Assembly (NCBI GenBank): GCA_027315365.1
Contig: DAHUYF010000123.1
Location: forward strand, 1-64,000
DNA: 64,000 nucleotides
From: Rhodospirillales bacterium
GTDB lineage: Bacteria; Pseudomonadota; Alphaproteobacteria; ATCC43930; CGMCC-115725
Direction of reading: 5' to 3'
The position numbers were made by a program, and so were the translations under genes. Below the pieces are notes generated by a model. It was given only the letters and a program-made list of their open reading frames with translations. It did not search any database and had not been told where the DNA came from. Positions 1 through 64,000 of the stretch are shown piece by piece (position 1 is the stretch's first letter; each line of letters opens with the position of its first letter).

Positions 1-1
1 G

Positions 2-1087
2 TGGCGCGAGGCGGAGGGCTACCAGGCGCCGCAGGGGGCGGTGGAGGAGCTGCTGGCGGCGCTGTGGGCCGAGCTGCTCGGCCTCGAGCGCGTCGGCCGC
101 CACGACAACTTCTTCGATCTCGGCGGCCATTCGCTGCTGGCAATGCAATTCGTCCACCGCTGCCGCGAGCTTCCGGGCATCACGCTGTCGCTGCGTGGCC
201 TGTTCGAGCATCCCACCCTGACGGAGCTGGCGCGGCATGTCGCGCAGCCGGCCGACCGCCGGCGGTTCTCCCATCTGGTGCCGCTGCAACAGGGCGACAG
301 GCGGCCGGCGCTCTTCTGCGTCCATCCCGCCGGCGGCGCCGTCTTCTGCTATCTGCCGCTCGCCGCCGCGCTCGGGCGCCACCAGGCGGTTTATGGCTTG
401 CAGGCGACCGGCCCGGATCCCGGCGCGATCGCCGCCCAATCGATCGAACAGATGGCGCGCGACTATCTGGACGAGATCCGTGCGATCCAGCCGGACGGCC
501 CCTACCACCTGCTGGGCTGGTCGTTCGGCGGCCTCGTCGCCTATGAGATGGCCTGTCAGCTCCAGGCCGCGGGCGAGGAGGTCGCGCTCCTGGCGCTGCT
601 TGATACCCCGCTGCAGCAGCCGGAGAGCGAGGGCGCCGAGATCACCGATGCCGGCATCATCGACGCGCTGATCGACGTCCTCGGCCTCGAGAAGATCATT
701 CCCGGAGTCACACGGACGATCACCGATCTCGGCAGTTTCGTCGACGCCGCGCGGCACAGCGGCGTCTGGCCGGCGGATTTCTCGACCGCGCAGGCGGCGG
801 AGCTCATCGAGCTGTTCAAGCTCAACGTCGAGCAAGGCTCGCGCTACCGTGCCGGCCGGTACCGCGGCTCTCTCCTCCTCTTCAGGGCGATGGAGACCCC
901 CGGCGACAATGACCGCTATTTCGACTGGTCCGCCAAGGTCGAGGGTGACATCCGGGTGGTGCCGCTGCAATGCACGCACAACCGCGTGCCACAGGAGCCC
1001 CATGTCGGCGACATCGTCCGAGCCCTGCGGCCGCTTCTGACGGCGCCGCGCGGCTTCCCGCGGTCCGGACGTCCCTCGAAGCGATAG
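2..1087 (+). CDS. Non-ribosomal peptide synthetase, C-terminal carrier protein and thioesterase (5' partial)
   Basis: The reading frame is open from base 2, so the gene enters from the left and only its last 361 residues are seen. A peptidyl carrier domain comes first, with the phosphopantetheine serine in the motif FFDLGGHS (Ser codon at 131-133). A type I thioesterase follows, with the nucleophile motif GWSFGG near base 520 and a likely catalytic His in THNRVPQEPH near base 975. In this family the thioesterase releases the finished peptide by hydrolysis or cyclisation. The convergent cyclic-peptide exporter at 1106-2722 and the phosphopantetheinyl transferase at 11276 are natural partners. 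The product cannot be told from this fragment because no adenylation domain is visible. Confidence 0.93.
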   Translation, partial: WREAEGYQAPQGAVEELLAALWAELLGLERVGRHDNFFDLGGHSLLAMQFVHRCRELPGITLSLRGLFEHPTLTELARHVAQPADRRRFSHLVPLQQGDRRPALFCVHPAGGAVFCYLPLAAALGRHQAVYGLQATGPDPGAIAAQSIEQMARDYLDEIRAIQPDGPYHLLGWSFGGLVAYEMACQLQAAGEEVALLALLDTPLQQPESEGAEITDAGIIDALIDVLGLEKIIPGVTRTITDLGSFVDAARHSGVWPADFSTAQAAELIELFKLNVEQGSRYRAGRYRGSLLLFRAMETPGDNDRYFDWSAKVEGDIRVVPLQCTHNRVPQEPHVGDIVRALRPLLTAPRGFPRSGRPSKR

Positions 1088-1105
1088 GCGCGGCCGGGCG
1101 GCGGC

Positions 1106-2722
1106 TCAGGCCACCATCCGGCCGAATTCCATTTTGAAGCGGTGGTCGGCGACGTCGAAATAGCGGTCGTCATGGGTGACGCAGATGACGACCTTTCCCC
1201 GGGCTTTGAGGCCCGGCAGGATCTCCTCGTAGAACTTGCGCCGGAAGGAAGGATCCTGATCGGCCGCCCATTCGTCGAAGATGACGACGGGCTTGTCCTC
1301 GAGCAGCGTGACGATCATCGCCAGGCGTTTGCGCTGGCCGGTCGAGAGATTGATGGTGGTGAAGCTGTCGCCGCGAATTGTCGTCTTCTGGTCGAGCTGC
1401 ATGTAGCGCAGCAGCTCGGCAATCCGGTCGGGGTCCTGCTCGCCCAGCCCGTAGAGGCGGCGGAACAGATGGAAGTCGGAGAAGATGATCGAGATCTGGT
1501 CACGGATCCAGGCTTCCGTCGCCGTCGAGAACGGCGTCCCCCCGAGCAGGACGCGGCCGCTGTCGGGCCGATAGAGGCCGACCATCAGCTTCATCAGCGT
1601 GGTCTTGCCCGAGCCGTTGCCGCCGGTGATGAAGACGATCTCGCCGGGGCGCGCGACGAAATCGATCGGACCGACGGTGAACGCTTCGCTGCCGGCGTTC
1701 GAATAGGTGAAGGTGGCGCCCTCCAGCCGCAGTTCCGGCTGAACCGCCGGCGGCCGGGCATCCTCCGCCTCGGCCGGCATCGACGTCGGCGCCGCGCTGC
1801 TGAGCTGCGCATCCAGTCCCAGCAGGCGCTCCATCGAAGCGTTGGCCGTGGCGAGCGACGGGATCGCCTGGACGATCATCGAGATCGGACCGATGAGGAA
1901 CAGGATCGCCGTGGTGATCTTCACCAGGTCCGACGAGGCGACGGTACTGAAGGCAGGCACGGCGAACACCACGGTCGCCAGCAGCAGATAGAAGGTCGAT
2001 TGCGCGAAGACGAACTCCCCGGCGGAGCCGCGCGCCGTCTCCTGCTTCAGGCCGGTGGCTTCCGCCGAGAGATGCTCGATGGTCTGTGCCAGCGCCGCAC
2101 CGCGCGCCCGGCTCATCTTCACTTCCTTGAAGCCGCTGAGCAGATCGTCGAGGCCATCGAACACCTCGGCGTCCTGCGCCGCCGTCTGCCGCAACCGCTG
2201 GCGCAACCGCTCCGACCGGCGCAGGAAGATCGATACCGCAAAGAACGCCGCCATCGCCGTCAGCACCAACGCGGTCAGCGACAGATACGCCACATAGCCC
2301 GTCACGAACAGCAGCAACAGGCTCGCCTGCCCCGCCGCGACGAAACCCGGCGCCAGGTTGGAGATGGCGACCGGCTCCTTGGCGATGGTGGTAAGCACGT
2401 CCGACGGCACCAGCCGCTCGATCCGCGCGAGCTCGGAATGTCGCACCTTCTCGATGAGCCTGATGCGGAGATCGTTGACGATGCGCTCGATCTCGCACAT
2501 CGCCACCGACATGACGTAGCGCTGGGTGATGATATAGACGGCCAGGCACAGGCAGAACATGATCAGCAGATGCAGATCCGGGCCGCCCTGACCTGCATGC
2601 TGGGCGGCGGCGTTGATCGTACTCAGGATCAGCGCGTTGGTGCCGCCGGCAAGGCACATCATGAACGCCATGCGCGATGGCGGGATCGAATTCTCCCTGC
2701 GGAGGGTCGTGACGATCAGCAC
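1106..2722 (-). CDS. Cyclic peptide export ABC transporter (SyrD/PvdE-like), fused permease and ATPase
   Basis: This is a 538-residue half-transporter. An N-terminal membrane domain of about six helices (residues 15-300) is followed by an ATPase domain with Walker A GGNGSGKTT, a signature NLSTGQRKRLA and Walker B VVIFDEWAADQD. The DEWAADQD motif and the degenerate LSTGQ signature are typical of the cyclic-peptide/siderophore export family (TIGR01194 type). It probably moves the product of the adjacent synthetase, or a precursor of it, across the inner membrane. It converges on the synthetase gene with an 18-bp gap, so the two are not one transcript. Confidence 0.9.
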   Translation of the reverse strand: MLIVTTLRRENSIPPSRMAFMMCLAGGTNALILSTINAAAQHAGQGGPDLHLLIMFCLCLAVYIITQRYVMSVAMCEIERIVNDLRIRLIEKVRHSELARIERLVPSDVLTTIAKEPVAISNLAPGFVAAGQASLLLLFVTGYVAYLSLTALVLTAMAAFFAVSIFLRRSERLRQRLRQTAAQDAEVFDGLDDLLSGFKEVKMSRARGAALAQTIEHLSAEATGLKQETARGSAGEFVFAQSTFYLLLATVVFAVPAFSTVASSDLVKITTAILFLIGPISMIVQAIPSLATANASMERLLGLDAQLSSAAPTSMPAEAEDARPPAVQPELRLEGATFTYSNAGSEAFTVGPIDFVARPGEIVFITGGNGSGKTTLMKLMVGLYRPDSGRVLLGGTPFSTATEAWIRDQISIIFSDFHLFRRLYGLGEQDPDRIAELLRYMQLDQKTTIRGDSFTTINLSTGQRKRLAMIVTLLEDKPVVIFDEWAADQDPSFRRKFYEEILPGLKARGKVVICVTHDDRYFDVADHRFKMEFGRMVA

Positions 2723-2762
2723 GGTGGGAGGGCCCGACGGTTGCCGGTCGCGGACCGCATGA

Positions 2763-2969
2763 CTATGACGCCGGCGAGGACGGCCGCTGGCGACTGCGTC
2801 TCTGGCGCTCGGTCGGCCGCGTCAGCTGCAGGATCAGAATGACGACGATGGGACTGAACAGCAGCGAGAAGAAGAAGGCGGCGAAGAAGCCCATCGAGCG
2901 GCGCGAGCCGACCAAGCCCACGAGAATGCAGGCCAGCAGGTAGATGATGATGATGAAGATCGGCTCCAT
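2763..2969 (-). CDS. Small two-helix membrane protein
   Basis: This is a 68-residue protein with two hydrophobic stretches (about residues 3-21 and 26-49) and a basic, polar C-terminus. The layout resembles the many short bacterial proteins of the 'superinfection immunity/hypothetical membrane' kind, but no function is known. The start is the only ATG before the first helix, and its ribosome-binding site is weak. It lies between the exporter and a DUF697 gene on the same strand, so co-transcription with 3008-3490 is possible. Confidence 0.55.
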   Translation of the reverse strand: MEPIFIIIIYLLACILVGLVGSRRSMGFFAAFFFSLLFSPIVVILILQLTRPTERQRRSRQRPSSPAS

Positions 2970-3007
2970 GGCCGACTGCCGCTACCTGCCTCGGTACCGT
3001 CGATGCG

Positions 3008-3490
3008 TCAGGCGACAGCCTGCTTGGACGAGGACTTCTTCGCCTCTTCCCGCGCCTCGTTGAACTCCTTGGCGATCTCTTCCTTCTTGGCCTCGGTGTC
3101 GAAATCGAGCAGACTGCCGCCGCCGGCGAAGTGCTGGGCGAAGACCTTGCCGACCGCATAGGTCGCCGCCGAGGCGAAGCCCGGCATCGCGGCGATCGCG
3201 ATCACCGGGCCGACGATCGGGATCACCTTGGCCATCGAGAAGAGGTAGCCCGACGAGCCGACCGACAGCAGGTACGGCAGAATGCTGCCGGCGATGCCGC
3301 CGGACACCGCCCTGACGCGGACATCGGGGAACTCGACCCCGTAGACCTTGGCCAGGTCGCGGATCATCTTGACCTGGACCGCGGCAATGGCGCCGATGTC
3401 GACGAGGGGGATCGGAATGAGGCCGGCGCCCGCGGACCAGGCGGAAGACCGCCGCACGATGCTCATAGCCTCGGCCATACGATCGTCCAT
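3008..3490 (-). CDS. DUF697/YcjF-family membrane protein
   Basis: This is a 160-residue protein with DUF697 features: an amphipathic IPIPLVDIGAIAAVQ segment, an LAKVYGVEF motif, two glycine-rich hydrophobic segments, and the ending AQHFAGGGSLLDFD. A lysine/glutamate-rich tail follows. DUF697 proteins are often found near GTPases or stress genes, but their function is unknown. The start at 3490 is preferred because GGGGAAG lies 6 bp upstream. An in-frame ATG at 3514 would add eight residues but has no Shine-Dalgarno sequence. A second copy of the family is at 5251-5871. Confidence 0.82.
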   Translation of the reverse strand: MDDRMAEAMSIVRRSSAWSAGAGLIPIPLVDIGAIAAVQVKMIRDLAKVYGVEFPDVRVRAVSGGIAGSILPYLLSVGSSGYLFSMAKVIPIVGPVIAIAAMPGFASAATYAVGKVFAQHFAGGGSLLDFDTEAKKEEIAKEFNEAREEAKKSSSKQAVA

Positions 3491-3519
3491 AGACTTCCCC
3501 GTTTGTGAGTTCATTTCAT

Positions 3520-3532
3520 TGATAAACTATCA
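3520..3532. promoter_or_regulatory. Short inverted repeat TGATA-AAC-TATCA
   Basis: A perfect 5-bp inverted repeat with a 3-bp spacer lies 29-42 bp upstream of the preferred start of the DUF697 gene at 3008-3490. It sits in an unusually AT-rich patch. It could be an operator or simply the promoter region. It is not the TTGA-N6-TCAA motif found later in the window. Confidence 0.25.
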
Positions 3533-3699
3533 CATGCGCCCTGGCGCGGCAACCGCACCAGCGCCGCGCGGGTCCGGTCAGATGCCTCCGGCAGGCGCCC
3601 GGAATGCGGACCTTGGGGCGAACCGCCGGCCGTATCCAAAGCGGCGGACAGACCGTAGTATAAGCTTCACCCTGCTGCGCATCAGAGTAGGAGCGTTCG

Positions 3700-4875
3700 G
3701 TGACCACCGTTTTCAGCCGCTTGTTCTCGCCGGTCGGCGCGGCCTACGCCCGCATTGTCGACTGGATCGACGATCATCTGCTGTCGCTCGGCCTCGGCGG
3801 TCTGCTCGTCCTGCTGATCCTCGCCGTGCTGTCGCCGCGCATGTTCATCACCATCCCCGCCGGCCACGAAGGCGCGCTGTTCAGGCGCTTCCAAGGCGGC
3901 ACCGACGTCGAGCAGGCCTACGACGAAGGCTTCCACGTCGTCTGGCCATGGAACACGATGTACATCTACGACGTGCGCTTTCAGAATCAGTCCTCCACCT
4001 TCGACGCCCATACCTCCGACGGCCTCAACCTTGTCGCCGACGTGGCGTTCCGCTTCCGCGTGACGCGGCGCAACGTGCCGCTGCTGCACAAGTACATCGG
4101 CCCCGATTACGTACAGAAACTCATCCTGCCGAGCCTGGGCGCTCGCGTCCGCGAGGAGGTGTCGCGCCACACGCCCGAGGAGGTCTATTCGACCAAGCGC
4201 CTGGAGATCCAGCAGCGCATCCGCGACGGCATGCGCCGCGAGTTCGAGATGGACCCCGAGGCCGACACGCTGCTGCAGCGCGTCGAGTTCGTCGAACTCG
4301 ACGAGATATTCCTGCGCGACGTAGAGCTGCCGGAGTCGCTGCAGAAATCCATGATCGAGAAGAATCAGCAGCTGCAAATGATGCTCGAATACGACTATCG
4401 CATCGAGCGCGAGAAGAAGGAGAGCGAGCGCAAGCGAATCGAGGCGGAGGGCATCCGCCAGTTCCAGGACATCGTCAAGGACGGCATCACCGACCGGTAC
4501 CTCATGTGGAAGGGAATCGACGCCACGCTGCAGCTCGCGCAATCATCCAACTCCAAGGTCATCGTCATCGGCAACAGCAAGACCGGATTGCCGATCCTGC
4601 TCGGCAACCTCGATACGACGCTGACGCCGCCCGCGGGCCAGCCGCCGTCAAGCGCCGAGAGCAAACCCTCGCTGACGCCCCTCACCAACACGCCGGAATC
4701 CACCCCCTCCGCCAAAGGCGCCGAGTCGGCGAATGTCGCGCCCGCCCTGCCGCTACCGGGCGATCTCGGCGGCAGCGGCGACAAGCCGACATCGGGGATG
4801 GCGCTGCCGCCGACGGCCAACACGCCGACGACGGAGCACAAATCGGCGACGAAGGCCCTGCCCGCGGCGAAATAA
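3700..4875 (+). CDS. SPFH/prohibitin-domain membrane protein
   Basis: This is a 391-residue protein with a GTG start. One transmembrane segment (about residues 27-47) is followed directly by an SPFH (Band 7) domain beginning at ITIPAGHEGALF. A charged coiled-coil region spans about residues 205-255, and the last 90 residues are a Pro/Ser/Thr-rich tail. SPFH proteins form large membrane-bound rings that organise lipids or regulate proteases such as FtsH. It is not HflK or HflC: the tail and the context differ. It is divergent from the DUF697 gene upstream. Confidence 0.87.
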   Translation: MTTVFSRLFSPVGAAYARIVDWIDDHLLSLGLGGLLVLLILAVLSPRMFITIPAGHEGALFRRFQGGTDVEQAYDEGFHVVWPWNTMYIYDVRFQNQSSTFDAHTSDGLNLVADVAFRFRVTRRNVPLLHKYIGPDYVQKLILPSLGARVREEVSRHTPEEVYSTKRLEIQQRIRDGMRREFEMDPEADTLLQRVEFVELDEIFLRDVELPESLQKSMIEKNQQLQMMLEYDYRIEREKKESERKRIEAEGIRQFQDIVKDGITDRYLMWKGIDATLQLAQSSNSKVIVIGNSKTGLPILLGNLDTTLTPPAGQPPSSAESKPSLTPLTNTPESTPSAKGAESANVAPALPLPGDLGGSGDKPTSGMALPPTANTPTTEHKSATKALPAAK

Positions 4876-4946
4876 GCCCGTCTCGGTCTACCCAGCGGCG
4901 GCCGGCTGGTGTATCGTTGCGGGGTTCCCTTGAAAAAGGAGAATCC

Positions 4947-5213
4947 ATGAAGCCTTCTCTGCTCGTCGCTTCGGCGGTCGCGGCGACCGTTGCCGCGTCC
5001 ACCTCCGGGACGGCCGGCCCCGCCCCCGATCCGATCTATCGGGCGGAAAAATGCTACGGCGTGAACGTAGCCGGCGGGAACGACTGCGGCGCACGCGTGC
5101 ACAGCTGCGCCGGCCAGGCGACGCTCAGCAAGGACCCGAATTCGTGGATCTACGTGCCGGTCGGCACCTGCGCCAAGATCGCCGGCGGCAGCACGAAGCC
5201 GAGATCAAGTTGA
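4947..5213 (+). CDS. DUF2282 (BufA1/bufferin-like) secreted small protein
   Basis: This is an 88-residue protein with an N-terminal signal peptide (about residues 1-24) and the DUF2282 pattern EKCYGV, then NDC, HSCAGQA, and VPVGTC near the end. It has four cysteines in the mature part. DUF2282 proteins include the bufferin precursors, copper-binding periplasmic peptides whose cysteines are modified by a DUF692 enzyme (BufB) with a DUF2063 partner (BufC). Neither partner is present nearby, so this is an orphan copy. A strong AAAAAGGAG site precedes the ATG at 4947. Confidence 0.82.
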   Translation: MKPSLLVASAVAATVAASTSGTAGPAPDPIYRAEKCYGVNVAGGNDCGARVHSCAGQATLSKDPNSWIYVPVGTCAKIAGGSTKPRSS

Positions 5214-5250
5214 CCGGCGCCGCCGCAGCCACATCACCGAGCATGCTGCC

Positions 5251-5871
5251 ATGACCAAAACGCTCCCCCGCCTGCGCAACCCGACGCTCGACGACATCAA
5301 GCGCACCGCGACCGCGGCGACGCCGCAAACCCGCGACCCGCCGCAACCTCCGCCGGAAGCGACGCCCGCGCCGGAAGCCGCCGTAGCGGGCCGCTCTCTG
5401 GCGGTCGTCGAGGGACCGAGCAGCGAGGAGGAGCGGCGCCTCAAGGCGGCGCACGAGATCCTGTCGCATTACCGCCGGTGGACGATCGCCGCCGCGGCGG
5501 CGCCGCTCCCGCTGGCCGACGCGGCGATGGTCTCCGGCGTTCAGCTGCGCATGATCTCGCGCCTGGCGCGACTCTACGGCGTCCCCTTCGAGCGCGTGCG
5601 CGTGGGCTCGCTGCTCTCCTCCCTGATGGGCGGCTGGACGCCTTTCACCATCACCACCAGCGTCGTCGGCGCGGCAGCGCGGTTTGTGCCCGGCATCGGC
5701 ACCTTGATAGGAGTTGCGACCTCGATCGGCACGTCGACCCTCGCCACCGAGACGATCGGCAAGATCTTCATCCGGCATTTCGAGGACGGGGGCACCTTCC
5801 TCGATTTCGAACCCAAAAAGTACCGCCAGGCGCTCGATCGGACGAAAGCCGCCGGCAGGCGCGGCCGGTGA
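5251..5871 (+). CDS. DUF697/YcjF-family membrane protein, second copy
   Basis: This is a 206-residue protein. A proline/alanine-rich N-terminal stretch (about 60 residues) precedes a DUF697 core with LPLADAAMVSGVQLRMI, LARLYGVPF, a GIGTLIG hydrophobic hairpin, and the ending IRHFEDGGTFLDFE. The core is clearly related to 3008-3490, including the final HF-GG-LDF motif, but the N-terminus is longer. The gene is followed after 30 bp by the ParA-type ATPase and may share its transcript. Function unknown. Confidence 0.82.
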   Translation: MTKTLPRLRNPTLDDIKRTATAATPQTRDPPQPPPEATPAPEAAVAGRSLAVVEGPSSEEERRLKAAHEILSHYRRWTIAAAAAPLPLADAAMVSGVQLRMISRLARLYGVPFERVRVGSLLSSLMGGWTPFTITTSVVGAAARFVPGIGTLIGVATSIGTSTLATETIGKIFIRHFEDGGTFLDFEPKKYRQALDRTKAAGRRGR

Positions 5872-5901
5872 GCGGCGCCACGCCGCGGCGCGGAGGATAG
5901 C

Positions 5902-6564
5902 GTGCGGAACGGGACCGGAGCGATCGTCGTCATGGCCACGCTGAAGGGCGGCAGCGGCAAGAGCACGGCTGCCGCCTGCCTCGCCGCACACTGCCAGCTC
6001 GGCGGGGTGCGCGCCGCCATGATCGACGCCGACCCCCAGGCAAGCCTGCTGCACTGGCAGGGTCTTGGCGATCCGCCGCTGGATTTGCCGATCATCGCCG
6101 ACACGTCCGAAGCGGTGGCGCAGCGCGCGCGAGAGTTGGCGCGCGACGTCGACCTCGTCGTCATCGACACTGCGGGTTTTCGCAACCGCACGATGATCGA
6201 GGCGCTATCGGTGGCGGATATGGCGGTGGTGCCGATCAAGGCCTCGCCGCTCGACATCGCGGCGGCGATCGATACGGTCCGGCTGATCGAAGAGGTGAAC
6301 GCCACCGAGGAACGCCGCGCGCGACCGATGTCCTATCGCCTGCTGCTGACCCAGGTAACGGTAGGCAGCGCCGTCGCCCGGCATGTACGCGAGGAGCTGG
6401 CGCAATCCGGCTACGCGCTGTTCGCGGCAGAGCTCGCCAACCGGGTCGTCTATGCCGAGGCGAGCCTCGTCGGACGCATGCCGATCCACATCGACGCCGA
6501 GAGCGCCGCTGCGCGCGACGGCGAGGCCTTCGCCCGCGAAGTTCGGCTCGCGCTCGGCTGGTGA
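5902..6564 (+). CDS. ParA/MinD-family ATPase (orphan)
   Basis: This is a 220-residue P-loop ATPase with a deviant Walker A motif LKGGSGKST (residues 14-22), a DADPQASLLHW motif and Walker B VVIDTAG. Such proteins position chromosomes, plasmids or other cargo on the nucleoid or membrane. No ParB or parS-like partner is visible, so it is not a standard partition pair. The GTG start is supported by GGAGGATAGC just upstream. It may act with the DUF697 protein before it, but this is inference from adjacency only. Confidence 0.86.
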   Translation: MRNGTGAIVVMATLKGGSGKSTAAACLAAHCQLGGVRAAMIDADPQASLLHWQGLGDPPLDLPIIADTSEAVAQRARELARDVDLVVIDTAGFRNRTMIEALSVADMAVVPIKASPLDIAAAIDTVRLIEEVNATEERRARPMSYRLLLTQVTVGSAVARHVREELAQSGYALFAAELANRVVYAEASLVGRMPIHIDAESAAARDGEAFAREVRLALGW

Positions 6565-6593
6565 GCCCGACCGGGCGGCGAGGCGGTCGACGC

Positions 6594-7601
6594 ATGGCAT
6601 GGCACACACTGCGCGTTCTCTGGCTGACCTGTCCGGCGCTTCTCGGCACCGGTCTCGCTCCCGCCGCGCGCGCCGAGGCACCCGTGCACGTCCCGACCTG
6701 CGCACTGTTCCTCGATTTCGGCGCGCGCTGGGTCGGACTTGACGAGGCGGTTGCGGCGGAGGTGCTGGGGCTGCCGCTCTACGCGCTGACCGACGCCGAT
6801 ATCGACCTCGTTGCCAAGGGCCTGCAGGCCTGCCTGGCGAAGGCCGACACGCCGGAAGCGAAGGCGGTGCTGGAGGAGGACATGAAGCACATGTCGTCCC
6901 TGACCGCGGCCCGCAACCGCGTGCGCCGCGCCTTTGCGGATTTCCAAGCGGCAAAGAAGCAGGCGCAGCCCAAGCTGGAGCAGCTCGCGGCCCGGATCGA
7001 CGACTTGCCGCCAACGCCGCGCAGCCGCGGCGCGGTCGACGACGCCGAGGCGACCGTGTCGGCGATCTTCTTCGAACTCGAGCAGAAGCGTCTGAGGGCG
7101 CAGGTCAAGCAGCCGCTGGCCGACGACGACCCGGCTTATGCCCGGGCGGTGGCGGCGATTGCCCGCAAGCACGAGGCCTATGCCGAGCAGGCGCGGCAGG
7201 AAGTGCTCGGCATGGCGCAGGGCGCTCTCGACCAGCACGGCGCCGAGGTCGCCCGCCTCGACTTTCCGCCCGCGGCGCTCGACGCGACGATCATCCTTCA
7301 GAACATCGACGCCGGGCGGCCGGTGCGCTGGCTAACGCTGCGCCAATGGGCGGCGCTGGTGTTCGGCAACCCCGAGAACACCGCGCTCAAGGTCGCACGC
7401 GGGGAGACGGGTGCGCCCGCCGACATCAAGATCGAAGTGGTGCGACCGGGCTACAGCCGGGCGGAGTTCGCCTTCCGGCAGGACGGACACGACCTGTTGC
7501 TGGTGCAGAGCGGCGTCGATGGGCGTCTCGGCGATATCGATACGCTCGATAAGCGGCGCGAGGCGAACGACCTGCTGCTGGCGGTCGTGCAGCAGCGCTA
7601 G
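6594..7601 (+). CDS. Secreted protein of unknown function
   Basis: This is a 335-residue protein with a signal peptide (about residues 1-27, ending near ARAEAP) and a largely helical, Ala/Glu/Lys-rich body. I recognise no family. An upstream in-frame GTG at 6561 overlaps the end of the ParA gene, but the ATG at 6594 puts the hydrophobic signal sequence at the N-terminus and has AGGCGG upstream. It is likely to be translated with the preceding ATPase gene. A periplasmic or outer-membrane-associated place is inferred from the signal peptide. Confidence 0.7.
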   Translation: MAWHTLRVLWLTCPALLGTGLAPAARAEAPVHVPTCALFLDFGARWVGLDEAVAAEVLGLPLYALTDADIDLVAKGLQACLAKADTPEAKAVLEEDMKHMSSLTAARNRVRRAFADFQAAKKQAQPKLEQLAARIDDLPPTPRSRGAVDDAEATVSAIFFELEQKRLRAQVKQPLADDDPAYARAVAAIARKHEAYAEQARQEVLGMAQGALDQHGAEVARLDFPPAALDATIILQNIDAGRPVRWLTLRQWAALVFGNPENTALKVARGETGAPADIKIEVVRPGYSRAEFAFRQDGHDLLLVQSGVDGRLGDIDTLDKRREANDLLLAVVQQR

Positions 7602-7686
7602 CGGTCGCCGACGCCCCCCTGCCGGCGCCGGACGGCCCGCTTCGCGATGCGGCCGGAGTGAGCTAGCATGAAGGCCGGGAGGGCCC

Positions 7687-8766
7687 ATGACGACCCAATC
7701 GCGTTACCGCGAGCCCCCGCGAGAGATGGCCTGGAGCCTGCGTGCGTCGCAGCAGACGGCCTTTCGCTGGGAATACGACGACGGCCGCGCCGAGCTGCTG
7801 GCGCTCTACGACAAGGGCAAGCGCCAGCAGTGGAACGCGCAGGAGCGCATCGACTGGTCGCGCGACCTCGATCCCGACAACCCGATGCAACTGCCGGACG
7901 AGACCATCTCGCTCAACGGCTCCGATCTCTGGAACAGGCTCTCGCCGAAGCAAGTGGCGCAGTTCCGCCGTCACTCGCAGGCCTGGCAGATCTCGCAATT
8001 CCTCCACGGCGAGCAAGGCGCGCTCATCTGCGCGGCCAAGATCGTGCAGCAGGTGGAGAAGATCGACGCGAAATTCTATGCCGCCACGCAGGTGATCGAC
8101 GAAGCGCGGCATGTCGAGGCCTATGCGCGGCTGCTGCATGAGAAGTTCGACATGGTATTCCCGGTGAACGGCCCGCTGCAGGCGCTGCTGCAGGACGTGA
8201 TCGAGCGCAAGGAGTGGGATTTCACCTATCTCGGCATGCAGGTGGTGATCGAGGGTTTGGCGCTGGCCTCCTTCCAGAGCATCCGCGACAAGGCACAGAA
8301 TCCGCTGGCGGCGCAGGTCAATGCCTATGTCATGCAGGACGAGGCGCGGCACGTCGCCTTCGGACGGCTGGCACTGCGCGACTATTACCCGGCGCTGACC
8401 GAGGCGGAGCGCGACCGGCGCGAGGAGTTCCTGGTGGAAGCCTGCTATCTCATGCGCGACCGCATGGACCCCTCCGACGTCTGGGCATCGGTCGGGCTCG
8501 ACGTCAAGGAATGCCGTGCCGTGCACGAAGCGGCGCTCGCCACGCACAAGTTCCGCTCGCGCCTGTTCAGCCGCATCGTGCCGACGGTGCGGGATATCGG
8601 ACTGTGGGGACCGCGCGTGCGCAACGCCTTCGAGGATCTCGGCGCGATGAAATTCGCCGATCGCGACAGCGCCGCCATGCTCGAGGAGGACAACCGCGTC
8701 GCCGAAGAGTTCGACGCCCGGCGCTTCGTCGATGCCGCGATCGAGGGCGCGGCGCCGCGGCCATGA
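7687..8766 (+). CDS. Ferritin-like diiron protein (putative oxygenase)
   Basis: This is a 359-residue, mostly helical protein with two DEARH motifs (DEARHVE near residue 138 and DEARHVAF near residue 218). It also has further carboxylates in HGEQGAL and VVIEGLA, the layout of a class I diiron four-helix bundle. Related proteins carry out oxygen-dependent oxidations. The substrate is unknown. A strong GGGAGG site precedes the ATG. The stop overlaps the next start (ATGA), so it is translationally coupled to the thiolase-like gene. The pair suggests oxidation and then C-C bond chemistry on a CoA thioester. Confidence 0.83.
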   Translation: MTTQSRYREPPREMAWSLRASQQTAFRWEYDDGRAELLALYDKGKRQQWNAQERIDWSRDLDPDNPMQLPDETISLNGSDLWNRLSPKQVAQFRRHSQAWQISQFLHGEQGALICAAKIVQQVEKIDAKFYAATQVIDEARHVEAYARLLHEKFDMVFPVNGPLQALLQDVIERKEWDFTYLGMQVVIEGLALASFQSIRDKAQNPLAAQVNAYVMQDEARHVAFGRLALRDYYPALTEAERDRREEFLVEACYLMRDRMDPSDVWASVGLDVKECRAVHEAALATHKFRSRLFSRIVPTVRDIGLWGPRVRNAFEDLGAMKFADRDSAAMLEEDNRVAEEFDARRFVDAAIEGAAPRP

Positions 8767-9932
8767 CGATCAAGGGCAAAGCCTATATCGCCGGCGCCTA
8801 CGAGCACCCGACCCGCCACGCGCCGGACAAGTCGCTGGCGCAGCTCCACGCCGAGGTCGCCAAGGGCGCGCTCGAGGATGCCGGCCTCGGCAAGGCCGAT
8901 ATCGACGGCTATTTCTGCGCCGGCGACGCGCCCGGCCTCGGGCCGCTGTCGATGATCGACTATATGGGCCTCAGGGTCCGCCACATGGATTCGACCGAGA
9001 CCGGCGGCTCCTCCTACGCGATCCATGTCGCCCACGCGGCGCAGGCGATCGCCGCGGGCAAATGCTCGGTGGCGCTGATCACGCTTGCCGGCCGCCCGCG
9101 CGCAGAGGGCATGGCCACCGGCACCGCGCCGCGTACCTACAGCGCCGCCGCCCCCGATGTCGGCTTCGAAGCGCCCTACGCGCCGGTCGTCGCCAACATG
9201 TACGCCATGTGCGCGATGCGCCACATGCATCAATACGGCACCACCAGCGAACAGCTTGCCTGGATCAAGGTTGCGGCATCGCACCACGCGCAGCACAATC
9301 CGCACGCTCTGCTGCGCGAGGTCGTCACCGTCGAGGACGTGGTCAACTCGCCGATGATCGCCGACCCGCTGCATCGGCTCGACTGCTGCGTCATCACCGA
9401 CGGCGGCGGTGCGCTCATCGTCGTGGCGCCCGAGGTAGCGAAGAGCCTGAAGCGGCCGAAGGTCAAGCTGCTCGGCGCGGGCGAGGCGTCCAAGAACCAG
9501 GTGGGCGGCCGGATCGACCTGACCTATTCCGGCGCAGTCTGGTCGGGGCCGCGGGCCTTCGCCGAGGCCGGGGTTGTGCCCGGCGACATCAAATACGTTT
9601 CGATCTACGACAGCTTCACCATCACCGTGCTCATGACGCTCGAGGATATGGGGTTCTGCGAGAAGGGCCAAGGCGGGCGCTTCGTGGCCGACGGCGCGCT
9701 GATCTCGGGTAGCGGCAGGCTGCCGTTCAACACCGATGGCGGCGGACTCTGCAACAATCATCCCGGCAACCGCGGCAGTATGACCAAGGTGATCGAGGCG
9801 GTGCGCCAGCTGCGCGGCGAGGCGCATCCGCGCGTCCAGGTCAAGAATTGCGACCTGGCGCTCGCGCATGGCACCGGCGGCTCGCTCGGCACGCGTCACG
9901 GCAGCGCCACCCTCATCCTGGAGAGGGAGTAG
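8763..9932 (+). CDS. Thiolase-like protein (SCP-x/Ltp2 type), apparently lacking the nucleophilic Cys
   Basis: This is a 389-residue thiolase-fold protein of the non-specific lipid-transfer/SCP-x branch. The region where thiolases carry the nucleophilic cysteine reads DSTETGGSS, with no Cys. The C-terminal part keeps CNNHPGNRG and HGTGGSLGTRHG. Family members with this change, such as the steroid side-chain aldolase Ltp2, are retro-aldolases that work with a DUF35 partner instead of true thiolases. The next gene is exactly a DUF35 protein. An aldolase or related acyl-CoA lyase role is therefore more likely than beta-ketothiolase; the substrate is unknown. Confidence 0.85.
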   Translation: MTIKGKAYIAGAYEHPTRHAPDKSLAQLHAEVAKGALEDAGLGKADIDGYFCAGDAPGLGPLSMIDYMGLRVRHMDSTETGGSSYAIHVAHAAQAIAAGKCSVALITLAGRPRAEGMATGTAPRTYSAAAPDVGFEAPYAPVVANMYAMCAMRHMHQYGTTSEQLAWIKVAASHHAQHNPHALLREVVTVEDVVNSPMIADPLHRLDCCVITDGGGALIVVAPEVAKSLKRPKVKLLGAGEASKNQVGGRIDLTYSGAVWSGPRAFAEAGVVPGDIKYVSIYDSFTITVLMTLEDMGFCEKGQGGRFVADGALISGSGRLPFNTDGGGLCNNHPGNRGSMTKVIEAVRQLRGEAHPRVQVKNCDLALAHGTGGSLGTRHGSATLILERE

Positions 9933-9937
9933 CGCCG

Positions 9938-10333
9938 ATGCCACAGCAGGAACGGGTGATCGCCGCGCCGCCGGTCAACCCCGAAACCAAGCCGTTCTGG
10001 GATGCCGCCGCCGAAGGCCGGCTGCTGATCAAGAAATGCCTGGCCTGCGGCGAATGGCACTACTATCCGCGGACGATCTGCCCGTTCTGCTTCAGCGACC
10101 GGACGGAATGGGAGCCGGCCTCGGGCCGCGGCACGATCTATTCCTACAGCGTGATGCGGCGCGCGCCGGTCCCCTACGCGATCGCCTATGTGACGCTCGA
10201 GGAAGGCGTGACCATGATGACCAACATCGTTGATTGCGACCTCGACCGGATCCGCATCGGCGGCAAAGTCTCGCTGGTATTCAAGCCCAGCGACGGCGGG
10301 CCGCCGGTGCCGATGTTCACGCTGCGCGCCTAG
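9938..10333 (+). CDS. DUF35 zinc-ribbon/OB-fold protein
   Basis: This is a 131-residue protein with a rubredoxin-like zinc ribbon (CLACG near residue 36 and CPFC near residue 50) and then an OB-fold with GRGTIYSYSV and VPYAIAYV motifs. DUF35 proteins bind acyl-CoA and form obligate complexes with thiolase-like enzymes (for example ChsH2 with Ltp2). It starts 5 bp after the thiolase-like gene and is the likely partner subunit. Confidence 0.9.
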   Translation: MPQQERVIAAPPVNPETKPFWDAAAEGRLLIKKCLACGEWHYYPRTICPFCFSDRTEWEPASGRGTIYSYSVMRRAPVPYAIAYVTLEEGVTMMTNIVDCDLDRIRIGGKVSLVFKPSDGGPPVPMFTLRA

Positions 10334-10365
10334 GCGCCCGGCCTTTCACGAGCAGGAGACGACCC

Positions 10366-11256
10366 ATGGCTTCGAACACTGCCTCCGCCGCCCAGCGGCT
10401 GCGCGCACTGCTGCAACGCGACGGGCTGCTGATCGCACCCGGCGCCTATGACTGCATCGGCGCGCGCGTCATCGAGCAGGCGGACTTCGCCGCCGTCTAC
10501 ATGACCGGCGCCGGCACGGCGGCCACGCTCGGATATCCCGATTACGGCCTCGTCACCATGAGCGAGATGGCCGAGAATGCCGGCCGGCTCGCCGCGGCGG
10601 TGCGGGTGCCGGTGATTGCCGACGCCGACACCGGCTACGGAAACGAGCTCAACGTCACCCGCACGGTGCGCGAATACGAGAGGCGCGGCGTCGCCGGCCT
10701 CCATATCGAGGACCAGGGCTTTCCCAAGAAATGCGGCCACCTCGACAACAAGACGGTGATCCCGCTCGACGATTACCTTGCCAAAATCCGCGCTGCCGCC
10801 GCCGCCAAAGCCGATCCCGACTTCCTGCTGATCGCGCGCACCGATGCGCGCGCGGTGGTGGGATTCGACGAGGCGGTGCGGCGGATGAACGCGGCGCTGG
10901 CCGCCGGCGCCGATATGGCGTTCCTCGAGGCGCCGCAGACACGCGAGGAGGTCGAGGCGGTGCCGAAGCTGGTCCGCGGCCCCTGCCTGCTCAACGTCGT
11001 CTCCGGCGGCAAGACGCCGGTGCTGGATCTGGCCGATGCCGAGCGGCTGGGATTCAAGTTGGCGATCCTCCCGGGCATCCTGTTCCAGACCGCGATGGAC
11101 GCCTTCGACATGGCGCTGGCCGAGGTCAAGACGCGGCGCCGCCACCCCGAGATGAAGGTGAGCCTCAAGGAGAAGTTCCGCCGCGTCGGTGCCGAGGAAT
11201 GGGACACGCTGCGCGACCGCTTCAAGACGCCCGCCGCGGAGCGTGCCGCCGAATAA
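10366..11256 (+). CDS. Isocitrate lyase/PEP mutase superfamily protein
   Basis: This is a 296-residue TIM-barrel protein with the DADTGYG metal-binding motif (about residues 86-92), HIEDQ, and the KKCGH active-site loop (about residue 122). The KKCGH loop is typical of lyases such as 2-methylisocitrate lyase or oxaloacetate-type C-C lyases, as opposed to the phosphonate mutases. The exact substrate is uncertain. AGGAG lies upstream of the ATG. It follows the DUF35 gene by 32 bp and probably belongs to the same operon, giving two C-C-cleaving enzymes in one pathway. Confidence 0.87.
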   Translation: MASNTASAAQRLRALLQRDGLLIAPGAYDCIGARVIEQADFAAVYMTGAGTAATLGYPDYGLVTMSEMAENAGRLAAAVRVPVIADADTGYGNELNVTRTVREYERRGVAGLHIEDQGFPKKCGHLDNKTVIPLDDYLAKIRAAAAAKADPDFLLIARTDARAVVGFDEAVRRMNAALAAGADMAFLEAPQTREEVEAVPKLVRGPCLLNVVSGGKTPVLDLADAERLGFKLAILPGILFQTAMDAFDMALAEVKTRRRHPEMKVSLKEKFRRVGAEEWDTLRDRFKTPAAERAAE

Positions 11257-11275
11257 TGGCGGCGCCGAGGCCGGG

Positions 11276-12025
11276 ATGAACATGCCCGCCGTCGCCTTGC
11301 CCCTCGCCAGCGGCAGGGTGGAGCTCTGGCTGACGGCGACGGCAGCGGTGGGCGCGGCGCTGCGACCGCGCTATGCGCAGCTCCTCGACGCCGGCGAGCA
11401 GGCACGCTGGCAACGCTTCCGCGTCGACGGTGCGCGCGACCAGTACCTCATCGGCCGGGCACTCTTGCGCACCACCCTGTCGCGCTATGCCGAGGTGGCG
11501 GAAACGGACTGGCGGTTCGAGACCAACGCCTATGGCTGTCCCTTCGTAGCCTCGCCGGCCGCGTGCCGCGATCTCCGCTTCAACCTCTCCCATACCGACG
11601 GGCTGGTCGCCTGTGCGGTGACGCGCCAGGGCGAGGTCGGCATCGATGTCGAGAATACCAAGCGCACCGTCGACCCGCTGGAGCTTGCGCCCATGGTCTT
11701 CGCGGCCGCCGAGATCGCCGATCTCGCGGCGATCCCCCCCGAGGGCCGGCACGCGCGGTTCTTCTCGTATTGGACGCTCAAGGAATCCTACATCAAGGCG
11801 CGCGGCATGGGGCTGTCGCTGCCGCTCGATGGGTTCTGGTTCGAGCTCGACGGCGACAGGCCGCGCATCCGGTTCGCCGCGACCTGCCCCGATCGATCCG
11901 AACGCTGGTACTTCGAGCAGCGCCAGCCGACCGCAAGCCACAAGCTCGCACTCGCGGTCTCGATGCACCAAGAAGCGGCGCCGGCGATCCGCCAGCGCTG
12001 GGTGGTGCCGCTCGCGACGAGCTGA
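11276..12025 (+). CDS. 4'-phosphopantetheinyl transferase (Sfp type)
   Basis: This is a 249-residue protein with the Sfp-family motifs FNLSHTDGL, VGIDVENTKR and FFSYWTLKESYIKARG. It moves the phosphopantetheine arm from CoA onto carrier-protein serines. The synthetase ending at 1087 is an obvious client, although 10 kb and many unrelated genes separate them. It lies 19 bp after the lyase gene in the same direction. A second ATG two codons downstream is possible. Confidence 0.93.
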   Translation: MNMPAVALPLASGRVELWLTATAAVGAALRPRYAQLLDAGEQARWQRFRVDGARDQYLIGRALLRTTLSRYAEVAETDWRFETNAYGCPFVASPAACRDLRFNLSHTDGLVACAVTRQGEVGIDVENTKRTVDPLELAPMVFAAAEIADLAAIPPEGRHARFFSYWTLKESYIKARGMGLSLPLDGFWFELDGDRPRIRFAATCPDRSERWYFEQRQPTASHKLALAVSMHQEAAPAIRQRWVVPLATS

Positions 12026-12068
12026 AGCCGGCCACGCGCGGCATGCACGCCAGCACCTTGGCGCGCGC

Positions 12069-12395
12069 TCACTGCTTGCCCTTGAGGCGGAGGATGTAGT
12101 CGACCACCTCGTCGATCTCCTCGGGCTTGAGCTTGACGTCCGGCATGTCGCGATGCGAGGTCGCGAGAGACGCGCGCAGCGACGCTGCCGTCGTCGAGGG
12201 CCGAGCCGCGATCTCGGTGAAGCTCGGAATCCCTGAAAACGGGCCGACCCGCTGTCCCGGCTCCACGGCGTGACAACTCGCGCACCAGGCACGCGCGATC
12301 GCATGGCCCAGGTCGAGGTCGAGCCGCAGCCTGGCGTCGGCACCGACAGCGACAAGCAGCAGGAGCGCTAGCGACGCGACGAAGGCAGATCTCAT
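12069..12395 (-). CDS. Small periplasmic cytochrome c
   Basis: This is a 108-residue class I cytochrome c with a signal peptide (about residues 1-21), heme motif CASCH (38-42) and a likely methionine ligand in MPDVKL (about residue 84). Its start overlaps the stop of the site-2 protease gene (ATGA), so it is the last gene of the BON-protease-cytochrome operon. Electron partner unknown. The second small cytochrome at 39294-39605 has the same layout. Confidence 0.85.
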   Translation of the reverse strand: MRSAFVASLALLLLVAVGADARLRLDLDLGHAIARAWCASCHAVEPGQRVGPFSGIPSFTEIAARPSTTAASLRASLATSHRDMPDVKLKPEEIDEVVDYILRLKGKQ

Positions 12396-13645
12396 CGCGT
12401 GCCCGGCCGGGAGCCCGCCGACCAGCGCCAGCGGGCGGGCCGCCCTCGGCCGGCCGTCGCATCGGCACTGGACGACCGGCGGATGCCGGCGCCGTCGAGA
12501 TCGAGGTTGGTCGACAGCAGCTCCAGCAGATCGCGCAGTCCGAGGACGCCGATCAGCCGCCCCTTCCCGACGACGAAGAGGCGGGTGATGCCGCTGCGCT
12601 GCATCCGCGTCAGCGCCGCCATCGCGTCGAGAGCCGGATCGACCACCTCCTCGTCCCGGCAAGGGACGGCAATCTCCGCCACCGGCACGCTTGGCCAGAG
12701 CGAGCGGTCGATCGCCGCCGCCTGCTGCGTTCCCACCTGGCCGACCAACGCGCCGTTCCGGATCACCGGGAAGACGCGATGATGATAGCGGTAGACGTGG
12801 TCGACGAATTCCGCCACCGAGGCTTCGGCGGCCAGGGCAATCGGATCGGGGGTCATCACCTGCGCCACCGAGACGCCGCTGAAGCTCCGCTCGGCCACCG
12901 TCTGCCGATAGCTCGTTTCGGCCGCACCGCGCACGAACATGCCGATGAGGAAGCGCCACATGCCGCCGACGAAATTCCCCGAAAGGATGTCGACGACGCC
13001 GAACACGATCAGCGCCAGCCCGAAGAGATTGCCGGCGCCCGCGGCGATGCGCGTGGCCTTGAGGATGTCGCCCTGCCAAGCCCAGAGCGCCGCGCGCAGC
13101 ACGCGGCCGCCGTCCAGCGGAAAGGCCGGAATAAGGTTGAACAGCGCGAGCGCCCCGTTGATGATCGCAAGGTACCAGGTGACGCCGTCCGCGGCGCCCC
13201 GCTCGGTCCCGCCGATCGCCGCCGTCAGTGCCAGCATGACCCCCGCCAGGACAGTGCTGGCGAGAGGGCCGGCCAACGCCATCAGCAGTTCGCCGCGGGC
13301 GCTCTTGGGTTCGCCGTCCATCTCCGCCACGCCGCCGAAGATGAACAGGGTGATGCCGCGGATCGCAATGCCGAAGCGGCGCGCCACCAACGCGTGTGCC
13401 ATCTCGTGAAATACGATCGAGGCGAAGAGCCCGGCGGCGCCGGCCGCCGCCATCCCCCAGTAGGTCTGCCGTCCAAGGCCGGGCGCCAGCTCCGGGAAGA
13501 CGCCATCAGCCAGCGTCCAGACGACGAGCGCCGCCAGCAACAGCCAGGACGCGTCCAGCCTGACGTCGATACCGAACAGCCTGAAGAGCCTGATCCGATG
13601 AGAGAACAGCACGCCACCCCCCGCCCGCGCCGGCCGGCGCCACAT
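12392..13645 (-). CDS. Site-2-type M50 zinc metalloprotease with CBS domains
   Basis: This is a 417-residue intramembrane protease. The catalytic HEMAH lies at residues 80-84, and the second motif NLIPAFPLDGGRVLRA gives the third zinc ligand. Two CBS repeats follow (about residues 265-390). CBS domains in this family sense adenine nucleotides and gate the protease. Substrates are unknown. It follows the truncated BON gene by 7 bp and overlaps the cytochrome gene, in an operon read from the FNR-type site at 14232. Confidence 0.9.
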   Translation of the reverse strand: MWRRPARAGGGVLFSHRIRLFRLFGIDVRLDASWLLLAALVVWTLADGVFPELAPGLGRQTYWGMAAAGAAGLFASIVFHEMAHALVARRFGIAIRGITLFIFGGVAEMDGEPKSARGELLMALAGPLASTVLAGVMLALTAAIGGTERGAADGVTWYLAIINGALALFNLIPAFPLDGGRVLRAALWAWQGDILKATRIAAGAGNLFGLALIVFGVVDILSGNFVGGMWRFLIGMFVRGAAETSYRQTVAERSFSGVSVAQVMTPDPIALAAEASVAEFVDHVYRYHHRVFPVIRNGALVGQVGTQQAAAIDRSLWPSVPVAEIAVPCRDEEVVDPALDAMAALTRMQRSGITRLFVVGKGRLIGVLGLRDLLELLSTNLDLDGAGIRRSSSADATAGRGRPARWRWSAGSRPGTR

Positions 13646-13652
13646 GAATGCA

Positions 13653-14144
13653 TCAACCGCCCGCGCAGCTCAAGGCCCCGACAAGCTCGATGCGGTCCAC
13701 GACCTCGATCACCCCCGGCACCGACCAGGCGGCGCGCTCGGCCACATCGCGATCGGCCGAAACAGCAACTTTTCCGCTCACCGTCACCTTGCCGCCGGTA
13801 ATGGTCATGGCGATGCGCTCGGCCGCTTCATTGCGCTCGAGCGCGGCGGGGACCCGGTCGCGGATATCGGCAGCGCGCGGCTTCGGCGCGACAGTGACGA
13901 CATTGACGACGCCGCGCACGCCGGTCGGCTTGCGCACGTCGTGCTCAGCCTCAGCCCGCTGGAACTGCCAATCGACCTGACGGCCCAAGGTGACGATGCC
14001 TTGCTCGACCTTGACCGTGATCCGGTCATCGGGAACCGATGCATCCCACCGCAGGAGGCGCGCGGCACGCGCGGCAATCTCGTCATCGCCGAGCTTCTTG
14101 TCCGAAGCGAGACGAACCTCGATCTCCTCGGCCACCGCTCTCAC
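13653..14144 (-). CDS. BON-domain protein, N-terminally truncated relative to its paralogue
   Basis: This is a 163-residue protein with two BON domains (DDRITVKVEQGIVTL and AMTITGGKVTVSGKV regions). It matches domains 2 and 3 of the three-BON protein at 32998-33654. Upstream of the GTG start, the same frame still encodes the end of domain 1 (EKFAAER) back to an in-frame TAG near 14203, so domain 1 has been lost. BON proteins bind phospholipid or peptidoglycan in the periplasm and are often osmotic-stress proteins. No signal peptide is visible. An FNR-type site lies 94 bp upstream. Confidence 0.8.
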   Translation of the reverse strand: MRAVAEEIEVRLASDKKLGDDEIAARAARLLRWDASVPDDRITVKVEQGIVTLGRQVDWQFQRAEAEHDVRKPTGVRGVVNVVTVAPKPRAADIRDRVPAALERNEAAERIAMTITGGKVTVSGKVAVSADRDVAERAAWSVPGVIEVVDRIELVGALSCAGG

Positions 14145-14231
14145 CCCCTTGACCCGCCGTACCGCGCGCTCTGCGGCGAATTTCTCGGCGACGCAGCTTC
14201 GGCAAGGCTAAACCCGGCGGAAGCTGCGGCA

Positions 14232-14245
14232 TTGACCTGCGTCAA
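14232..14245 (-). promoter_or_regulatory. FNR/FixK-type site TTGACGCAGGTCAA (minus strand)
   Basis: Perfect TTGA-N6-TCAA palindrome centred 94 bp upstream of the BON gene start (14144). On the minus strand its TGA is also the stop codon of the nicotinate phosphoribosyltransferase gene. It probably drives the BON-protease-cytochrome operon. Confidence 0.75.
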
Positions 14246-15603
14246 CCAGGGGGCGCCGGCCTCGAGCTGCCGCCCGTGCGCCGGTCGCATTCCTCCGCCA
14301 GCGCGCGCAGACCGCAGCTGACTTCGACCGGGTAGGCGGCCGGCTCGGCCCGCCGAAGTGGCACCGGCAAGCATGCGAGTTGATCGGTCGCATGGGCGCG
14401 GATGGCGTCCAGCGGCGGGGGCGGCCGTACGCGCCGACCCCGGCGCAGCACCGGCGCCAACAGCGGATCGCCCGTGGGCGCCTCGGTTTCGAGCCCGATG
14501 GTATCGCCGGCGAAGCTGCCATCGGCGGCGTAGCGCCGCCATACCTGCTTGCGGCCGGGCCACGTCGCCTTGCCCTCGGAGCGCTTGCGTCGCGCGATGC
14601 CGTCATATTCCTGCAGCTTGTAGGCGCAATCGAGCGCCGGCGCGTCGGAGGAGGTGGCGAGGCTGGTGCCGATGCCGTAGCCGTCGATGGGAACGCTGTC
14701 GCGCGTCAGCCGCGCCAGTACCTCCTCATCGACGCCGCCGCTGGCGAAGATGACGATATCACGAAGCCCGTGCGCGTCGAGGATGGCGCGGACGCGCCGC
14801 GCATGCGTCCCGAGGTCGCCGCTGTCGATGCGCACGCCGCCGATGCGGATTCCCGCCGCGGCAAGCCGCGGTGCGAGCTGCGCCACCGTCACCGCCGCCC
14901 GCTCGGTGTCGTAGGTGTCGATCAGCAGCACCAGGCCCTGCGGCCGGCTGCGCGCGAAATGCTCGAAGGCGATCGCCTCGTCGTCATGCGCCTGGATGAA
15001 GGAATGGGCCATGGTGCCGTAGGCGGGGATGCCGAAGCGCAGCGCGGCCGCGAGCGTCGCCGTACCGGCAAAGCCCGCGACATAGCTGGCGCGCGCCGCC
15101 AGCAGTCCCGCCTCGGCGCCATGCGCCCGCCGCAGGCCGAAATCGACGAGTTGCTTTTCTGGCGCCGCCAGCACCAGGCGCGCCGCCTTCGAGGCGATGA
15201 CGGTTGCGAAATGCAGCAGGTTGACGAGGCGGGTCTCCATCAGCTGAGCCTCGGGCAATGGTGCGGCCACCCGGAGTATCGGCTCGTCGGCGAAGAACAC
15301 CGTGCCTTCCGCCATGGCGTCGACATCGCCGCTGAAGCCGAAATCCGCGAGGCTGTCGATGAAAGTATCCGGAAACTGCCCCATCCGGCGCAGCGCGTCC
15401 CGGTCCGCCTCGCTGAAGCGCGCGCCCTCGAGGAAGTCGAGAGCCTGTTCCAGGCCCGCGGCCATGAGAAAGCCGCGCTGCGCCGGCAGCTTGCGCACGA
15501 AGAACTCGAAGACCGCGAGGCGCGTCAGCCCGTGCTCGGCATAGGCCTGCATCATCGCCAGCTGATAGAGGTCGGTGAGAAGCAGGCTCTCGGGTTGCGG
15601 CAT
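14242..15603 (-). CDS. pncB: Nicotinate phosphoribosyltransferase
   Basis: This is a 453-residue enzyme of NAD salvage, converting nicotinate and PRPP to nicotinate mononucleotide. Visible family features are LLTDLYQLAMMQAY at the N-terminus, YGTMAHSFIQA, IRIDSGDLG and the FASGGVDEE motif. The ATG at 15603 is chosen over an upstream TTG at 15621. It follows polX by 21 bp and is probably co-transcribed. Its stop codon lies inside the FNR-type site for the next operon. NAD salvage fits a low-oxygen survival role, but that is inference. Confidence 0.92.
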   Translation of the reverse strand: MPQPESLLLTDLYQLAMMQAYAEHGLTRLAVFEFFVRKLPAQRGFLMAAGLEQALDFLEGARFSEADRDALRRMGQFPDTFIDSLADFGFSGDVDAMAEGTVFFADEPILRVAAPLPEAQLMETRLVNLLHFATVIASKAARLVLAAPEKQLVDFGLRRAHGAEAGLLAARASYVAGFAGTATLAAALRFGIPAYGTMAHSFIQAHDDEAIAFEHFARSRPQGLVLLIDTYDTERAAVTVAQLAPRLAAAGIRIGGVRIDSGDLGTHARRVRAILDAHGLRDIVIFASGGVDEEVLARLTRDSVPIDGYGIGTSLATSSDAPALDCAYKLQEYDGIARRKRSEGKATWPGRKQVWRRYAADGSFAGDTIGLETEAPTGDPLLAPVLRRGRRVRPPPPLDAIRAHATDQLACLPVPLRRAEPAAYPVEVSCGLRALAEECDRRTGGSSRPAPPG

Positions 15604-15624
15604 GGCGGGCGGTGTCGCCAAGGG

Positions 15625-17352
15625 CTAGGCCATCGTCCGCCGCAGCAAGGGCCGGAGCTCCCGCAGCGAGCGCGCGTTCAGCACGTCCTGCGGCGCGAGC
15701 CAGCCGCGACGGGCTTGGCCGACGCCGAAGCGGAGATAGGCGAAGTCGCCAGTGCGATGGGCATCGCTGGCAATACTGAGGAGAACGCCGGCCTCCTTCG
15801 CCATTCGGCAATGCACCTCGGAAAGGTCGAGGCGGTCGGGATGGGCGTTGAGCTCAAGAAAGCAGCCGCGCTCGCGCGCCGCTTCGATGAGGCGCGGCAT
15901 GTCGACGTCATAAGGCTCGCGCTCGCCGATCAGCCGGCCGGTCGGGTGCGCCAGGACGGTGAAATGCGGGTGTTCCATGGCGCGCAGGATGCGCTCGGTC
16001 TGCTTGTCGCGCGACAGGTTGAAACGCGTGTGCACCGCCGCCACCACCAGATCCAACTCGCCCAGTGCCGAATCCGGCAGGTCGAGCGCACCGTCCTCGA
16101 GAATATCCACCTCGATGCCGCGCAGCACCGTAATGTCCCGCCGACCGCCGTTGAACCGCTCGATCTCGGCCGCCTGCCGGCGCAGGCGCGCGGGGTCGAG
16201 ACCATGCGCCATGGCGAGATGGCGCGAATGCTCGGTGATGGCGATGTAGGCGAGGCCGGCAGCGCTCGCCGCCGCGGCCATCTCCTCGATGCTGTTATGC
16301 CCGTCGGTGGCCGTGCTGTGGGCATGGAGATCGCCGCGGAGATCGGCGAGCTCCACCAGCTTCGGCAGGCGATCCGCGGCCGCCGCCTCGATTTCGCCGC
16401 GATTCTCGCGCAGTTCCGGCGGAATGAAGGGCAGATCGACGGCGCGGTAGATCTCGGCCTCGGTCTCGCCCGCGATGCGGCGGCGCCCTCGAAAGACGCC
16501 GTACTCGTTGATCTTGAGGCCGCGCTCCTGGCCCATCCGGCGGATGGCGATGTTGTGGGCCTTGCTGCCGGTAAAATAATGCAGCGCCGCGCCATAGCTC
16601 TTCGCCGGCACGATGCGCAGATCGACCTGGAGGCCGGAGCGCAGCACGACGGTGGCCCGGGTATCGCCCGCCGCCGCGATGCGCGCCACCTCCTCGTACC
16701 GGGTGAACCACCGGGTAACCGGTGGCCCCTTCTCGGCGGTGGCGACGATGTCGATGTCGCCTACCGTCTCCTGGCAGCGGCGGTAGCTTCCGGCGACGCT
16801 GACCTTGTCGACACCCGGCGCCTTGCGAAGATGGTCGAGCAGCGGCGCCACCAGGCCTTCGACGGCGGCGATCTTGAAGCGCGCCGGCCCCTTCGGCCGC
16901 TCCTCGATCGCCTGCAACAGCTTCTTCTCGATGCCGGTGCTGAAGCCCGGCAGCTCCCGGACGCGGCTGTCGAGCAAGGCGCGGTGAAGCTGCTCGACGC
17001 TGTGGATATCGAGCTTGTCGCACAGCATTTTCACCCGCTTCGGTCCGAGATTGGGCAGCCGCAGCAGCTCCAGCGCCACCGGCGGCACATGGGTCCGCAG
17101 CTCGTCGAGGAGCGGCAGATGCTCGGTCGAAGCCAGCTCCTTGATCTTGCCGGCAAGATCCTTGCCGATGCCGCGGATCGCCGGCAGGTCCTCGCCACGC
17201 AGCAACAGGCTCGCGACGTCGCTGCCGAGCCCACGGATGGCGCGGGCGGCGTTGCGATAGGCGCGGACGCGGAAGGGATTGGCCCGTTCCAGTTCGAGCA
17301 GGTCGGCAACCTGATCGAGCGCGTCGGCGATTTCCGTGTTGTGCGCGGGCAT
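15625..17352 (-). CDS. polX: DNA polymerase/3'-5' exonuclease PolX
   Basis: This is a 575-residue family X DNA polymerase. Helix-hairpin-helix repeats (about residues 50-135) come first, then the nucleotidyltransferase core with GSYRRCQETVGDIDIV. A C-terminal PHP phosphoesterase domain starts at DLHAHSTATDG (about residue 335). It acts in gap filling and base-excision repair. The start at 17352 gives the standard MPAHNTEIADAL beginning; the upstream in-frame region is basic and non-conserved. The FNR-type site at 17508 lies 162 bp upstream and is shared with the divergent DUF3775 gene. Confidence 0.93.
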   Translation of the reverse strand: MPAHNTEIADALDQVADLLELERANPFRVRAYRNAARAIRGLGSDVASLLLRGEDLPAIRGIGKDLAGKIKELASTEHLPLLDELRTHVPPVALELLRLPNLGPKRVKMLCDKLDIHSVEQLHRALLDSRVRELPGFSTGIEKKLLQAIEERPKGPARFKIAAVEGLVAPLLDHLRKAPGVDKVSVAGSYRRCQETVGDIDIVATAEKGPPVTRWFTRYEEVARIAAAGDTRATVVLRSGLQVDLRIVPAKSYGAALHYFTGSKAHNIAIRRMGQERGLKINEYGVFRGRRRIAGETEAEIYRAVDLPFIPPELRENRGEIEAAAADRLPKLVELADLRGDLHAHSTATDGHNSIEEMAAAASAAGLAYIAITEHSRHLAMAHGLDPARLRRQAAEIERFNGGRRDITVLRGIEVDILEDGALDLPDSALGELDLVVAAVHTRFNLSRDKQTERILRAMEHPHFTVLAHPTGRLIGEREPYDVDMPRLIEAARERGCFLELNAHPDRLDLSEVHCRMAKEAGVLLSIASDAHRTGDFAYLRFGVGQARRGWLAPQDVLNARSLRELRPLLRRTMA

Positions 17353-17507
17353 GATCCGGCCTCGAGCGAGAGCTAGCCGCCTTCGCGCGGCAAGCCGCGA
17401 ACCGGCAGCCGGGCGCGGCAGTGGATCTTTTTTCGCACCTCGCGCTTTGAGCGCATGCGGAAGCTCCCAGAACCGGGTAATCTTCACAGCGTGGCGCCGG
17501 CCGGTCG

Positions 17508-17521
17508 TTGATCCACATCAA
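17508..17521. promoter_or_regulatory. FNR/FixK-type site TTGATCCACATCAA
   Basis: Perfect palindrome in the divergent region between polX and the DUF3775 gene. It is centred 129 bp before the DUF3775 ATG (17644) and 162 bp before polX (17352), so either or both may be controlled. Confidence 0.78.
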
Positions 17522-17643
17522 GGCGGCCCCGCCGGCAATCGCTGATCACCTTGACGGAGGCTGCGATGCCTCCAGGCCGCACGCCCGCGGCGTGGCGGCA
17601 GAGCATCCAGGACATCGAACCGCATCATTGCCAGGAGGTACCC

Positions 17644-18162
17644 ATGCTGACGATCCCGCTCGATCGCGTGATGGAGTTGCTCGACAAGGCCGCCGATGTC
17701 GAGGTTCCGGTGCTTCCGGTCGTCGAGGACGAAACCGAGGACGCCGCCATCATGGATATCGACGCGCTCGATGATATCCTCGCCGAGGATCCCGCCTATC
17801 AGGCGCTGATCGCGGCGCTGGAAGGCTTGAGCCCGCAAGAACTCCGCGAGCTGCTGGCACTCAGCCTCCTGGCCAGAAGCGATGGCGGCAGCGAGGTATG
17901 GCAGCCGATGATCGAGCAGGCCCACGCCGTTCCCGAGGACGACAGGCTCGACATCCTGCTCAGCACGCTCCTGCTCACCGACGACATCGAGCAGGCGCTG
18001 GAGCGCCTCGGTTATGCCGAGGAAGAGAGCGAGGACGAAACGGATGAAGATGAGGAAGAAGAGGAGGAGGTCGCGGACCAGGACGAGACGGCAGAGGAAG
18101 CCCAGGACGAAGACGAGGAGGAGGAAGAAGAGGCGGAGAGCCGGGAGAAAACCGCCGATTAG
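17644..18162 (+). CDS. DUF3775 family protein with very acidic tail
   Basis: This is a 172-residue protein. The N-terminal 110 residues (MLTIPLDRVMELLDKA through LALSLLARSDG and DDIEQALERLG) match the alphaproteobacterial DUF3775 family of unknown function. Residues from about 125 on are a Glu/Asp run. The ATG at 17644 has CAGGAGG 7 bp upstream, which decides against upstream in-frame starts. It is divergent from polX and downstream of an FNR-type site. The acidic tail suggests binding to a basic partner, but this is speculation. Confidence 0.82.
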   Translation: MLTIPLDRVMELLDKAADVEVPVLPVVEDETEDAAIMDIDALDDILAEDPAYQALIAALEGLSPQELRELLALSLLARSDGGSEVWQPMIEQAHAVPEDDRLDILLSTLLLTDDIEQALERLGYAEEESEDETDEDEEEEEEVADQDETAEEAQDEDEEEEEEAESREKTAD

Positions 18163-18284
18163 GACGCGCCGAGAGGCACTTGCGACAGCGCGCGAGACCG
18201 TTGCCCCCTCACCATCCTGCTCCGCGGGACGACGCGAGCGCTCCGGCGTGGCGCGGGTGAGCCGCGCGCCGGGATGCCGTGGCG

Positions 18285-19100
18285 TTAGCCCAGCAGCAGC
18301 AGATCGCAGCTGGTCTCGGCGATGAGGGCGCGCAACTCGGCCGCTTCGAGCCCGGCGGTGCCGATCGCGACCAGATCCGGATTCAAGCGCTGGATGTGGC
18401 GCCGAACATCCGGCCAGTCCTTCACGGTCAGGAGCCTGGCCATGGCGAAGTCCTTCGCCGCGAGTTGGTGCGCCAGCTCGGGCGCGGGCTCGTCGTCGCC
18501 AAAATAGAGGATGACGACTTCGTCCCGGGGCCCAACGACGGCGCGCGCGGCGCCCAGGACTCCCGCGTGATTCGCGCCGGCCGCCAACACGATAACGGCG
18601 CGGCGCTGTCGCTCCGCCGGGGCAGTACGCCGCAACAGCACCCTGCGGCCGAGCGCGGCAGCCACATCCTCCCACGGCGATCGCAGCCGCCAGGAGCCCG
18701 AGAGCGGGCGGCCGCCCGCCTCGATCACCAGCATGTCGCCCTCCTCGACGGCAGCCGAGGCCGCGCCCGGCACGTCGCGCAGTTCGGCGAAGGACCAGTT
18801 CAGCCCCGCTGCCGCCGCCGCCGTTGCCAGGGCACGCCGCATACGCGCGGCAAGCGCCGACAGCAGCGCCTCCAGATCTTCGCTGCCGAGCGTCTCGGAG
18901 TATTCCGGCGAGGAGAGGCTGAGCGTGCGCGCGAAGGGCAGGCCAGCGAGACGCAGCAGGTTATCGTCCTTGAGAAAGACGCCGTGCAGCGGAATCTGCC
19001 AGCGCACCGCCAGCGCCGCCGCCTCGCGCAGCGCCTGCTCGATCTCACCCTGCGCATCGCAGGCGATGACGATGCGCTTGATCTCGGGCTCAGTCATCAT
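18285..19100 (-). CDS. Universal stress protein-like protein
   Basis: This is a 271-residue protein. The N-terminal part (IKRIVIACDAQGEIEQALREAAALAVRW) has the UspA beta-alpha start. The second half has VIVLAAGANHAG and a LNPDLVAIGTAGLEAAEL segment. The usual UspA ATP-binding loop GxxGxG(S/T) is not clear, so it may be a divergent or non-nucleotide-binding member. The start (ATGATG at 19100) overlaps the end of the Lon-like protease gene, giving tight coupling. It may serve as an adaptor or partner of that protease. Confidence 0.78.
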   Translation of the reverse strand: MMTEPEIKRIVIACDAQGEIEQALREAAALAVRWQIPLHGVFLKDDNLLRLAGLPFARTLSLSSPEYSETLGSEDLEALLSALAARMRRALATAAAAAGLNWSFAELRDVPGAASAAVEEGDMLVIEAGGRPLSGSWRLRSPWEDVAAALGRRVLLRRTAPAERQRRAVIVLAAGANHAGVLGAARAVVGPRDEVVILYFGDDEPAPELAHQLAAKDFAMARLLTVKDWPDVRRHIQRLNPDLVAIGTAGLEAAELRALIAETSCDLLLLG

Positions 19101-21600
19101 CGTCACCTGCTGAGCGGCGGCGCGGCCTGGCCGCTCGCGGCAACGCAACCGCCACGGCCCGCTGTGCGAAGGCAGCGAGACGCGCCGAGATCCGGCGGTT
19201 GAGCGTCCCCTCGGGATATCCGCCCGCCGCCTGGAGAACGCCGGCGGGCAGTCCCGTCAGCAGCCCGATCCCTTGGTCGATCGTCTCGACGGGAACGACG
19301 GAGAACCGCCCTGCCGCCGCGGCCTCGACAACGTCGTGCCGCAGCATCAGGTGCTGAACGTTCGAGACCGGGATGAGGACGCCCTGCTCGCCGGTGAGGC
19401 CGCGCCGCTGGCAAACGTCGAAGAAGCCCTCGATCTTCTCGTTGACGCCGCCGATCGCCTGGATCTGCCCATGCTGGTCGACGGAACCAGTCACCGCGAA
19501 AGACTGTCGAATCGGCGCATCCGCCAGCGCCGAGAGCAGCGCGAAGAGCTCTGCCGCCGAGGCGCTGTCGCCCTCGACTCCGCCATAGGATTGCTCGAAA
19601 ACCAGGCTGGCGGTGAGCGACAGCGGCCCGTTGCGACCGAAGCGGCCGCCGAGGAAGCCGGACAGGATAAGAACGCCTTTCGAATGGATCGGCCCCCCCA
19701 GCGCGACCTCGCGCTCGATATCGATGACTTCCCCCTTGCCCATCCGGATTTGCGCGGTGATCCGGCTGGGATGGCCGAAGCTGGCGCCGCCGAGCGAGAT
19801 GACGGATAGTCCATTGACCTGACCGATGCGCTCGCCGGCGGTCTCGATGCGCAGCGTGTCGCGCCCGATCTCCTCCTGAAAGCGGCGAAAGATGCGGTCG
19901 GTGCGACCACGCCGCGCCGTGATCGCTGCCTCGATCTCGCCGCCGCCGATCACCGTCTTGCCCGCCTTCTCGGCGAAGTGGTCAGCCTCGTGCAGCAGGT
20001 CGATGGGGCTCTGGATCTGGGCGGTGAGCTTGGCCGCGTCGCCGCTCCGCCGCGCCGATTCCTCGATGACGCGGGCCATCGCGGCGCGGTCCATCGGGCG
20101 CAGCTTTTCCCGCCGTGCCGCCGAAGCGATGAGCCGGGCATAGAGGACCGTGGACTCGGGCGAGCGGTCGATGCGGTCGTCGAAATCGGCGGCGATCTTG
20201 AACAGCGCCGGAAAATCGGGGTCGATCTCGGCCAGCAGGTAGTAGAGGATCGGCGAACCGATCAGCACTACCTTGACCTCGAGCGGGATCGGCTCGGGAT
20301 CGAGCGAGACCGTGCTCTGCAGGCTCAGCAGCTGCTCGAGCGAGACGGTACGGATCTCGCCCGCCCGCAATACGCGCTTCAGCGTGTCCCAGCCGAAATT
20401 CGCCGCCAGCAGCCGCTGCGCGTCGAGCACGAGATAGCCGCCATTCGCACGATGGAGAGCGCCGGGGACGATAAGGTTGAAATCGGTGACGAGAGCGCCG
20501 AAGCGGGCGAGGTGCTCGATCCGGCCGACCAGGTTCTGATGCGTCGGGTGGTCTTCATAGACCACCGGCGCGCCGGTTCGACCGCTGCTGTCGACGAGCA
20601 CGTTGACCTGATAGCGGCGGAAGGAGGGCATCGCCGCCTCCCTTCCATCGGCCTCACCGGGTTCCTGGCGCTGCGCCAGGAATTCCTCGGCATGCTCGAG
20701 AATATCGTGCTCGACCGCCCCGAGATAGGCGACCACTTCGGCGAGATCGGCAAAGGCCTTGCGCACCTCCTGAAGCAGGTGCTGGACCACCACCGCCGTG
20801 GTATCCCGGCCGAGCTGGCGCACGGCGTCACGATGCTCGCGCTCCCAGTCGGGCACCTTGCGCATGATCGCCTCGAGCTCGGCCTGCAGCGTCTCGATGT
20901 CGTTCCTGATGCGATCGCGGTCCTCGGCCGCCAGCCGCTGAAAGACGTCCGGGGGGATGACCTCGCCGTTGCGGACCGGCGCCAGCGCCAGCCCCATGGG
21001 CGTCCGCATGAGGGCGATGCTCTTCTGCTCCGCCTTGCGCTGCAGCGCGCCGAAGGCTTCCTCGCTGCGGTGCTTGAACTGCTGGTCGATGACCTCGCGC
21101 CGCGTGCGATAATCCTCGCGCTCGAAGGCGGCGGGGAGCGCCAGGCGCAACTCAGCGACGAGACGCGCCATCGCATCGCGCAGCGCCGCGGCCCGGCCGG
21201 TGGGGAGCATCAGCCGCTTCGGCCGATGGGGATCGGCGAAATTGTTGACGTAGCACCAATCCGCTGGCCTCGGCGCGGTCGCCGCCTCAGCCTGCAGCAC
21301 CTGCTCGATCAACGTGTGCTTGCCGGCGCCTGGCGGGCCGAAGGCAAAGACGTTGAAACCTGGCCGGCGGATGCCGATGCCGGTGCGGATCGCCTCGACC
21401 GCACGCTCCTGGCCGACGAGGCCCGGCAGCTCCGGCAGCTCGGCGGAGGTAACGAAGCCGAGCGCCTCGATCTCGCAGGTCTTGCGCAGCTGCCCGCCGG
21501 GGAGGGCACGGCCGGAGGCCGGAGGCGCCGGCGCCGCGGACGATCCCGCCTCGACCAGGGCCGACTTTTCGAGCCGGGCAGGCGTCAGGTCATCGCTCAC
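19090..21600 (-). CDS. Lon-family ATP-dependent protease (LonB/YcbZ-like)
   Basis: This is an 836-residue protein with a GTG start preceded by GGGAGG. An AAA+ region has Walker A GPPGAGKHT (about residues 89-97) and a long helical insertion, followed by a C-terminal S16 protease domain. The catalytic Ser is S679 in EGDSASAAE and the Lys is K722 in GGVNEKIEGF. This architecture is that of the Lon-like proteins of the YcbZ/putative ATP-dependent protease group, distinct from housekeeping LonA. An FNR-type site lies 90 bp upstream. It is the first gene of a two-gene operon with the universal stress protein. Confidence 0.9.
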   Translation of the reverse strand: MSDDLTPARLEKSALVEAGSSAAPAPPASGRALPGGQLRKTCEIEALGFVTSAELPELPGLVGQERAVEAIRTGIGIRRPGFNVFAFGPPGAGKHTLIEQVLQAEAATAPRPADWCYVNNFADPHRPKRLMLPTGRAAALRDAMARLVAELRLALPAAFEREDYRTRREVIDQQFKHRSEEAFGALQRKAEQKSIALMRTPMGLALAPVRNGEVIPPDVFQRLAAEDRDRIRNDIETLQAELEAIMRKVPDWEREHRDAVRQLGRDTTAVVVQHLLQEVRKAFADLAEVVAYLGAVEHDILEHAEEFLAQRQEPGEADGREAAMPSFRRYQVNVLVDSSGRTGAPVVYEDHPTHQNLVGRIEHLARFGALVTDFNLIVPGALHRANGGYLVLDAQRLLAANFGWDTLKRVLRAGEIRTVSLEQLLSLQSTVSLDPEPIPLEVKVVLIGSPILYYLLAEIDPDFPALFKIAADFDDRIDRSPESTVLYARLIASAARREKLRPMDRAAMARVIEESARRSGDAAKLTAQIQSPIDLLHEADHFAEKAGKTVIGGGEIEAAITARRGRTDRIFRRFQEEIGRDTLRIETAGERIGQVNGLSVISLGGASFGHPSRITAQIRMGKGEVIDIEREVALGGPIHSKGVLILSGFLGGRFGRNGPLSLTASLVFEQSYGGVEGDSASAAELFALLSALADAPIRQSFAVTGSVDQHGQIQAIGGVNEKIEGFFDVCQRRGLTGEQGVLIPVSNVQHLMLRHDVVEAAAAGRFSVVPVETIDQGIGLLTGLPAGVLQAAGGYPEGTLNRRISARLAAFAQRAVAVALPRAARPRRRSAGDDDD

Positions 21601-21682
21601 GCGCCGATCCTCCCTTCAGCTGGATTGCCCCTGTCTATCGCCCGGCGCCGCATCCGGCCTTGAGGCAGATCAACGCCTTCGC

Positions 21683-21696
21683 TTGATCCAGGTCAA
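21683..21696. promoter_or_regulatory. FNR/FixK-type site TTGATCCAGGTCAA
   Basis: Perfect palindrome between the Lon-like gene (start 21600, 90 bp away) and the TauE/SafE gene (start 21735, 46 bp away). Its position suits activation of the Lon operon. For the rightward gene a site at -41.5 would put the transcript start about 4 bp before the ATG. Confidence 0.8.
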
Positions 21697-21734
21697 AGCC
21701 ATCCGCCACGGCGGCGGGCTATGACCACGCGATC

Positions 21735-22496
21735 ATGGGCTTGCCGCATCTCGATCATCCCGGCTTGGCCGCGCTCTGCGGCTCAGGCGACCCGGTTGCG
21801 CTGCCGGCGATCGCGCTCGGTCTTTTCGGCGCCGCCCTGGTCGGTGGCTTTGCCCATTGCGCGCCGATGTGCGGCCCTTTCGTGCTGATGCAGGTCGCCG
21901 ATCAGCAGCAGGGGCGCCCCATGCTGGGGCGACTCGCGCGGGGCGCGCTGCCTTACTATCAGCTCGGTCGGCTGACCACCTATGTCGCCCTCGGCGCGCT
22001 TGCCGGAGGGCTGGGCGCATCCTTCGCCGCGCTGGCGCCGTTCCATTGGGCGGCAGCGGCGCTGTTGGGCCTCGCCGCGCTATCCTTCCTGTTGCGGGGA
22101 CTGGGAGGCGCACGCCACCTCCTGCGGCTGCCACGCTCGGGCATGCTGGAGGCGTCGCTCGCCGGGATCTTCGCGAGGCTGGCCGGGCCGCTGCTGCGGC
22201 GGCGCGGCACCGGCGGGGGGGCCGCAGGCTATCCCCTCGGCCTGGTGCTGGGCCTGCTGCCTTGCGGCTTCCTTTACGCGGCGCTCCTGGCCGCCGCCGC
22301 CACCGGCAGCCTGCTTGCCGGCGCTTTGGCCATGACCGCCTTCGCGCTCGGCACGGTGCCGGCGCTGGCCGTGGTCGGCGTGCTGGGGACGGCCCTGCTC
22401 CGGCGATGGCGCGCCGCCGCCGAAACCGTCGCCGCCGGCGTCTTCCTGCTCAATGCGGCGACCCTGACGACGCTCGCCCTGCGGCTCGCCCACTGA
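21735..22496 (+). CDS. TauE/SafE (DsbD_2-type) membrane protein linked to cbb3 oxidase
   Basis: This is a 253-residue protein with about six transmembrane helices. It has a [16 protein letters not shown] motif in helix 1-2 and [12 protein letters not shown] in the middle, as in the COG2836/DsbD_2 proteins. The paired Cys motifs suggest metal or thiol handling. Homologues are common in cbb3-oxidase clusters, where a role in copper delivery or cytochrome maturation has been proposed. It precedes ccoN in the same direction, but ccoN has its own FNR-type site between them. Confidence 0.85.
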
Positions 22497-22509
22497 ACCG
22501 CCGGGGTCA

Positions 22510-22523
22510 TTGACCTGGATCAA
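22510..22523 (+). promoter_or_regulatory. FNR/FixK-type site TTGACCTGGATCAA upstream of ccoN
   Basis: Perfect palindrome centred 84 bp upstream of the ccoN start. FNR, FixK or Anr control of ccoN from such a site is established in many proteobacteria, so this copy anchors the reading of all other copies in the window. Confidence 0.9.
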
Positions 22524-22599
22524 GGCGGCAGCGGGCGCGGTGCTGTCAACTGCCGGCCCATATGGGTCTTTGGACCCGCGGATGGCTGCGAGGGAAGCG

Positions 22600-24072
22600 A
22601 TGGCTGTTGCGGTAACGACAAAGGATACGGCGCTGCCGGCCGAGCGCTACAATGAGGACGTCGTCAGGGCTTTTGTCATCGCCACCGTCTTCTGGGGTCT
22701 TGCCGCCTTCGCGGTCGGCGTCTTTATCGCCTTCCAGCTCACCTTCCCCGTCCTCAATCTCGGCCTCGAATGGACCAGCTTCGGCCGGCTGCGACCGCTG
22801 CACACCTCGGCGGCGATCTTCGCCTTCGGCGGCAACGCGCTGCTGGGGACGTCCTTTTATGTCGTCCAGCGCACCTGCCGCGCGACGCTGTGGGGCGGCC
22901 GCCCGCTGGCGTGGTTCATCTTCTGGGGCTATCAGTTCTTCATCGTCATGGCGGCGGTGGGATATCTCGAAGGCGTCACCAAGAGCCGCGAATACGCCGA
23001 GCCGGAATGGTTCAACGACATCTGGCTGACCATCGTCTGGGTCGCCTATCTCGGCGTCTTCCTCGGCACCGTGCTAAAGCGCCGCGAGCCGCACATCTAT
23101 GTCGCGAACTGGTTCTATCTCGCCTTCATCGTCACCATCGCCGTGCTGCACATCGTCAACAACCTGACCGTGCCTGTCTCGGTGTTCGGCGCCAAGAGCT
23201 ATTCGCTGTTCTCGGGCGTGCAGGACGCGCTCATCCAGTGGTGGTACGGGCATAACGCAGTGGGATTCTTCCTCACCGCCGGCTTTCTCGGAATGATGTA
23301 TTATTTCATCCCGAAGCAGGCCGACCGGCCGATCTATTCCTACCGCCTCTCGGTCGTGCATTTCTGGGCGCTCATCTTCCTCTACATCTGGGCCGGCCCG
23401 CATCATCTCCACTACACCGCCCTTCCCGACTGGGCGCAGACGCTGGGCATGGTCTTCTCGGTCATGCTGTGGATGCCGTCCTGGGGCGGCATGATCAACG
23501 GCCTGATGACGCTATCCGGCGCCTGGGACAAGCTGCGCACCGATCCCGGCCTGCGCTTCTCGGTAACCGCCGTCGCCTTCTACGGCATGTCGACCTTCGA
23601 GGGGCCGATGATGTCGATCAAGCAGGTGAACGGCCTCAGCCACTACACCAACTGGACCATCGGCCACGTGCATTCTGGCGCGCTCGGCTGGGTCGCCTTC
23701 ATCACCTTCGGCGCGCTCTATTATCTCGTGCCGGCGCTATGGCACCGCCGCGGGCTCTATTCCACCCGCCTCGCTTCCTACCACTACTGGATCGCGACGC
23801 TTGGCATCCTCTTCTACATCGTCTCGATGTGGGTCGCCGGCATCATGCAGGGGCTGATGTGGCGCGCCTATGATCAGTACGGCTTCCTGCAATATTCCTT
23901 CGCCGAGGTGGTCGCCCGGATGCATCCGTTCTACCTCATGCGCGCGCTGGGTGGCGTCCTCTTTCTCCTTGGCGCGGTGATCATGGCCTACAATCTCTGG
24001 CGCACCGCGCGCGGCGAGCTCAGCGCCGATCTGCCGGCACGCGTCGGCCTTGCGACGCAGCCGGCGGAGTGA
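22600..24072 (+). CDS. ccoN: cbb3-type cytochrome c oxidase subunit I
   Basis: This is the 490-residue catalytic heme-copper subunit of the high-affinity oxidase, with 12 helices. Motifs seen include [17 protein letters not shown] (heme b ligand), [10 protein letters not shown] (CuB His), GPHHLHYT (CuB His pair) and [14 protein letters not shown] (heme ligands). The ATG at 22600 has AGGGAA just upstream; an ATG at 22582 is possible. It is the first gene of the ccoNOQP operon and reduces O2 to water while pumping protons at low oxygen. Confidence 0.97.
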
Positions 24073-24082
24073 GGGCAAGGCC

Positions 24083-24808
24083 ATGCGCTCATTGCAGGAA
24101 TTCATCGAGCAGAACGCGGTCATGCTGTTGATCGCGACGCTGATCACGATATCGATCGGCGGCATCGTCGAAATCGTCCCTCTCTTCACCATCGAGACGA
24201 CGATCGAGCGCGTCCACGGCGTGCGCCCATATTCGCCGCTCGAGCTCGCCGGCCGCGACATCTACGTGCGCGAAGGCTGCTATCTCTGCCACAGCCAGCA
24301 GATCCGTCCGTTCCGCGACGAGGTTGAGCGCTATGGTCATTACAGCCTGGCGGCCGAGAGCATGTACGATCATCCCTTCCAATGGGGCTCGGAGCGAACC
24401 GGACCCGATCTGGCGCGCGTCGGCGGCAAGTACTCGAATGACTGGCACGTGGCGCATCTCAACAATCCGCGCGATGTGGTGCCGGAATCCGTGATGCCGC
24501 CCTACGCCTTTCTCGGCACGCGGCCGCTCGATCTCGACCAGCTCGCCGCCCATATGCGCACCAATCGCATCGTCGGCGTGCCCTATACCGACGACATGAT
24601 CGCCAACGCCAAGGCCGATGCCCTCGCCCAGGTCGATCCGGCGGCCGACACCGCCGGCCTGCTGCGGCGCTATCCCGGGGCGGCCACCGGCGGGGTCGGC
24701 GGCAGGCCCGACGAGGTCACCGAGCGCGACGCGCTCATCGCCTATCTTCAGGTGCTGGGGACGATGGTCAAGTTCCGCGACATCGATCCCGACGATCTCC
24801 GGCAATAA
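24083..24808 (+). CDS. ccoO: cbb3-type cytochrome c oxidase subunit II
   Basis: This is a 241-residue mono-heme cytochrome c subunit. One N-terminal membrane anchor (about residues 13-33) is followed by the heme motif CYLCH (about residue 67) and a Met ligand in SVMPPYAF. It passes electrons from CcoP to CcoN. It starts 10 bp after ccoN. Confidence 0.97.
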
Positions 24809-24817
24809 GGGGACGCG

Positions 24818-24970
24818 ATGGACTGGCTGCATTTCGTCGATCGGCTGCACGCGCCGCTGTCGGTGCTGATGCTGGTGATCTTCTGCGCGATCGTCGCCTG
24901 GGCCTATGCGCCGCGGCGGCGCAAGGACATGGATGAAAGCGCGCGCATCCCGCTGCGCGACGACGGTTGA
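24818..24970 (+). CDS. ccoQ: cbb3-type oxidase subunit CcoQ
   Basis: This is a 50-residue single-helix protein. The membrane segment is about residues 13-31 (LSVLMLVIFCAIVAWAYA), followed by the basic PRRRKDMDE motif, the standard CcoQ layout. It stabilises the oxidase complex. It lies between ccoO and ccoP with 9-bp gaps on both sides. Confidence 0.92.
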   Translation: MDWLHFVDRLHAPLSVLMLVIFCAIVAWAYAPRRRKDMDESARIPLRDDG

Positions 24971-24979
24971 GGAGCGGCC

Positions 24980-25849
24980 ATGCCGACCAAGCGAGAAAAG
25001 GACGCCGTTACCGGGCGCGAGACCACCGGCCATGAATGGGACGGCATCCGCGAGCTGGACACCCCGTTGCCGAAATGGTGGCTCTACGTCTTCTATGCCT
25101 GCATCGCGTTCGCGGTCGTCTATTCCGTACTCTATCCGTCGATCCCGCTGATCTCGACGCACACGCGCGGCATCCTTGGCTATACCAATCGCGATGCGCT
25201 GACGCGCAGCACCGCCGAGGCCGCGACGCAGCAGGCGAAATTCCGCGACCGTGTCCGCGACGCCTCGCTCGAGGACATTCGCAAGGACCCGGATCTTCTC
25301 GCCTTCGCCGAGACCGGCGGCCGCTCGGCCTTCAACGAGAATTGCGCTCCCTGCCACCGCACCGGCGGCGCCGGCGCCAAGGGCTATCCCAACCTCGCCG
25401 ATGACGATTGGCTGTGGGGCGGTACGCTTGCCGCGATCCATCAGACGATCGCGCATGGCATCCGCAATGCCGACCCGGATTCGCGCCAATCGCAGATGCC
25501 GCGCTTCGGCGCCGACGGCCTGTTGACTCCTCCCCAGATCAGCGACGTCGCGGATTATGTGATGTCGCTGTCGCATCAGCCGGCACCGGCGGACGCGGCG
25601 CGGCGCGGCAGCAAGATCTTCGCCGAGAACTGCGCGCCCTGCCATGGCGAGCACGGCACTGGCAACCAGGAACTCGGCGCCAAGAACCTCACCGACGGCA
25701 TCTGGCTCTATGGCGGCGACAAGGCGACGCTGGTCGAGACGCTCACCTATGCGCGCAACAGCAGCATGCCTTCCTGGAGCGCGCGGCTCGATCCCACGAC
25801 GATCAAGATGCTCGCCATCTACGTCCATTCCCTGGGCGGCGGCCAGTAG
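24980..25849 (+). CDS. ccoP: cbb3-type cytochrome c oxidase subunit III (di-heme)
   Basis: This is a 289-residue subunit with an N-terminal EWDGIRELDTPLPKWW motif, one membrane anchor (about residues 33-53), and two cytochrome c domains, each with a CAPCH motif (about residues 124 and 219). It takes electrons from soluble or membrane cytochromes and passes them to CcoO. Length and order are typical. Confidence 0.97.
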   Translation: MPTKREKDAVTGRETTGHEWDGIRELDTPLPKWWLYVFYACIAFAVVYSVLYPSIPLISTHTRGILGYTNRDALTRSTAEAATQQAKFRDRVRDASLEDIRKDPDLLAFAETGGRSAFNENCAPCHRTGGAGAKGYPNLADDDWLWGGTLAAIHQTIAHGIRNADPDSRQSQMPRFGADGLLTPPQISDVADYVMSLSHQPAPADAARRGSKIFAENCAPCHGEHGTGNQELGAKNLTDGIWLYGGDKATLVETLTYARNSSMPSWSARLDPTTIKMLAIYVHSLGGGQ

Positions 25850-25866
25850 CAGTATCGGATACGGTC

Positions 25867-27324
25867 ATGGCAACGGCGGCGGTTCGCGCGCGCGAGGAGG
25901 AAGAGAAGGACGACATCCCGTTCTTCGCGCCGCATGAGAAGGTCTATCCCCGCTCGGTCAAGGGACCGCTCCGCCGCCTCAAATGGGCGGTGCTGATCGC
26001 CTGCCTCGCGCTCTACTATGTCGGGCCATGGCTGCGCTGGGACCGCGGGCCCAACCATCCCGATCAGGCGCTGCTCATCGACATGCCCGGTCGGCGCGCC
26101 TATTTCTTCAATATCGAGATCTGGCCGCAGGAGCTCTACTATCTCGCGGGGCTGCTGATCATCGGCGCGGTGGCGCTCTTCCTCGTCACCAGCCTCTTCG
26201 GCCGGGTGTGGTGCGGCTATACCTGCCCGCAGACGGTCTGGACCGACATCTTCCTCTGGGCCGAGCGCCTGATCGAAGGCGACCGGGCGCAGCGCATCCG
26301 CCTCGACCAGCAGCCGCTGTCGCTCGCCAAGGCAGCGCGCAAATCCGCCAAGCACGCGGCATGGCTGGCCATCGCGCTGGCCACGGGCGGGGCGTGGGTG
26401 ATGTATTTCAACGATGCTCCGACGCTGCTGCGCGATCTCGTAACGCTGCAGGCGAGCCTGGCGCAGGTTTTTTTCATCGGCCTTTTCACCGCCACCACCT
26501 ATCTTCTGGCCGGCTGGGCGCGCGAGCAGGTCTGCACCTATATGTGTCCGTGGCCCCGCATCCAGGCCGCGATGATCGACGAGGAGACTTTCGCCGTCAC
26601 CTATCGCGACTGGCGCGGCGAACCCCGCGGCAAGCACCGCAAGGGCGACAGCTGGGGGGGACGCGGCGATTGCGTCGACTGCCGCGCCTGCATCGCCGTC
26701 TGTCCCACCGGCATCGACATCCGCGACGGGCTGCAGCTCGAATGCATCGGCTGCGGGCTGTGCATCGACGCCTGCAACGAGATCATGGATCGGGTCGGGC
26801 GGCCGAAGGGCCTCATCGCCTTCGACACCTACGCCAACCGTGCAGCGTCGCTCGTCGGCAAAGCGCCGCACCGCCGCTTTCTGCGGCCGCGTACGGCGGT
26901 CTATGTCGCGGTGCTGCTGCTCATCTCGACGCTGATCGGCGTTTCCCTGGCCGAGCGTTCGGGCCTCGAAGTGAGCGTGCTGGCGGACCGCAACCCGCTC
27001 TTCGTTCGGCTTTCCGACGGTTCGATCCGCGACGGCTACACGCTCAAGATCGAAAACGAGCGCGCCGAGGCGGCGGTTTATTCCGTGATCGTGACCGGCC
27101 TCGGTCGCGCGCTGATCCACGTCGCGGAGACCGAAGGGCCGCCCGTGCCGGCTGAGGACGGCGTCACGCTGGCGGTCAGAGGCGACAGCATCGGCACCTT
27201 TCGCGTCTATGTACAGGCGGCGAAGGTCGGCGGACCCGAGACCCCCTTCACTTTCATGGTGAGGAATGCCGCGACCGGGGAGACTGCGCATTACGACGCG
27301 ACCTTCCGCGGACCGGAGCATTGA
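25867..27324 (+). CDS. ccoG: Cytochrome c oxidase accessory protein CcoG (FixG)
   Basis: This is a 485-residue membrane protein with several helices. It has a WCGYTCPQTVW motif (near residue 115) and two 4Fe-4S clusters (CVDCRACIAVCPTGI and CIGCGLCIDACNEIMD). A C-terminal periplasmic immunoglobulin-like domain follows. CcoG is a cupric reductase that supplies Cu(I) for oxidase assembly. It starts 17 bp after ccoP. Confidence 0.95.
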   Translation: MATAAVRAREEEEKDDIPFFAPHEKVYPRSVKGPLRRLKWAVLIACLALYYVGPWLRWDRGPNHPDQALLIDMPGRRAYFFNIEIWPQELYYLAGLLIIGAVALFLVTSLFGRVWCGYTCPQTVWTDIFLWAERLIEGDRAQRIRLDQQPLSLAKAARKSAKHAAWLAIALATGGAWVMYFNDAPTLLRDLVTLQASLAQVFFIGLFTATTYLLAGWAREQVCTYMCPWPRIQAAMIDEETFAVTYRDWRGEPRGKHRKGDSWGGRGDCVDCRACIAVCPTGIDIRDGLQLECIGCGLCIDACNEIMDRVGRPKGLIAFDTYANRAASLVGKAPHRRFLRPRTAVYVAVLLLISTLIGVSLAERSGLEVSVLADRNPLFVRLSDGSIRDGYTLKIENERAEAAVYSVIVTGLGRALIHVAETEGPPVPAEDGVTLAVRGDSIGTFRVYVQAAKVGGPETPFTFMVRNAATGETAHYDATFRGPEH

Positions 27325-27335
27325 GAGGGCAATCC

Positions 27336-27803
27336 ATGTCCTGCCGCTGGATCCCCTGGGCCTTTGCCGGCTCGCTTGCCATCGTGGTCGTCGTCAACGG
27401 CGCCCTCGCCTATTTCGCCGTCTCCTCCTCCACCGGACTGGTCAACGACCATCCCTTCGAGGCCGGCAACGGCTACAACCGCGTGCTCGATGCTGCCGCG
27501 GCGCAGGACGCGCTGGGCTGGCACGGCGATGTGCGCTTCACCCCCGCCGGGGCCGGCAAAGGCGAGATCACCGCCCGATTTACCGACCGCGACGGCCGGC
27601 CCGTCACCGGTCTTTCGGTCACGGCGCATGTGGTGCGGCCGGTCGAGTCGCTGCCGGCAGCGACGGTCGCGCTTTCCGAGACCGCGGCGGGCCGCTATGC
27701 CGCCGACACGCTGCTGGCCCGGCCGGGCCAGTGGGAAGTTCGCCTCGCCGCGCGCCGCGGCGCCGACCTCTTCGAGATCGCCCAGCGCATCATCGTGCAA
27801 TGA
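27336..27803 (+). CDS. ccoH: FixH/CcoH cbb3 assembly protein
   Basis: This is a 155-residue protein with one N-terminal membrane helix (about residues 7-28) and a periplasmic domain of the FixH type (VNDHPFEAG, QDALGWHGDVRF, WEVRLAA). It is needed for late assembly of the oxidase. The ATG at 27336 has GAGGG upstream. Its stop overlaps the start of ccoI (ATGA). Confidence 0.92.
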   Translation: MSCRWIPWAFAGSLAIVVVVNGALAYFAVSSSTGLVNDHPFEAGNGYNRVLDAAAAQDALGWHGDVRFTPAGAGKGEITARFTDRDGRPVTGLSVTAHVVRPVESLPAATVALSETAAGRYAADTLLARPGQWEVRLAARRGADLFEIAQRIIVQ

Positions 27804-30178
27804 CCGCCGCCCTCGCCCTTGCCGCGGACCCGCCGCCTCTTGCCGGCACGGTCGCGCTCTGCACCCATTGCGGCGCGGCGCTGGCGGACGGCAAGAGCGA
27901 TTTCTGCTGCGGTGGCTGCGCTGCCGCCCATCGGCTGATCGAGGAGCTCGGTCTCGAGCGCTACTACGCCGGCCGCCGCCTCGATCCGCAGCAGCCCGCG
28001 CCGCGGCCGTCGGAGGAGCCGACCGCGCCCATTGCGCCCTATGCCGAGACGCGCCCGGATGGTGCGCTCGACGTCCAGCTCATGGTCGACGGCCTCCATT
28101 GCGCCGCCTGCGTCTGGCTGATCGAGAGCGTGCTGGCGCGCCAGACGGAGGTCGTCGAGGCGCGCGTCAACCTGACCAGCCGGCGACTGCGTCTCGCCTG
28201 GCGCGGCGGTCCCGAGCCAGGCGAGCGGCTCGTCGGACTCGTGCAGCGGCTCGGCTATCGCGTCGTTCCCTTCGACCCGGAGCGCGGCGCCCGCGAGACG
28301 TCCGGGGAGGAGCGGCGCCTGCTGCGCGCGCTGGCCGTCGCCGGCTTCGCCGCCGGCAACGTCATGCTGCTGTCGGTTGCGGTCTGGGCCGGCGTCGGCG
28401 GCGAGATGGGGCGGGCGACGCGCGACCTGCTGCATTGGGTGTCGGCGCTGATCGCGCTTCCGGCGGTTGCCTATGCCGGCCAGCCTTTCTTCCGCTCCGC
28501 GTGGCGCGCGCTCGGCAACCGGCGCATGAACATGGACGTGCCGATCGCCACCGCCGTGACGCTGGCGACGGCGATGAGCCTCTATGAGACCGTTCGCTCG
28601 CGGCCGGAGGCGTATTTCGAATCGGCGGTGATGCTGCTGTTCTTCCTGCTGGTCGGCCGCTATCTCGACCTGCGTGCCCGTGGCCGCGCCCGCTCCGCCG
28701 CCGAGCGCCTGGTGGCTTTGATGGCCCAGTCCGCGACGGTGATCGACGCCGCCGGCAACACCCGGCGCGCGCCTGCCGCGTCGCTCGCGGCGGGCGACCA
28801 TGTGCTGGTCGCCGCCGGCGAGCGCATCGCCGTCGACGGCCGCGTCGGCGAAGGCCGCTCGTCGGTCGACAAGAGCCTCATCGACGGCGAGAGCCTGCCC
28901 GCCGATGTCGGCCCAGGAAGTAGCGTGCTCGCGGGGATGGTCAATCTCGCCGCGCCACTGCGGCTCACCGTCACCGCCACCGGCGAGCGCACCTTCCTGG
29001 CCGAAATCGTACGACTGATGGAAGCGGCCGAGCAGGGACATGCGCGGCTCGTCGTGCTGGCCGACCGCGTCGCGCGACTCTACGCACCGGTGGTGCATCT
29101 GCTGGCGCTTGCCACCTTCGCCGCCTGGCTATTCCTGGCGCCCTGGCAGGATGCCCTCCTCAACGCGGTGGCGGTCCTCATCATCACCTGCCCCTGCGCG
29201 CTCGGCCTCGCGGTTCCCGCGGTGCAGGTGATCGCCAGCGGCCGGCTGCTGCGCCGCGGAATCCTGCTGAAATCGGCGACGGCACTGGAGCGGCTCGCCG
29301 CCATCGACACCGTGGTCTTCGACAAGACCGGCACCCTCACCCTCGGCCGACTGGCGCTGCGCGAGGATCCCGGCATCGACCGCAGCGACCTCCTTCTCGC
29401 CTCGGCGCTGGCGGCGGCAAGCCGGCACCCGCTGAGCCAAGCCCTGCGCCGCGCCTGCCCGGACGCGGCGCCGCTCGCGGGCGCCAGCGAACATCCCGGC
29501 GCGGGGCTCAGCGCAGCAGCCGCCGAGGGCGAAATCCGGTTGGGAAGCCGCGCCTTTTGCGGCGTCGGCACGGCTCAGGACGAGGGGCTGCCGGAGCTGT
29601 GGTTGAGGCGCCCCGGCAAGGCCGCGCAGCGCTTCCGCTTCGTCGACACCCTCCGTCCCGATGCGGTTCGGGTGGTCCGAGAGCTGCGGCAGCGAGGAAA
29701 GCGCGTCCTGCTGCTGTCCGGCGACCGGGCGGGCGCCGTTGCCGCCCTGGCCCGGGATCTCGGCATCGGCGAGTGGCAGGCGGGCCTGCTGCCGCAAGCC
29801 AAATGCGCGGTACTCGCCGGCCTCGCAGCCGAAGGACGCAAGGCGCTGATGGTCGGCGACGGTCTCAACGACGCGCCGGCGCTTGCCGCCGCCTTCGTCT
29901 CGATGTCGCCGGCAACCGCCGCCGATGTCAGCCAGACCGCCGCCGATGTGATCTTCCAGGGACAGTCGCTCGAGGCAGTGGCCGAAACGCTGGCGGTCGC
30001 GCGGCAAAGCGCCCGCCGCGTGCGCGAGAATATCGGCTTCGCCATCGCCTACAACGTGATCGCCGTACCCCTCGCCATGCTGGGGTTGGTGACGCCGCCG
30101 CTCGCCGCGGCGGCCATGTCGGGCTCGTCGCTGGCCGTCGTCGGCAACGCGCTGCGGCTGACCCGGAGGCGACGGTGA
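27800..30178 (+). CDS. ccoI: Copper-transporting P1B-type ATPase FixI/CcoI
   Basis: This is a 792-residue copper exporter that loads copper for cbb3 oxidase. An N-terminal cysteine cluster (CTHCG and FCCGGC, residues 21-40) precedes a heavy-metal domain with GLHCAAC (about residue 98). The transport motif TCPCALGLAVP is near residue 463, the phosphorylation motif DKTGTLT near 508, and GDGLNDAPAL lies near the end. The FCCGGC pre-domain is typical of CcoI. Start and stop overlap the neighbours. Confidence 0.96.
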   Translation: MTAALALAADPPPLAGTVALCTHCGAALADGKSDFCCGGCAAAHRLIEELGLERYYAGRRLDPQQPAPRPSEEPTAPIAPYAETRPDGALDVQLMVDGLHCAACVWLIESVLARQTEVVEARVNLTSRRLRLAWRGGPEPGERLVGLVQRLGYRVVPFDPERGARETSGEERRLLRALAVAGFAAGNVMLLSVAVWAGVGGEMGRATRDLLHWVSALIALPAVAYAGQPFFRSAWRALGNRRMNMDVPIATAVTLATAMSLYETVRSRPEAYFESAVMLLFFLLVGRYLDLRARGRARSAAERLVALMAQSATVIDAAGNTRRAPAASLAAGDHVLVAAGERIAVDGRVGEGRSSVDKSLIDGESLPADVGPGSSVLAGMVNLAAPLRLTVTATGERTFLAEIVRLMEAAEQGHARLVVLADRVARLYAPVVHLLALATFAAWLFLAPWQDALLNAVAVLIITCPCALGLAVPAVQVIASGRLLRRGILLKSATALERLAAIDTVVFDKTGTLTLGRLALREDPGIDRSDLLLASALAAASRHPLSQALRRACPDAAPLAGASEHPGAGLSAAAAEGEIRLGSRAFCGVGTAQDEGLPELWLRRPGKAAQRFRFVDTLRPDAVRVVRELRQRGKRVLLLSGDRAGAVAALARDLGIGEWQAGLLPQAKCAVLAGLAAEGRKALMVGDGLNDAPALAAAFVSMSPATAADVSQTAADVIFQGQSLEAVAETLAVARQSARRVRENIGFAIAYNVIAVPLAMLGLVTPPLAAAAMSGSSLAVVGNALRLTRRRR

Positions 30179-30372
30179 ACGGGCTGCTGCTGCTCATCCC
30201 GATCGCTCTGGCGCTGGGGCTCGGCGGTCTCGCGGCGTTTCTCTGGGCCCTCCGCTCCGGCCAGTTCGACGACCTCGACGGCGCCGCTGGCCGCATTCTG
30301 TTCGACGAACCGGCCGCTCCCACCTCGCCGCCTTCCTCGCCCGTTGCGCAACGTCCCAGGAGATCGCCATGA
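30175..30372 (+). CDS. ccoS: cbb3-type oxidase assembly protein CcoS (FixS)
   Basis: This is a 65-residue protein with a GTG start overlapping the ccoI stop. It has one helix (about residues 3-25) followed by the family signature LWALRSGQFDDLDGAAGRILFD. It is required for heme and copper insertion into the oxidase. Its own stop overlaps the next gene. Confidence 0.95.
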   Translation: MNGLLLLIPIALALGLGGLAAFLWALRSGQFDDLDGAAGRILFDEPAAPTSPPSSPVAQRPRRSP

Positions 30373-30554
30373 CCAGCTCGCTTCTCGGTATCTTCGCCGC
30401 TCTGCTCGCGCTCCTCGGCGCCGTGCTCGCCGCGCACGCCATCGACACCGGCATGTTCACCTTCGGGCTCGGTCTGCTGGGCTTCGGCGTTTTCTTTGTG
30501 TATTGGCTGATGAAGGATCATTTCGACCAGCGTGAAGCGGCGCCGAAGACCTGA
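30369..30554 (+). CDS. Small two-helix membrane protein at the end of the cco operon
   Basis: This is a 61-residue protein with two hydrophobic segments (about residues 3-23 and 28-47) and a charged tail (KDHFDQREAAPKT). It starts in an ATGA overlap with ccoS, so it is translated with the oxidase assembly genes. I do not recognise the family. A role in cbb3 assembly or stability is inferred from coupling only. Confidence 0.7.
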   Translation: MTSSLLGIFAALLALLGAVLAAHAIDTGMFTFGLGLLGFGVFFVYWLMKDHFDQREAAPKT

Positions 30555-30569
30555 CCCCGGCGATCGCCC

Positions 30570-30788
30570 ATGCCCTATGCCAGCAACGACGACCTGCCGC
30601 TGGCGATCCGCGGCCATCTGCCGCCGCACGCGCAGGACATCTTTCGCGCGGCGTTCAACAGCGCCTGGGCCAGCTATGGCGCGCGCGAGCCCGCACGGCG
30701 CGAAGAGATCGCCCACCGCGTCGCCTGGGCCGCGGTCAAGCGGCGCTATCGCAGAGCGGGCGACGCGTGGGTGCCGATAGCCGACTGA
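30570..30788 (+). CDS. ChaB family protein
   Basis: This is a 72-residue protein matching the ChaB family (DLPLAIRGHLPPHAQDIFRAAFNSAW and HRVAWAAVKRRYRR). ChaB was first named as a regulator of the ChaA cation antiporter; its biochemical role is unclear. It follows the small membrane gene by 15 bp and is probably the last gene of the cco transcript. Confidence 0.88.
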   Translation: MPYASNDDLPLAIRGHLPPHAQDIFRAAFNSAWASYGAREPARREEIAHRVAWAAVKRRYRRAGDAWVPIAD

Positions 30789-30804
30789 AGCGCCCGGTGG
30801 CGCT
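30789..30804. terminator. Possible bidirectional terminator hairpin
   Basis: A perfect 6-bp stem with a 4-base loop (AGCGCC-CGGT-GGCGCT) lies exactly between the convergent chaB stop and the stop of the gene at 30804. There is no T-run, so an intrinsic terminator is only a suggestion. Confidence 0.35.
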
Positions 30805-31244
30805 CACGCGATGTCGGCGAAATGATGCGACAGCTCGGCGAGCGGAGTTTTGGTCAGATCCTTGGCGATTTCGGCCTTGAGCTTGGCGCGGGTGCCGTCG
30901 TCGAGCCCGACCCGCAGCTCGGCCAGCGCCCGCGGCGCGGCATAAAGGACCAACTCGTCGAAGGCGCCCTCGGCGGACGCCGCGTTGAGGCGGCCGGCGA
31001 TCTGTCGGACGAAGGCCGCCTTGCGCTCGCGATGCGGATCCGAACGCTGCTCGACCGCGTGGTGCGCCGTCGTGGCGCTTTCGTGCTGGCGGCCGGGCCG
31101 GTCGCTCACGATGTCGCGCGTCGGCACATGCGCCCCCGGCGCGTCGTATTCCGCGACGATCTCATAGCCCTCGCCACGGCGGGTCACGAAGCGCGCGCGG
31201 CTGCCATCCGCGAGAACAAACCAGACGATGCGCCGTTTGGGCAT
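30804..31244 (-). CDS. 'Host attachment' family protein (baeRF/eRF1-like)
   Basis: This is a 146-residue protein of the PF10116-type 'host attachment' family, now grouped with bacterial eRF1-like (baeRF) domains. Features are IVWFVLADGSRARF at the N-terminus, an acidic/basic central linker, and FDELVLYAAPRALAELR. The family is common in alphaproteobacterial stress clusters and its activity is unknown. The ATG at 31244 has AAGGAGGG upstream. It has an FNR-type site 103 bp upstream. Confidence 0.85.
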   Translation of the reverse strand: MPKRRIVWFVLADGSRARFVTRRGEGYEIVAEYDAPGAHVPTRDIVSDRPGRQHESATTAHHAVEQRSDPHRERKAAFVRQIAGRLNAASAEGAFDELVLYAAPRALAELRVGLDDGTRAKLKAEIAKDLTKTPLAELSHHFADIA

Positions 31245-31340
31245 GCTGCCCTCCTTTTCCTGCCGCAGGGGAAAACGCTCCCCGCGATCTTCGGTGACCG
31301 AACCGAGAAAAAAGCCTATGCCGCCGCGACCGCCGCGGCG

Positions 31341-31354
31341 TTGACCTGGGTCAA
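31341..31354 (-). promoter_or_regulatory. FNR/FixK-type site TTGACCCAGGTCAA (minus strand)
   Basis: Perfect palindrome 103 bp upstream of the eRF1-like gene (31244). On the minus strand its TGA is also the stop codon of the L,D-transpeptidase gene, the same arrangement as at 14232. Confidence 0.77.
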
Positions 31355-32316
31355 TAGGGAACCGGCCGCGTGATCTGTACCGCGACGCCGTCGCGCCGCA
31401 GTTCCGCCAGGTGGACGGTGTACCAGTCGACGCGGGCGACATCCTCGCCCGCCGCCTTGGTCACGAGGCCGTCGGCGTCGGCGGCCTCGCTCGAGCGCGG
31501 GACGCCCTCAGTCTCGAGGCTATCCGCGTCCGCCTGTGTCGGATGGACCTCGAGATAGAGTTCGCCGGCCGACCAGCCGATCTTGATTGGCTGGTTCACC
31601 ACCGTCACCCGCGTGCCGACCGCGACGGCGCGATAGAGCCATTCGATGTCCCGGGGATAAAGGCGGATGCAGCCATGGCTGTCGCGCCGGCCGATGCTGT
31701 AAGGCTTGTTCGTGCCGTGGATGGCGTAGCCGGTCCAGCCGAGATAGAGCGCGTAATCGCCCATGGGATTGTCGGGCCCCGGACCGATCGATGGCGGCAA
31801 GTCGGGATCTTCCTCGTGCTCCGATTTCGTCGGGACCCAGACGGGATGGACGCGCTTGTCCACGATCTCGGTGCGCCCGACCGGCGTCTCCCAGCCTTCG
31901 TCGCCGATGCCGATCGGAAAGCTCCGCGGCTCGCCCTTAGGCGGATAATAATAAAGGCGCATATCCGGCAGGTTGATGACGATGCCCCGGCGCGGCGCGT
32001 CGGGCAGAACGTGCTGCGAGGGCAAGGTCAGCACCTTGCCGGCGCCGGGCAACCATGGATCGATGCCGGGATTCGCGGCGCGTATCTCGACATAGCCGAT
32101 GTCATGATCCCGGGCGATGTCGAGCAGCGTATCCCGGCTCTGCGTCACATAGATCTCGGGAATGCCGATCACGTCGCCGGCAAGCGCGCGAGCCTGCGTA
32201 TCGAGCGCGAGGAACGCGATGCTCGCCGCAAGCGCCAGGCGGCGGCGCCATCCGAGCGGCAAGGTTGGCGACGCGGAAGCGACCCTGACCGGGCGGCGCC
32301 AATACCCTACGGGCAT
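31351..32316 (-). CDS. L,D-transpeptidase (YkuD) with LysM-like N-terminal domain
   Basis: This is a 321-residue periplasmic enzyme. A signal-anchor (about residues 24-46) precedes a LysM-like segment (YVTQSRDTLLDIARDHDIGY to KVLTLP). The YkuD catalytic domain has YAIHGTNKPYSIGRRDSHGCIRLY, with the catalytic Cys in HGCIRL. Such enzymes form 3-3 cross-links in peptidoglycan or attach lipoproteins to it. The start at 32316 leaves an 85-residue extension after the catalytic motif. It is divergent from a second YkuD gene. Confidence 0.9.
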   Translation of the reverse strand: MPVGYWRRPVRVASASPTLPLGWRRRLALAASIAFLALDTQARALAGDVIGIPEIYVTQSRDTLLDIARDHDIGYVEIRAANPGIDPWLPGAGKVLTLPSQHVLPDAPRRGIVINLPDMRLYYYPPKGEPRSFPIGIGDEGWETPVGRTEIVDKRVHPVWVPTKSEHEEDPDLPPSIGPGPDNPMGDYALYLGWTGYAIHGTNKPYSIGRRDSHGCIRLYPRDIEWLYRAVAVGTRVTVVNQPIKIGWSAGELYLEVHPTQADADSLETEGVPRSSEAADADGLVTKAAGEDVARVDWYTVHLAELRRDGVAVQITRPVPY

Positions 32317-32329
32317 TGACGTACATCCA
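32316..32329. promoter_or_regulatory. Weak FNR-type site TTGACGTACATCCA (13/14)
   Basis: It differs from TTGA-N6-TCAA at one position and shares the core CGTACA with the perfect site at 48477. It overlaps the start of the leftward transpeptidase gene, so it is more likely to act on the rightward gene (ATG at 32389, 66 bp away). Confidence 0.4.
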
Positions 32330-32388
32330 TGCGCCAAGTATGCCGAGCCCGCGCCAAGAACAGCCTTGGCCGGAAGCAGGGCTCTGCC

Positions 32389-32913
32389 ATGCCGTTTCGC
32401 GGCCATAGCCGACGTGTCGCGATACTTTTCCTCGTGCTCATCTTTGCCGCGGTCGCGACGGCGCCACCGGCCGCGGCGCAGACGATCGGGAAGGCGGATC
32501 GAATCCTGGTCCTCAAGGCAAAGCGTAGATTGCTGCTGCTGCGCGGCGGCGTCGTGCTCAAATCCTACCCGATCGCGCTCGGCTCGCATCCCCGCGGGCC
32601 GAAACGCCGCGAAGGCGACGGCAGGACGCCCGAAGGCCTCTACGTCATTGACGGCCGGCTGGCCCGGACGCCCTACCACCTGGCGCTCCACATCTCCTAT
32701 CCCGACGCGCGCGACATAAGGCGCGCCCGCACGGCCGGCAGGGATCCCGGCGACGCGATCCTGATCCACGGCATGCCGGCCCCCTTCGGGCGCACGGATC
32801 CGGTTCGCTTCTACCGCGATTGGACGAATGGCTGCATCGCGGTGGGCAACATCGCCATCGAGGAGATATGGAACGCGGTCGATGACGGCACACCCATCGA
32901 GATAAGGCCTTAG
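32389..32913 (+). CDS. L,D-transpeptidase family protein (short YkuD type)
   Basis: This is a 174-residue secreted protein. A signal peptide (about residues 1-30) is followed by a YkuD domain with ILIHGMP and the catalytic DWTNGCIAV motif. The ATG at 32389 puts the signal peptide at the N-terminus. An in-frame ATG at 32329 would add 20 basic residues. It has no LysM domain, so it is not a simple duplicate of the divergent neighbour. It is likely to modify peptidoglycan under the same stress conditions. Confidence 0.88.
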   Translation: MPFRGHSRRVAILFLVLIFAAVATAPPAAAQTIGKADRILVLKAKRRLLLLRGGVVLKSYPIALGSHPRGPKRREGDGRTPEGLYVIDGRLARTPYHLALHISYPDARDIRRARTAGRDPGDAILIHGMPAPFGRTDPVRFYRDWTNGCIAVGNIAIEEIWNAVDDGTPIEIRP

Positions 32914-32997
32914 CAACGGTCTGGAGGCCCGAGGGGCATGGCGCAGGGGCCGCGGCAGCGAACGGCACCGGCACCTTCAGGCACTTGGCCACAGGCG

Positions 32998-33654
32998 CTA
33001 GGGCCGGACCAGCTCGATGCGATCCTCGACCTGCGCCACGCCGGGCGCGGACCATGCGGCGCGCTCGATCGCCTCGCGCTCGATCCAGGCATTGACCTTG
33101 CCCGCCAGGGTGACCTTGCTGCCGGACACCGTCACCGTGACTTTTCCGGCCTCGACCTCGGCATTGCGCTCGAGCGCGGCGCGGATCGTCGCCTGCACGT
33201 CCTCGGCGCGCAATTTCGGCGCGATGGCGATGTCGTTGATGACGGATCGAACGCCTCCCAGCTTGCGCACGTCGGCTTCGGCCTCGGCACGCTGGAACTG
33301 CCAGTCGACGTCGCCGCTCAAGGTGACGATGCCGTGCTCGACCTTGACGCCGATCCGATCGCGGGGAACCATCGCGTCCCAACTCAGGATCTGCACCGCG
33401 CGCGCCGCGATCTCCTCATCGGCCGTCTTGCGGTCGCCCGGCAACCTTACTTCGAGTTCCTGGGCGACGGCCTTGACGCCCTTCACCCGCCGCGCCGTGC
33501 GCTCCGCGGCGAATTTCTCGACGAAGCTGTCGACGTGACCCGACAGCGTGACCACGCCGCCGCGGACGCTGATGCCGATGTGCGCAGCATTGACGCTGGG
33601 CTCAAATTCCATCTCGTCGATCACCCGCTGCTGCAAGATCAGGTCGTCCTTCAT
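32998..33654 (-). CDS. Three-BON-domain protein
   Basis: This is a 218-residue protein with three BON repeats (about residues 1-75, 78-145 and 148-218), each with a GGVVTLSGHV-like strand pair. No signal peptide is seen. BON proteins bind membranes or peptidoglycan and are linked to osmotic and envelope stress. The ATG at 33654 has GGAGGAG upstream. An FNR-type site lies 84 bp before it. The copy at 13653-14144 matches its second and third domains closely. Confidence 0.9.
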   Translation of the reverse strand: MKDDLILQQRVIDEMEFEPSVNAAHIGISVRGGVVTLSGHVDSFVEKFAAERTARRVKGVKAVAQELEVRLPGDRKTADEEIAARAVQILSWDAMVPRDRIGVKVEHGIVTLSGDVDWQFQRAEAEADVRKLGGVRSVINDIAIAPKLRAEDVQATIRAALERNAEVEAGKVTVTVSGSKVTLAGKVNAWIEREAIERAAWSAPGVAQVEDRIELVRP

Positions 33655-34343
33655 GGCGATCTCCTCCGAGAGCCGCTCCCCGCAAGCACGGGGAATGGCC
33701 CGCAGCATCGGGACTCGCACGGAACGCCGCATTGATCTGCGTCAACCCGCGCCGGCCGATCGGCGGATCGGCTCGAGCCCCTCCGCGACCGGACGAGTTC
33801 CGCGCCAAAATTTAACACAAGGCGGGACATCGGGCTCGGCTTATGACCGTGGCGGTCGGGCATCGCCGGCCGTAGCGGCCGCCGGGTTGCGGCCGAGCTA
33901 TCGTAAGTGGCGCCTCGAATATTCGCCCGCACCTCCCGGGGAAGCCGCTGAGCCACCCCGGCTCGGCGGCGAGGCTGCCGCCAGGTCAGGAGCTCTGAAC
34001 GTTAAATGCTGACGCATTCCAAGCGAGTCGACGATGGCGATGGGCCGATCAGGCATGGAAACCTCGTCCGGGCGCGCGCGCCCAATGGTCGCACCACGCT
34101 GATTGGCCGGGTTGAGGTTGAGGATGCCGTCCGGTGGTGCGTCACTTTGCCCGGAGCCGGCAGCCGCGCAAGCCGCGTCGGCGCGGACCGACTAGCCCAC
34201 AGAATTCATACCACTAATTCGCCGCGGGCGGCCTCACGATACATGAACGCCGCTCGATCGGGTCGAGATGCGCGACGTTCTGACCGGTTAGCAGAGCATG
34301 CGGGAGTTGAGAATATGTCGTCTTGTCTGACACGGAGAGTAAA
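33655..34343. other. Gene-free stretch of about 690 bp
   Basis: It contains the FNR-type site at 33732-33745 and an AT-richer patch near 33810 and near 34200. Reading frames in it, such as one at 34006-34347, lack family features and a good ribosome-binding site, and I do not support them. I see no RNA gene or repeat. Confidence 0.6.
33732..33745 (-). promoter_or_regulatory. FNR/FixK-type site TTGACGCAGATCAA (minus strand)
   Basis: Perfect palindrome centred 84 bp upstream of the three-BON gene. The minus-strand sequence differs from the site ahead of the truncated BON paralogue (14232) at one base of the spacer, so the operator appears to have been duplicated or kept with the gene. Confidence 0.8.
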
Positions 34344-34637
34344 ATGAAGATCATTCCGGAGCGCGTGACTGTCATCCCTGATGCCCAGCGCAATGAACTC
34401 ACGGTTATCATGGAAGGATTCCGTCTGACCTTAAGCGCGGAGGAATCCCGCGCGCTGAGCTACGCGTTGGTACAAGGGATGAAGCAACTCCCGGCGGACC
34501 CGCTGACGCGTCCATTCGCGGCCGCCCCTTCGGCGGCGCCGTCGCACAAGCCGGCGGTAAATTCCTCGGCGCAAGAGGCGCCGGCATCGAGAACCGGCGA
34601 GACCGGGGCTGACCATATACGCTCGCTGTCCGCCTGA
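34344..34637 (+). CDS. Small protein, paralogue of 38056-38334
   Basis: This is a 97-residue protein with no family I recognise. Its first 50 residues align well with the protein at 38056-38334 on the other strand: both read MK(I/V)(I/V), a V/ITV strand, an M-(E/G)-G-(F/Y)-R turn, and EE(S/A)R(A/S)L. The C-terminal half is Ala/Pro/Ser-rich and differs. GGAGAG precedes the ATG. It sits 128 bp before the hybrid kinase gene, and the paralogue lies just beyond that gene's end, so the two bracket the kinase. Confidence 0.68.
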   Translation: MKIIPERVTVIPDAQRNELTVIMEGFRLTLSAEESRALSYALVQGMKQLPADPLTRPFAAAPSAAPSHKPAVNSSAQEAPASRTGETGADHIRSLSA

Positions 34638-34764
34638 ACATAAAGCCGGTCGCTGAACGGCAGCCGACGCGTTCCTGAGGAACGCAGAGCGACAGCCGCC
34701 ACAAGAATAAACCCGCTTCGCCTCTCTCCGCAGGCAAGCGCCAAAATCATCGCCGCTCCGCGTC

Positions 34765-37700
34765 ATGATGAGCCAACTAGCCAGCAGCACCGCGATTTAC
34801 GCGATCGTGTCGATCGCATATGCCAGCCTGGTCGGAATCATGCGGAGCACGGCCCCGCGTCATCGGCAGGTCGCCATCGGTGCGATCCTGGGAATGGGGG
34901 CTTTGCTCTGCACGCTGGCGCAGCGTCACACGGGCAGGCCGTTGCCCATCGATGACGGTATCGTCACGATCGGCCTCGCGCCGGCTTTCGGCGGCGGCAT
35001 GGCGACCGTGGTGGCCGCCATCATCGCGGCGGCATCACTCTTCTGGCTGGATGGCAGTTCCCCCTACACGGCGCTGCCTGAAATTCCCGTCGCTGCCGTC
35101 ATCGGCATCGCGGTCACCGAAGCGCTTCGGCGCCAGCGACCTGGCTTCGGATGGCGAGAACTGGTCGTGCTCGCGCTCAGCCTGACGCTCGGCGCCGCAC
35201 TGCTCGTTGCTCCGACGTCGGCGTTCCGGGCGTCGCCGGCCGACATGGCATTCGCTCTCGCCGCCCGAATCCTGCTCGGAACCATCGTATTGGGCACGTT
35301 TCTGCAGCGATGGGGCGAAGCGGAGCGGCGGATAAGCGAGAGCGAGCGACGACGGCGGGCGCTCGCGGCCAATGTCCCCGGCACAGTGATGCAGATTACC
35401 GTCAATCCCGCCGGGGAAATGAGCTTTGCCTTCGACGCCACGGATCCGTTGCGGATTTTCGGCGATGCCGCGCTGACCCCGACAACCGACGCCGCAAAAT
35501 TCCTGCAATCGATCCATCCCGACGATCGCGCCGCCTTTCGGCGCTCCCTCGTCGAGGCAGGTCGCTCGCTCAGCCCATGGTCGCACGAGTTTCGTGTCCT
35601 GCTGCCCGGCGGCAGGCAACGTTGGCTGCGCGCCCGGGCCACGCCCGCCCCGTCCGGCCGCGGCGACATCCTCTGGGAGGCGATCGTGGTCAACGTGACG
35701 ACGCGCAAGGATGTCGAGCAAGTGCTGCGGCGAAGCGAGGTGCTTCACCGCCTGCTCGCCGAAAATACCACCGAGGTCCTCGGCAGCATCGGCCCGCAGC
35801 AGAGCTGGCTCTATGTCTCGCCGTCGGTTCGGACCATTCTCGGCTATGAGCCCAACGACATGATCGGCCGATCATGGCTTTCGCTCGTCGACGCGGCGGA
35901 CGCCGCGCGGGTCAAGGATGCGATGCACGGCCTGGTTCCCGGCGGCCCGGCGGTCACCGTCGCCTACCGCATGCGGCGCGGCGACGGCAGGGTGCTCGGA
36001 GTCGAAGAGACGCGGCGCCTCATCACGGGCGGTCCGGCCGGCGAGCCGGCGGAAAGCGTCAGCGTCATCCGCCCGGTCGCGACCGGACGCGCCGGGACTT
36101 TCGCGGCCGCCGCCGAGGCGGAGCCGGTCCACGGACGCGATGGACCGTTCGCGCGCATGCTCGACGCCGCCAATGCCGGGATCGTCGTCATGGATCCGCA
36201 TCATCCGGATCACCCCGTCATCTTCGCCAATCGCGCCGCAACAAAAATCACCGGCTACGGCCGTGCCGAGTTCATCGGCCGACGCTGGCGACTGCTCGAC
36301 GGGCCGAACGCCGACCCCGGGGTCGCGAAGCAGATCGACGAGGCGATGCGGCAGCAGCGGCCGCTGTCGACGACATTCGTCGCGCGCCGGAAGGACGGGA
36401 CCGCCTACTGGATGAGGTTCGATTTCAGCCCGGTACGCGACGAGGCAGGACAGGTCGACGCCTATGTCAGCGTCTTCTCCGATATTTCCGAGCAGAAGCG
36501 GATCGAGGACGACCTGCGCCGCGCCCGCGATGCGGCGGAAGAGGCGAACCAGGCGAAGTCCGAGTTCATCGCCAACATAAGCCATGAGCTGCGCACGCCC
36601 CTCAACGGCGTCATCGGCTTCACCAATCTGCTGCTTAACGAGAACCTTCCGGCGGAACAGCGGCGCTACGCCACGTTTGCCCATGACGCCGGCAGCTCGC
36701 TGCTGGCCATCATCAACAACATCCTCGACCTCTCCAAGATCGAGGCGGGCAAGCTGACCCTGGTCGAGACCGATTTCAGCGTCGTCGACCTCGCCGTCAG
36801 CTGCAACACGGTGGTGTGGCATGCCGCGCGCGAACGGGGGTTGGATCTCAACTTCGTCCTGAAGCCGGATGTGATGAACCTGGTGCGCGGCGATCCCAAC
36901 CGCATCCGGCAGGTCCTGTTGAACCTCCTCAGCAACGCGATCAAGTACACGGAAAAAGGCAGCGTCGTGCTCACCATCGCCAAGCTCGCGGACCTTCCAA
37001 CCGGCACGACCCTCAAATTTTCGGTCACCGACACCGGGGTCGGCATCGCCAAGGAGCAGCAATCCAGGCTGTTCCAAAAGTTCTCGCAAATCGAGGACAA
37101 GCCCGGCATCTACCTGCGGGGAACCGGCCTCGGACTGGCGATCTGCAAGAACCTCGTCGAGCATATGGGCGGGTCGATCGGCGTCACCAGCATGCCGGGG
37201 CTGGGCAGCAATTTCTGGTTCAGCGTGCCGCTGAAGGCGGCCATCGGCGACGGCCGCAAGCCGGGCGAGCGGAACACGCCCGCCCATCGGGGCGTGCGCA
37301 TCTTGCTGGTCGAGGATACGCTGATGAACCAGGAGCTGATGATCACCCTGCTGCGCCGCGCCGGGCACGAGGTAGAGCTAGCAGCCGACGGCGAGGCGGC
37401 GGTCGAGGCGGTGCGGCGGCATGAATTCGACCTTATCCTCATGGATGTGCAGCTGCCGCGCATGGACGGCATGGCGGCGACCCGCGCGATCCGCCGGCTC
37501 GGGACCGCGACGTCCCGCGCTCCCATCATCGCCATGACCGCGCGCGCGCTTTCAGGCGACGTCGAGAAGTGTCTTGATGCCGGCATGGACGACCATCTCT
37601 CGAAGCCCGTCGACGCCGCCGCATTGCTGGCGATCATCGATCGCTGGGTTCGCGCGCGTCAGCCCGCTCCGGGCGAGACGGCTCCGCCCGAAAGGATCGG

Positions 37701-38046
37701 CCTGCCAGTTCAGGATCGGGAGGCGCTTCAGGACATCGAAGCCCATATCGGCCGCCGCAAGCTCGACGAATTGATCGCCCGGGTGCGTGACGATCTGCCG
37801 CGTCGGCTCGATCGCATGAACGAGGGCGGCCTGGACCACCTGCTGCTCGAGCACGAGGCCCATGAGCTGGTTTCGGTGGCCGGCACGGCGGGATTGCTGC
37901 AACTGGCTGAGTCCGCAAGAGCGGTGATGGACGCCTGCCGCGAGGGCGGCAATGCCGAGGTCGTGGCGATGCTGGCTGCCCTCAACGACGCGGCAGAGCG
38001 GGCACTCGCCGCGCTGGAGGCCGGCCACCGCGCCGACGTGGAGTGA
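34765..38046 (+). CDS. Membrane hybrid histidine kinase with PAS/LOV-like, REC and HPt domains
   Basis: This is a 1093-residue protein. Four to six membrane helices (residues 5-185) are followed by three PAS domains. The third (about 470-590) has the LOV framework, but the photoactive Cys position is Trp508 (GRRWRLLDG). Then come HisKA with H607 ([10 protein letters not shown]), a GHKL ATPase (GTGLGLAI), a receiver with D894 ([10 protein letters not shown]) and an HPt domain with probable H1033 (AHELVSVAG). It is a full phosphorelay in one chain. No DNA-binding partner is adjacent. The signal is unknown; a flavin or redox sensor without the light-driven adduct is possible. Confidence 0.92.
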
Positions 38047-38055
38047 CGGGAGAGG

Positions 38056-38334
38056 CTATTTCCGCTGCACCGCGTCGGAAATCTGCGCCCAGCTGATGAC
38101 CTGGTCGGTGACGTTGGCGACGATGGCTGCGCGATCGGCACCGCACTCGTCCGCGGCGGCGGCCTGCGCCGCCGCGCCGCCGCCGGGAGCGTCCGACAAG
38201 GCAGCGCTGACCCTGCTCGCCAGCGAGCGCGCCTCCTCCATCGTCAGGGCGACGCGATAACCGCCCATGAACAGCGTCATCCCCGGCCGTTCGCCGTCGC
38301 AGAGAACCGTGATCGTTTCCTCGACAACCTTCAT
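38056..38334 (-). CDS. Small protein, paralogue of 34344-34637
   Basis: This is a 92-residue protein converging on the hybrid kinase gene with a 9-bp gap. Residues 1-45 align with the small protein upstream of the kinase (see that entry). The rest is Ala-rich and ends with VTDQVISWAQISDAVQRK, absent from the other copy. Family and function unknown. An in-frame ATG at 38385 is possible, but the start used here is where similarity to the paralogue begins. Confidence 0.66.
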   Translation of the reverse strand: MKVVEETITVLCDGERPGMTLFMGGYRVALTMEEARSLASRVSAALSDAPGGGAAAQAAAADECGADRAAIVANVTDQVISWAQISDAVQRK

Positions 38335-38535
38335 GCGCGAACCGCGTCCTCGGTATGTAGCGATGCCGTGCCGATAAAATCCCACAACATCGCATTGCCA
38401 GGCGATGCGACATTTCGCGGCGGGACTACAGGTGTCGGCCCCCGCCCGGGGGACGAGCGCCGCTGACCCGCAGCATATCGGTTCCTGGCGACGATCCCGC
38501 CCGAGAGCGTTGGCCCCCCCGTGCCCTCATGTCCA

Positions 38536-39225
38536 ATGCACCCAAGGCTCGGCGAACTGCTCGATTTCTGGCACCGCAAGCGGGCCGGGCGTCGCATGCC
38601 GGCACGCAACGATTTCGACGTGTTCGAGCTGCGACCCTGGCTTGGATATTTGCACCTCGTGGAGGTGGTCGAGGGCGGTCGGGATTTCCTGCATATGATC
38701 TATGGAACCGAACTCGCCGTCATCTTTGGTATCGACCTGACCGGAAAGAGACTCGGCGCGATCCCTGCCGCGGCCCGGGAGAGCGTCCGGCTCGCCTACG
38801 CCGCGGCGTGCGCATCGTGCGAGCCGCTCTTCGTCGCGGACGATCCCATTTTGCAAAGCAGCGTCGATCGGGTGGAGAATCTCATCCTGCCGCTGTCCTC
38901 CGACGGTTTTGCGGTCAATCGGTTGCTGATCGGCGCGGCGCGCGTCGAGCGCGCCCGTGAGATGGGGGCCGCTCCGGCCGAACGTCGGCGCGCCGCCCGC
39001 GTTCCGATCCTCTCGAGCGGCAGGCTGCAAACCAGCGAAAATTGGGAGAACTGCGTCGTTCTGGACTATTCCTCGCGCGGCGCGCGGCTTCAGCTCGATC
39101 GCCCGACGGCGGAGAGCGGTCGGGTTACCATCGCGTTCGCTGATTTCCTGCCGCTGCCGGGGAGGGTGGCCTGGCGGAGCGGCCGATGGGCCGGCATCGA
39201 ATTCGCAAATAAGCTGGTGCCATAG
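38536..39225 (+). CDS. PAS-like (PF07310 type) and PilZ domain protein
   Basis: This is a 229-residue protein. The N-terminal 140 residues have the PAS_5 pattern (HPRLGELLDFWHRKRAGRRM and FELRPWLGYLHLVEVV), common in alphaproteobacteria. The C-terminal part looks like a PilZ domain, with a basic RRRAARVP motif, LDYSSRGARL and IEFANKL at the end. RxxxR followed by D/NxSxxG is the usual c-di-GMP binding pattern, seen here as RRAAR and DYSSRG. A c-di-GMP effector role is inferred. A GTG at 38521 is an alternative start. Confidence 0.8.
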   Translation: MHPRLGELLDFWHRKRAGRRMPARNDFDVFELRPWLGYLHLVEVVEGGRDFLHMIYGTELAVIFGIDLTGKRLGAIPAAARESVRLAYAAACASCEPLFVADDPILQSSVDRVENLILPLSSDGFAVNRLLIGAARVERAREMGAAPAERRRAARVPILSSGRLQTSENWENCVVLDYSSRGARLQLDRPTAESGRVTIAFADFLPLPGRVAWRSGRWAGIEFANKLVP

Positions 39226-39293
39226 GTCGGCGGTTGAGAGGAACACCGGCTCCGAGACGGCTCTGGTTTCGCACCGACCGCCCGACCCCGCGG

Positions 39294-39605
39294 TCAGCGC
39301 GGCGTCAGGCTGGCGAGATAGGCGACGATATCGTCGATCTGCTGCCGGCTCAGATTGAGCCCGGCCATGGGCGGGTGAGGCGCGGTGAGGAAGGCGCGCA
39401 GCCGCTCGGGGTGCTGCGCCTCGCGCCGCGCGATCGCCGGAAAGGACGGCGCGGTGTCGGCGCCCCGCGTCGCGCGGTCGACGACGTGGCAGCCCGTGCA
39501 CCACTGCTGCGCCAATTGCCGCCCGGCCTGGGCATCGCCCGCGGCCAGGGCGGATGTGCTCGCGGCGCACAGCAGCAGGACGGCGGCGAAAACCAATTGT
39601 CTCAT
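39294..39605 (-). CDS. Small periplasmic cytochrome c
   Basis: This is a 103-residue class I cytochrome c with a signal peptide (about residues 1-21), heme motif CTGCH (about residue 36) and Met ligand in MAGLNL. Its layout matches the cytochrome at 12069-12395. The ATG at 39605 has GGAAGGTGATC upstream, favouring it over a GTG at 39611. No FNR-type site is seen upstream. It may feed electrons to cbb3 oxidase. Confidence 0.87.
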   Translation of the reverse strand: MRQLVFAAVLLLCAASTSALAAGDAQAGRQLAQQWCTGCHVVDRATRGADTAPSFPAIARREAQHPERLRAFLTAPHPPMAGLNLSRQQIDDIVAYLASLTPR

Positions 39606-39836
39606 GATCACCTTCCGGACATGGCGGCGTTCTGCCAGCCTAAGCCCTGTTTACCGGGATTACCAGACGCAGGCATCGACGCAGGCATCGGCGGAGGGAC
39701 GCGACTTGCAGAGCGCCAATGCCGCCTGGAATTCCGGCGGTATTTCAGTTAATTGAGCAGAGGCGCCGGCGGTGATCGATCGCAACATGGCAGCGACTGC
39801 CGGGGCCGCAATCGACGGCCAGCGAAAGACCGACCC

Positions 39837-41117
39837 ATGCCCATGGACGCGCCGCAGACGTCGCCTCAGTTGCGCACCTTCGATGATGCCCTCGGCCAAC
39901 GCATCATCGCCATGCACGTTTGGGCGGTGCGCGAAGGGCTCCGCGGCGCAACCGCCCACGATCTCTTCGATGGATTCTGTCAGCGTCTGGTGGTCGAGGG
40001 TGTGGCGCTGTGGCGCGCCCATACCGCGATGGAGACGCTGCATCCCCAATGGTCCGGCTTCGGCCACACTTGGCGTCGCGACCTCAACGCCCTCCAGCCC
40101 GAGCACTATGCCCACGATGATCTTTCTGCGCCGGAATGGCTGAGCAGCCCGCTGCGCGCGCTCATCCTCCGGGCGGAAGCCGGCGAGCCCAATCCGGCGA
40201 TGCGCCGGCGGCTCGACGCCGGCCCGGATGAACGCGATTTCCCGGTGCTCGGCGAGTTCTTCGCGGCGGGCGCGACCGACTACTTCGGTCAGATATTCAC
40301 CTTCGGCGCCCATCACGATCGCTCGCACGGGTCGGGCGCATTCTACTCCTTCGTCACCGACCGGCGCGGCGGCTTCGCCGACGATGACCTAATGCTGTTG
40401 CAGGCAACCCTGCCGGCATTGTCGCTCGCCATGAAGGCGCATGTCGGTCACGTCATCGCCGCCGGGCTGCTGCGGGCCTATCTCGGCGAGGATGCCGGTC
40501 GGCGCGTCCATGCCGGCGCGGTGGCGCGCGGCTCGGTGGAGAGCCTGCGCGCGGTGCTGTGGTACGCCGACATCCGCGGCTTCACGGCAATTGCCGACGC
40601 CACGCCGGGTTCGGTCGTCGTCGAGCTGCTTGACGACATATTCGAGACGCTGACCGCCACCCTGCGCCGGCACGGCGGTCAGGTGCTCAAATTCCTCGGC
40701 GACGGCATGCTGGCGACCTTTGCCGTCGATCCGCCGAGCCTCGCCGCGACCTGCCGTCGCGCCCTCGACGCCGCGGCCGAGGCGATGCAGGCACTCGATG
40801 CGCTCGCCGCGGCACGCACGACCGCCGCCAAGCCCGTCGCCTCGGTCGATCTTGCGCTCCATCTCGGCGACGTGCTGTACGGTAACGTCGGTGCCGCCGA
40901 TCGGCTCGACTTCACGGTCATCGGGCCCGCCGTCAACGAGGTCGCGCGGATGGAGGCCCTGTGCGAGAAACTGGGTCGCAAGGTTCTCGTCTCGGCTGCG
41001 CTCGCCGCCGCAAGCGAAGGTGCCAACCTCCGGCTCGAGCCGCTTGGGCGCTACCCCTTGCGCGGCGTCAGCGAGGCGAGGCAAATCTTCGCCCTGGATC
41101 TAACCGCAAAGCAGTAG
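39837..41117 (+). CDS. Class III adenylate/guanylate cyclase
   Basis: This is a 426-residue protein. The N-terminal 230 residues look like a sensor region (FGQIFTFGAHHDRSHGSGAFYSFVTD, of the kind seen before cyclases in rhizobia), with no membrane helix. The C-terminal catalytic domain has the metal motif WYADIRGFTAIAD and KFLGDGMLATF, with DFTVIGPAVNEVARME near the end. It probably makes cAMP; guanylate cyclase cannot be excluded. An ATG two codons downstream is possible. A cAMP-binding CRP/FNR-type partner is not in the window. Confidence 0.88.
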   Translation: MPMDAPQTSPQLRTFDDALGQRIIAMHVWAVREGLRGATAHDLFDGFCQRLVVEGVALWRAHTAMETLHPQWSGFGHTWRRDLNALQPEHYAHDDLSAPEWLSSPLRALILRAEAGEPNPAMRRRLDAGPDERDFPVLGEFFAAGATDYFGQIFTFGAHHDRSHGSGAFYSFVTDRRGGFADDDLMLLQATLPALSLAMKAHVGHVIAAGLLRAYLGEDAGRRVHAGAVARGSVESLRAVLWYADIRGFTAIADATPGSVVVELLDDIFETLTATLRRHGGQVLKFLGDGMLATFAVDPPSLAATCRRALDAAAEAMQALDALAAARTTAAKPVASVDLALHLGDVLYGNVGAADRLDFTVIGPAVNEVARMEALCEKLGRKVLVSAALAAASEGANLRLEPLGRYPLRGVSEARQIFALDLTAKQ

Positions 41118-41153
41118 CCGCCGGGCGCGGCCCTGCCCCGGTGTTGCCGGCGC

Positions 41154-41252
41154 TCAGCCACCATCCCGCCAGGACGCCCAGGCCAGCGCTCCCATGAATG
41201 CCAGCGCGGCGAGCACCACCATGGCCAGGTAGAGTTCCTCCCCCATCGTCAT
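41154..41252 (-). CDS. 32-residue single-helix membrane peptide under an FNR-type site
   Basis: This short gene encodes MTMGEELYLA, a hydrophobic helix of about 17 residues and the tail ASWRDGG. GGGAGGTG lies 5-12 bp upstream of the ATG, and a perfect FNR-type palindrome is centred 60 bp upstream. Size and layout recall small oxidase subunits such as CcoQ, CydX or CcoM, but I cannot assign it to a known family. It lies tail-to-tail with the cyclase and is divergent from fixL. Confidence 0.66.
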   Translation of the reverse strand: MTMGEELYLAMVVLAALAFMGALAWASWRDGG

Positions 41253-41304
41253 GACGCACCTCCCATCTTCTGGGGAATGCTGGTCGCGATCGGCGGTCGC
41301 GGCT

Positions 41305-41318
41305 TTGACTTGGATCAA
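41305..41318. promoter_or_regulatory. FNR/FixK-type site TTGACTTGGATCAA
   Basis: Perfect palindrome centred 60 bp upstream of the 32-residue peptide gene (41252) and 194 bp upstream of fixL (41506). The distance favours the small gene; a second effect on fixL is possible. Confidence 0.78.
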
Positions 41319-41364
41319 TGCCGGCGCCGGCCAGTCGACGGCAGCCGGCCGGCACCGAGCCGCC

Positions 41365-41414
41365 GTCCCCGTGCTGTCGCCGTCCCCGTGCCGTCCCCGT
41401 GCTGTCCCCGTGCT
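41365..41414. repeat. Tandem 11-bp repeat in the fixL upstream region
   Basis: Four copies of GTCCCCGTGC(T/C): 41365-41375, 41382-41392, 41393-41403 and 41404-41414. The last three are directly tandem. It lies between the FNR-type site and fixL. It may be polymerase slippage or a binding array; copy number could vary between strains. Confidence 0.75.
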
Positions 41415-41505
41415 TGGACTGCTCCGGGAGGGCGGCTAGAATGGGCCTGCACCGTCCGTCGCGCCGTCGGCACCCGCCGAAGGAACGGAGTCTGAACTCT
41501 ATCAT

Positions 41506-42684
41506 ATGGCGAATACCGGAGCCCTGGACTCTCCCGGCAAAAGCAAAGGCGGGGATTTGGCCGAGACAGCACAGGCGTTGCGCGACAGCGAGGCGCAGCT
41601 TCGCTCGATCATCGAGACGGTGCCGGACGCACTCATCGTCATCGACGAGCAGGGCCTTATCCAATCCTTCAGCCCCGCAGCCGAGCGCCTCTTCGGTTAT
41701 GTCGCGGCCGAGGTGCAGGGGTGCAATGTCAACATGCTCATGCCGTCGCCCTATCGCGAGCAGCATGACGGCAATCTGGCCCGCTATCTCGGCTCCGGCG
41801 AACGGCGGATCATCGGTATCGGCCGCATCGTCGTCGGGCAGCGTGCAGACGGCTCGACCTTCCCCATGGAGCTGGCAGTGGGCGAGGTCAAGCTCAAGGA
41901 CCGGCGCCTCTTCACCGGCTTCCTGCGCGACATCACCGAGCGGCAAACGGCGCACGAGCGGCTGCAGGAGCTGCAGTCGGAGCTGCTCCGCACCTCCCGC
42001 CTTTCCGCCATGGGGCAGATGGCCTCCGCTCTGGCCCATGAGCTCAACCAGCCGCTGACCGCAGTGATCAACTACGTGCAGGCCTGCCGCCGCATGATGG
42101 GCGGCGACGCGCCGCAATTCGATCGGCTGCAGGAGGTCATGGATAAAGCCGTGGCGCAGGCCAGCCGCGCCGGGCAGATCATCCAGCGCATGCGCCAATT
42201 CATCCAGAAAGGCGAGACCGAGCATCAGCTCGAGGACATCAACAAGGTGGTCGAGGAAGCGAGCGCGCTCGCGCTGGTGGGGGCGCGGGAGAGTGGCATC
42301 CTGGTTCGCATGGAACTGAGCGCGGGCCTGCCGCCGCTAACGCTCGATCGCATCCAGATCCAGCAGGTCGTGCTCAATCTGGTGCGCAACGCCACGGAAG
42401 CGCTGGCGGGCTGCAAACGCCGCGAACTCGCCATCCGCACCGGCCAGCCCAGCGACGCGGCGGTCATGGTCGAGGTGGCCGATACCGGGCCGGGTCTGAA
42501 CGAGGGGGTGAAGAACCAGCTCTTCCAGCCTTTCGTCACCACCAAGCCGAAAGGCATGGGGCTCGGCCTGTCGATCAGCCGCTCGATCATCGAGGCGCAT
42601 GGCGGACGCCTGCAGGGCGGGGCAAATCCGGACGGCGGCGTGACCTTCCGCTTCAGCCTGCCGATTCCCGGGAGGGCGGAGTGA
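41506..42684 (+). CDS. fixL: Oxygen-sensing histidine kinase FixL (soluble, heme PAS)
   Basis: This is a 392-residue soluble kinase with a single PAS domain (about residues 27-145). It keeps the FixL heme features: the proximal His is H87 (YREQHDG) and the distal-side Arg is R107 (RRIIGIGR), matching H200 and R220 of Bradyrhizobium FixL. The kinase domain has H178 in ALAHELNQPLTA and the ATP-binding GMGLGLSISRSI. Oxygen bound to heme inhibits the kinase; low oxygen releases it to phosphorylate FixJ. No membrane helix is present. It is followed after 4 bp by fixJ. Confidence 0.93.
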   Translation: MANTGALDSPGKSKGGDLAETAQALRDSEAQLRSIIETVPDALIVIDEQGLIQSFSPAAERLFGYVAAEVQGCNVNMLMPSPYREQHDGNLARYLGSGERRIIGIGRIVVGQRADGSTFPMELAVGEVKLKDRRLFTGFLRDITERQTAHERLQELQSELLRTSRLSAMGQMASALAHELNQPLTAVINYVQACRRMMGGDAPQFDRLQEVMDKAVAQASRAGQIIQRMRQFIQKGETEHQLEDINKVVEEASALALVGARESGILVRMELSAGLPPLTLDRIQIQQVVLNLVRNATEALAGCKRRELAIRTGQPSDAAVMVEVADTGPGLNEGVKNQLFQPFVTTKPKGMGLGLSISRSIIEAHGGRLQGGANPDGGVTFRFSLPIPGRAE

Positions 42685-42688
42685 CGCG

Positions 42689-43315
42689 ATGAGGCAGGCC
42701 GCGACGATCTTCATCGTGGACGACGACGATGCCATCCGCGACTCGCTGCAGCTCCTGCTGGAAGCGGCGGGGTTCAGGCATATCCGGGTCTACGACTCGA
42801 GCCGCCGCTTTCTCGAGGCGGCGACGCCGCAGCCGGGCGATTGCCTGCTGCTCGACATCCGCATGCCCGACATGGATGGACTCGAGCTGCAGGCCGAGCT
42901 TAACCGGCGCGGCACGCGGCTGGCCGTCATCATCATGACCGGCCATGCCGACGTGCCGATCGCGGTACGCGCGATGAAGGCCGGCGCCGCGGATTTCATC
43001 GAGAAACCGTTCTCCGAGGCGCTGTTGCTCGACGCCGTCCGCCGCGCGCAGGCCCATTCGGTGGAGTTAAGCCGCCAGACCGAGGAAGCCGGCGAGACTC
43101 TGCGGCGCCTGTCGACCCTGACGGCGCGGGAGCGCGACGTGCTCGAGGGCATGGTCGCAGGCCGGCCCAACAAGGTCATTGCCTATGATCTCGGCATCAG
43201 CCCGCGCACCGTCGAGATCCATCGCGCGCGCGTGATGGACAAGATGCAGGCCCGCAGCCTGTCGGGACTGGTCCGTATGGCGCTCGCCGCCGGGGTCGCC
43301 CCCGAGCCGCACTGA
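42689..43315 (+). CDS. fixJ: Response regulator FixJ
   Basis: This is a 208-residue protein. The receiver domain has D56 in LLLDIRMPDMDG and MTGHADVPIAVRAMKAGAADFIEKPF. A LuxR-type helix-turn-helix follows (LTARERDVLEGMVAG to SPRTVEIHRARVMDKM). FixJ normally activates fixK, whose product binds TTGAT-N4-ATCAA sites. No fixK is nearby, so the link to the sites in this window must pass through a gene elsewhere. Confidence 0.93.
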   Translation: MRQAATIFIVDDDDAIRDSLQLLLEAAGFRHIRVYDSSRRFLEAATPQPGDCLLLDIRMPDMDGLELQAELNRRGTRLAVIIMTGHADVPIAVRAMKAGAADFIEKPFSEALLLDAVRRAQAHSVELSRQTEEAGETLRRLSTLTARERDVLEGMVAGRPNKVIAYDLGISPRTVEIHRARVMDKMQARSLSGLVRMALAAGVAPEPH

Positions 43316-43328
43316 GCGCCCGGCCCCG

Positions 43329-43342
43329 TTGATCCAGGTCAA
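43329..43342 (+). promoter_or_regulatory. FNR/FixK-type site TTGATCCAGGTCAA
   Basis: Perfect palindrome, identical to the copy at 21683. It is centred exactly 41.5 bp before the ATG at 43377, so a class II promoter would start the transcript at the start codon itself. Confidence 0.82.
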
Positions 43343-43376
43343 AGCCTCAGGAGACAGACAATTTCATGATGGTCTG

Positions 43377-43838
43377 ATGACGAGATCGTTCAGCAGCGTC
43401 GCCCTGACGCCGGATCAGATCGCGGTGGTCTTCCCGCTGGTGCACGCGGCGGTCCCCGAGATCAACCTGGACACCTGGCGGGGTTTCGTCCGCTCGCTCG
43501 GCGAGGGGACGACCTCATCGCCCTCGGGCGTCCTAGGCGTGCGCAACGAAGCGGGATACATCTGCGGCCTCCTCATCTTTCGCGCCGAGCAGGACCTTCG
43601 CCACGGCAAGGTGCTGGCGATCAACCTGTTCATCGCGCTCGATCTGGTTAATGAGGAGGAAGCCGCCAGCGCCCTGCTGCAGGCGGCCGAAGCGAAGGCG
43701 GGCGAGCTCAAATGCGCCGCCACGCATGTTCGCATCGACTCCGCGCAAAAGTCGCTACCGCACCGTTTCACCGCGGCGGGGTACCGCAACGAAGCCGAGA
43801 TTTTCTGCAAGAGCGTCGGGACGGCCCGGCCGAGCTGA
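43377..43838 (+). CDS. GNAT-like acetyltransferase or related small protein
   Basis: This is a 153-residue protein with an alternating strand-helix pattern like the GNAT fold: an N-terminal helix after ALTPDQIAVVFPLVHAAVP, a central GVLGVRNEAGYICGLLIF strand pair, and a C-terminal HRFTAAGYRNEAEIFCKS. The classic acetyl-CoA loop (Q/RxxGxG/A) is not clear, so activity is uncertain. The ATG at 43377 is preferred. It lies after fixJ but has its own FNR-type site. Confidence 0.65.
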   Translation: MTRSFSSVALTPDQIAVVFPLVHAAVPEINLDTWRGFVRSLGEGTTSSPSGVLGVRNEAGYICGLLIFRAEQDLRHGKVLAINLFIALDLVNEEEAASALLQAAEAKAGELKCAATHVRIDSAQKSLPHRFTAAGYRNEAEIFCKSVGTARPS

Positions 43839-43882
43839 CCCGGAGAGCAGGCACAACGCTCCCGGCGACCGGGCTATCAGGT

Positions 43883-44212
43883 CTAATCCGAGGCGTTCTG
43901 CAGGATCTGGGCGCGCGCCTTGGCGCCCAGCCTCGCCAGCTGCTGGCCGATCTCGGCCTCGGTCCCCGGCAGGCCGTGGGCGGCGAGATCGCGGCAAACC
44001 TTCTTGATAAGGCCGGTGTCGCCATGCTCGGTGATCTCGGCATCGACCACGCCGAGCGCGTATCGCGCCGCGGCATCGCCGCCGAGACCCATCTTCTCGG
44101 CAGCCCACAAGCCCAGCAGCTTGTTGCGCCGGGCCATGATCCTGAAGGCCACCTCCTGCTCCCGTGCGAAAGTCCGCTCCGCGGCTTTTTCGCGGTCATC
44201 GAACATAGACAT
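43883..44212 (-). CDS. ATP synthase zeta-subunit inhibitor (DUF1476)
   Basis: This is a 109-residue protein of the DUF1476 family (SMFDDREKAAERTFAREQE at the N-terminus and ARRNKLLGLWAAEKMG). In Paracoccus the family member is the zeta subunit, which blocks reverse rotation of F1Fo ATP synthase by inserting its N-terminus. GAGGAGGGG lies before the ATG. An FNR-type site 60 bp upstream would link ATPase inhibition to low oxygen. The catalytic ATP synthase genes are not in the window. Confidence 0.9.
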   Translation of the reverse strand: MSMFDDREKAAERTFAREQEVAFRIMARRNKLLGLWAAEKMGLGGDAAARYALGVVDAEITEHGDTGLIKKVCRDLAAHGLPGTEAEIGQQLARLGAKARAQILQNASD

Positions 44213-44265
44213 GACCCCTCCTCTGAGCCGATGCCGCCATGCTTGCATGCCCCGATCCCGGCGCA

Positions 44266-44279
44266 TTGATCCAGGTCAT
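44266..44279 (-). promoter_or_regulatory. FNR/FixK-type site, 13/14 match (ATGACCTGGATCAA on the minus strand)
   Basis: One end base differs from the palindrome (TTGATCCAGGTCAT on the plus strand). It is centred 60 bp upstream of the zeta inhibitor gene. The TGA on the minus strand is the stop codon of the beta-CASP gene, as at 14232 and 31341. Confidence 0.7.
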
Positions 44280-45895
44280 TCGGCCGCCTTCCCGCCGGGC
44301 GGCACCCGGCGCTGCTCGCGCAGCACCTGCTCCAAGCTGCGCAGCAGCGCTTCGCGCTCCGCTGCATCGCCCGTCCGGCGCAGCCGCTCATTGATCGCGA
44401 GCGCCAGCGCCGCGTGGCGGTTGTGCCAGTCGAGCGCGGACAGGGATTCCGGCGCCAGTCGCACCGCCGCCTGATCGAGCCGCGGGGCGCCGGGCCGATC
44501 CAGGACGAGCGAGGCGTCGAGCAGCGGCAGCAGCACCGGCACGGCCGGCGAGAGACGCGCCTCGAGCGCCGCGGCGAGACCCGCTCTCGCCCCGCCTTCG
44601 CCATGATTGAGGATGATGGCGCGCGCGATCGGCAGGCGTGCAACCACCCAGTCGACCAGCGCCGGCCGGTCGGCATGCGCCGAATAGACGTCGAGCTTGC
44701 GGATTTCCGCCGCGACCCGCACTTCCTCGCCCTCGATCCGCACGGATCTGGTGCCGTCCTGGAGCAGGCGCCCGAGCGTGCCCGGCGCTTGATACCCCAC
44801 CAGCAGCACGGTCGACTGCCGCCGCCAGAGATGCGCCTTGAGGTGGTGGCGGATGCGGCCGGCGTCGCACATGCCGCTGGCGGCGATGATGATCGCGCCC
44901 GAATGGATCCGGTTGAGCGCCTTGCTCTCGGCGACCTCGGCGGTGAAATGAAAGTTGTCGCGATCGAACGGGTTCTGCGCGGCCGCGGCTTCGCCCAGCG
45001 CCTCCAGATGTGCGGCAAACACCTCAGTGGCGCGCACCGCCAGCGGCGAATCGAGGAATACCGGCGTCTCCGGCAGTTCGCCCCGCGCGAACAGCAGGCC
45101 CAGATCGAACAGCAGCTCCTGCGTTCGCTCGACGGCAAACGCCGGGATGATCAGATTGCCGCCGCGTCCGAGCGCGGCCACTACCTCGGCGCGCAGCGCC
45201 TGGCGCCGCTGCTCGGCGCTGAGGTGAGGCCGCTCGCGGTCGCCATAGGTAGCCTCGACCACGACGCAGTCGAATCCCGTCGGCGCTTGCGCCGGGGGTT
45301 GCAGCGCATTGCCCTCCGGGCCGAGATCGCCCGAGAACAGCAGGCGAAGCGGCTTGCCGCCGGCGACAGTGACCTCCAGCTCGATCGAGGCCGAGCCGAG
45401 GATATGGCCGGCCTGCCAGAACCGCGCCCGGACACCCGGCAGCGGCGCAAACCACGCGTCATAGGCGACCGCGGCGATGCGCGGCAGCATCGCCGCGGCG
45501 TCGGCCTTGGTGTAGATCGCGGTCACCGGCGGCTCGCCGCGCTGCTGGCGCCGGCGATTGAGGCGCTCGACTTCGCTTTCCTGCACATATCCGGCGTCCG
45601 GCAGCATATAGGCCAGCAGGTCGCGCGTGCCGTCGGTGGCGAGGATCCGGCCGGAGAATCCCTGACGCACGAGCTTCGGCAGGAGGCCGGTATGGTCGAG
45701 ATGCGCATGCGTCAGCAGCACCGCGCCGAGACCGCCGGGAGCGAAGGGAAACGCGCCGTAATTGAGTTCCTTGAGCGTCTTGCTCCCCTGATAGAGGCCG
45801 CAATCGATCAGCAGCGAGCCGCCGGGCGTTTCCAGCGACGTGCAGGAGCCGGTCACCGTCCCGGCCGCACCGTGGAAGGTCAGCCGCAGGCTCAT
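44276..45895 (-). CDS. Metallo-beta-lactamase/beta-CASP RNA-processing nuclease
   Basis: This is a 539-residue protein. The metallo-beta-lactamase domain has [16 protein letters not shown] (about residues 58-73) and a beta-CASP domain (about 240-365). The C-terminal RMMBL part has [13 protein letters not shown]. This arrangement is that of the CPSF/Ysh1-like bacterial nucleases (COG1236). It may process or decay RNA during stress. Its start overlaps the stop of the phosphorylase gene (ATGA), so it is the third gene of the operon read from the site at 48413. Confidence 0.9.
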
Positions 45896-47454
45896 CGCGG
45901 CGCCGTACCGACGGCGAAGCGGAAGCCGCTGTCCTCGGCCGCCTCCTCGGCAGCGAGGCGAAAATCGACCGGCAGACAGGCGTGAAGGCGATAGAGCGGC
46001 TCGCCCTGCTCGACCCGATCGCCCGGCTGCTTGAAGAGGTCGATGCCGGCGCCCTTGTCGGCTGGGGCGCCCGCCAGCCGGGCGAGCCGCGCGATGCGAT
46101 AGCAGTCCACCGCGGCCACCACGCCGTCGGTCCGCGCGGCCACGTCGCGCGTGAGCGGGCCAAGCGCCGGCGTCGCCGGCGGCGCCCCCTGCGCTGCCAT
46201 GATGCGCTCCATCTTGGCCAGCGCGGCGCCGCTCTCGAGGAGCTCGCGCGCCCGCACGAGGCCGGCGCCGCCGCGCAACGCGGGATCAAATTCGAGGATT
46301 CGGCCGGCGAGCAGCAGCGCGCGCTCGCGCAGCTCCGCCGGCGCCTGCGGCGCGTTGCTCAGCACCTGCAGGACGTCGCGCGCCTCGAGCGCGGGGCCGA
46401 TGCCGCGGCCGATCGGTCGGCTGCCGTCGGTGATCACCACCTCAAGCGGCAAGGAGACCTGGCCCGCCACGTATTCGAAGAGCTTGCGCAGCTGGATCGC
46501 CGCCGCCCCACTGCGCACCTTCGCCGTCGGGCCGACGGGGATGTCGATGAGCAGCCGGTTGGAGCCGGCCGACAGCTTCTTCGACAGGATCGACGCCACC
46601 AGCTGGCCCGGGGCGTCGATGTTGAGCGGCCGCTCCACGGAAATCAGAATATCGTCGGCCGGGGAAAGATTGACGTGCCCGCCCCACACCAGGCAGCCCT
46701 TCTCGGCGGCGACGATATCGCGCATGGTCTCGGTGTCGAGGTCGACGCGCGCCAGCACTTCCATGGTATCGGCCGTACCCGCCGGCGAGGTGATGGCGCG
46801 CGACGACGTCTTCGGAATGGTCAGCCCATGGGCCGCGATGATCGGCACCAGGATCATCGAGGTGCGATTGCCAGGAATACCGCCGATGCAATGCTTGTCC
46901 ACCACCATAGCATCCGGCCAGCTGAGCCGGGATCCGACCGCGGCCATGGCGCGCGTCAGGTGCAGCACCTCGCTCGTCGACAGGAACCCGGCGCAGGCGA
47001 CGACGAAGGCGGCAATCTCCATCTTGGAATAGCGCATGCCGGCGATGTCGCGGATGACGCCCTCCAGCGCCGCCGGCGTCAGCTCTTCGCCGCGGATCTT
47101 GGCGTGCACCGCTTCGAGGCTTTTCGGCGGCACCGCTTGCTCGAGTTCGACGCCGCTGCCCTCCGGCAGGCCGAGGAGCGCGAAAGCCTGCTCGCTCAGT
47201 CCCACCTCGTCCGGCGCGAGCCAGCCCTCGTGATCGACGATATTGAGGGTCGCCAGGATTCGCCGCTCGCCGCTCCCGAGTTCCACCTTTTCCAGTGCCT
47301 GGAATTCGCCTGGGCGGTATATGGCCGAGCGCCGCGGCAGAAAAGCGACCGCCTCGCGGTAGGTGTCGACCGGTATCCGCCGCAGCCGCAGCCGGCCGGC
47401 CGGCTCCCCGTCGCGGCGCGGCGATCCGGTGCCCGCCACCTTCGGCGCATCCAT
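45892..47454 (-). CDS. Nucleoside/nucleotide phosphorylase (AMP phosphorylase-like, DeoA superfamily)
   Basis: This is a 520-residue protein with an extra N-terminal domain of about 85 residues that ordinary thymidine phosphorylase lacks. The core has [34 protein letters not shown] and [12 protein letters not shown]. The length and the [14 protein letters not shown] loop are those of the archaeal AMP phosphorylase type, which splits nucleoside monophosphates to base and ribose 1,5-bisphosphate. Thymidine or other nucleoside activity is also possible. The partner enzymes of the archaeal AMP pathway (R15P isomerase, RuBisCO) are not present here. Confidence 0.88.
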
Positions 47455-47475
47455 CGTCCGGGCCCGTCCGGCGGC

Positions 47476-48351
47476 CTAATGCGACAGCAGCAGCGGCAAC
47501 AGGCTGGTGGCGACGACTTGGCGCGTCGCGCCGCCGAACAGCAGTTCGCGCCAGGGCGCATGACCATAGCCTCCCATCACCAGCAGATCAGCCCCCCGAT
47601 CGCGCGCCGCCGCCAGCAGCAGCTCGCCCGGACCGACATGCTCGACCCGATCGACCGCATCCGCCGTCGCCCGCACACCGTACCAGCCGAGGTGCCTGAC
47701 CAGCTCCGCGGCGCCGGTCTCGCCGATCGACAGCACGTGCACGGATTGCGCAGCGCGCAGGAACGGAATCGCCCCGGCGAGCGCCCTGGCCGCCTCTGGG
47801 GAATCGTTCCAGGCGAGCGCGATGGTCTCGCCCAGCAGCTTGGGCGGCTCGGCGGGCGCGATCAGCACCGGCCGACCGCTGGCCAGCAGCGCCTCTTCGA
47901 TCGCGTCGCTGTAGGGCTGATCGACCACGCGACCGGACCGGCCGAGGATCAGCAGGTCGAAGAGCCGCGCGCGGTTGGCGACGGTGGTGGCGCCATAGCC
48001 GGTCTCTTCGCGCCAGCAGGCCGAAGCCTGCCGCAGCAGCGCCGGATCCGTGCCAGGGAGCGGCGGCGCGGCGCGCAGCGGAAGCGCGTGCCGCGCCGCC
48101 GCCGCATCGAATATCCGGCGTGCGGCGGTCGCCATGTCGCCGGCATCGCGCATCGCCTGCTCGATGATGTCGCCGCTCAGCGGCGTGGCGAAGCCATCGG
48201 CGGCGGCGGCCACCATCTCGCGCGGATCGGGTCTGGCATGCAGCGCTTCGAGATGACCGTCGAAGCGGCGTGCGAGGCGGCAGGCCAGCTCGACCACTCC
48301 CGAACTCGCAGCGCCGCCGCTGACGGCCACGAGCATTGTGCGAATGTCCAT
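47476..48351 (-). CDS. Universal stress protein (tandem UspA-type)
   Basis: This is a 291-residue protein with two UspA-like halves. The C-terminal half has the ATP-binding-type loop VMGGYGHAPWRELLFGGATRQV. GAGAGGGG lies before the ATG at 48351. It is the first gene of an operon with the phosphorylase and the nuclease. It resembles 49695-50558, and the second half of the two proteins is nearly the same in layout. An FNR-type site lies 68 bp upstream. Confidence 0.9.
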   Translation of the reverse strand: MDIRTMLVAVSGGAASSGVVELACRLARRFDGHLEALHARPDPREMVAAAADGFATPLSGDIIEQAMRDAGDMATAARRIFDAAAARHALPLRAAPPLPGTDPALLRQASACWREETGYGATTVANRARLFDLLILGRSGRVVDQPYSDAIEEALLASGRPVLIAPAEPPKLLGETIALAWNDSPEAARALAGAIPFLRAAQSVHVLSIGETGAAELVRHLGWYGVRATADAVDRVEHVGPGELLLAAARDRGADLLVMGGYGHAPWRELLFGGATRQVVATSLLPLLLSH

Positions 48352-48412
48352 GCCCCTCTCCTCTACCGGACTTTCCATCATCTCATCCTGCGGAACGGTC
48401 TGCCAATACTCA

Positions 48413-48426
48413 TTGAGGTGGATCAA
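48413..48426 (-). promoter_or_regulatory. FNR/FixK-type site TTGATCCACCTCAA (minus strand)
   Basis: Perfect TTGA-N6-TCAA palindrome centred 68 bp upstream of the universal stress protein gene at 47476-48351. The adjacent site at 48477 faces the other way, so the two serve divergent genes. Confidence 0.78.
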
Positions 48427-48476
48427 TCATTTGGCCCATTCTTTCGCATCGCCCGAGACGGTTCGCGACGAAGCAA

Positions 48477-48490
48477 TTGACGTACATCAA
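48477..48490 (+). promoter_or_regulatory. FNR/FixK-type site TTGACGTACATCAA
   Basis: Perfect palindrome centred 53.5 bp upstream of the CBS gene ATG (48537). With a class II promoter the 5' leader would be about 12 bp, which matches the GAGAGG ribosome site. Confidence 0.8.
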
Positions 48491-48536
48491 TTCGCACCGC
48501 CGCATGACGTCCTAATGTTCATGCCGAGAGGTTGCC

Positions 48537-48953
48537 ATGAGAGCGATGTCCGAGATCGTCAGGGATCAGAAACCCCTGATAATGCCACCCAAAACCACGG
48601 TGAAGCATGCCTGTGAGCGCATGCGCGAGCGGCGGGTCGGCGCCGTGCTGGTGGCGGACAGGGATCACCACCTGCTTGGCATCTTTACCGGCCGCGACGC
48701 CGTCTGCCGCGTCCTGGCGGAAGGCAAGGATGCGGCCGAGACGACGCTTGCCGAAGTCATGACGCGCGATCCCGCAACGATGCCGCCGACCGATACCGCG
48801 ATCGAAGCGCTGCGGCTGATGCGCGACGGCGGCTTCCGCCACGTGCCGGTGGTCGCCGGCGGCAAGGCGATCGGCGTCGTCTCGCATGGCGATTTTCGCG
48901 GGCTGGAGACCGCCCGTCTCGACGACGAAACCGGACTTTGGGAGCGGCTTTAG
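48537..48953 (+). CDS. Two-CBS-domain protein
   Basis: This is a 138-residue protein with two CBS repeats (VKHACERMRERRVGAVLVADRD and IEALRLMRDGGFRHVPVVAGG). Such stand-alone pairs bind adenine nucleotides and report energy status. GAGAGG lies before the ATG. It is divergent from the universal stress protein gene and has its own FNR-type site. Partner unknown. Confidence 0.92.
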   Translation: MRAMSEIVRDQKPLIMPPKTTVKHACERMRERRVGAVLVADRDHHLLGIFTGRDAVCRVLAEGKDAAETTLAEVMTRDPATMPPTDTAIEALRLMRDGGFRHVPVVAGGKAIGVVSHGDFRGLETARLDDETGLWERL

Positions 48954-49030
48954 GACGTTGCGCCGACTCGAATCGGCGCTCCGCGTCGGTTCATCCACGG
49001 TCACGACATTCAACCTGAGGGAGATGGTCC

Positions 49031-49561
49031 ATGGCTGATACTCCGGTCGAGGTCAAGAAGGCTACGGCTACGGCTACCGCTCCGGCGCCGACGCGCGCCC
49101 AGACGCCGGACGTCTGGCGATCGTTCCGCGGCGAGATGGATCGGTTGTTCGATCGCTTCGGCTTCCCGTCGTTCCGACGCATGCTCGACGTCGAGCCGTT
49201 CTGGAACTACGAGACGTCGTTCGGGGTCGCCGCTCCGGCGGTGGACGTGACCGAGGACGAGAACGCCTACAAGATCGCCGCTGAGCTTCCCGGCATCGCC
49301 GAGAAGGATATCGACGTATCGGTCTCCGGCGACGTGCTCGTGCTCAAGGGCGAGAAGCGCCAGGAGCGTGAGCAGAAGGAGAAGAATCGCTATGTATCCG
49401 AGCGCAGCTACGGGAGTTTCCAGCGGAGCTTCTCGATTCCGGACGGCGTCGACCGAGACAAGATCAGCGCGGAGTTCGCCAAGGGCGTGCTCACGCTGAC
49501 CCTGCCGAAGACGGCCGAGGCGCAAAAGCAGCGGAAGAAGATCGAGATCAAGTCGGGCTGA
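49031..49561 (+). CDS. Small heat shock protein Hsp20
   Basis: This is a 176-residue chaperone. A Thr/Ala/Pro-rich start precedes the alpha-crystallin domain (about residues 65-165), with APAVDVTEDENAYKIAAELPGI, VLVLKGEKRQE and GVLTLTLPKT near the end. It holds unfolding proteins. GAGGGAGATGG lies before the ATG. No FNR-type site is seen upstream, unlike its neighbours, so another stress signal may control it, or it reads through from the CBS gene 77 bp before. Confidence 0.93.
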   Translation: MADTPVEVKKATATATAPAPTRAQTPDVWRSFRGEMDRLFDRFGFPSFRRMLDVEPFWNYETSFGVAAPAVDVTEDENAYKIAAELPGIAEKDIDVSVSGDVLVLKGEKRQEREQKEKNRYVSERSYGSFQRSFSIPDGVDRDKISAEFAKGVLTLTLPKTAEAQKQRKKIEIKSG

Positions 49562-49694
49562 TCCGTCGGCCAGCCGAAGCGGCGGGGGAAGCCTCCCGCC
49601 GTCGGCCGGTGCGATGCGGGCGGCGGCAAAGCCGGGGGTTGTCTCCGAACAACGCGCCAAAACGCATTTCGACAGAGATATAAAGCATCTGGCG

Positions 49695-50558
49695 ATGAAG
49701 ACGATCCTTGTCCTCGCCGGCGGTAGCGAGACGGACGCGTCCGTCTTCGAGACGGCCTTCGCCGCCGCCGCGCCGCTCGCCGCGCATCTTGCCTTCTTCC
49801 ACGCCCGCATCAGCCCGGGCGAGGCGGCGGCGCATACGCCGCATGTCGATTTCATGCAGGGAGCTGGGTTGCATGACGCGCTGCACCAGCTTGGCGCCAG
49901 GGCGCAGGCCCGGTCAGCGGCGGCGCAGCGCCACTTCCGGGCGTTCTGCGGCAAGCACGATATCGACGTCAGGAACACGCCGGCCCGCGACCCGGGGGTC
50001 TCCGCCAGCTGGCACGAAGAGCTGGGCGATGCAATCGAGCGCATGATGCTCCGCGCCCGCCACAACGATCTCGTGATCGCCGGGCGTCCGTCGGGCGCCG
50101 ACGGGCTGCCGCGCGACCTGATCGAGCGTCTCCTGTTCGGTTGCGGACGGCCGCTGCTGCTGGCGCCGCCGCGCGCGCCGCGGCGACTTACCGGCACGGC
50201 ACTGGTCGGCTGGAAGGAGACGGCGGGGGCCGCTCGCGCGCTCACCGCGGCCTTGCCGCTGCTCGCCAAGAGCAAGCGCGTCGTCATCGCGAATATCGAG
50301 GAAGGCGCGCAATCGCTCCCGCACGCGGCCGATGTCGTCCGGCACCTGGCATGGCACGGCATCGCCGCCGAAGCAAAGCGGATACCCCCCGACGGCCGGC
50401 CGGTCTCCCTCCAGCTGGAGAGCGCCGCAGCCGATTGCGGGGCTGATCTCCTGGTGATGGGAGCCTATGGCCGCGGTCCGATGCGCGAGCTGATCTTCGG
50501 CGGGTGCACGCAGCATGTCCTTGCCGGGGCGCGGCTGCCCGTCTTCCTCATGCATTGA
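49695..50558 (+). CDS. Universal stress protein (tandem UspA-type)
   Basis: This is a 287-residue protein. The N-terminal half has VIAGRPSGADG, and the C-terminal half has the loop LLVMGAYGRGPMRELIFGG and ends VFLMH. The start at 49695 (MKTILVLAGG) is chosen because the UspA beta-strand begins there; the upstream in-frame region is basic and not conserved. It is a paralogue of 47476-48351. No FNR-type site is seen directly upstream. Confidence 0.9.
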   Translation: MKTILVLAGGSETDASVFETAFAAAAPLAAHLAFFHARISPGEAAAHTPHVDFMQGAGLHDALHQLGARAQARSAAAQRHFRAFCGKHDIDVRNTPARDPGVSASWHEELGDAIERMMLRARHNDLVIAGRPSGADGLPRDLIERLLFGCGRPLLLAPPRAPRRLTGTALVGWKETAGAARALTAALPLLAKSKRVVIANIEEGAQSLPHAADVVRHLAWHGIAAEAKRIPPDGRPVSLQLESAAADCGADLLVMGAYGRGPMRELIFGGCTQHVLAGARLPVFLMH

Positions 50559-50611
50559 GCCCGCGGCTCGACCGGCCGCACGCACGGAAGAGCCATCATG
50601 TCGCGTCGATT

Positions 50612-50625
50612 TTGATTCGGATCAA
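50612..50625 (+). promoter_or_regulatory. FNR/FixK-type site TTGATTCGGATCAA
   Basis: Perfect palindrome centred 90 bp upstream of the unknown gene at 50709-51050. Confidence 0.78.
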
Positions 50626-50708
50626 GGCAAGCCCGGGCATCTGGATGTATCAGAAGAAAATGGGCCGCGACGGACGCCGGTCCGCCGCCATCGAGGAGGG
50701 ACGGTCAA

Positions 50709-51050
50709 ATGACGCTTCGAATTGCATCAGGGGTCGCCGACCGGATCGCAAGGCTCATCGGCTGGAGGCGAGACGGATGGCAGAAACTGCCGGCGGCGCA
50801 GGACCACGATCCCGGCGCCTGCGCCGCACCGGTGGAGGACGCAGCGCCGCCTCGACCCCGGTATGTCTTGGCGCCGCCGCTGCTGCGCTGCCTCGGCGGC
50901 TGGTCGGTCCATAACGGCGCGTCTAACCGCCTCATCGCAGACGGCCTGAGCCGGAGACAGGCGGAGACGCTGTGCATGGTCCTCGATCTCGCGGACCATT
51001 GGCGACGCGACAGCCAAGCCGAGGCAGTTCGTCGCGGGGAGGAAGACTGA
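50709..51050 (+). CDS. Protein of unknown function preceded by an FNR-type site
   Basis: This is a 113-residue protein. I recognise no family. The first 25 residues are basic and amphipathic (RIARLIGWRRDGWQ), the middle is Pro/Ala-rich, and the end is helical and charged (LSRRQAETLCMVLDLADHWRRD). No membrane segment or signal peptide is clear. GAGGGACGG precedes the ATG. The FNR-type site makes it part of the same putative regulon, which supports it being a real gene. Confidence 0.68.
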   Translation: MTLRIASGVADRIARLIGWRRDGWQKLPAAQDHDPGACAAPVEDAAPPRPRYVLAPPLLRCLGGWSVHNGASNRLIADGLSRRQAETLCMVLDLADHWRRDSQAEAVRRGEED

Positions 51051-51086
51051 CGCAAGCGGGGCCGGCTGCGCCCGGCAGGAGGCGCG

Positions 51087-52388
51087 TCAGCGCTTTCCGA
51101 TGCGGAACATCCGCATCGTGTCATCGTACTCGAAGACCTCGGCATACCGTGCCCAGCCCGTGACCGCGCGCAAGGTCCGTTCCGCGTCGCGGCGGATCAT
51201 GTGGTCTTCGAGCTCCGACTCGAACCGCACGCGCGGCGCACGATGGCCTTCGCGCTCGTCGAGAACGCGGCGAATATGCGCGGCAAGCGGCACGAATTTG
51301 AGCAGATGCTCGTTGAACAGCCGCTTGCGCTCCTCCGTCTCGCAGCGGACAAAGGTGCGCCCTGCCGCTGTGAGCTTGAGGCTCCCCGCACTCAGCTCGG
51401 CGAACTCCAGGATGTGCAGCCCCTCGGCGATCGGGAAGAGATCGTCCACTTCGAAAGAGAGCGCGCCGGCGAGCGCGCCCAGTTCGGCGCTGCCGGAATA
51501 AGGCGCCGAGGCCAGGGTCTCGAGCAGGCCGCGCATCTGGTTGACGGAGGCGCGCGGCAGCGCCTGCGCCAGCCCGCCGTGAAGCCGGCCCTGCGCTTTG
51601 ATCGAGGCGAGCGCGCGCGAGGTCAGGATCGAATAGATCTCGTCGACGATGGCCCGGAAGGCGTCGTCCAGGCGGTTGCGGGGACGCGCGAGCGGAACCG
51701 GGATATCGGCGGCAATTCGGCCGGGATTGGAGGAGAGGACGAGGGTCCGGTCGCACATCAGAACCGCTTCCTCGATATTGTGGGTCACGAGCAGTACCGA
51801 CCGGGTCGGCATCTGGCGCTCGATCCAGAGATCGAGAAAGTCGGTGCGCAGCGTCTCCGCCGTCAGCACGTCGAGGGCCGAGAACGGCTCGTCCATGAGC
51901 AGCACGAGGGGCTCGATGACCATAGCCCGGGCGAACCCCACCCGCTGGCGCATGCCACCCGACAGCTCGCGCGGATATGCGGATTGAAAGCCGTCGAGCC
52001 CGATCAGGTCGATGGCGGATTGCGCGCGCCGGCGCGCCTCTGCGCGGGGCAGCCCGAGCGCGTCGAGTCCGGCCTCCACATTCTCCAAGACCGTCAACCA
52101 GGGGAAGAGCGCGAAGGTCTGGAATACCACTGCGATGCCTTCGGCGGGCCCCTCGAGCGGCGCCCCGCGATAGAGGATCTCGCCGGAAGTGGGCCTGATG
52201 AGCCCGGCGGCAATACGCAGCAGGGTCGACTTGCCGGAGCCGGAGCGCCCGAGAAGGCCCAGGATCTCGCCATCGCGCAGGGCGAGATCGATATCCGCGA
52301 GCACCGGCAGCGGCTCCCCGGACGGCTTGGCGAAGGTCCGGCAGATCTTGCGCAGCTCGATGGTCGGCGCGCCGGCTGTCGCAGTCAT
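51087..52388 (-). CDS. ABC transporter ATPase (NitT/TauT type) with C-terminal AAA-associated domain
   Basis: This is a 433-residue protein. The ATPase domain (about residues 1-270) has Walker A GRSGSGKST, signature LSGGMRQRVGFARA and Walker B LVLLMDEPFSALD. A C-terminal domain of about 140 residues (from MRGLLETLASAP) is the AAA-associated domain found on a subset of these ATPases and may regulate the transporter. It follows the permease gene by 8 bp. No periplasmic binding protein gene is nearby, so the substrate is unknown. Confidence 0.9.
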   Translation of the reverse strand: MTATAGAPTIELRKICRTFAKPSGEPLPVLADIDLALRDGEILGLLGRSGSGKSTLLRIAAGLIRPTSGEILYRGAPLEGPAEGIAVVFQTFALFPWLTVLENVEAGLDALGLPRAEARRRAQSAIDLIGLDGFQSAYPRELSGGMRQRVGFARAMVIEPLVLLMDEPFSALDVLTAETLRTDFLDLWIERQMPTRSVLLVTHNIEEAVLMCDRTLVLSSNPGRIAADIPVPLARPRNRLDDAFRAIVDEIYSILTSRALASIKAQGRLHGGLAQALPRASVNQMRGLLETLASAPYSGSAELGALAGALSFEVDDLFPIAEGLHILEFAELSAGSLKLTAAGRTFVRCETEERKRLFNEHLLKFVPLAAHIRRVLDEREGHRAPRVRFESELEDHMIRRDAERTLRAVTGWARYAEVFEYDDTMRMFRIGKR

Positions 52389-52396
52389 CGGCGCGC

Positions 52397-54133
52397 TCAG
52401 TCGAGCCGCGTCCGGCGCTCGGCGAAAGCGTAGAGCGGACGCCAGAGCAGGCGATTCGCGGCGATGACGAACAGCGACATGACGGCTATGCCGAGTGCGA
52501 TGCGCGGAAAGTCGCCGGCGGCGGTCCGCTCGGCGATATAGGCTCCGAGGCCGCCGGCGCTGAGCCGGGTCTGTCCCCAGCTCACCGCTTCTGCGACGAT
52601 GCTCGCGTTCCACGCCCCGCCGGAGGCGGTAATGGCGCCGGTGACGTAAAAGGGAAAGACGCCGGGCAGCATCACCTCCCGCCACCAACGCCAGCCTCCG
52701 ATGCGGAAGCTCGCCGCCGCCTCGCGAAAATCGCTTGGAAACGCGCTCGCGCCTGCCACGACATTGAAGAGAATATACCATTGGGTCCCGAGGACCATCA
52801 GCGGACTGAGCCAGATCCGAGGCGCGAGGTCGAACCGCAGGATGAAGAACACGGCCACCGGAAAGAGCAGGTTGGCGGGAAAGGCCGCGAGGAACTGCGC
52901 CAGCGGCTGCGCTGCCTCGGCGAGCTTCGGCCTCAGCCCCACGAAAACCCCGATCGGCACCCACACCACCGTCGCGAGCGCGATGAGGACGGCGACCCGG
53001 AGCAAGGTGAGCCCGCCCTCGCCAGCGGCGACCGCGACGTCGCCCCACGACAGCTCGGCGCCGGCGACGCGGTAGAGCTGCCGCAGCGCGGCGCCAATGC
53101 CGGCAATGATCAGGCCGTACCACGCGAGATCGCCGATCCGCCGCCGGGGTCCCCAGCCGATGAGGCCGTGAAGCGCCGGCGGCAAGGAGAGCCGCGCCCG
53201 CGCCGCGCTCGCCAGTCCCGCCGCCATCGGGCTGGTGACCCGCCGCAGCAGGCGCGCACGGCGAAACAGGTCGAGCACCCAGGATCGCGGCACCGATGCC
53301 GCGGCGGTCTGCTCAAAACGGAACTTGTCCGCCCAGGCCACCAGCGGACGGAACAGCAGCTGATCGTAGACGAGGATCGCGGCGCTCATCGCAACGATCG
53401 CCCAGCCCACGGCGGCCAGATCGCGCTCGGCGATCGCGCGCGCGACATAGGAACCGACGCCGGGAAGATTGATCTGGAGATCGCCGACCGCGATCGCCTC
53501 GGAGGCCACGACGAAGAACCATCCGCCCGACATCGACATCATCGTGTTCCAGACGAGGCCCGGCATGGCAAATGGCACCTCGAGCCGCCAGAAGCGCTGC
53601 CAGGCCGAGAAGCGGAAGCTGCGGCTCGCCTCATCGAGGTCGCGCGGCACCGTCCGCAGCGATTGATAGAAGCTGAACGCCATGTTCCAGGCCTGACTGG
53701 TGAAAATGGCGAAGATCGCGGCGAGCTCCGGCCCCAGCTCATTGCCGGGGAAGAGCGCCACGAAAAACAGCACCGTGAAGGAAAGATATCCCAGGATCGG
53801 CACCGATTGCAGCACGTCGAGCAACGGCACCAGTACCATCTCCGCGCGACGGCTCTTGGCGGCCAGCGTGGCGTAGGTGAAGGTGAAGAACAGCGACGCC
53901 GCGATGGCCACCAGCATCCGCATCGTGGTGCGCAGCGCGTAGAACGGGAGCGCGAGGGGCGAGAGCGTGATGTCCGGCTGCCGCGCGGCGCCGAGCGGGG
54001 CGACCATCTGGCGGGCGGTCGAGCCGAGAACCAGGATGAGTGCGAGCACCAGCACGGTGGCGGCAAGATCGCGCCAGCCCGGGGCTTGCCGGTACCACCT
54101 GCCGTCCCTCAGAATCTCCGCGTGATGCTCCAT
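52397..54133 (-). CDS. ABC transporter permease, two fused inner-membrane domains
   Basis: This is a 578-residue protein with about 12 helices in two halves. Each half has the EAA-type loop of binding-protein-dependent permeases (RDLDEASRSFRFSAWQRF in the first, FREAAASFRIGGWRWW in the second). It is a fused NitT/TauT-type permease, so one gene supplies both channel subunits. It starts 10 bp after the PHA synthase stop and is therefore likely to be in the same operon. Substrate unknown. Confidence 0.88.
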   Translation of the reverse strand: MEHHAEILRDGRWYRQAPGWRDLAATVLVLALILVLGSTARQMVAPLGAARQPDITLSPLALPFYALRTTMRMLVAIAASLFFTFTYATLAAKSRRAEMVLVPLLDVLQSVPILGYLSFTVLFFVALFPGNELGPELAAIFAIFTSQAWNMAFSFYQSLRTVPRDLDEASRSFRFSAWQRFWRLEVPFAMPGLVWNTMMSMSGGWFFVVASEAIAVGDLQINLPGVGSYVARAIAERDLAAVGWAIVAMSAAILVYDQLLFRPLVAWADKFRFEQTAAASVPRSWVLDLFRRARLLRRVTSPMAAGLASAARARLSLPPALHGLIGWGPRRRIGDLAWYGLIIAGIGAALRQLYRVAGAELSWGDVAVAAGEGGLTLLRVAVLIALATVVWVPIGVFVGLRPKLAEAAQPLAQFLAAFPANLLFPVAVFFILRFDLAPRIWLSPLMVLGTQWYILFNVVAGASAFPSDFREAAASFRIGGWRWWREVMLPGVFPFYVTGAITASGGAWNASIVAEAVSWGQTRLSAGGLGAYIAERTAAGDFPRIALGIAVMSLFVIAANRLLWRPLYAFAERRTRLD

Positions 54134-54143
54134 GACCGTGAGG

Positions 54144-56033
54144 TCATGGCGCCAGCACGTAGCGGCCCGGCGCGTCAGCGAGCGCGGGGTATCCGGCGTC
54201 CGGAGCGCCCAGGGCGGGCGGCGTCCCGGGCGCGGAAGAGTGCTCGCCAAGCCAAGCCGCCCATGCCGGCCACCACGACCCCTCGCTCGCCGGCGTCGCC
54301 GCCGCCCAGGTCTCGGGGTCGGTATAGCGCCCGCCGGCCGGGCGATGCGCCATTTGGAAGGAGCGGCCAGGATGTCCGGGCTCGCTGACAATGCCGGCGT
54401 TGTGCCCGCCGGAGGTCAGAACGAAGTCGATGGGCGCATCGGTCAGCAGGTGAATCTTGTAGACCGACAGCCAGGGCGCCACGTGGTCCGTCCGGGTTGA
54501 TACGACGAACATCGGTGCGCGGATGTCGGTCAGCGCGATTGGCCGCCCCTCGACGCGATACTGCCCTTCCGCAAGCTCGTTCTCGACGAAAAGATGACGC
54601 AGATATTCGGAATGCATGCGGTAGGGCATGCGCGTGGCATCGGCATTCCACGCCATCAGATCATTCATCGGCACGCGCTCGCCCTCGAGATATTGGCGTA
54701 TCCCCTGGGACCAGATCAGATCGTTCGACCGCAGCAGCTGAAAGGCGCCGGACATCTGGCGCGTGTCGAGGTACCCCTGCTCCCACATGGTGTCTTCGAG
54801 ATAGGCCACCTGGCTGTTGCCGAGGAAAAGGGTGAGCTCGCCCGCCTCGGTGAAGTCGGTTTCCGCCGCGAACAAGCTCACGGTCTTGAGGCGTTCGTCG
54901 TGATCGCGCGCCAGCGTCGCGGCCGCGATCGACAGCAGCGTGCCGCCGAGACAGTAGCCGCAGGCGTGGACCGGCTGTCCGGGGCAGATCGCGCCGATCG
55001 CATCGAGGGCCTTGCCGATGCCCAGGCGGCGATAATCCTCCATGCCGAGATCGCGCTGCTCCGCCGTCGGATTGCGCCAGGATATGATGAAAACCGTGAA
55101 CCCCTGGCCCACTAGATATCGCACCAGGGAATTTTCCGGCGACAGGTCGAGGATATAATACTTCATGATCCACGCCGGCACGATCAGGACCGGCTCGGGA
55201 CGGACCGCGCCGGTGCTCGGCGCATATTGGATAAGCTCGATCAGCTCGTTGCGGCAGACCACCCTCCCCGGAGTGATCGCGACCTCCTCGCCGACGCGAA
55301 AGGCGCCCGTGCCCACCGGCCTACGGCCGGCGATGGCGCGCTCCCAATCCTCGATGAAATACTGCGCCCCGCGCAGGAAGTTCTGCCCGCCCTCCTCCAG
55401 CGTCCGGCGCAGCACTTCCGGATTGGTGAAGGGAAAATTGGACGGCGAGAAGATGTCGAGGATCTGCCGGACGGTGAAGGAGACCATGCGCTGATGTCGC
55501 GGCGAGACGCCGCGAATGGCGCTGGTGGCGTTGTACCACCACTGCTGCTGCAGCAGGAACGCCTGATAGATCGTGCTGAACGGCTGCTGCTGCCATGCCG
55601 CGTCGCTGAAGCGCCTGTCTTGCGGCAGCGGTTCGATGCAGGGCCGGGTGTCCGGGTCGACCGCCGTCCGCGACAGATAGATCGCCAGGCGCACCCATTT
55701 GCGCGCCGCCTTCTCCAGCAGGTTCGCCTGCTTGCCGGGCGCGTTCGCGAGATGAGCGGCCCAGTCGAAAAACGCCACCATCATCCCGGCCGGCGACAGG
55801 GACAAGGTGAGACGGCCCTGCCAGGCATGCATCAACCGGTCGACCACCTCGGCCCGTGCCGCATCCGCCTCGGGCTCGTCCGGAATGGACGGCGGATTGG
55901 CCGTGAGATCGCGGGCGCCGCGCGCCGGCATGAGACGGTCTTTCGGCGTGGCGCCAAGCTCCTGAACCGGCGCCGGCGCGCGGAGCAGGAGCGTCGGCTT
56001 TGTCGGGTCTTTGGGTTGCAGCTTGGGGCTCAT
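54144..56033 (-). CDS. phaC: Polyhydroxyalkanoate synthase (class I)
   Basis: This is a 629-residue enzyme polymerising (R)-3-hydroxyacyl-CoA to storage polyester. The lipase-like box GYCLGGTLL gives the nucleophilic Cys (catalytic triad C-D-H: Asp in STRTDHVAPW, His in SGGHNAGIV). Length and N-terminal region match class I PhaC. The start at 56033 is preferred; an in-frame upstream extension reaches 56150. An FNR-type site lies 106 bp upstream. No phaA, phaB or phaZ is nearby. Confidence 0.95.
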   Translation of the reverse strand: MSPKLQPKDPTKPTLLLRAPAPVQELGATPKDRLMPARGARDLTANPPSIPDEPEADAARAEVVDRLMHAWQGRLTLSLSPAGMMVAFFDWAAHLANAPGKQANLLEKAARKWVRLAIYLSRTAVDPDTRPCIEPLPQDRRFSDAAWQQQPFSTIYQAFLLQQQWWYNATSAIRGVSPRHQRMVSFTVRQILDIFSPSNFPFTNPEVLRRTLEEGGQNFLRGAQYFIEDWERAIAGRRPVGTGAFRVGEEVAITPGRVVCRNELIELIQYAPSTGAVRPEPVLIVPAWIMKYYILDLSPENSLVRYLVGQGFTVFIISWRNPTAEQRDLGMEDYRRLGIGKALDAIGAICPGQPVHACGYCLGGTLLSIAAATLARDHDERLKTVSLFAAETDFTEAGELTLFLGNSQVAYLEDTMWEQGYLDTRQMSGAFQLLRSNDLIWSQGIRQYLEGERVPMNDLMAWNADATRMPYRMHSEYLRHLFVENELAEGQYRVEGRPIALTDIRAPMFVVSTRTDHVAPWLSVYKIHLLTDAPIDFVLTSGGHNAGIVSEPGHPGRSFQMAHRPAGGRYTDPETWAAATPASEGSWWPAWAAWLGEHSSAPGTPPALGAPDAGYPALADAPGRYVLAP

Positions 56034-56132
56034 GGAAAGCCTCGCGATTTCCTTCAGGTTCCGTCCTGATCCGAAGGGGCCTTCGGCGGACCCCATCCGA
56101 TCGAACGATAGGCGGCCGATGTCTCGACAGCT

Positions 56133-56146
56133 TTGATTTGCCTCAA
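56133..56146 (-). promoter_or_regulatory. FNR/FixK-type site TTGAGGCAAATCAA (minus strand)
   Basis: Perfect TTGA-N6-TCAA palindrome centred 106 bp upstream of the PHA synthase start. It lies in the gap between phaC and the phasin-like gene. Confidence 0.74.
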
Positions 56147-56186
56147 TCAATGCATCTGGACGAAACGGCGACGGCCATTGCTTCGA

Positions 56187-56642
56187 TCACGAGGATATGG
56201 TCGAAGCGATGCCGCCGCGGCTGCGTCCCACTCTTGTCGTGCGCTGCGCCGGCTGTCCGGCCCTCTGCTCCCGGGCGCCGGCTCTGGCCGCTTCCCGCCG
56301 CCGGACCACCGCCGCGTCGGTCAGCGCGCGCATATCGGTTTCCAGACGCTTGGTCTCTCCTTCGATCCATTCGGCCTGGATCTTGGAGGCATCCGCCACA
56401 TCCTCGCACGCGCATAGCCGCTCGAGCGCGTGGAGTGCGGCCTCCGTTCCCTCGCGCCGCCGCGTCACCCAATCCGCCATCGCCGGCGCAACCGCCTTCA
56501 GCATGTCGGCCTGCCATTGAAGCCAAAGCTCCACCGGCCAAACAGCCAATCGCATCGCCTGGCCGTTGAAGCCGTTGAACACGGGGAAGCCGGCGATGTC
56601 TCGCCCGGCGCCTCCTGCCGCTGCTTGCGTTCGCTTGTCCAT
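56187..56642 (-). CDS. Phasin-like protein
   Basis: This is a 151-residue, mainly helical protein. The region from VELWLQWQADMLKAV to KIQAEWIEGETKRLETDMRALTD resembles phasins, which coat polyhydroxyalkanoate granules. It lies just upstream of PHA synthase on the same strand. Similarity is moderate by eye. The start at 56642 is chosen; an upstream in-frame start at 56690 is possible. The C-terminal end is Arg-rich. Confidence 0.68.
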   Translation of the reverse strand: MDKRTQAAAGGAGRDIAGFPVFNGFNGQAMRLAVWPVELWLQWQADMLKAVAPAMADWVTRRREGTEAALHALERLCACEDVADASKIQAEWIEGETKRLETDMRALTDAAVVRRREAARAGAREQRAGQPAQRTTRVGRSRGGIASTISS

Positions 56643-56793
56643 GAGCCTGTCTCCTGCATAAAACAACCGAGTCTGCGGGCAAACCGACATGAGCGGCGGG
56701 CCTCTCGGCGAGGATCGCCGATTGAACTCGCCACCACGCCGCTTCCCCTGTCGTCTATGGCGGACAGATTACGATAATCGCCGAGGCCGGTGC

Positions 56794-56807
56794 TTGATCC
56801 AGATCAA
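56794..56807. promoter_or_regulatory. FNR/FixK-type site TTGATCCAGATCAA (perfect consensus)
   Basis: Perfect TTGAT-N4-ATCAA match. It lies between the divergent phasin-like gene (start 56642, 158 bp away) and the hydrolase gene (start 56903, 102 bp away), with a second site 25 bp further right (56832). The pair may serve both directions. Confidence 0.85.
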
Positions 56808-56831
56808 TAAGCGCGCCTCGTGCCGCCAGGC

Positions 56832-56845
56832 TTGATCCAGCTCAA
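56832..56845 (+). promoter_or_regulatory. FNR/FixK-type site TTGATCCAGCTCAA
   Basis: Perfect TTGA-N6-TCAA palindrome centred 64.5 bp upstream of the hydrolase ATG. Its centre is 38 bp from that of the site at 56794, so two dimers could bind side by side. Confidence 0.8.
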
Positions 56846-56902
56846 GGGCAACGGTTGGCCGGACGCTATGCTTCACTCTTGGCCCACCAGCAGGAGGGCT
56901 CG

Positions 56903-57589
56903 ATGCCGATCGGTCAAACGCCGGATGCGCCTCGCCGCAATGAAGAGCGCCTGAGGACGGTACGGATACCGCCATTCCAGCTGGAGGGGGCCCTTGGCCT
57001 TCCGGCCGGACCGGCGAGCGGGCTGGTTCTCTTCGCCCATGGCAGCGGCAGCAGCCGCTTCAGCCCACGCAACCTCCATGTGGCGAGCGCGTTGCGGCAA
57101 TCGGGGCTCGCGACGCTGCTCTTCGATCTCCTGAGCGAGCGCGAGGCGGCAGAGCGCGCCAACGTCTTCGATGTCGACCGCCTCGCCGAGCGCCTTCTCG
57201 CCGCGACCGCCTGGGCCCAGACCTCGGCAGCGACCCGGGCGATGCCCTTGGCCTATTTCGGCGCCAGCACCGGCGCCGCGGCGGCGCTCATCGCCGCCGC
57301 ACGGCTGGGGGATGAGATCGGCGCCGTCGTCTCGCGCGGCGGCCGGCCCGATCTCGCCGGCGAGGCGCTGCCGCGGGTGACGGCTCCAACCCTGCTAATC
57401 GTCGGCGGCGAGGACAGCGACGTGCTCGCGCTCAATCGGGCGGCGCTCCGCGCCTTGCGCTGCAAGGCCGCGATCGAGATCGTGCCGGGCGCGACCCATC
57501 TCTTCGAGGAGCCGGGTGCGCTCGAGGCGGTGGTCGACCTCGCGCGGCACTGGTTCCTCGACCATCTGGCCGCACGCGGGAAAGGATGA
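56903..57589 (+). CDS. Alpha/beta hydrolase (dienelactone hydrolase-like)
   Basis: This is a 228-residue protein. VLFAHGSGSSRFSPRN forms the oxyanion loop, and AYFGASTGAAAALIAA holds the nucleophile Ser (FGASTG). A late GATHLFEEPG gives the His, and GGEDSDVLALN the Asp. It is of the type often encoded beside a phosphoribosyltransferase in stress clusters. Substrate unknown. The ATG at 56903 has GGAGGG upstream. It is the first gene of a pair with 57594-58286. Confidence 0.85.
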   Translation: MPIGQTPDAPRRNEERLRTVRIPPFQLEGALGLPAGPASGLVLFAHGSGSSRFSPRNLHVASALRQSGLATLLFDLLSEREAAERANVFDVDRLAERLLAATAWAQTSAATRAMPLAYFGASTGAAAALIAAARLGDEIGAVVSRGGRPDLAGEALPRVTAPTLLIVGGEDSDVLALNRAALRALRCKAAIEIVPGATHLFEEPGALEAVVDLARHWFLDHLAARGKG

Positions 57590-57593
57590 GGCC

Positions 57594-58286
57594 ATGCTGT
57601 TCGCGGATCGCCAGGATGCCGGCCGGCGGCTGGCAAGCGAACTCCTGCGCTTCAAGGACCGGCGGCCGGTGATCCTGGCACTGCCGCGCGGCGGCGTGCC
57701 CGTGGCCTTCGAAATCGCAACCCGCCTCGACGCTCCCCTCGACGTCGTTCTCGTGCGCAAGATCGGCCATCCCGGGTCGCCTGAACTGGCCGTCGGCGCC
57801 ATTGCCGAGGGCGCAGCGCCGGAGGCCTTTATCGACGACCGCGCAGTCGCCGATCTCGACGTCCCACGCGCTTATCTCGACGCGGAGATCGGCAGGCAGC
57901 GGCGGGAGATCGAGCGTCGCCGCCACCTCTATTTCAAGGGTCGGCCGCCGGTCGACATCCGGGACTGCACCGCGATCGTGGTCGATGACGGCATCGCCAC
58001 GGGTGCGACCATGCACGCCGCGCTTCGCGCCGTTCGCAGCCGGACGCCGGCGACGCTCGTCCTGGCGGTGCCGGTCGCGCCGGCGGGAACGCTGGAGGCC
58101 TTGCGGGCCGAGGTGGACGAGATCGTCTGCCTGTCCTCACCGGAGGATTTCGGCGCGGTCGGCCTCTTCTATGCCGATTTCCGGCCGGTGGAAGACCAGA
58201 TTGTCGTCGATCTCCTCGAGCGGGCGGCGCAGGCACGGGCGCAGCCGCCGCGTTCCGCGCCCCCGCCCGGCGCCGCCCAGCCATGA
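57594..58286 (+). CDS. Phosphoribosyltransferase family protein
   Basis: This is a 230-residue protein with an adenine/PRPP-type PRT fold. LALPRGGVPVAFEIA and VLVRKIGHPG come first, and the PRPP-binding loop VVDDGIATGATMHAALRAVR lies near residue 130. Such standalone proteins are often fused to or paired with a dienelactone-hydrolase domain, as here (4-bp gap). The natural substrate is unknown. Confidence 0.9.
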   Translation: MLFADRQDAGRRLASELLRFKDRRPVILALPRGGVPVAFEIATRLDAPLDVVLVRKIGHPGSPELAVGAIAEGAAPEAFIDDRAVADLDVPRAYLDAEIGRQRREIERRRHLYFKGRPPVDIRDCTAIVVDDGIATGATMHAALRAVRSRTPATLVLAVPVAPAGTLEALRAEVDEIVCLSSPEDFGAVGLFYADFRPVEDQIVVDLLERAAQARAQPPRSAPPPGAAQP

Positions 58287-58330
58287 TGTCATCACCGAGC
58301 GGCATCCCGCCCGCACGCCCGGGCATCGCG

Positions 58331-59464
58331 TCAGTCGAGCGATTTCCGGAAGCGAAGAATGCTGATGCCGAGCAGTAGCGATCCCAGCAGGGTCATGCCG
58401 ATCAGATCCGGCCACAGCGCGTCGAGCCCGACGCCCTTGAGGAAGGTCGCGCGGATGACGACGAGATAATAGCTGAGCGGATTGAGGTAGCTCAGCCATT
58501 GCAGCGGTTCGGGCATGCTGGCGATGGGAAAGGCGAAGCCGGAGAGCGTGAACATCGGATTGAGTACGAAAAAATTCGCGGCAAACGCCTGCTGCTGCGT
58601 CTTCGAGAGCGTCGAGATCAGCAACCCCAACCCCAGGGTGCTGAGCAGGAAGAGGCAGGTTCCGAGCAGCAGGATCAGCGGGCTTCCGACGAAGGGGACG
58701 CCGAACCATAATGTTCCGAAGAGCGCCACCAGCGCCACTTCCGCGAGGCCGATGATGAAGAACGGCACGGTCTTGCCGAGGATGTATTCGGCCGGACGGA
58801 TCGGCGTCACCATGATCTGCTCGAGCGTGCCGATCTCGCGCTCGCGGACGATGGCCGAAGCGGTAAGGCTGACCACGAGAACCAGGGTCAGCGACCCGAC
58901 CACCCCCGGCACGAAGAACCACCTTCCATTAAGATCGGCGTTGTACCACGGGCGTTGCTCGATCCCGACCTGGACGATCCCGGCGCCGGGTGCACCGACA
59001 CCGCGCCGGAGCAGATCGGCGCCGTAGTCCGCGGCGTATTGCTGCACGATGAGATTGAGATATCCGAGCGCGATTAGCGCCGTGTTGGAATTGGTGCCGT
59101 CGACGATCACCTGCAGCGGCGCGCTCTGGCCCTTGAGCAGCAGCTCGGCGAATCCGGCATGCACGACGATGGCCAGCGCAGCGTCGCTGCGGTTGATGGC
59201 ATCCTCGACCTCGGCGTCACTCCGCGCGATTTTCACGACCCGGAACCGGTCGCTGAAGCTGAAGCGCGAAATCAGCTCGCGGCTCTCCTGCGAATGGTCG
59301 CGATCGAGGACGACCGTCGGGACGTGATAGACCTCGAAGGTCGCCGCATAGCCGAAGACCAGCATCTGGACCAGCGGCGGAACGATGAGGCGGAAGCGCG
59401 CCCAGCGGTCGCGCTTGAGCTGGATGAATTCCTTGACCAGCATATGCCAGATGCGCTCGAACAT
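58331..59464 (-). CDS. ABC-2 type permease (YbhR-like)
   Basis: This is a 377-residue protein with an N-terminal helix, a large periplasmic domain (about residues 40-180), and five or six C-terminal helices (motifs REREIGTLEQIMVTPIRP and NPMFTLSGFAFPIASMP). It pairs with the permease at 59471-60607 in the export operon. The two permeases show clear overall similarity. Substrate unknown. Confidence 0.9.
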   Translation of the reverse strand: MFERIWHMLVKEFIQLKRDRWARFRLIVPPLVQMLVFGYAATFEVYHVPTVVLDRDHSQESRELISRFSFSDRFRVVKIARSDAEVEDAINRSDAALAIVVHAGFAELLLKGQSAPLQVIVDGTNSNTALIALGYLNLIVQQYAADYGADLLRRGVGAPGAGIVQVGIEQRPWYNADLNGRWFFVPGVVGSLTLVLVVSLTASAIVREREIGTLEQIMVTPIRPAEYILGKTVPFFIIGLAEVALVALFGTLWFGVPFVGSPLILLLGTCLFLLSTLGLGLLISTLSKTQQQAFAANFFVLNPMFTLSGFAFPIASMPEPLQWLSYLNPLSYYLVVIRATFLKGVGLDALWPDLIGMTLLGSLLLGISILRFRKSLD

Positions 59465-59470
59465 GGCCGC

Positions 59471-60607
59471 TCAATCCAGCTGCTTGCGGAAGGCGCGGGC
59501 CGCAAGGTACGCGATGACACCGGCATAGACGATCATCGCCAGGATCGGCGCGCCGAGATCGAGGAAACCTGACCCCTTGAGGAAAACCGCTTTGAGGATG
59601 GTGACGTAATAGCGCGCGAAGACGACATAGGTGATCGCCTGCACCGGCAGCGGCATCTGGTCTATGGGAAAGGCGTAGCCGGAAAGCAGCGTCGTCGGCA
59701 GTAACGTCACCAGCAGCCCGATTTGAGCCGCGCCGACCTGGTCACGGATCGCCGTCGAGATCAGGTAGCCGATGCCGAGGACGACGATCAGAAACAACGA
59801 GGTGGTGAAGAAGAGGGTCACGAGCGTGCCGCGGAACGGCACGGTGAACCAGTAGACGGAGAAGGCGAGGCAGAAGACCGCGTCGAGCAGGCCGATGACG
59901 AAGTAGGGAGCGAGCTTGCCGAGCATCAGCTCCATTGGCGTCACCGGCGTCGACACCAACAGCTCCATGGTCCCGCGCTCCCATTCCCGCGAGATGGTGA
60001 GCGAGGTGAGCTGGGCGCCCACCAGCGCCATGACGAGCGCCACCACGCCGGGGATGATGAAATTCCGGCTTTCGAGGTTCTCGTTGAACCAGACGCGCGA
60101 TTGGGCGTCGACCGGCTGCACCACGTCGGTCGCGCCGCCCTTCATCGCCGAGGCTTCGACCTGGACGTCGCTGGAGAAGCCACCCACCACTGCTTCGGCA
60201 TATCCGATCGCGATATTGGCTGTGTTGGTGTCGGTGGCATCGACCACCGCCTGCACCGCGCTCGTCCCGGTGTCGCTGAGACGCTCGGTGAAGTCGATCG
60301 GAATGACCAGGACGAGCTGGCATTCGCCGCGGTCGAGTGCGCGGGTAACGTCCCGGTAGTTATCGAAGCCGGCGACGAGCGAAAAATACTCCGATGCCTG
60401 GAAACGCTTGATCAGATCCCGGCTGAGCTGGCTCGCCTCGCGGTCGAAGACGCAGACCGGCAGATGCTTGACGTCGAGGCTGATGCCGTAGCCGAGCAGT
60501 ATCATCTGCATGAACGGCATGAGGAGCGCGATCATCAGGCTGATGGGGTCGCGCCAGACCTGCAACACTTCCTTGACCGCGATCGCCTTGATGCGTCGAA
60601 CTCTCAC
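59471..60607 (-). CDS. ABC-2 type permease (YbhS-like)
   Basis: This is a 378-residue protein with the same layout as its neighbour: an N-terminal helix, a periplasmic domain and C-terminal helices with SREWERGTMELLVSTPVTP. The GTG start overlaps the stop of the ATPase gene (GTGA). The in-frame region further upstream belongs to the ATPase gene on another frame and is not part of this protein. Confidence 0.9.
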   Translation of the reverse strand: MRVRRIKAIAVKEVLQVWRDPISLMIALLMPFMQMILLGYGISLDVKHLPVCVFDREASQLSRDLIKRFQASEYFSLVAGFDNYRDVTRALDRGECQLVLVIPIDFTERLSDTGTSAVQAVVDATDTNTANIAIGYAEAVVGGFSSDVQVEASAMKGGATDVVQPVDAQSRVWFNENLESRNFIIPGVVALVMALVGAQLTSLTISREWERGTMELLVSTPVTPMELMLGKLAPYFVIGLLDAVFCLAFSVYWFTVPFRGTLVTLFFTTSLFLIVVLGIGYLISTAIRDQVGAAQIGLLVTLLPTTLLSGYAFPIDQMPLPVQAITYVVFARYYVTILKAVFLKGSGFLDLGAPILAMIVYAGVIAYLAARAFRKQLD

Positions 60608-61563
60608 GGGCGCGTCCCCTGCCCCGCCGACGACGTGCCCACCAGCTGGACGAAGACGTCCTCGATGGTCGGTTCGATGCGCTCGATCCGCGCGACGGCG
60701 ACGCCGCGCCGCGCAAGATGGTCCGGCAGCGTCGAAAGCGCCGCGGTCGCGTCTTCCACCAGCAGATGAAGCGCGTTGCCGAACACCGCGACGTCGCCGA
60801 CGCCGGGCGCCTCCTGCAGGGCCGTTACCGCCGCCCCGATCGGGTCGCATTCCAGCACCAGGAGATCGCCGCCGAGCTTGCGCTTCTTGAGCGCGCCGGG
60901 GCTCGCCATGTCGATCAGCCGGCCGCGGTCGATCAGCGCCACGCGATGGCAATACTCGGCCTCGTCCATGTAGTGGGTCGTGACCAGCACCGTGATCCCC
61001 TCCGCGGCGAGCGCGTGGATGAGGTCCCAGAAGCGGCGCCGCGATTCCGGGTCGACACCTGAAGTCGGCTCGTCGAGGAAGAGGATCGGCGGCCGGTGCA
61101 GGATGGCGCAGCCCAGGGCCAGCCGCTGTTTCCATCCGCCCGCCAGCGTGGAGACCAGATGATCCTCGCGGCCGGTCAGCCCTGCCATCTCGACCGAGAA
61201 GCGGATGCGCTCGGCCAGGAGCGCATGCGGGACGCGGTAGATGCCGCCGAAGAAGCGCAGGTTCTCGCCCACGGTGAGGTCGGTGTAGAGCGAGAATTTC
61301 TGCGACATGTAGCCGATATGTTCGCGCACGCCTTCGGGATCGTGCGCGACGTCGATCCCCGCCACGACGGCGCGGCCTTCAGTCGGTCGCAGGAGACCGC
61401 ACAGCATGCGGATGACGGTCGATTTGCCGGCGCCGTTCGGGCCCAGGAACCCCACGATCTCGCCGCGGGCGATGCGGAGGCTGACATGATCGACCGCGGT
61501 GAAGCGGCCGAAGCGCTTGACCAGATCCTGCGCGATGATCGGCGTCTCGAGTGCGGCGGTCAC
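60604..61563 (-). CDS. ABC transporter ATPase (second of a pair)
   Basis: This is a 319-residue ATPase with Walker A GPNGAGKSTVIRML and Walker B ILFLDEPTSGVD. The degenerate signature TLAGGWKQRLALG replaces LSGGQ, as in the second half of YbhF-type proteins. The GTG start overlaps the stop of the first ATPase gene. Together with 61560-62504 it corresponds to the two halves of YbhF as separate genes. Confidence 0.92.
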   Translation of the reverse strand: MTAALETPIIAQDLVKRFGRFTAVDHVSLRIARGEIVGFLGPNGAGKSTVIRMLCGLLRPTEGRAVVAGIDVAHDPEGVREHIGYMSQKFSLYTDLTVGENLRFFGGIYRVPHALLAERIRFSVEMAGLTGREDHLVSTLAGGWKQRLALGCAILHRPPILFLDEPTSGVDPESRRRFWDLIHALAAEGITVLVTTHYMDEAEYCHRVALIDRGRLIDMASPGALKKRKLGGDLLVLECDPIGAAVTALQEAPGVGDVAVFGNALHLLVEDATAALSTLPDHLARRGVAVARIERIEPTIEDVFVQLVGTSSAGQGTRP

Positions 61564-62504
61564 GCTGCCTCCTCGTCCTGCCGGAGGAGCGCCACGAAGA
61601 GATCCTCGATAGTGGGCTCCGTACGCGCGACGGCGCCAAAGGGGACGCCTGCCGAAGCAAGCGCCCGGCGAAGCTCCGGCAGGCGGCGCGCCTCGTCGTC
61701 GACCACGGCGCGCACGCCGTCGCCCACCAGCAGGACGCCGGAGACCCCCTCCAGACCCGCGATCGTATCGCGCACTGCGCGGGCATCCGGCGAGGCGATG
61801 GTGAGCAGCACGCCGGGCATCAGCTGCTTGAGCCGGCGCGGCGTGTCGCAATATTTGAGCCGTCCCTGATGAAGCAAGGCGAGCCGGGTGCAGCGCTCGG
61901 CCTCGTCGAGATAGGCGGTCGAGATCAGGATGGTGACGCCGCTCTCGCGCAAGGAGTAGAGAATCCGCCAGAAATCGCGGCGTGACACCGGATCGACGCC
62001 GGTGGTGGGCTCGTCGAGCAGCAGTATCCTGGGGGTATGGATGAGCGCGCAGATGAGGCCGAGCTTCTGCTTCATGCCGCCGGAGAGCTGGCCGGCGAGC
62101 CGGCGGCGGAACGGCGCCATGTTGGAGGCGGCCAGCAGCGGTCCGATGCGCTCGTCGCGCAGACGGCGCGGTATCTCGAAAAGATCGGCGTAGAAGCGGA
62201 TGTTTTCGTCGACGGTGAGATCCTCATAGAGGCCGAAGCGCTGCGGCATGTAGCTCAGATGCTGCTTGGCGCGTTCGGGATCCGCGATCACGTCGATGCC
62301 GTCGATGACGATCCGCCCGCTCTCCGGCGGCATAACCCCCGCCAGCATGCGCATCACCGTGGTCTTGCCGGCGCCGTCGGGACCGACGAGGCCGAAAATC
62401 TCCCCCGCCGCCACGGCAAATTCCAGATCCGCGACGGCGGCGACGCCGGCGAAGCGCTTGACCAGCCCCGCCACCTCGATTTGAGCGGCCGCCGGCGCAC
62501 TCAT
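61560..62504 (-). CDS. ABC transporter ATPase (first of a pair)
   Basis: This is a 314-residue ATPase with Walker A GPDGAGKTTVMRML, canonical signature QLSGGMKQKLGL and Walker B ILLLDEPTTGVD. The Asp in GPDGAGK is found in this subgroup. Start overlaps the stop of the HlyD gene (ATGA). The whole set (HlyD, two ATPases, two permeases) matches the YbhGFSR-type efflux system, used for drugs or cationic solutes in enterobacteria. Confidence 0.93.
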   Translation of the reverse strand: MSAPAAAQIEVAGLVKRFAGVAAVADLEFAVAAGEIFGLVGPDGAGKTTVMRMLAGVMPPESGRIVIDGIDVIADPERAKQHLSYMPQRFGLYEDLTVDENIRFYADLFEIPRRLRDERIGPLLAASNMAPFRRRLAGQLSGGMKQKLGLICALIHTPRILLLDEPTTGVDPVSRRDFWRILYSLRESGVTILISTAYLDEAERCTRLALLHQGRLKYCDTPRRLKQLMPGVLLTIASPDARAVRDTIAGLEGVSGVLLVGDGVRAVVDDEARRLPELRRALASAGVPFGAVARTEPTIEDLFVALLRQDEEAA

Positions 62505-63604
62505 GGCGTCGGCAGGTCGATGGCGGCATCCGCCGGCATGCCAGGAACGAGCTCGTGCGTGGGATTGTAGATGTCGATCTTGATGCGATAGACCAGCGTC
62601 ACGCGTTCGGCATGGGTCTCGACCGTCTTGGGCGTGAACTCGGCGCTCGAAGCGATGAAGGAGACGCGGCCGCGATAGACCTTGCCGGGATAAGTATCGG
62701 TCGTGACCGACGCGCTGGCGCCAAGGCGCACGCGGGCGATGTCAGTCTCGTTGATGTAGGCCCTGAGCCACACATGGTCGAGATCGGCGAAGGTCACCAC
62801 CGGCGTACCCGGCGCGGCGATCTCGCCGAGCTCGGCCTGACGCACGAGAATCACGCCGTCGAAGGGTGCGACGAGCGTCGTGTAGCCGAGCACGATGCGG
62901 GCCAACGCCGCCGACTCCTCGGCGTTATGGATATTCGCCTGGGCGAGATCGATGTTCCGCATGGCGGCGAGCTCGAGCGCCTGGTCGCGCTCCAGCGCAG
63001 CCTGCGACTGCTTGAGCACCGCCGCCGCCTGGTCGCGCGTCTGGGTGGAAACGATCTTGCCGCGGCTCCATAGGGACTGATAGCGGTCGTAGTCGAGCTT
63101 GCGCAGCGCAAGATCGGCCTGATCGCTGACCACCGTTTTCTGGGCGGCCACCAGATTCTGCTCCGCCATCGCGAGCTGACGCCGCTGAACGTCCAGCGCC
63201 GCGTCGGCGATCACCACCTGCTGCCGATAGTCGGAATCGTCGACCCGGGCGATCAGCGTCCCCGCGGCAAGCCACTGGCCTTCGTCGAAGGGCAGCTCGA
63301 CGATGCGCGACTGCACCGTCTTGAAGCCGACCACGCTCTCGTGAGCCTCGATGTTGCCCGATACGGTCAAACTGGTCCGCGGGATCGACAGGCCAAGCCA
63401 GCCTTGCCAAGTAGCATGCCACTCCCATGCGGCCGCGCCGACCGCCGCAAGGATGGCCAGAGCGGCAACCGCGATCCAGCGGGGCCTCGAATGCGTGCGG
63501 CCGCGGACCGTCGACGGCGCCGGGGGCGGCGCGCGCACCTCGCCGCGCCCCGCAGGCGGCGCGGCAGGCGGCGGCAACTCGGTGACGGCGCTTTGCTTTT
63601 CCAT
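62501..63604 (-). CDS. HlyD-family membrane fusion protein (YbhG-like)
   Basis: This is a 367-residue protein with one N-terminal membrane helix (about residues 45-65), a biotinyl-lipoyl half (GNIEAHESVVGFKTVQSRIV), a long coiled coil (about residues 130-240) and a beta-barrel (FDGVILVRQAELGEIA). It links the inner-membrane ABC exporter to the periplasm or an outer-membrane pore. It is the first gene of the operon, and an FNR-type site is centred 42.5 bp before its ATG. No TolC gene is nearby. Confidence 0.92.
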   Translation of the reverse strand: MEKQSAVTELPPPAAPPAGRGEVRAPPPAPSTVRGRTHSRPRWIAVAALAILAAVGAAAWEWHATWQGWLGLSIPRTSLTVSGNIEAHESVVGFKTVQSRIVELPFDEGQWLAAGTLIARVDDSDYRQQVVIADAALDVQRRQLAMAEQNLVAAQKTVVSDQADLALRKLDYDRYQSLWSRGKIVSTQTRDQAAAVLKQSQAALERDQALELAAMRNIDLAQANIHNAEESAALARIVLGYTTLVAPFDGVILVRQAELGEIAAPGTPVVTFADLDHVWLRAYINETDIARVRLGASASVTTDTYPGKVYRGRVSFIASSAEFTPKTVETHAERVTLVYRIKIDIYNPTHELVPGMPADAAIDLPTP

Positions 63605-63639
63605 GCTTTTGGCCCTAATCGAAAGCGCCGGTCGCTTCC

Positions 63640-63653
63640 TTGATGTGGGTCAA
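63640..63653 (-). promoter_or_regulatory. FNR/FixK-type site TTGACCCACATCAA (minus strand)
   Basis: Perfect TTGA-N6-TCAA palindrome centred 42.5 bp upstream of the HlyD ATG. It should control the whole five-gene exporter operon. As at 43329, a class II promoter would give a nearly leaderless transcript. Confidence 0.8.
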
Positions 63654-63709
63654 CCGAGCCGCCAAGCCTGTTCCCCGGTCCCTCGGCGGTTCGTCTGTCG
63701 CGCAGGCTC

Positions 63710-63874
63710 CTAGGGGAGGATGCCGTGCAGGATCTCTCCGCCGACCGCCCGCTGCGGCCCGGTGTAGGAGGGGCTGGGCATGGAAAAGACATCGGGCGGG
63801 TTGGGTTCGCTCGGTGCAGGTGACGCGCACGCCGCTGCGAGGCAACCTAGAATCAGGACCATGACGAAACGCAT
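63710..63874 (-). CDS. Small secreted lipoprotein
   Basis: This is a 54-residue protein. A short hydrophobic start (MRFVMVLILGCLAAAC) ends in a lipobox-like LAAAC, so it is probably a lipoprotein with a 39-residue Pro/Ser-rich mature part. GGAGGTGA precedes the ATG. I recognise no family. A weak FNR-type site (63927) lies 60 bp upstream. It is upstream of the exporter operon on the same strand. Confidence 0.62.
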   Translation of the reverse strand: MRFVMVLILGCLAAACASPAPSEPNPPDVFSMPSPSYTGPQRAVGGEILHGILP

Positions 63875-63926
63875 GTTCACCTCCACATCGTGAGGTGCAT
63901 CAGGGCGTTTCCCGTGATGGAGCGCA

Positions 63927-63940
63927 TTGACCTAGCGCAA
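63927..63940 (-). promoter_or_regulatory. Weak FNR-type site (13/14)
   Basis: TTGACCTAGCGCAA on the plus strand has one mismatch in the right half. It is centred 60 bp upstream of the small lipoprotein gene, the same spacing as several perfect sites, which is why it is listed. Confidence 0.4.
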
Positions 63941-64000
63941 AGCTGAGATGCATCGCCGCACGGGGGCTTGCGCCAGACGCCTCATTGCATCGGCGCGGCC

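Follow-up and report, generated by a model that had tools for sequence, protein, structure and literature searches.

Between the divergent pair fixL-fixJ and a convergent adenylate-cyclase-like gene of a Rhodospirillales genome lies a frame of 32 codons preceded by an FNR/FixK-type site. The question raised by this locus is whether such a short frame is a gene and, if so, whether its product belongs to a respiratory complex, as an earlier note on this DNA had suggested from its likeness to small oxidase subunits. We followed the frame in the window, meaning the whole stretch of 64,000 nucleotides that was analysed, and across related genomes.

The short gene and its promoter

The short gene that had been claimed is a real one: a minus-strand frame opens with an ATG at 41252, runs over 32 codons (41157-41252, stop at 41154-41156) and encodes MTMGEELYLAMVVLAALAFMGALAWASWRDGG by translation of the window, and the assignment is backed by the family conservation and the pN/pS ratio described below. 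A Shine-Dalgarno (SD) sequence, GGGAGG (41259-41264, minus strand), stands 6 nt ahead of the ATG, as strong a ribosome-binding site as had been proposed, and SD-like sequences recur in relatives. Structure prediction models the peptide as one continuous helix, unbroken from residue 3 to residue 31 with a mean pLDDT of 95.9, which agrees with the single transmembrane helix postulated before. The interval 41154-41318 named in the earlier note reaches from the FNR/FixK-type site to the peptide stop, and the 54-aa TTG frame in the list of open reading frames of the window simply begins within this site. An Rfam search of the window returned nothing at gathering score, and no terminator-like site was detected between 40900 and 41700.

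The divergent neighbour is a gene for a fixL-like oxygen-sensor kinase on the plus strand (41506-42684), matched by the NF041777 FixL model with an E value of 1.7e-150 and 501.9 bits, below the cut-off of 850, and followed on the same strand by the fixJ response regulator gene (42689-43315), which lies above the cut-off of the FixJ equivalog (267.9 bits against 255). The genes ccoN, ccoO and ccoP of a cbb3 oxidase are found 15 kb from the peptide gene on the plus strand (22510-25849), with an FNR-type site at 22510; ccoO was located by TIGR00781 at 24098-24787, inside this gene run, and ccoN and ccoP were identified from their translations, ccoN being in addition a 73% match to a protein of locus L266 (Pfam: COX1). 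On the minus strand at 43883-47454, genes for an ATPase inhibitor zeta subunit, a beta-CASP metallo-hydrolase and an archaeal-type thymidine/AMP phosphorylase stand in a row. Sites of the form TTGAY-N4-RTCAA number 12 in the 64-kb window against a mean of 0.06 in 100 shuffles, which gives the window the look of a low-oxygen gene island, with cco genes, fixLJ and others. The 12 sites span 14232-63653.

The site ahead of the peptide gene, TTGATCCAAGTCAA (41305-41318, minus strand), was found by pattern scan of the window, and similar spacing is seen in relatives. It starts 66 nt before the ATG, with its centre at about 60 nt; in this respect the palindrome 60 bp upstream that had been described stands, yet it is one base off the perfection claimed for it, its coding-strand halves reading TTGAT and TTGAC. 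The window has a single instance of site, start and peptide motif combined, and none of 100 shuffles has one; the motif was itself derived from this peptide family. In class-II FNR promoters the box centre lies at -41.5, and thus box positions 38 and 42 would correspond to -11 and -7. In at least 85 promoters from the pattern scan described below, aligned on the box, A occurs in 48% at position 38 and T in 60% at position 42, and G in 82% and C in 69% at positions 16 and 17 (among the matches listed, n=85); the window bases directly after the box are AGC. Read onto the window, this alignment places a putative -10-like element, CAGCAT, at 41277-41282 (minus strand, box positions 37-42), and the predicted mRNA leader would be about 18 nt long. 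The peptide promoter combines TTGAY-N4-RTCAA with a -10-like element at class-II distance, by which class-II FNR/FixK promoters were recognised. Judged from its bases, the layout is that of a predicted class-II FNR promoter, with the box, the -10 element at the expected place and the Shine-Dalgarno sequence all directed toward the peptide gene, and the FNR-type promoter claimed for it is upheld as such a prediction.

A micropeptide family in Alphaproteobacteria

A single-sequence search of 61 genomes returned the window gene, four matches at E<=0.003 and some weak ones. Two profiles extended the family: a six-sequence profile (A1), with which 387 genomes from the class and 39 from the taxonomic family were searched, and a 28-row core profile (A3), built without the promoter pattern and run on the same 387 class genomes, which matched at E<=0.1 in 95 of the 387, many of these being chance matches within long proteins. 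Since the box was part of the pattern in the pattern scan, the unbiased box count is the one made on the profile matches, which were found without reference to the site. In a first batch of selected short-ORF loci, 18 of 31 had a TTGA-N6-TCAA box within 300 nt upstream; boxes were also present in 16 of 21 weaker matches from outside A3, of which L113 coincides with L045 of the first batch, and in 7 of 9 further short-ORF matches within the class (250 nt searched). None was found for the five matches set aside from the first batch (four inside long frames, and L051), nor for nine matches outside the class and four long-ORF matches inside it (0/13). Pooled, and with an 8-residue frame (L311) left out of the counts, a box precedes 41 of the 60 distinct places judged members, window included, against 0 of the 18 set aside. 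As a check on the selection, the 13 remaining A3-profile matches with a frame of up to 110 residues were read as well; they had no box (0/13), and none was a member by eye; the peptide locus of genome G422 is boxed. Counting every distinct short-frame match that was read, the box stands just upstream in 42 of 74 against 0 of 18 non-family matches. L051 matches only in part, within a long CcmD-like frame, and two of the 13 short frames also resemble CcmD by eye.

Scanning the contigs of named genomes for the pattern itself, a box followed after 50-80 nt by an ATG and four family residues, returned at least 117 stretches, which the A3 score splits, among those listed, into at least 85 loci at 11.8 bits or more and 32 at 3.2 bits or less or unscored, the latter serving as chance controls. 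By their record titles the 85 (among the matches listed) are alphaproteobacterial or labelled just Proteobacteria, with examples in Hyphomicrobium, Reyranella, Kiloniellaceae, Ferrovibrio, Methyloceanibacter, Beijerinckiaceae, Desertibaculum and Caulobacter segnis (L250, boxed); Enhydrobacter (L272) is presumably alphaproteobacterial as well. The 32 chance matches come mostly from other phyla, with a mean G+C of 0.38 against 0.63 for the 85. Among the matches listed, the positions not fixed by the pattern agree with TTGAY-N4-RTCAA in 81 of 85 members and in 7 of 32 chance matches, an SD-like sequence is present in 79 of 85 against 3 of 32, and the distance from box start to ATG is 66-75 nt in 68 of 85 members and in 5 of 32 chance matches. 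The check recommended earlier, a search of related genomes for conserved short frames behind FNR-type sites, has therefore succeeded both in the boxed profile members and in the pattern-scan members.

In 17 independent member pairs of 0.70-0.97 nucleotide identity (choosing pairs by amino-acid identity biases the ratio), pN/pS was 0.28 for the coding frame, and the other two frames, which served as out-of-frame controls, gave 1.45 and 1.37; the peptide frame is under purifying selection. In the A3 alignment M1 and F19 never vary and L9 and L23 hardly do, whereas conserved residues in the 86-row alignment A5 were not counted because the pattern demanded or favoured them. Charges were likewise counted on the 28 A3 rows, most of the N-terminal D/E of the pattern members being demanded by the pattern (110 D/E in the 85 listed members, of which 85 are pattern-demanded glutamates, the remaining 25 comparing with 14 K/R). 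Residues 2-9 of the A3 rows hold 3 K/R and 31 D/E, and their tails, cut at about 34 residues, 39 K/R and 17 D/E; the tails of the 85 pattern members hold 253 K/R and 98 D/E (among the matches listed). By the positive-inside rule, such a distribution suggests that the N terminus lies outside and the basic C-terminal end inside.

About a third of the judged members (19/60) have no box, and these include the closest homologues of the window peptide (L006, L007, L008 and L019). The latter belong to genomes G028, G020 and G011, of which G020 holds two peptide copies, and FixL-like genes together with a gene resembling DoxX are found near three of the four. In the large genome G573, two boxed copies (L297, L316) occur on different contigs, and L042, L043, L108, L112 and others are longer, at 59-67 residues, with about 25-35 extra residues after the helix. 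Closer to the window, three genomes of the same genus, 78-82% complete, gave no profile match; one of them, G002, has a fixL of 73% identity, and in the 1.5 kb before it neither box nor peptide was found, another frame being there. The lack of conservation in close relatives, which the earlier note would have held against the gene, is therefore seen in part within the genus.

Pfam and NCBIfam searches with the window peptide, 30 members of alignment A2 and 86 members of A5 gave scattered weak matches only. Among solved structures, the best sequence match (E 0.058) was to nanobodies and the fold search returned none, and a plasmid tblastn with two family members gave no match. We recognised no description of this family among the papers listed by searches of an open-licence library (passages of PMC5082802 and PMC6515984 included), and the FnrN/FixK section of PMC4999443 names no such gene. 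The micropeptide family is real and conserved and often stands behind an oxygen-control site; it is an apparently undescribed family of one-helix membrane micropeptides in many Alphaproteobacteria.

Neighbouring genes and oxidases of the carriers

Across 123 distinct loci (window included), FixL-like kinases are the most frequent neighbours within 4.5 kb (14), followed by the short-chain dehydrogenase family (13/123), and FixJ-like regulators occur 11 and FNR/CRP regulators 7 times, all as raw counts without a chance level; the other recurring neighbours are mostly common to related genomes. With fixL, fixJ and FNR-type genes recurring, the neighbours point to oxygen control. The peptide locations are scattered and cco genes lie near few of them. 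At L266, from a Rhodospirillales MAG, the peptide gene is directly upstream of, and co-oriented with, ccoN, ccoO and ccoP. A box precedes each of the peptide gene and ccoN, and genes for an FNR-family protein and a universal stress protein are found on the other side. In G422 the boxed peptide stands in the cco cluster near ccoO, with usp, hemN, fnr, ccoN and ccoP read by eye, and an uncertain match without a box (L163, genome G044) has an FNR-family gene, fixJ, fixL, a radical-SAM gene and ccoN in its vicinity. Five loci (L274, L278, L268, L127 and L272) share, within 1.5 kb of the peptide gene, a gene for a protein called at about 125-200 residues (MTLKKVVLELARD... in L274).

Carriers among the class genomes, 41 in all, were defined by A3-profile matches at E<=1e-4 (31) or by weaker matches with a box (10), G044 being left out as uncertain. 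Of the 41 carriers 29 have the cbb3 gene ccoO, compared with 141 of 346 others (Fisher p 0.0004), where the others still count the later-recognised G422, G097 and G339, all three with ccoO, and may include carriers too divergent for the profile. This enrichment may reflect only that the peptide and ccoO are both FNR targets. Twelve of the 41 carriers are without ccoO, and ten of these (G011 and G385 left out) were searched for haem-copper oxidases: eight have a single one, of the aa3 type (G012, G222, G067, G324, G305, G209, G105 and G149), G249 has five and G356 two. The best match in each of the ten is CtaD; the core alone was translated, and its scores of 644-666 bits lie under the cut-off of 670.75. 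In G222, G067, G324 and G305 a boxed peptide goes with one haem-copper oxidase and no cydA. Given these carriers without ccoO, mostly with a single aa3, a cbb3-only role is not supported and cbb3 was rejected as an exclusive partner; it is a possible partner where present but cannot be the sole one. A bd oxidase partner was also rejected: 23 of 41 carriers and 14 of 39 control genomes have cydA (Fisher p 0.08), and 18 of 41 carriers are without cydA and 7 of 41 have neither ccoO nor cydA. In genomes without cbb3, aa3 oxidase or bc1 would be candidate partners.

Several known small subunits invite comparison. CcoQ/FixQ is a small one-helix peptide of the cbb3 operon, encoded between ccoO and ccoP, and ccoM is encoded apart from the oxidase genes. 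CcoQ/FixQ shares small size, single helix and low-oxygen regulon with our peptide, but the window gene lies 15 kb from the cco genes, no FixQ model is among the matches at E 0.1, and the CcoQ position is not occupied by it, the ccoO frame ending at 24808, ccoP starting at 24980 and the peptide lying at 41157. Parts of PMC11742914 describe CydX and CydH as small one-helix subunits of bd oxidase, of which only cydX lies in the oxidase operon in E. coli and CydH is encoded elsewhere. They are alike in size and helix; however, no CydX model is among the matches, many carriers have no cydA, as counted above, and the peptide gene is not with cydAB (cydA on contigs C130 and C6, the peptide on C61). 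SEP20 of Sinorhizobium meliloti, according to the portion of PMC10117765 that covers it, is a small oxidase-linked protein with one predicted helix, encoded inside the ctaCDBGE operon; the likeness to this alphaproteobacterial protein is one of description, and the place of its gene within an oxidase operon sets it apart. CcoM, a 36-aa subunit of the cbb3 oxidase of Pseudomonas stutzeri (NF041600; passages of PMC10433244 and PMC9264385), proved an apt lookalike, as had been suggested earlier. NF041600 is over its cut-off in 24 of 397 genomes of the phylum, and 19 of 20 CcoM loci have a box 78-84 nt before the start, so that length, single helix, FNR-type site about 80 nt upstream and a gene apart from the oxidase are all shared; yet the window-type peptide is also found in genomes without ccoO.

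Possible role of the peptide

Our direct observations are the family itself, the constraint on its coding frame, the layout of its promoter and the repeated association with oxygen-control genes. The reading that we prefer, at a probability of roughly 0.58, is that the peptide is an FNR/FixK-induced single-span accessory peptide of a respiratory complex in the inner membrane, and an accessory role of this kind is likely. As oxygen falls, an FNR/FixK-type activator would bind the site at -41.5 and drive transcription of an mRNA whose short leader contains a strong ribosome-binding site; the peptide would insert in the inner membrane in the orientation proposed above, most likely packing against a subunit of a respiratory complex, and this packing may stabilise the complex or tune it for low oxygen. 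The boxed members, the coding constraint, the class-II layout, the oxygen-control neighbours, the ccoO enrichment, the placement at L266 and in G422 and the CcoM-like anatomy argue for it, while the carriers with neither ccoO nor cydA, the scattered loci, the unboxed members and the three same-genus genomes without a match argue against it.

Two readings would deprive the peptide of any role. If the site at 41305 served fixL only, the frame being there by accident, the divergent fixL would fit, its ATG lying 188 nt from the site, yet spacing, -10 element and SD fit the peptide side, the fixL-side bases at positions 38 and 42 do not, and site and peptide also occur together at loci without a detected FixL-like gene within 4.5 kb, which makes this highly improbable. 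That an FNR-driven short RNA or the promoter is the conserved thing, with an incidental frame, is scarcely credible: strong promoter conservation would agree with it, but the constraint is specific to the frame by pN/pS, contradicting it for the family, and the SD and the A3 residues M1, F19, L9 and L23 are conserved as well.

Other readings accept the peptide and differ on its partner. It might be the alphaproteobacterial CcoM, a homologous subunit specific to cbb3 oxidase, in keeping with its similar size, single helix and boxed promoter, the gene beside ccoNOP at L266 and in G422, and an in-register NF041600 match of 17.4 bits. This score is far below the 40-bit cut-off, however, only 2 of 86 A5 members match NF041600 at E<=0.1, and hhalign against CcoM gave 19% and, in another comparison, 59%, in register, then 15% and 9% with other gap settings, helix-shuffled CcoM scoring as high in 8 of 150 (A5) and 19 of 150 (A3) trials. 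Homology with CcoM is thus not clearly separable in sequence from shuffled helices, and with the carriers without ccoO added, a cbb3-specific homologue seems quite unlikely. Perhaps the peptide regulates at low oxygen a membrane protein outside the respiratory chain (a transporter, a protease target or a sensor), as other small membrane regulators do. Scattered locations with no fixed operon partner would agree with such a role, and so would the carriers without both ccoO and cydA, the chemoreceptor-like gene adjoining the peptide in Caulobacter segnis (L250) and the universal stress protein genes adjoining it at some loci. Still, what recurs beside the gene in unrelated loci is a set of oxygen-control genes and not a single transporter or kinase partner, and peptide presence is enriched with ccoO, and we hold this alternative to be rather unlikely.

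The accessory-peptide reading can be carried further, as a tentative idea: a widespread, unrecognised core micropeptide of the FNR/FixK regulon could retune an ancestral aa3 oxidase or bc1-oxidase supercomplex for low oxygen and later have come to act beside cbb3 too. If true, this would explain its survival in genomes with aa3 as the only detected haem-copper oxidase, and carriers with cbb3 and carriers where aa3 alone was found offer a natural comparison. The FNR/FixK regulon is a textbook oxygen response, and yet its sites are followed in many Alphaproteobacteria by a short gene that has apparently been overlooked because of its length. The combination of promoter and micropeptide in one pattern is a general route to small membrane proteins, and the peptide itself is a concrete candidate for adjusting respiratory complexes at low oxygen.
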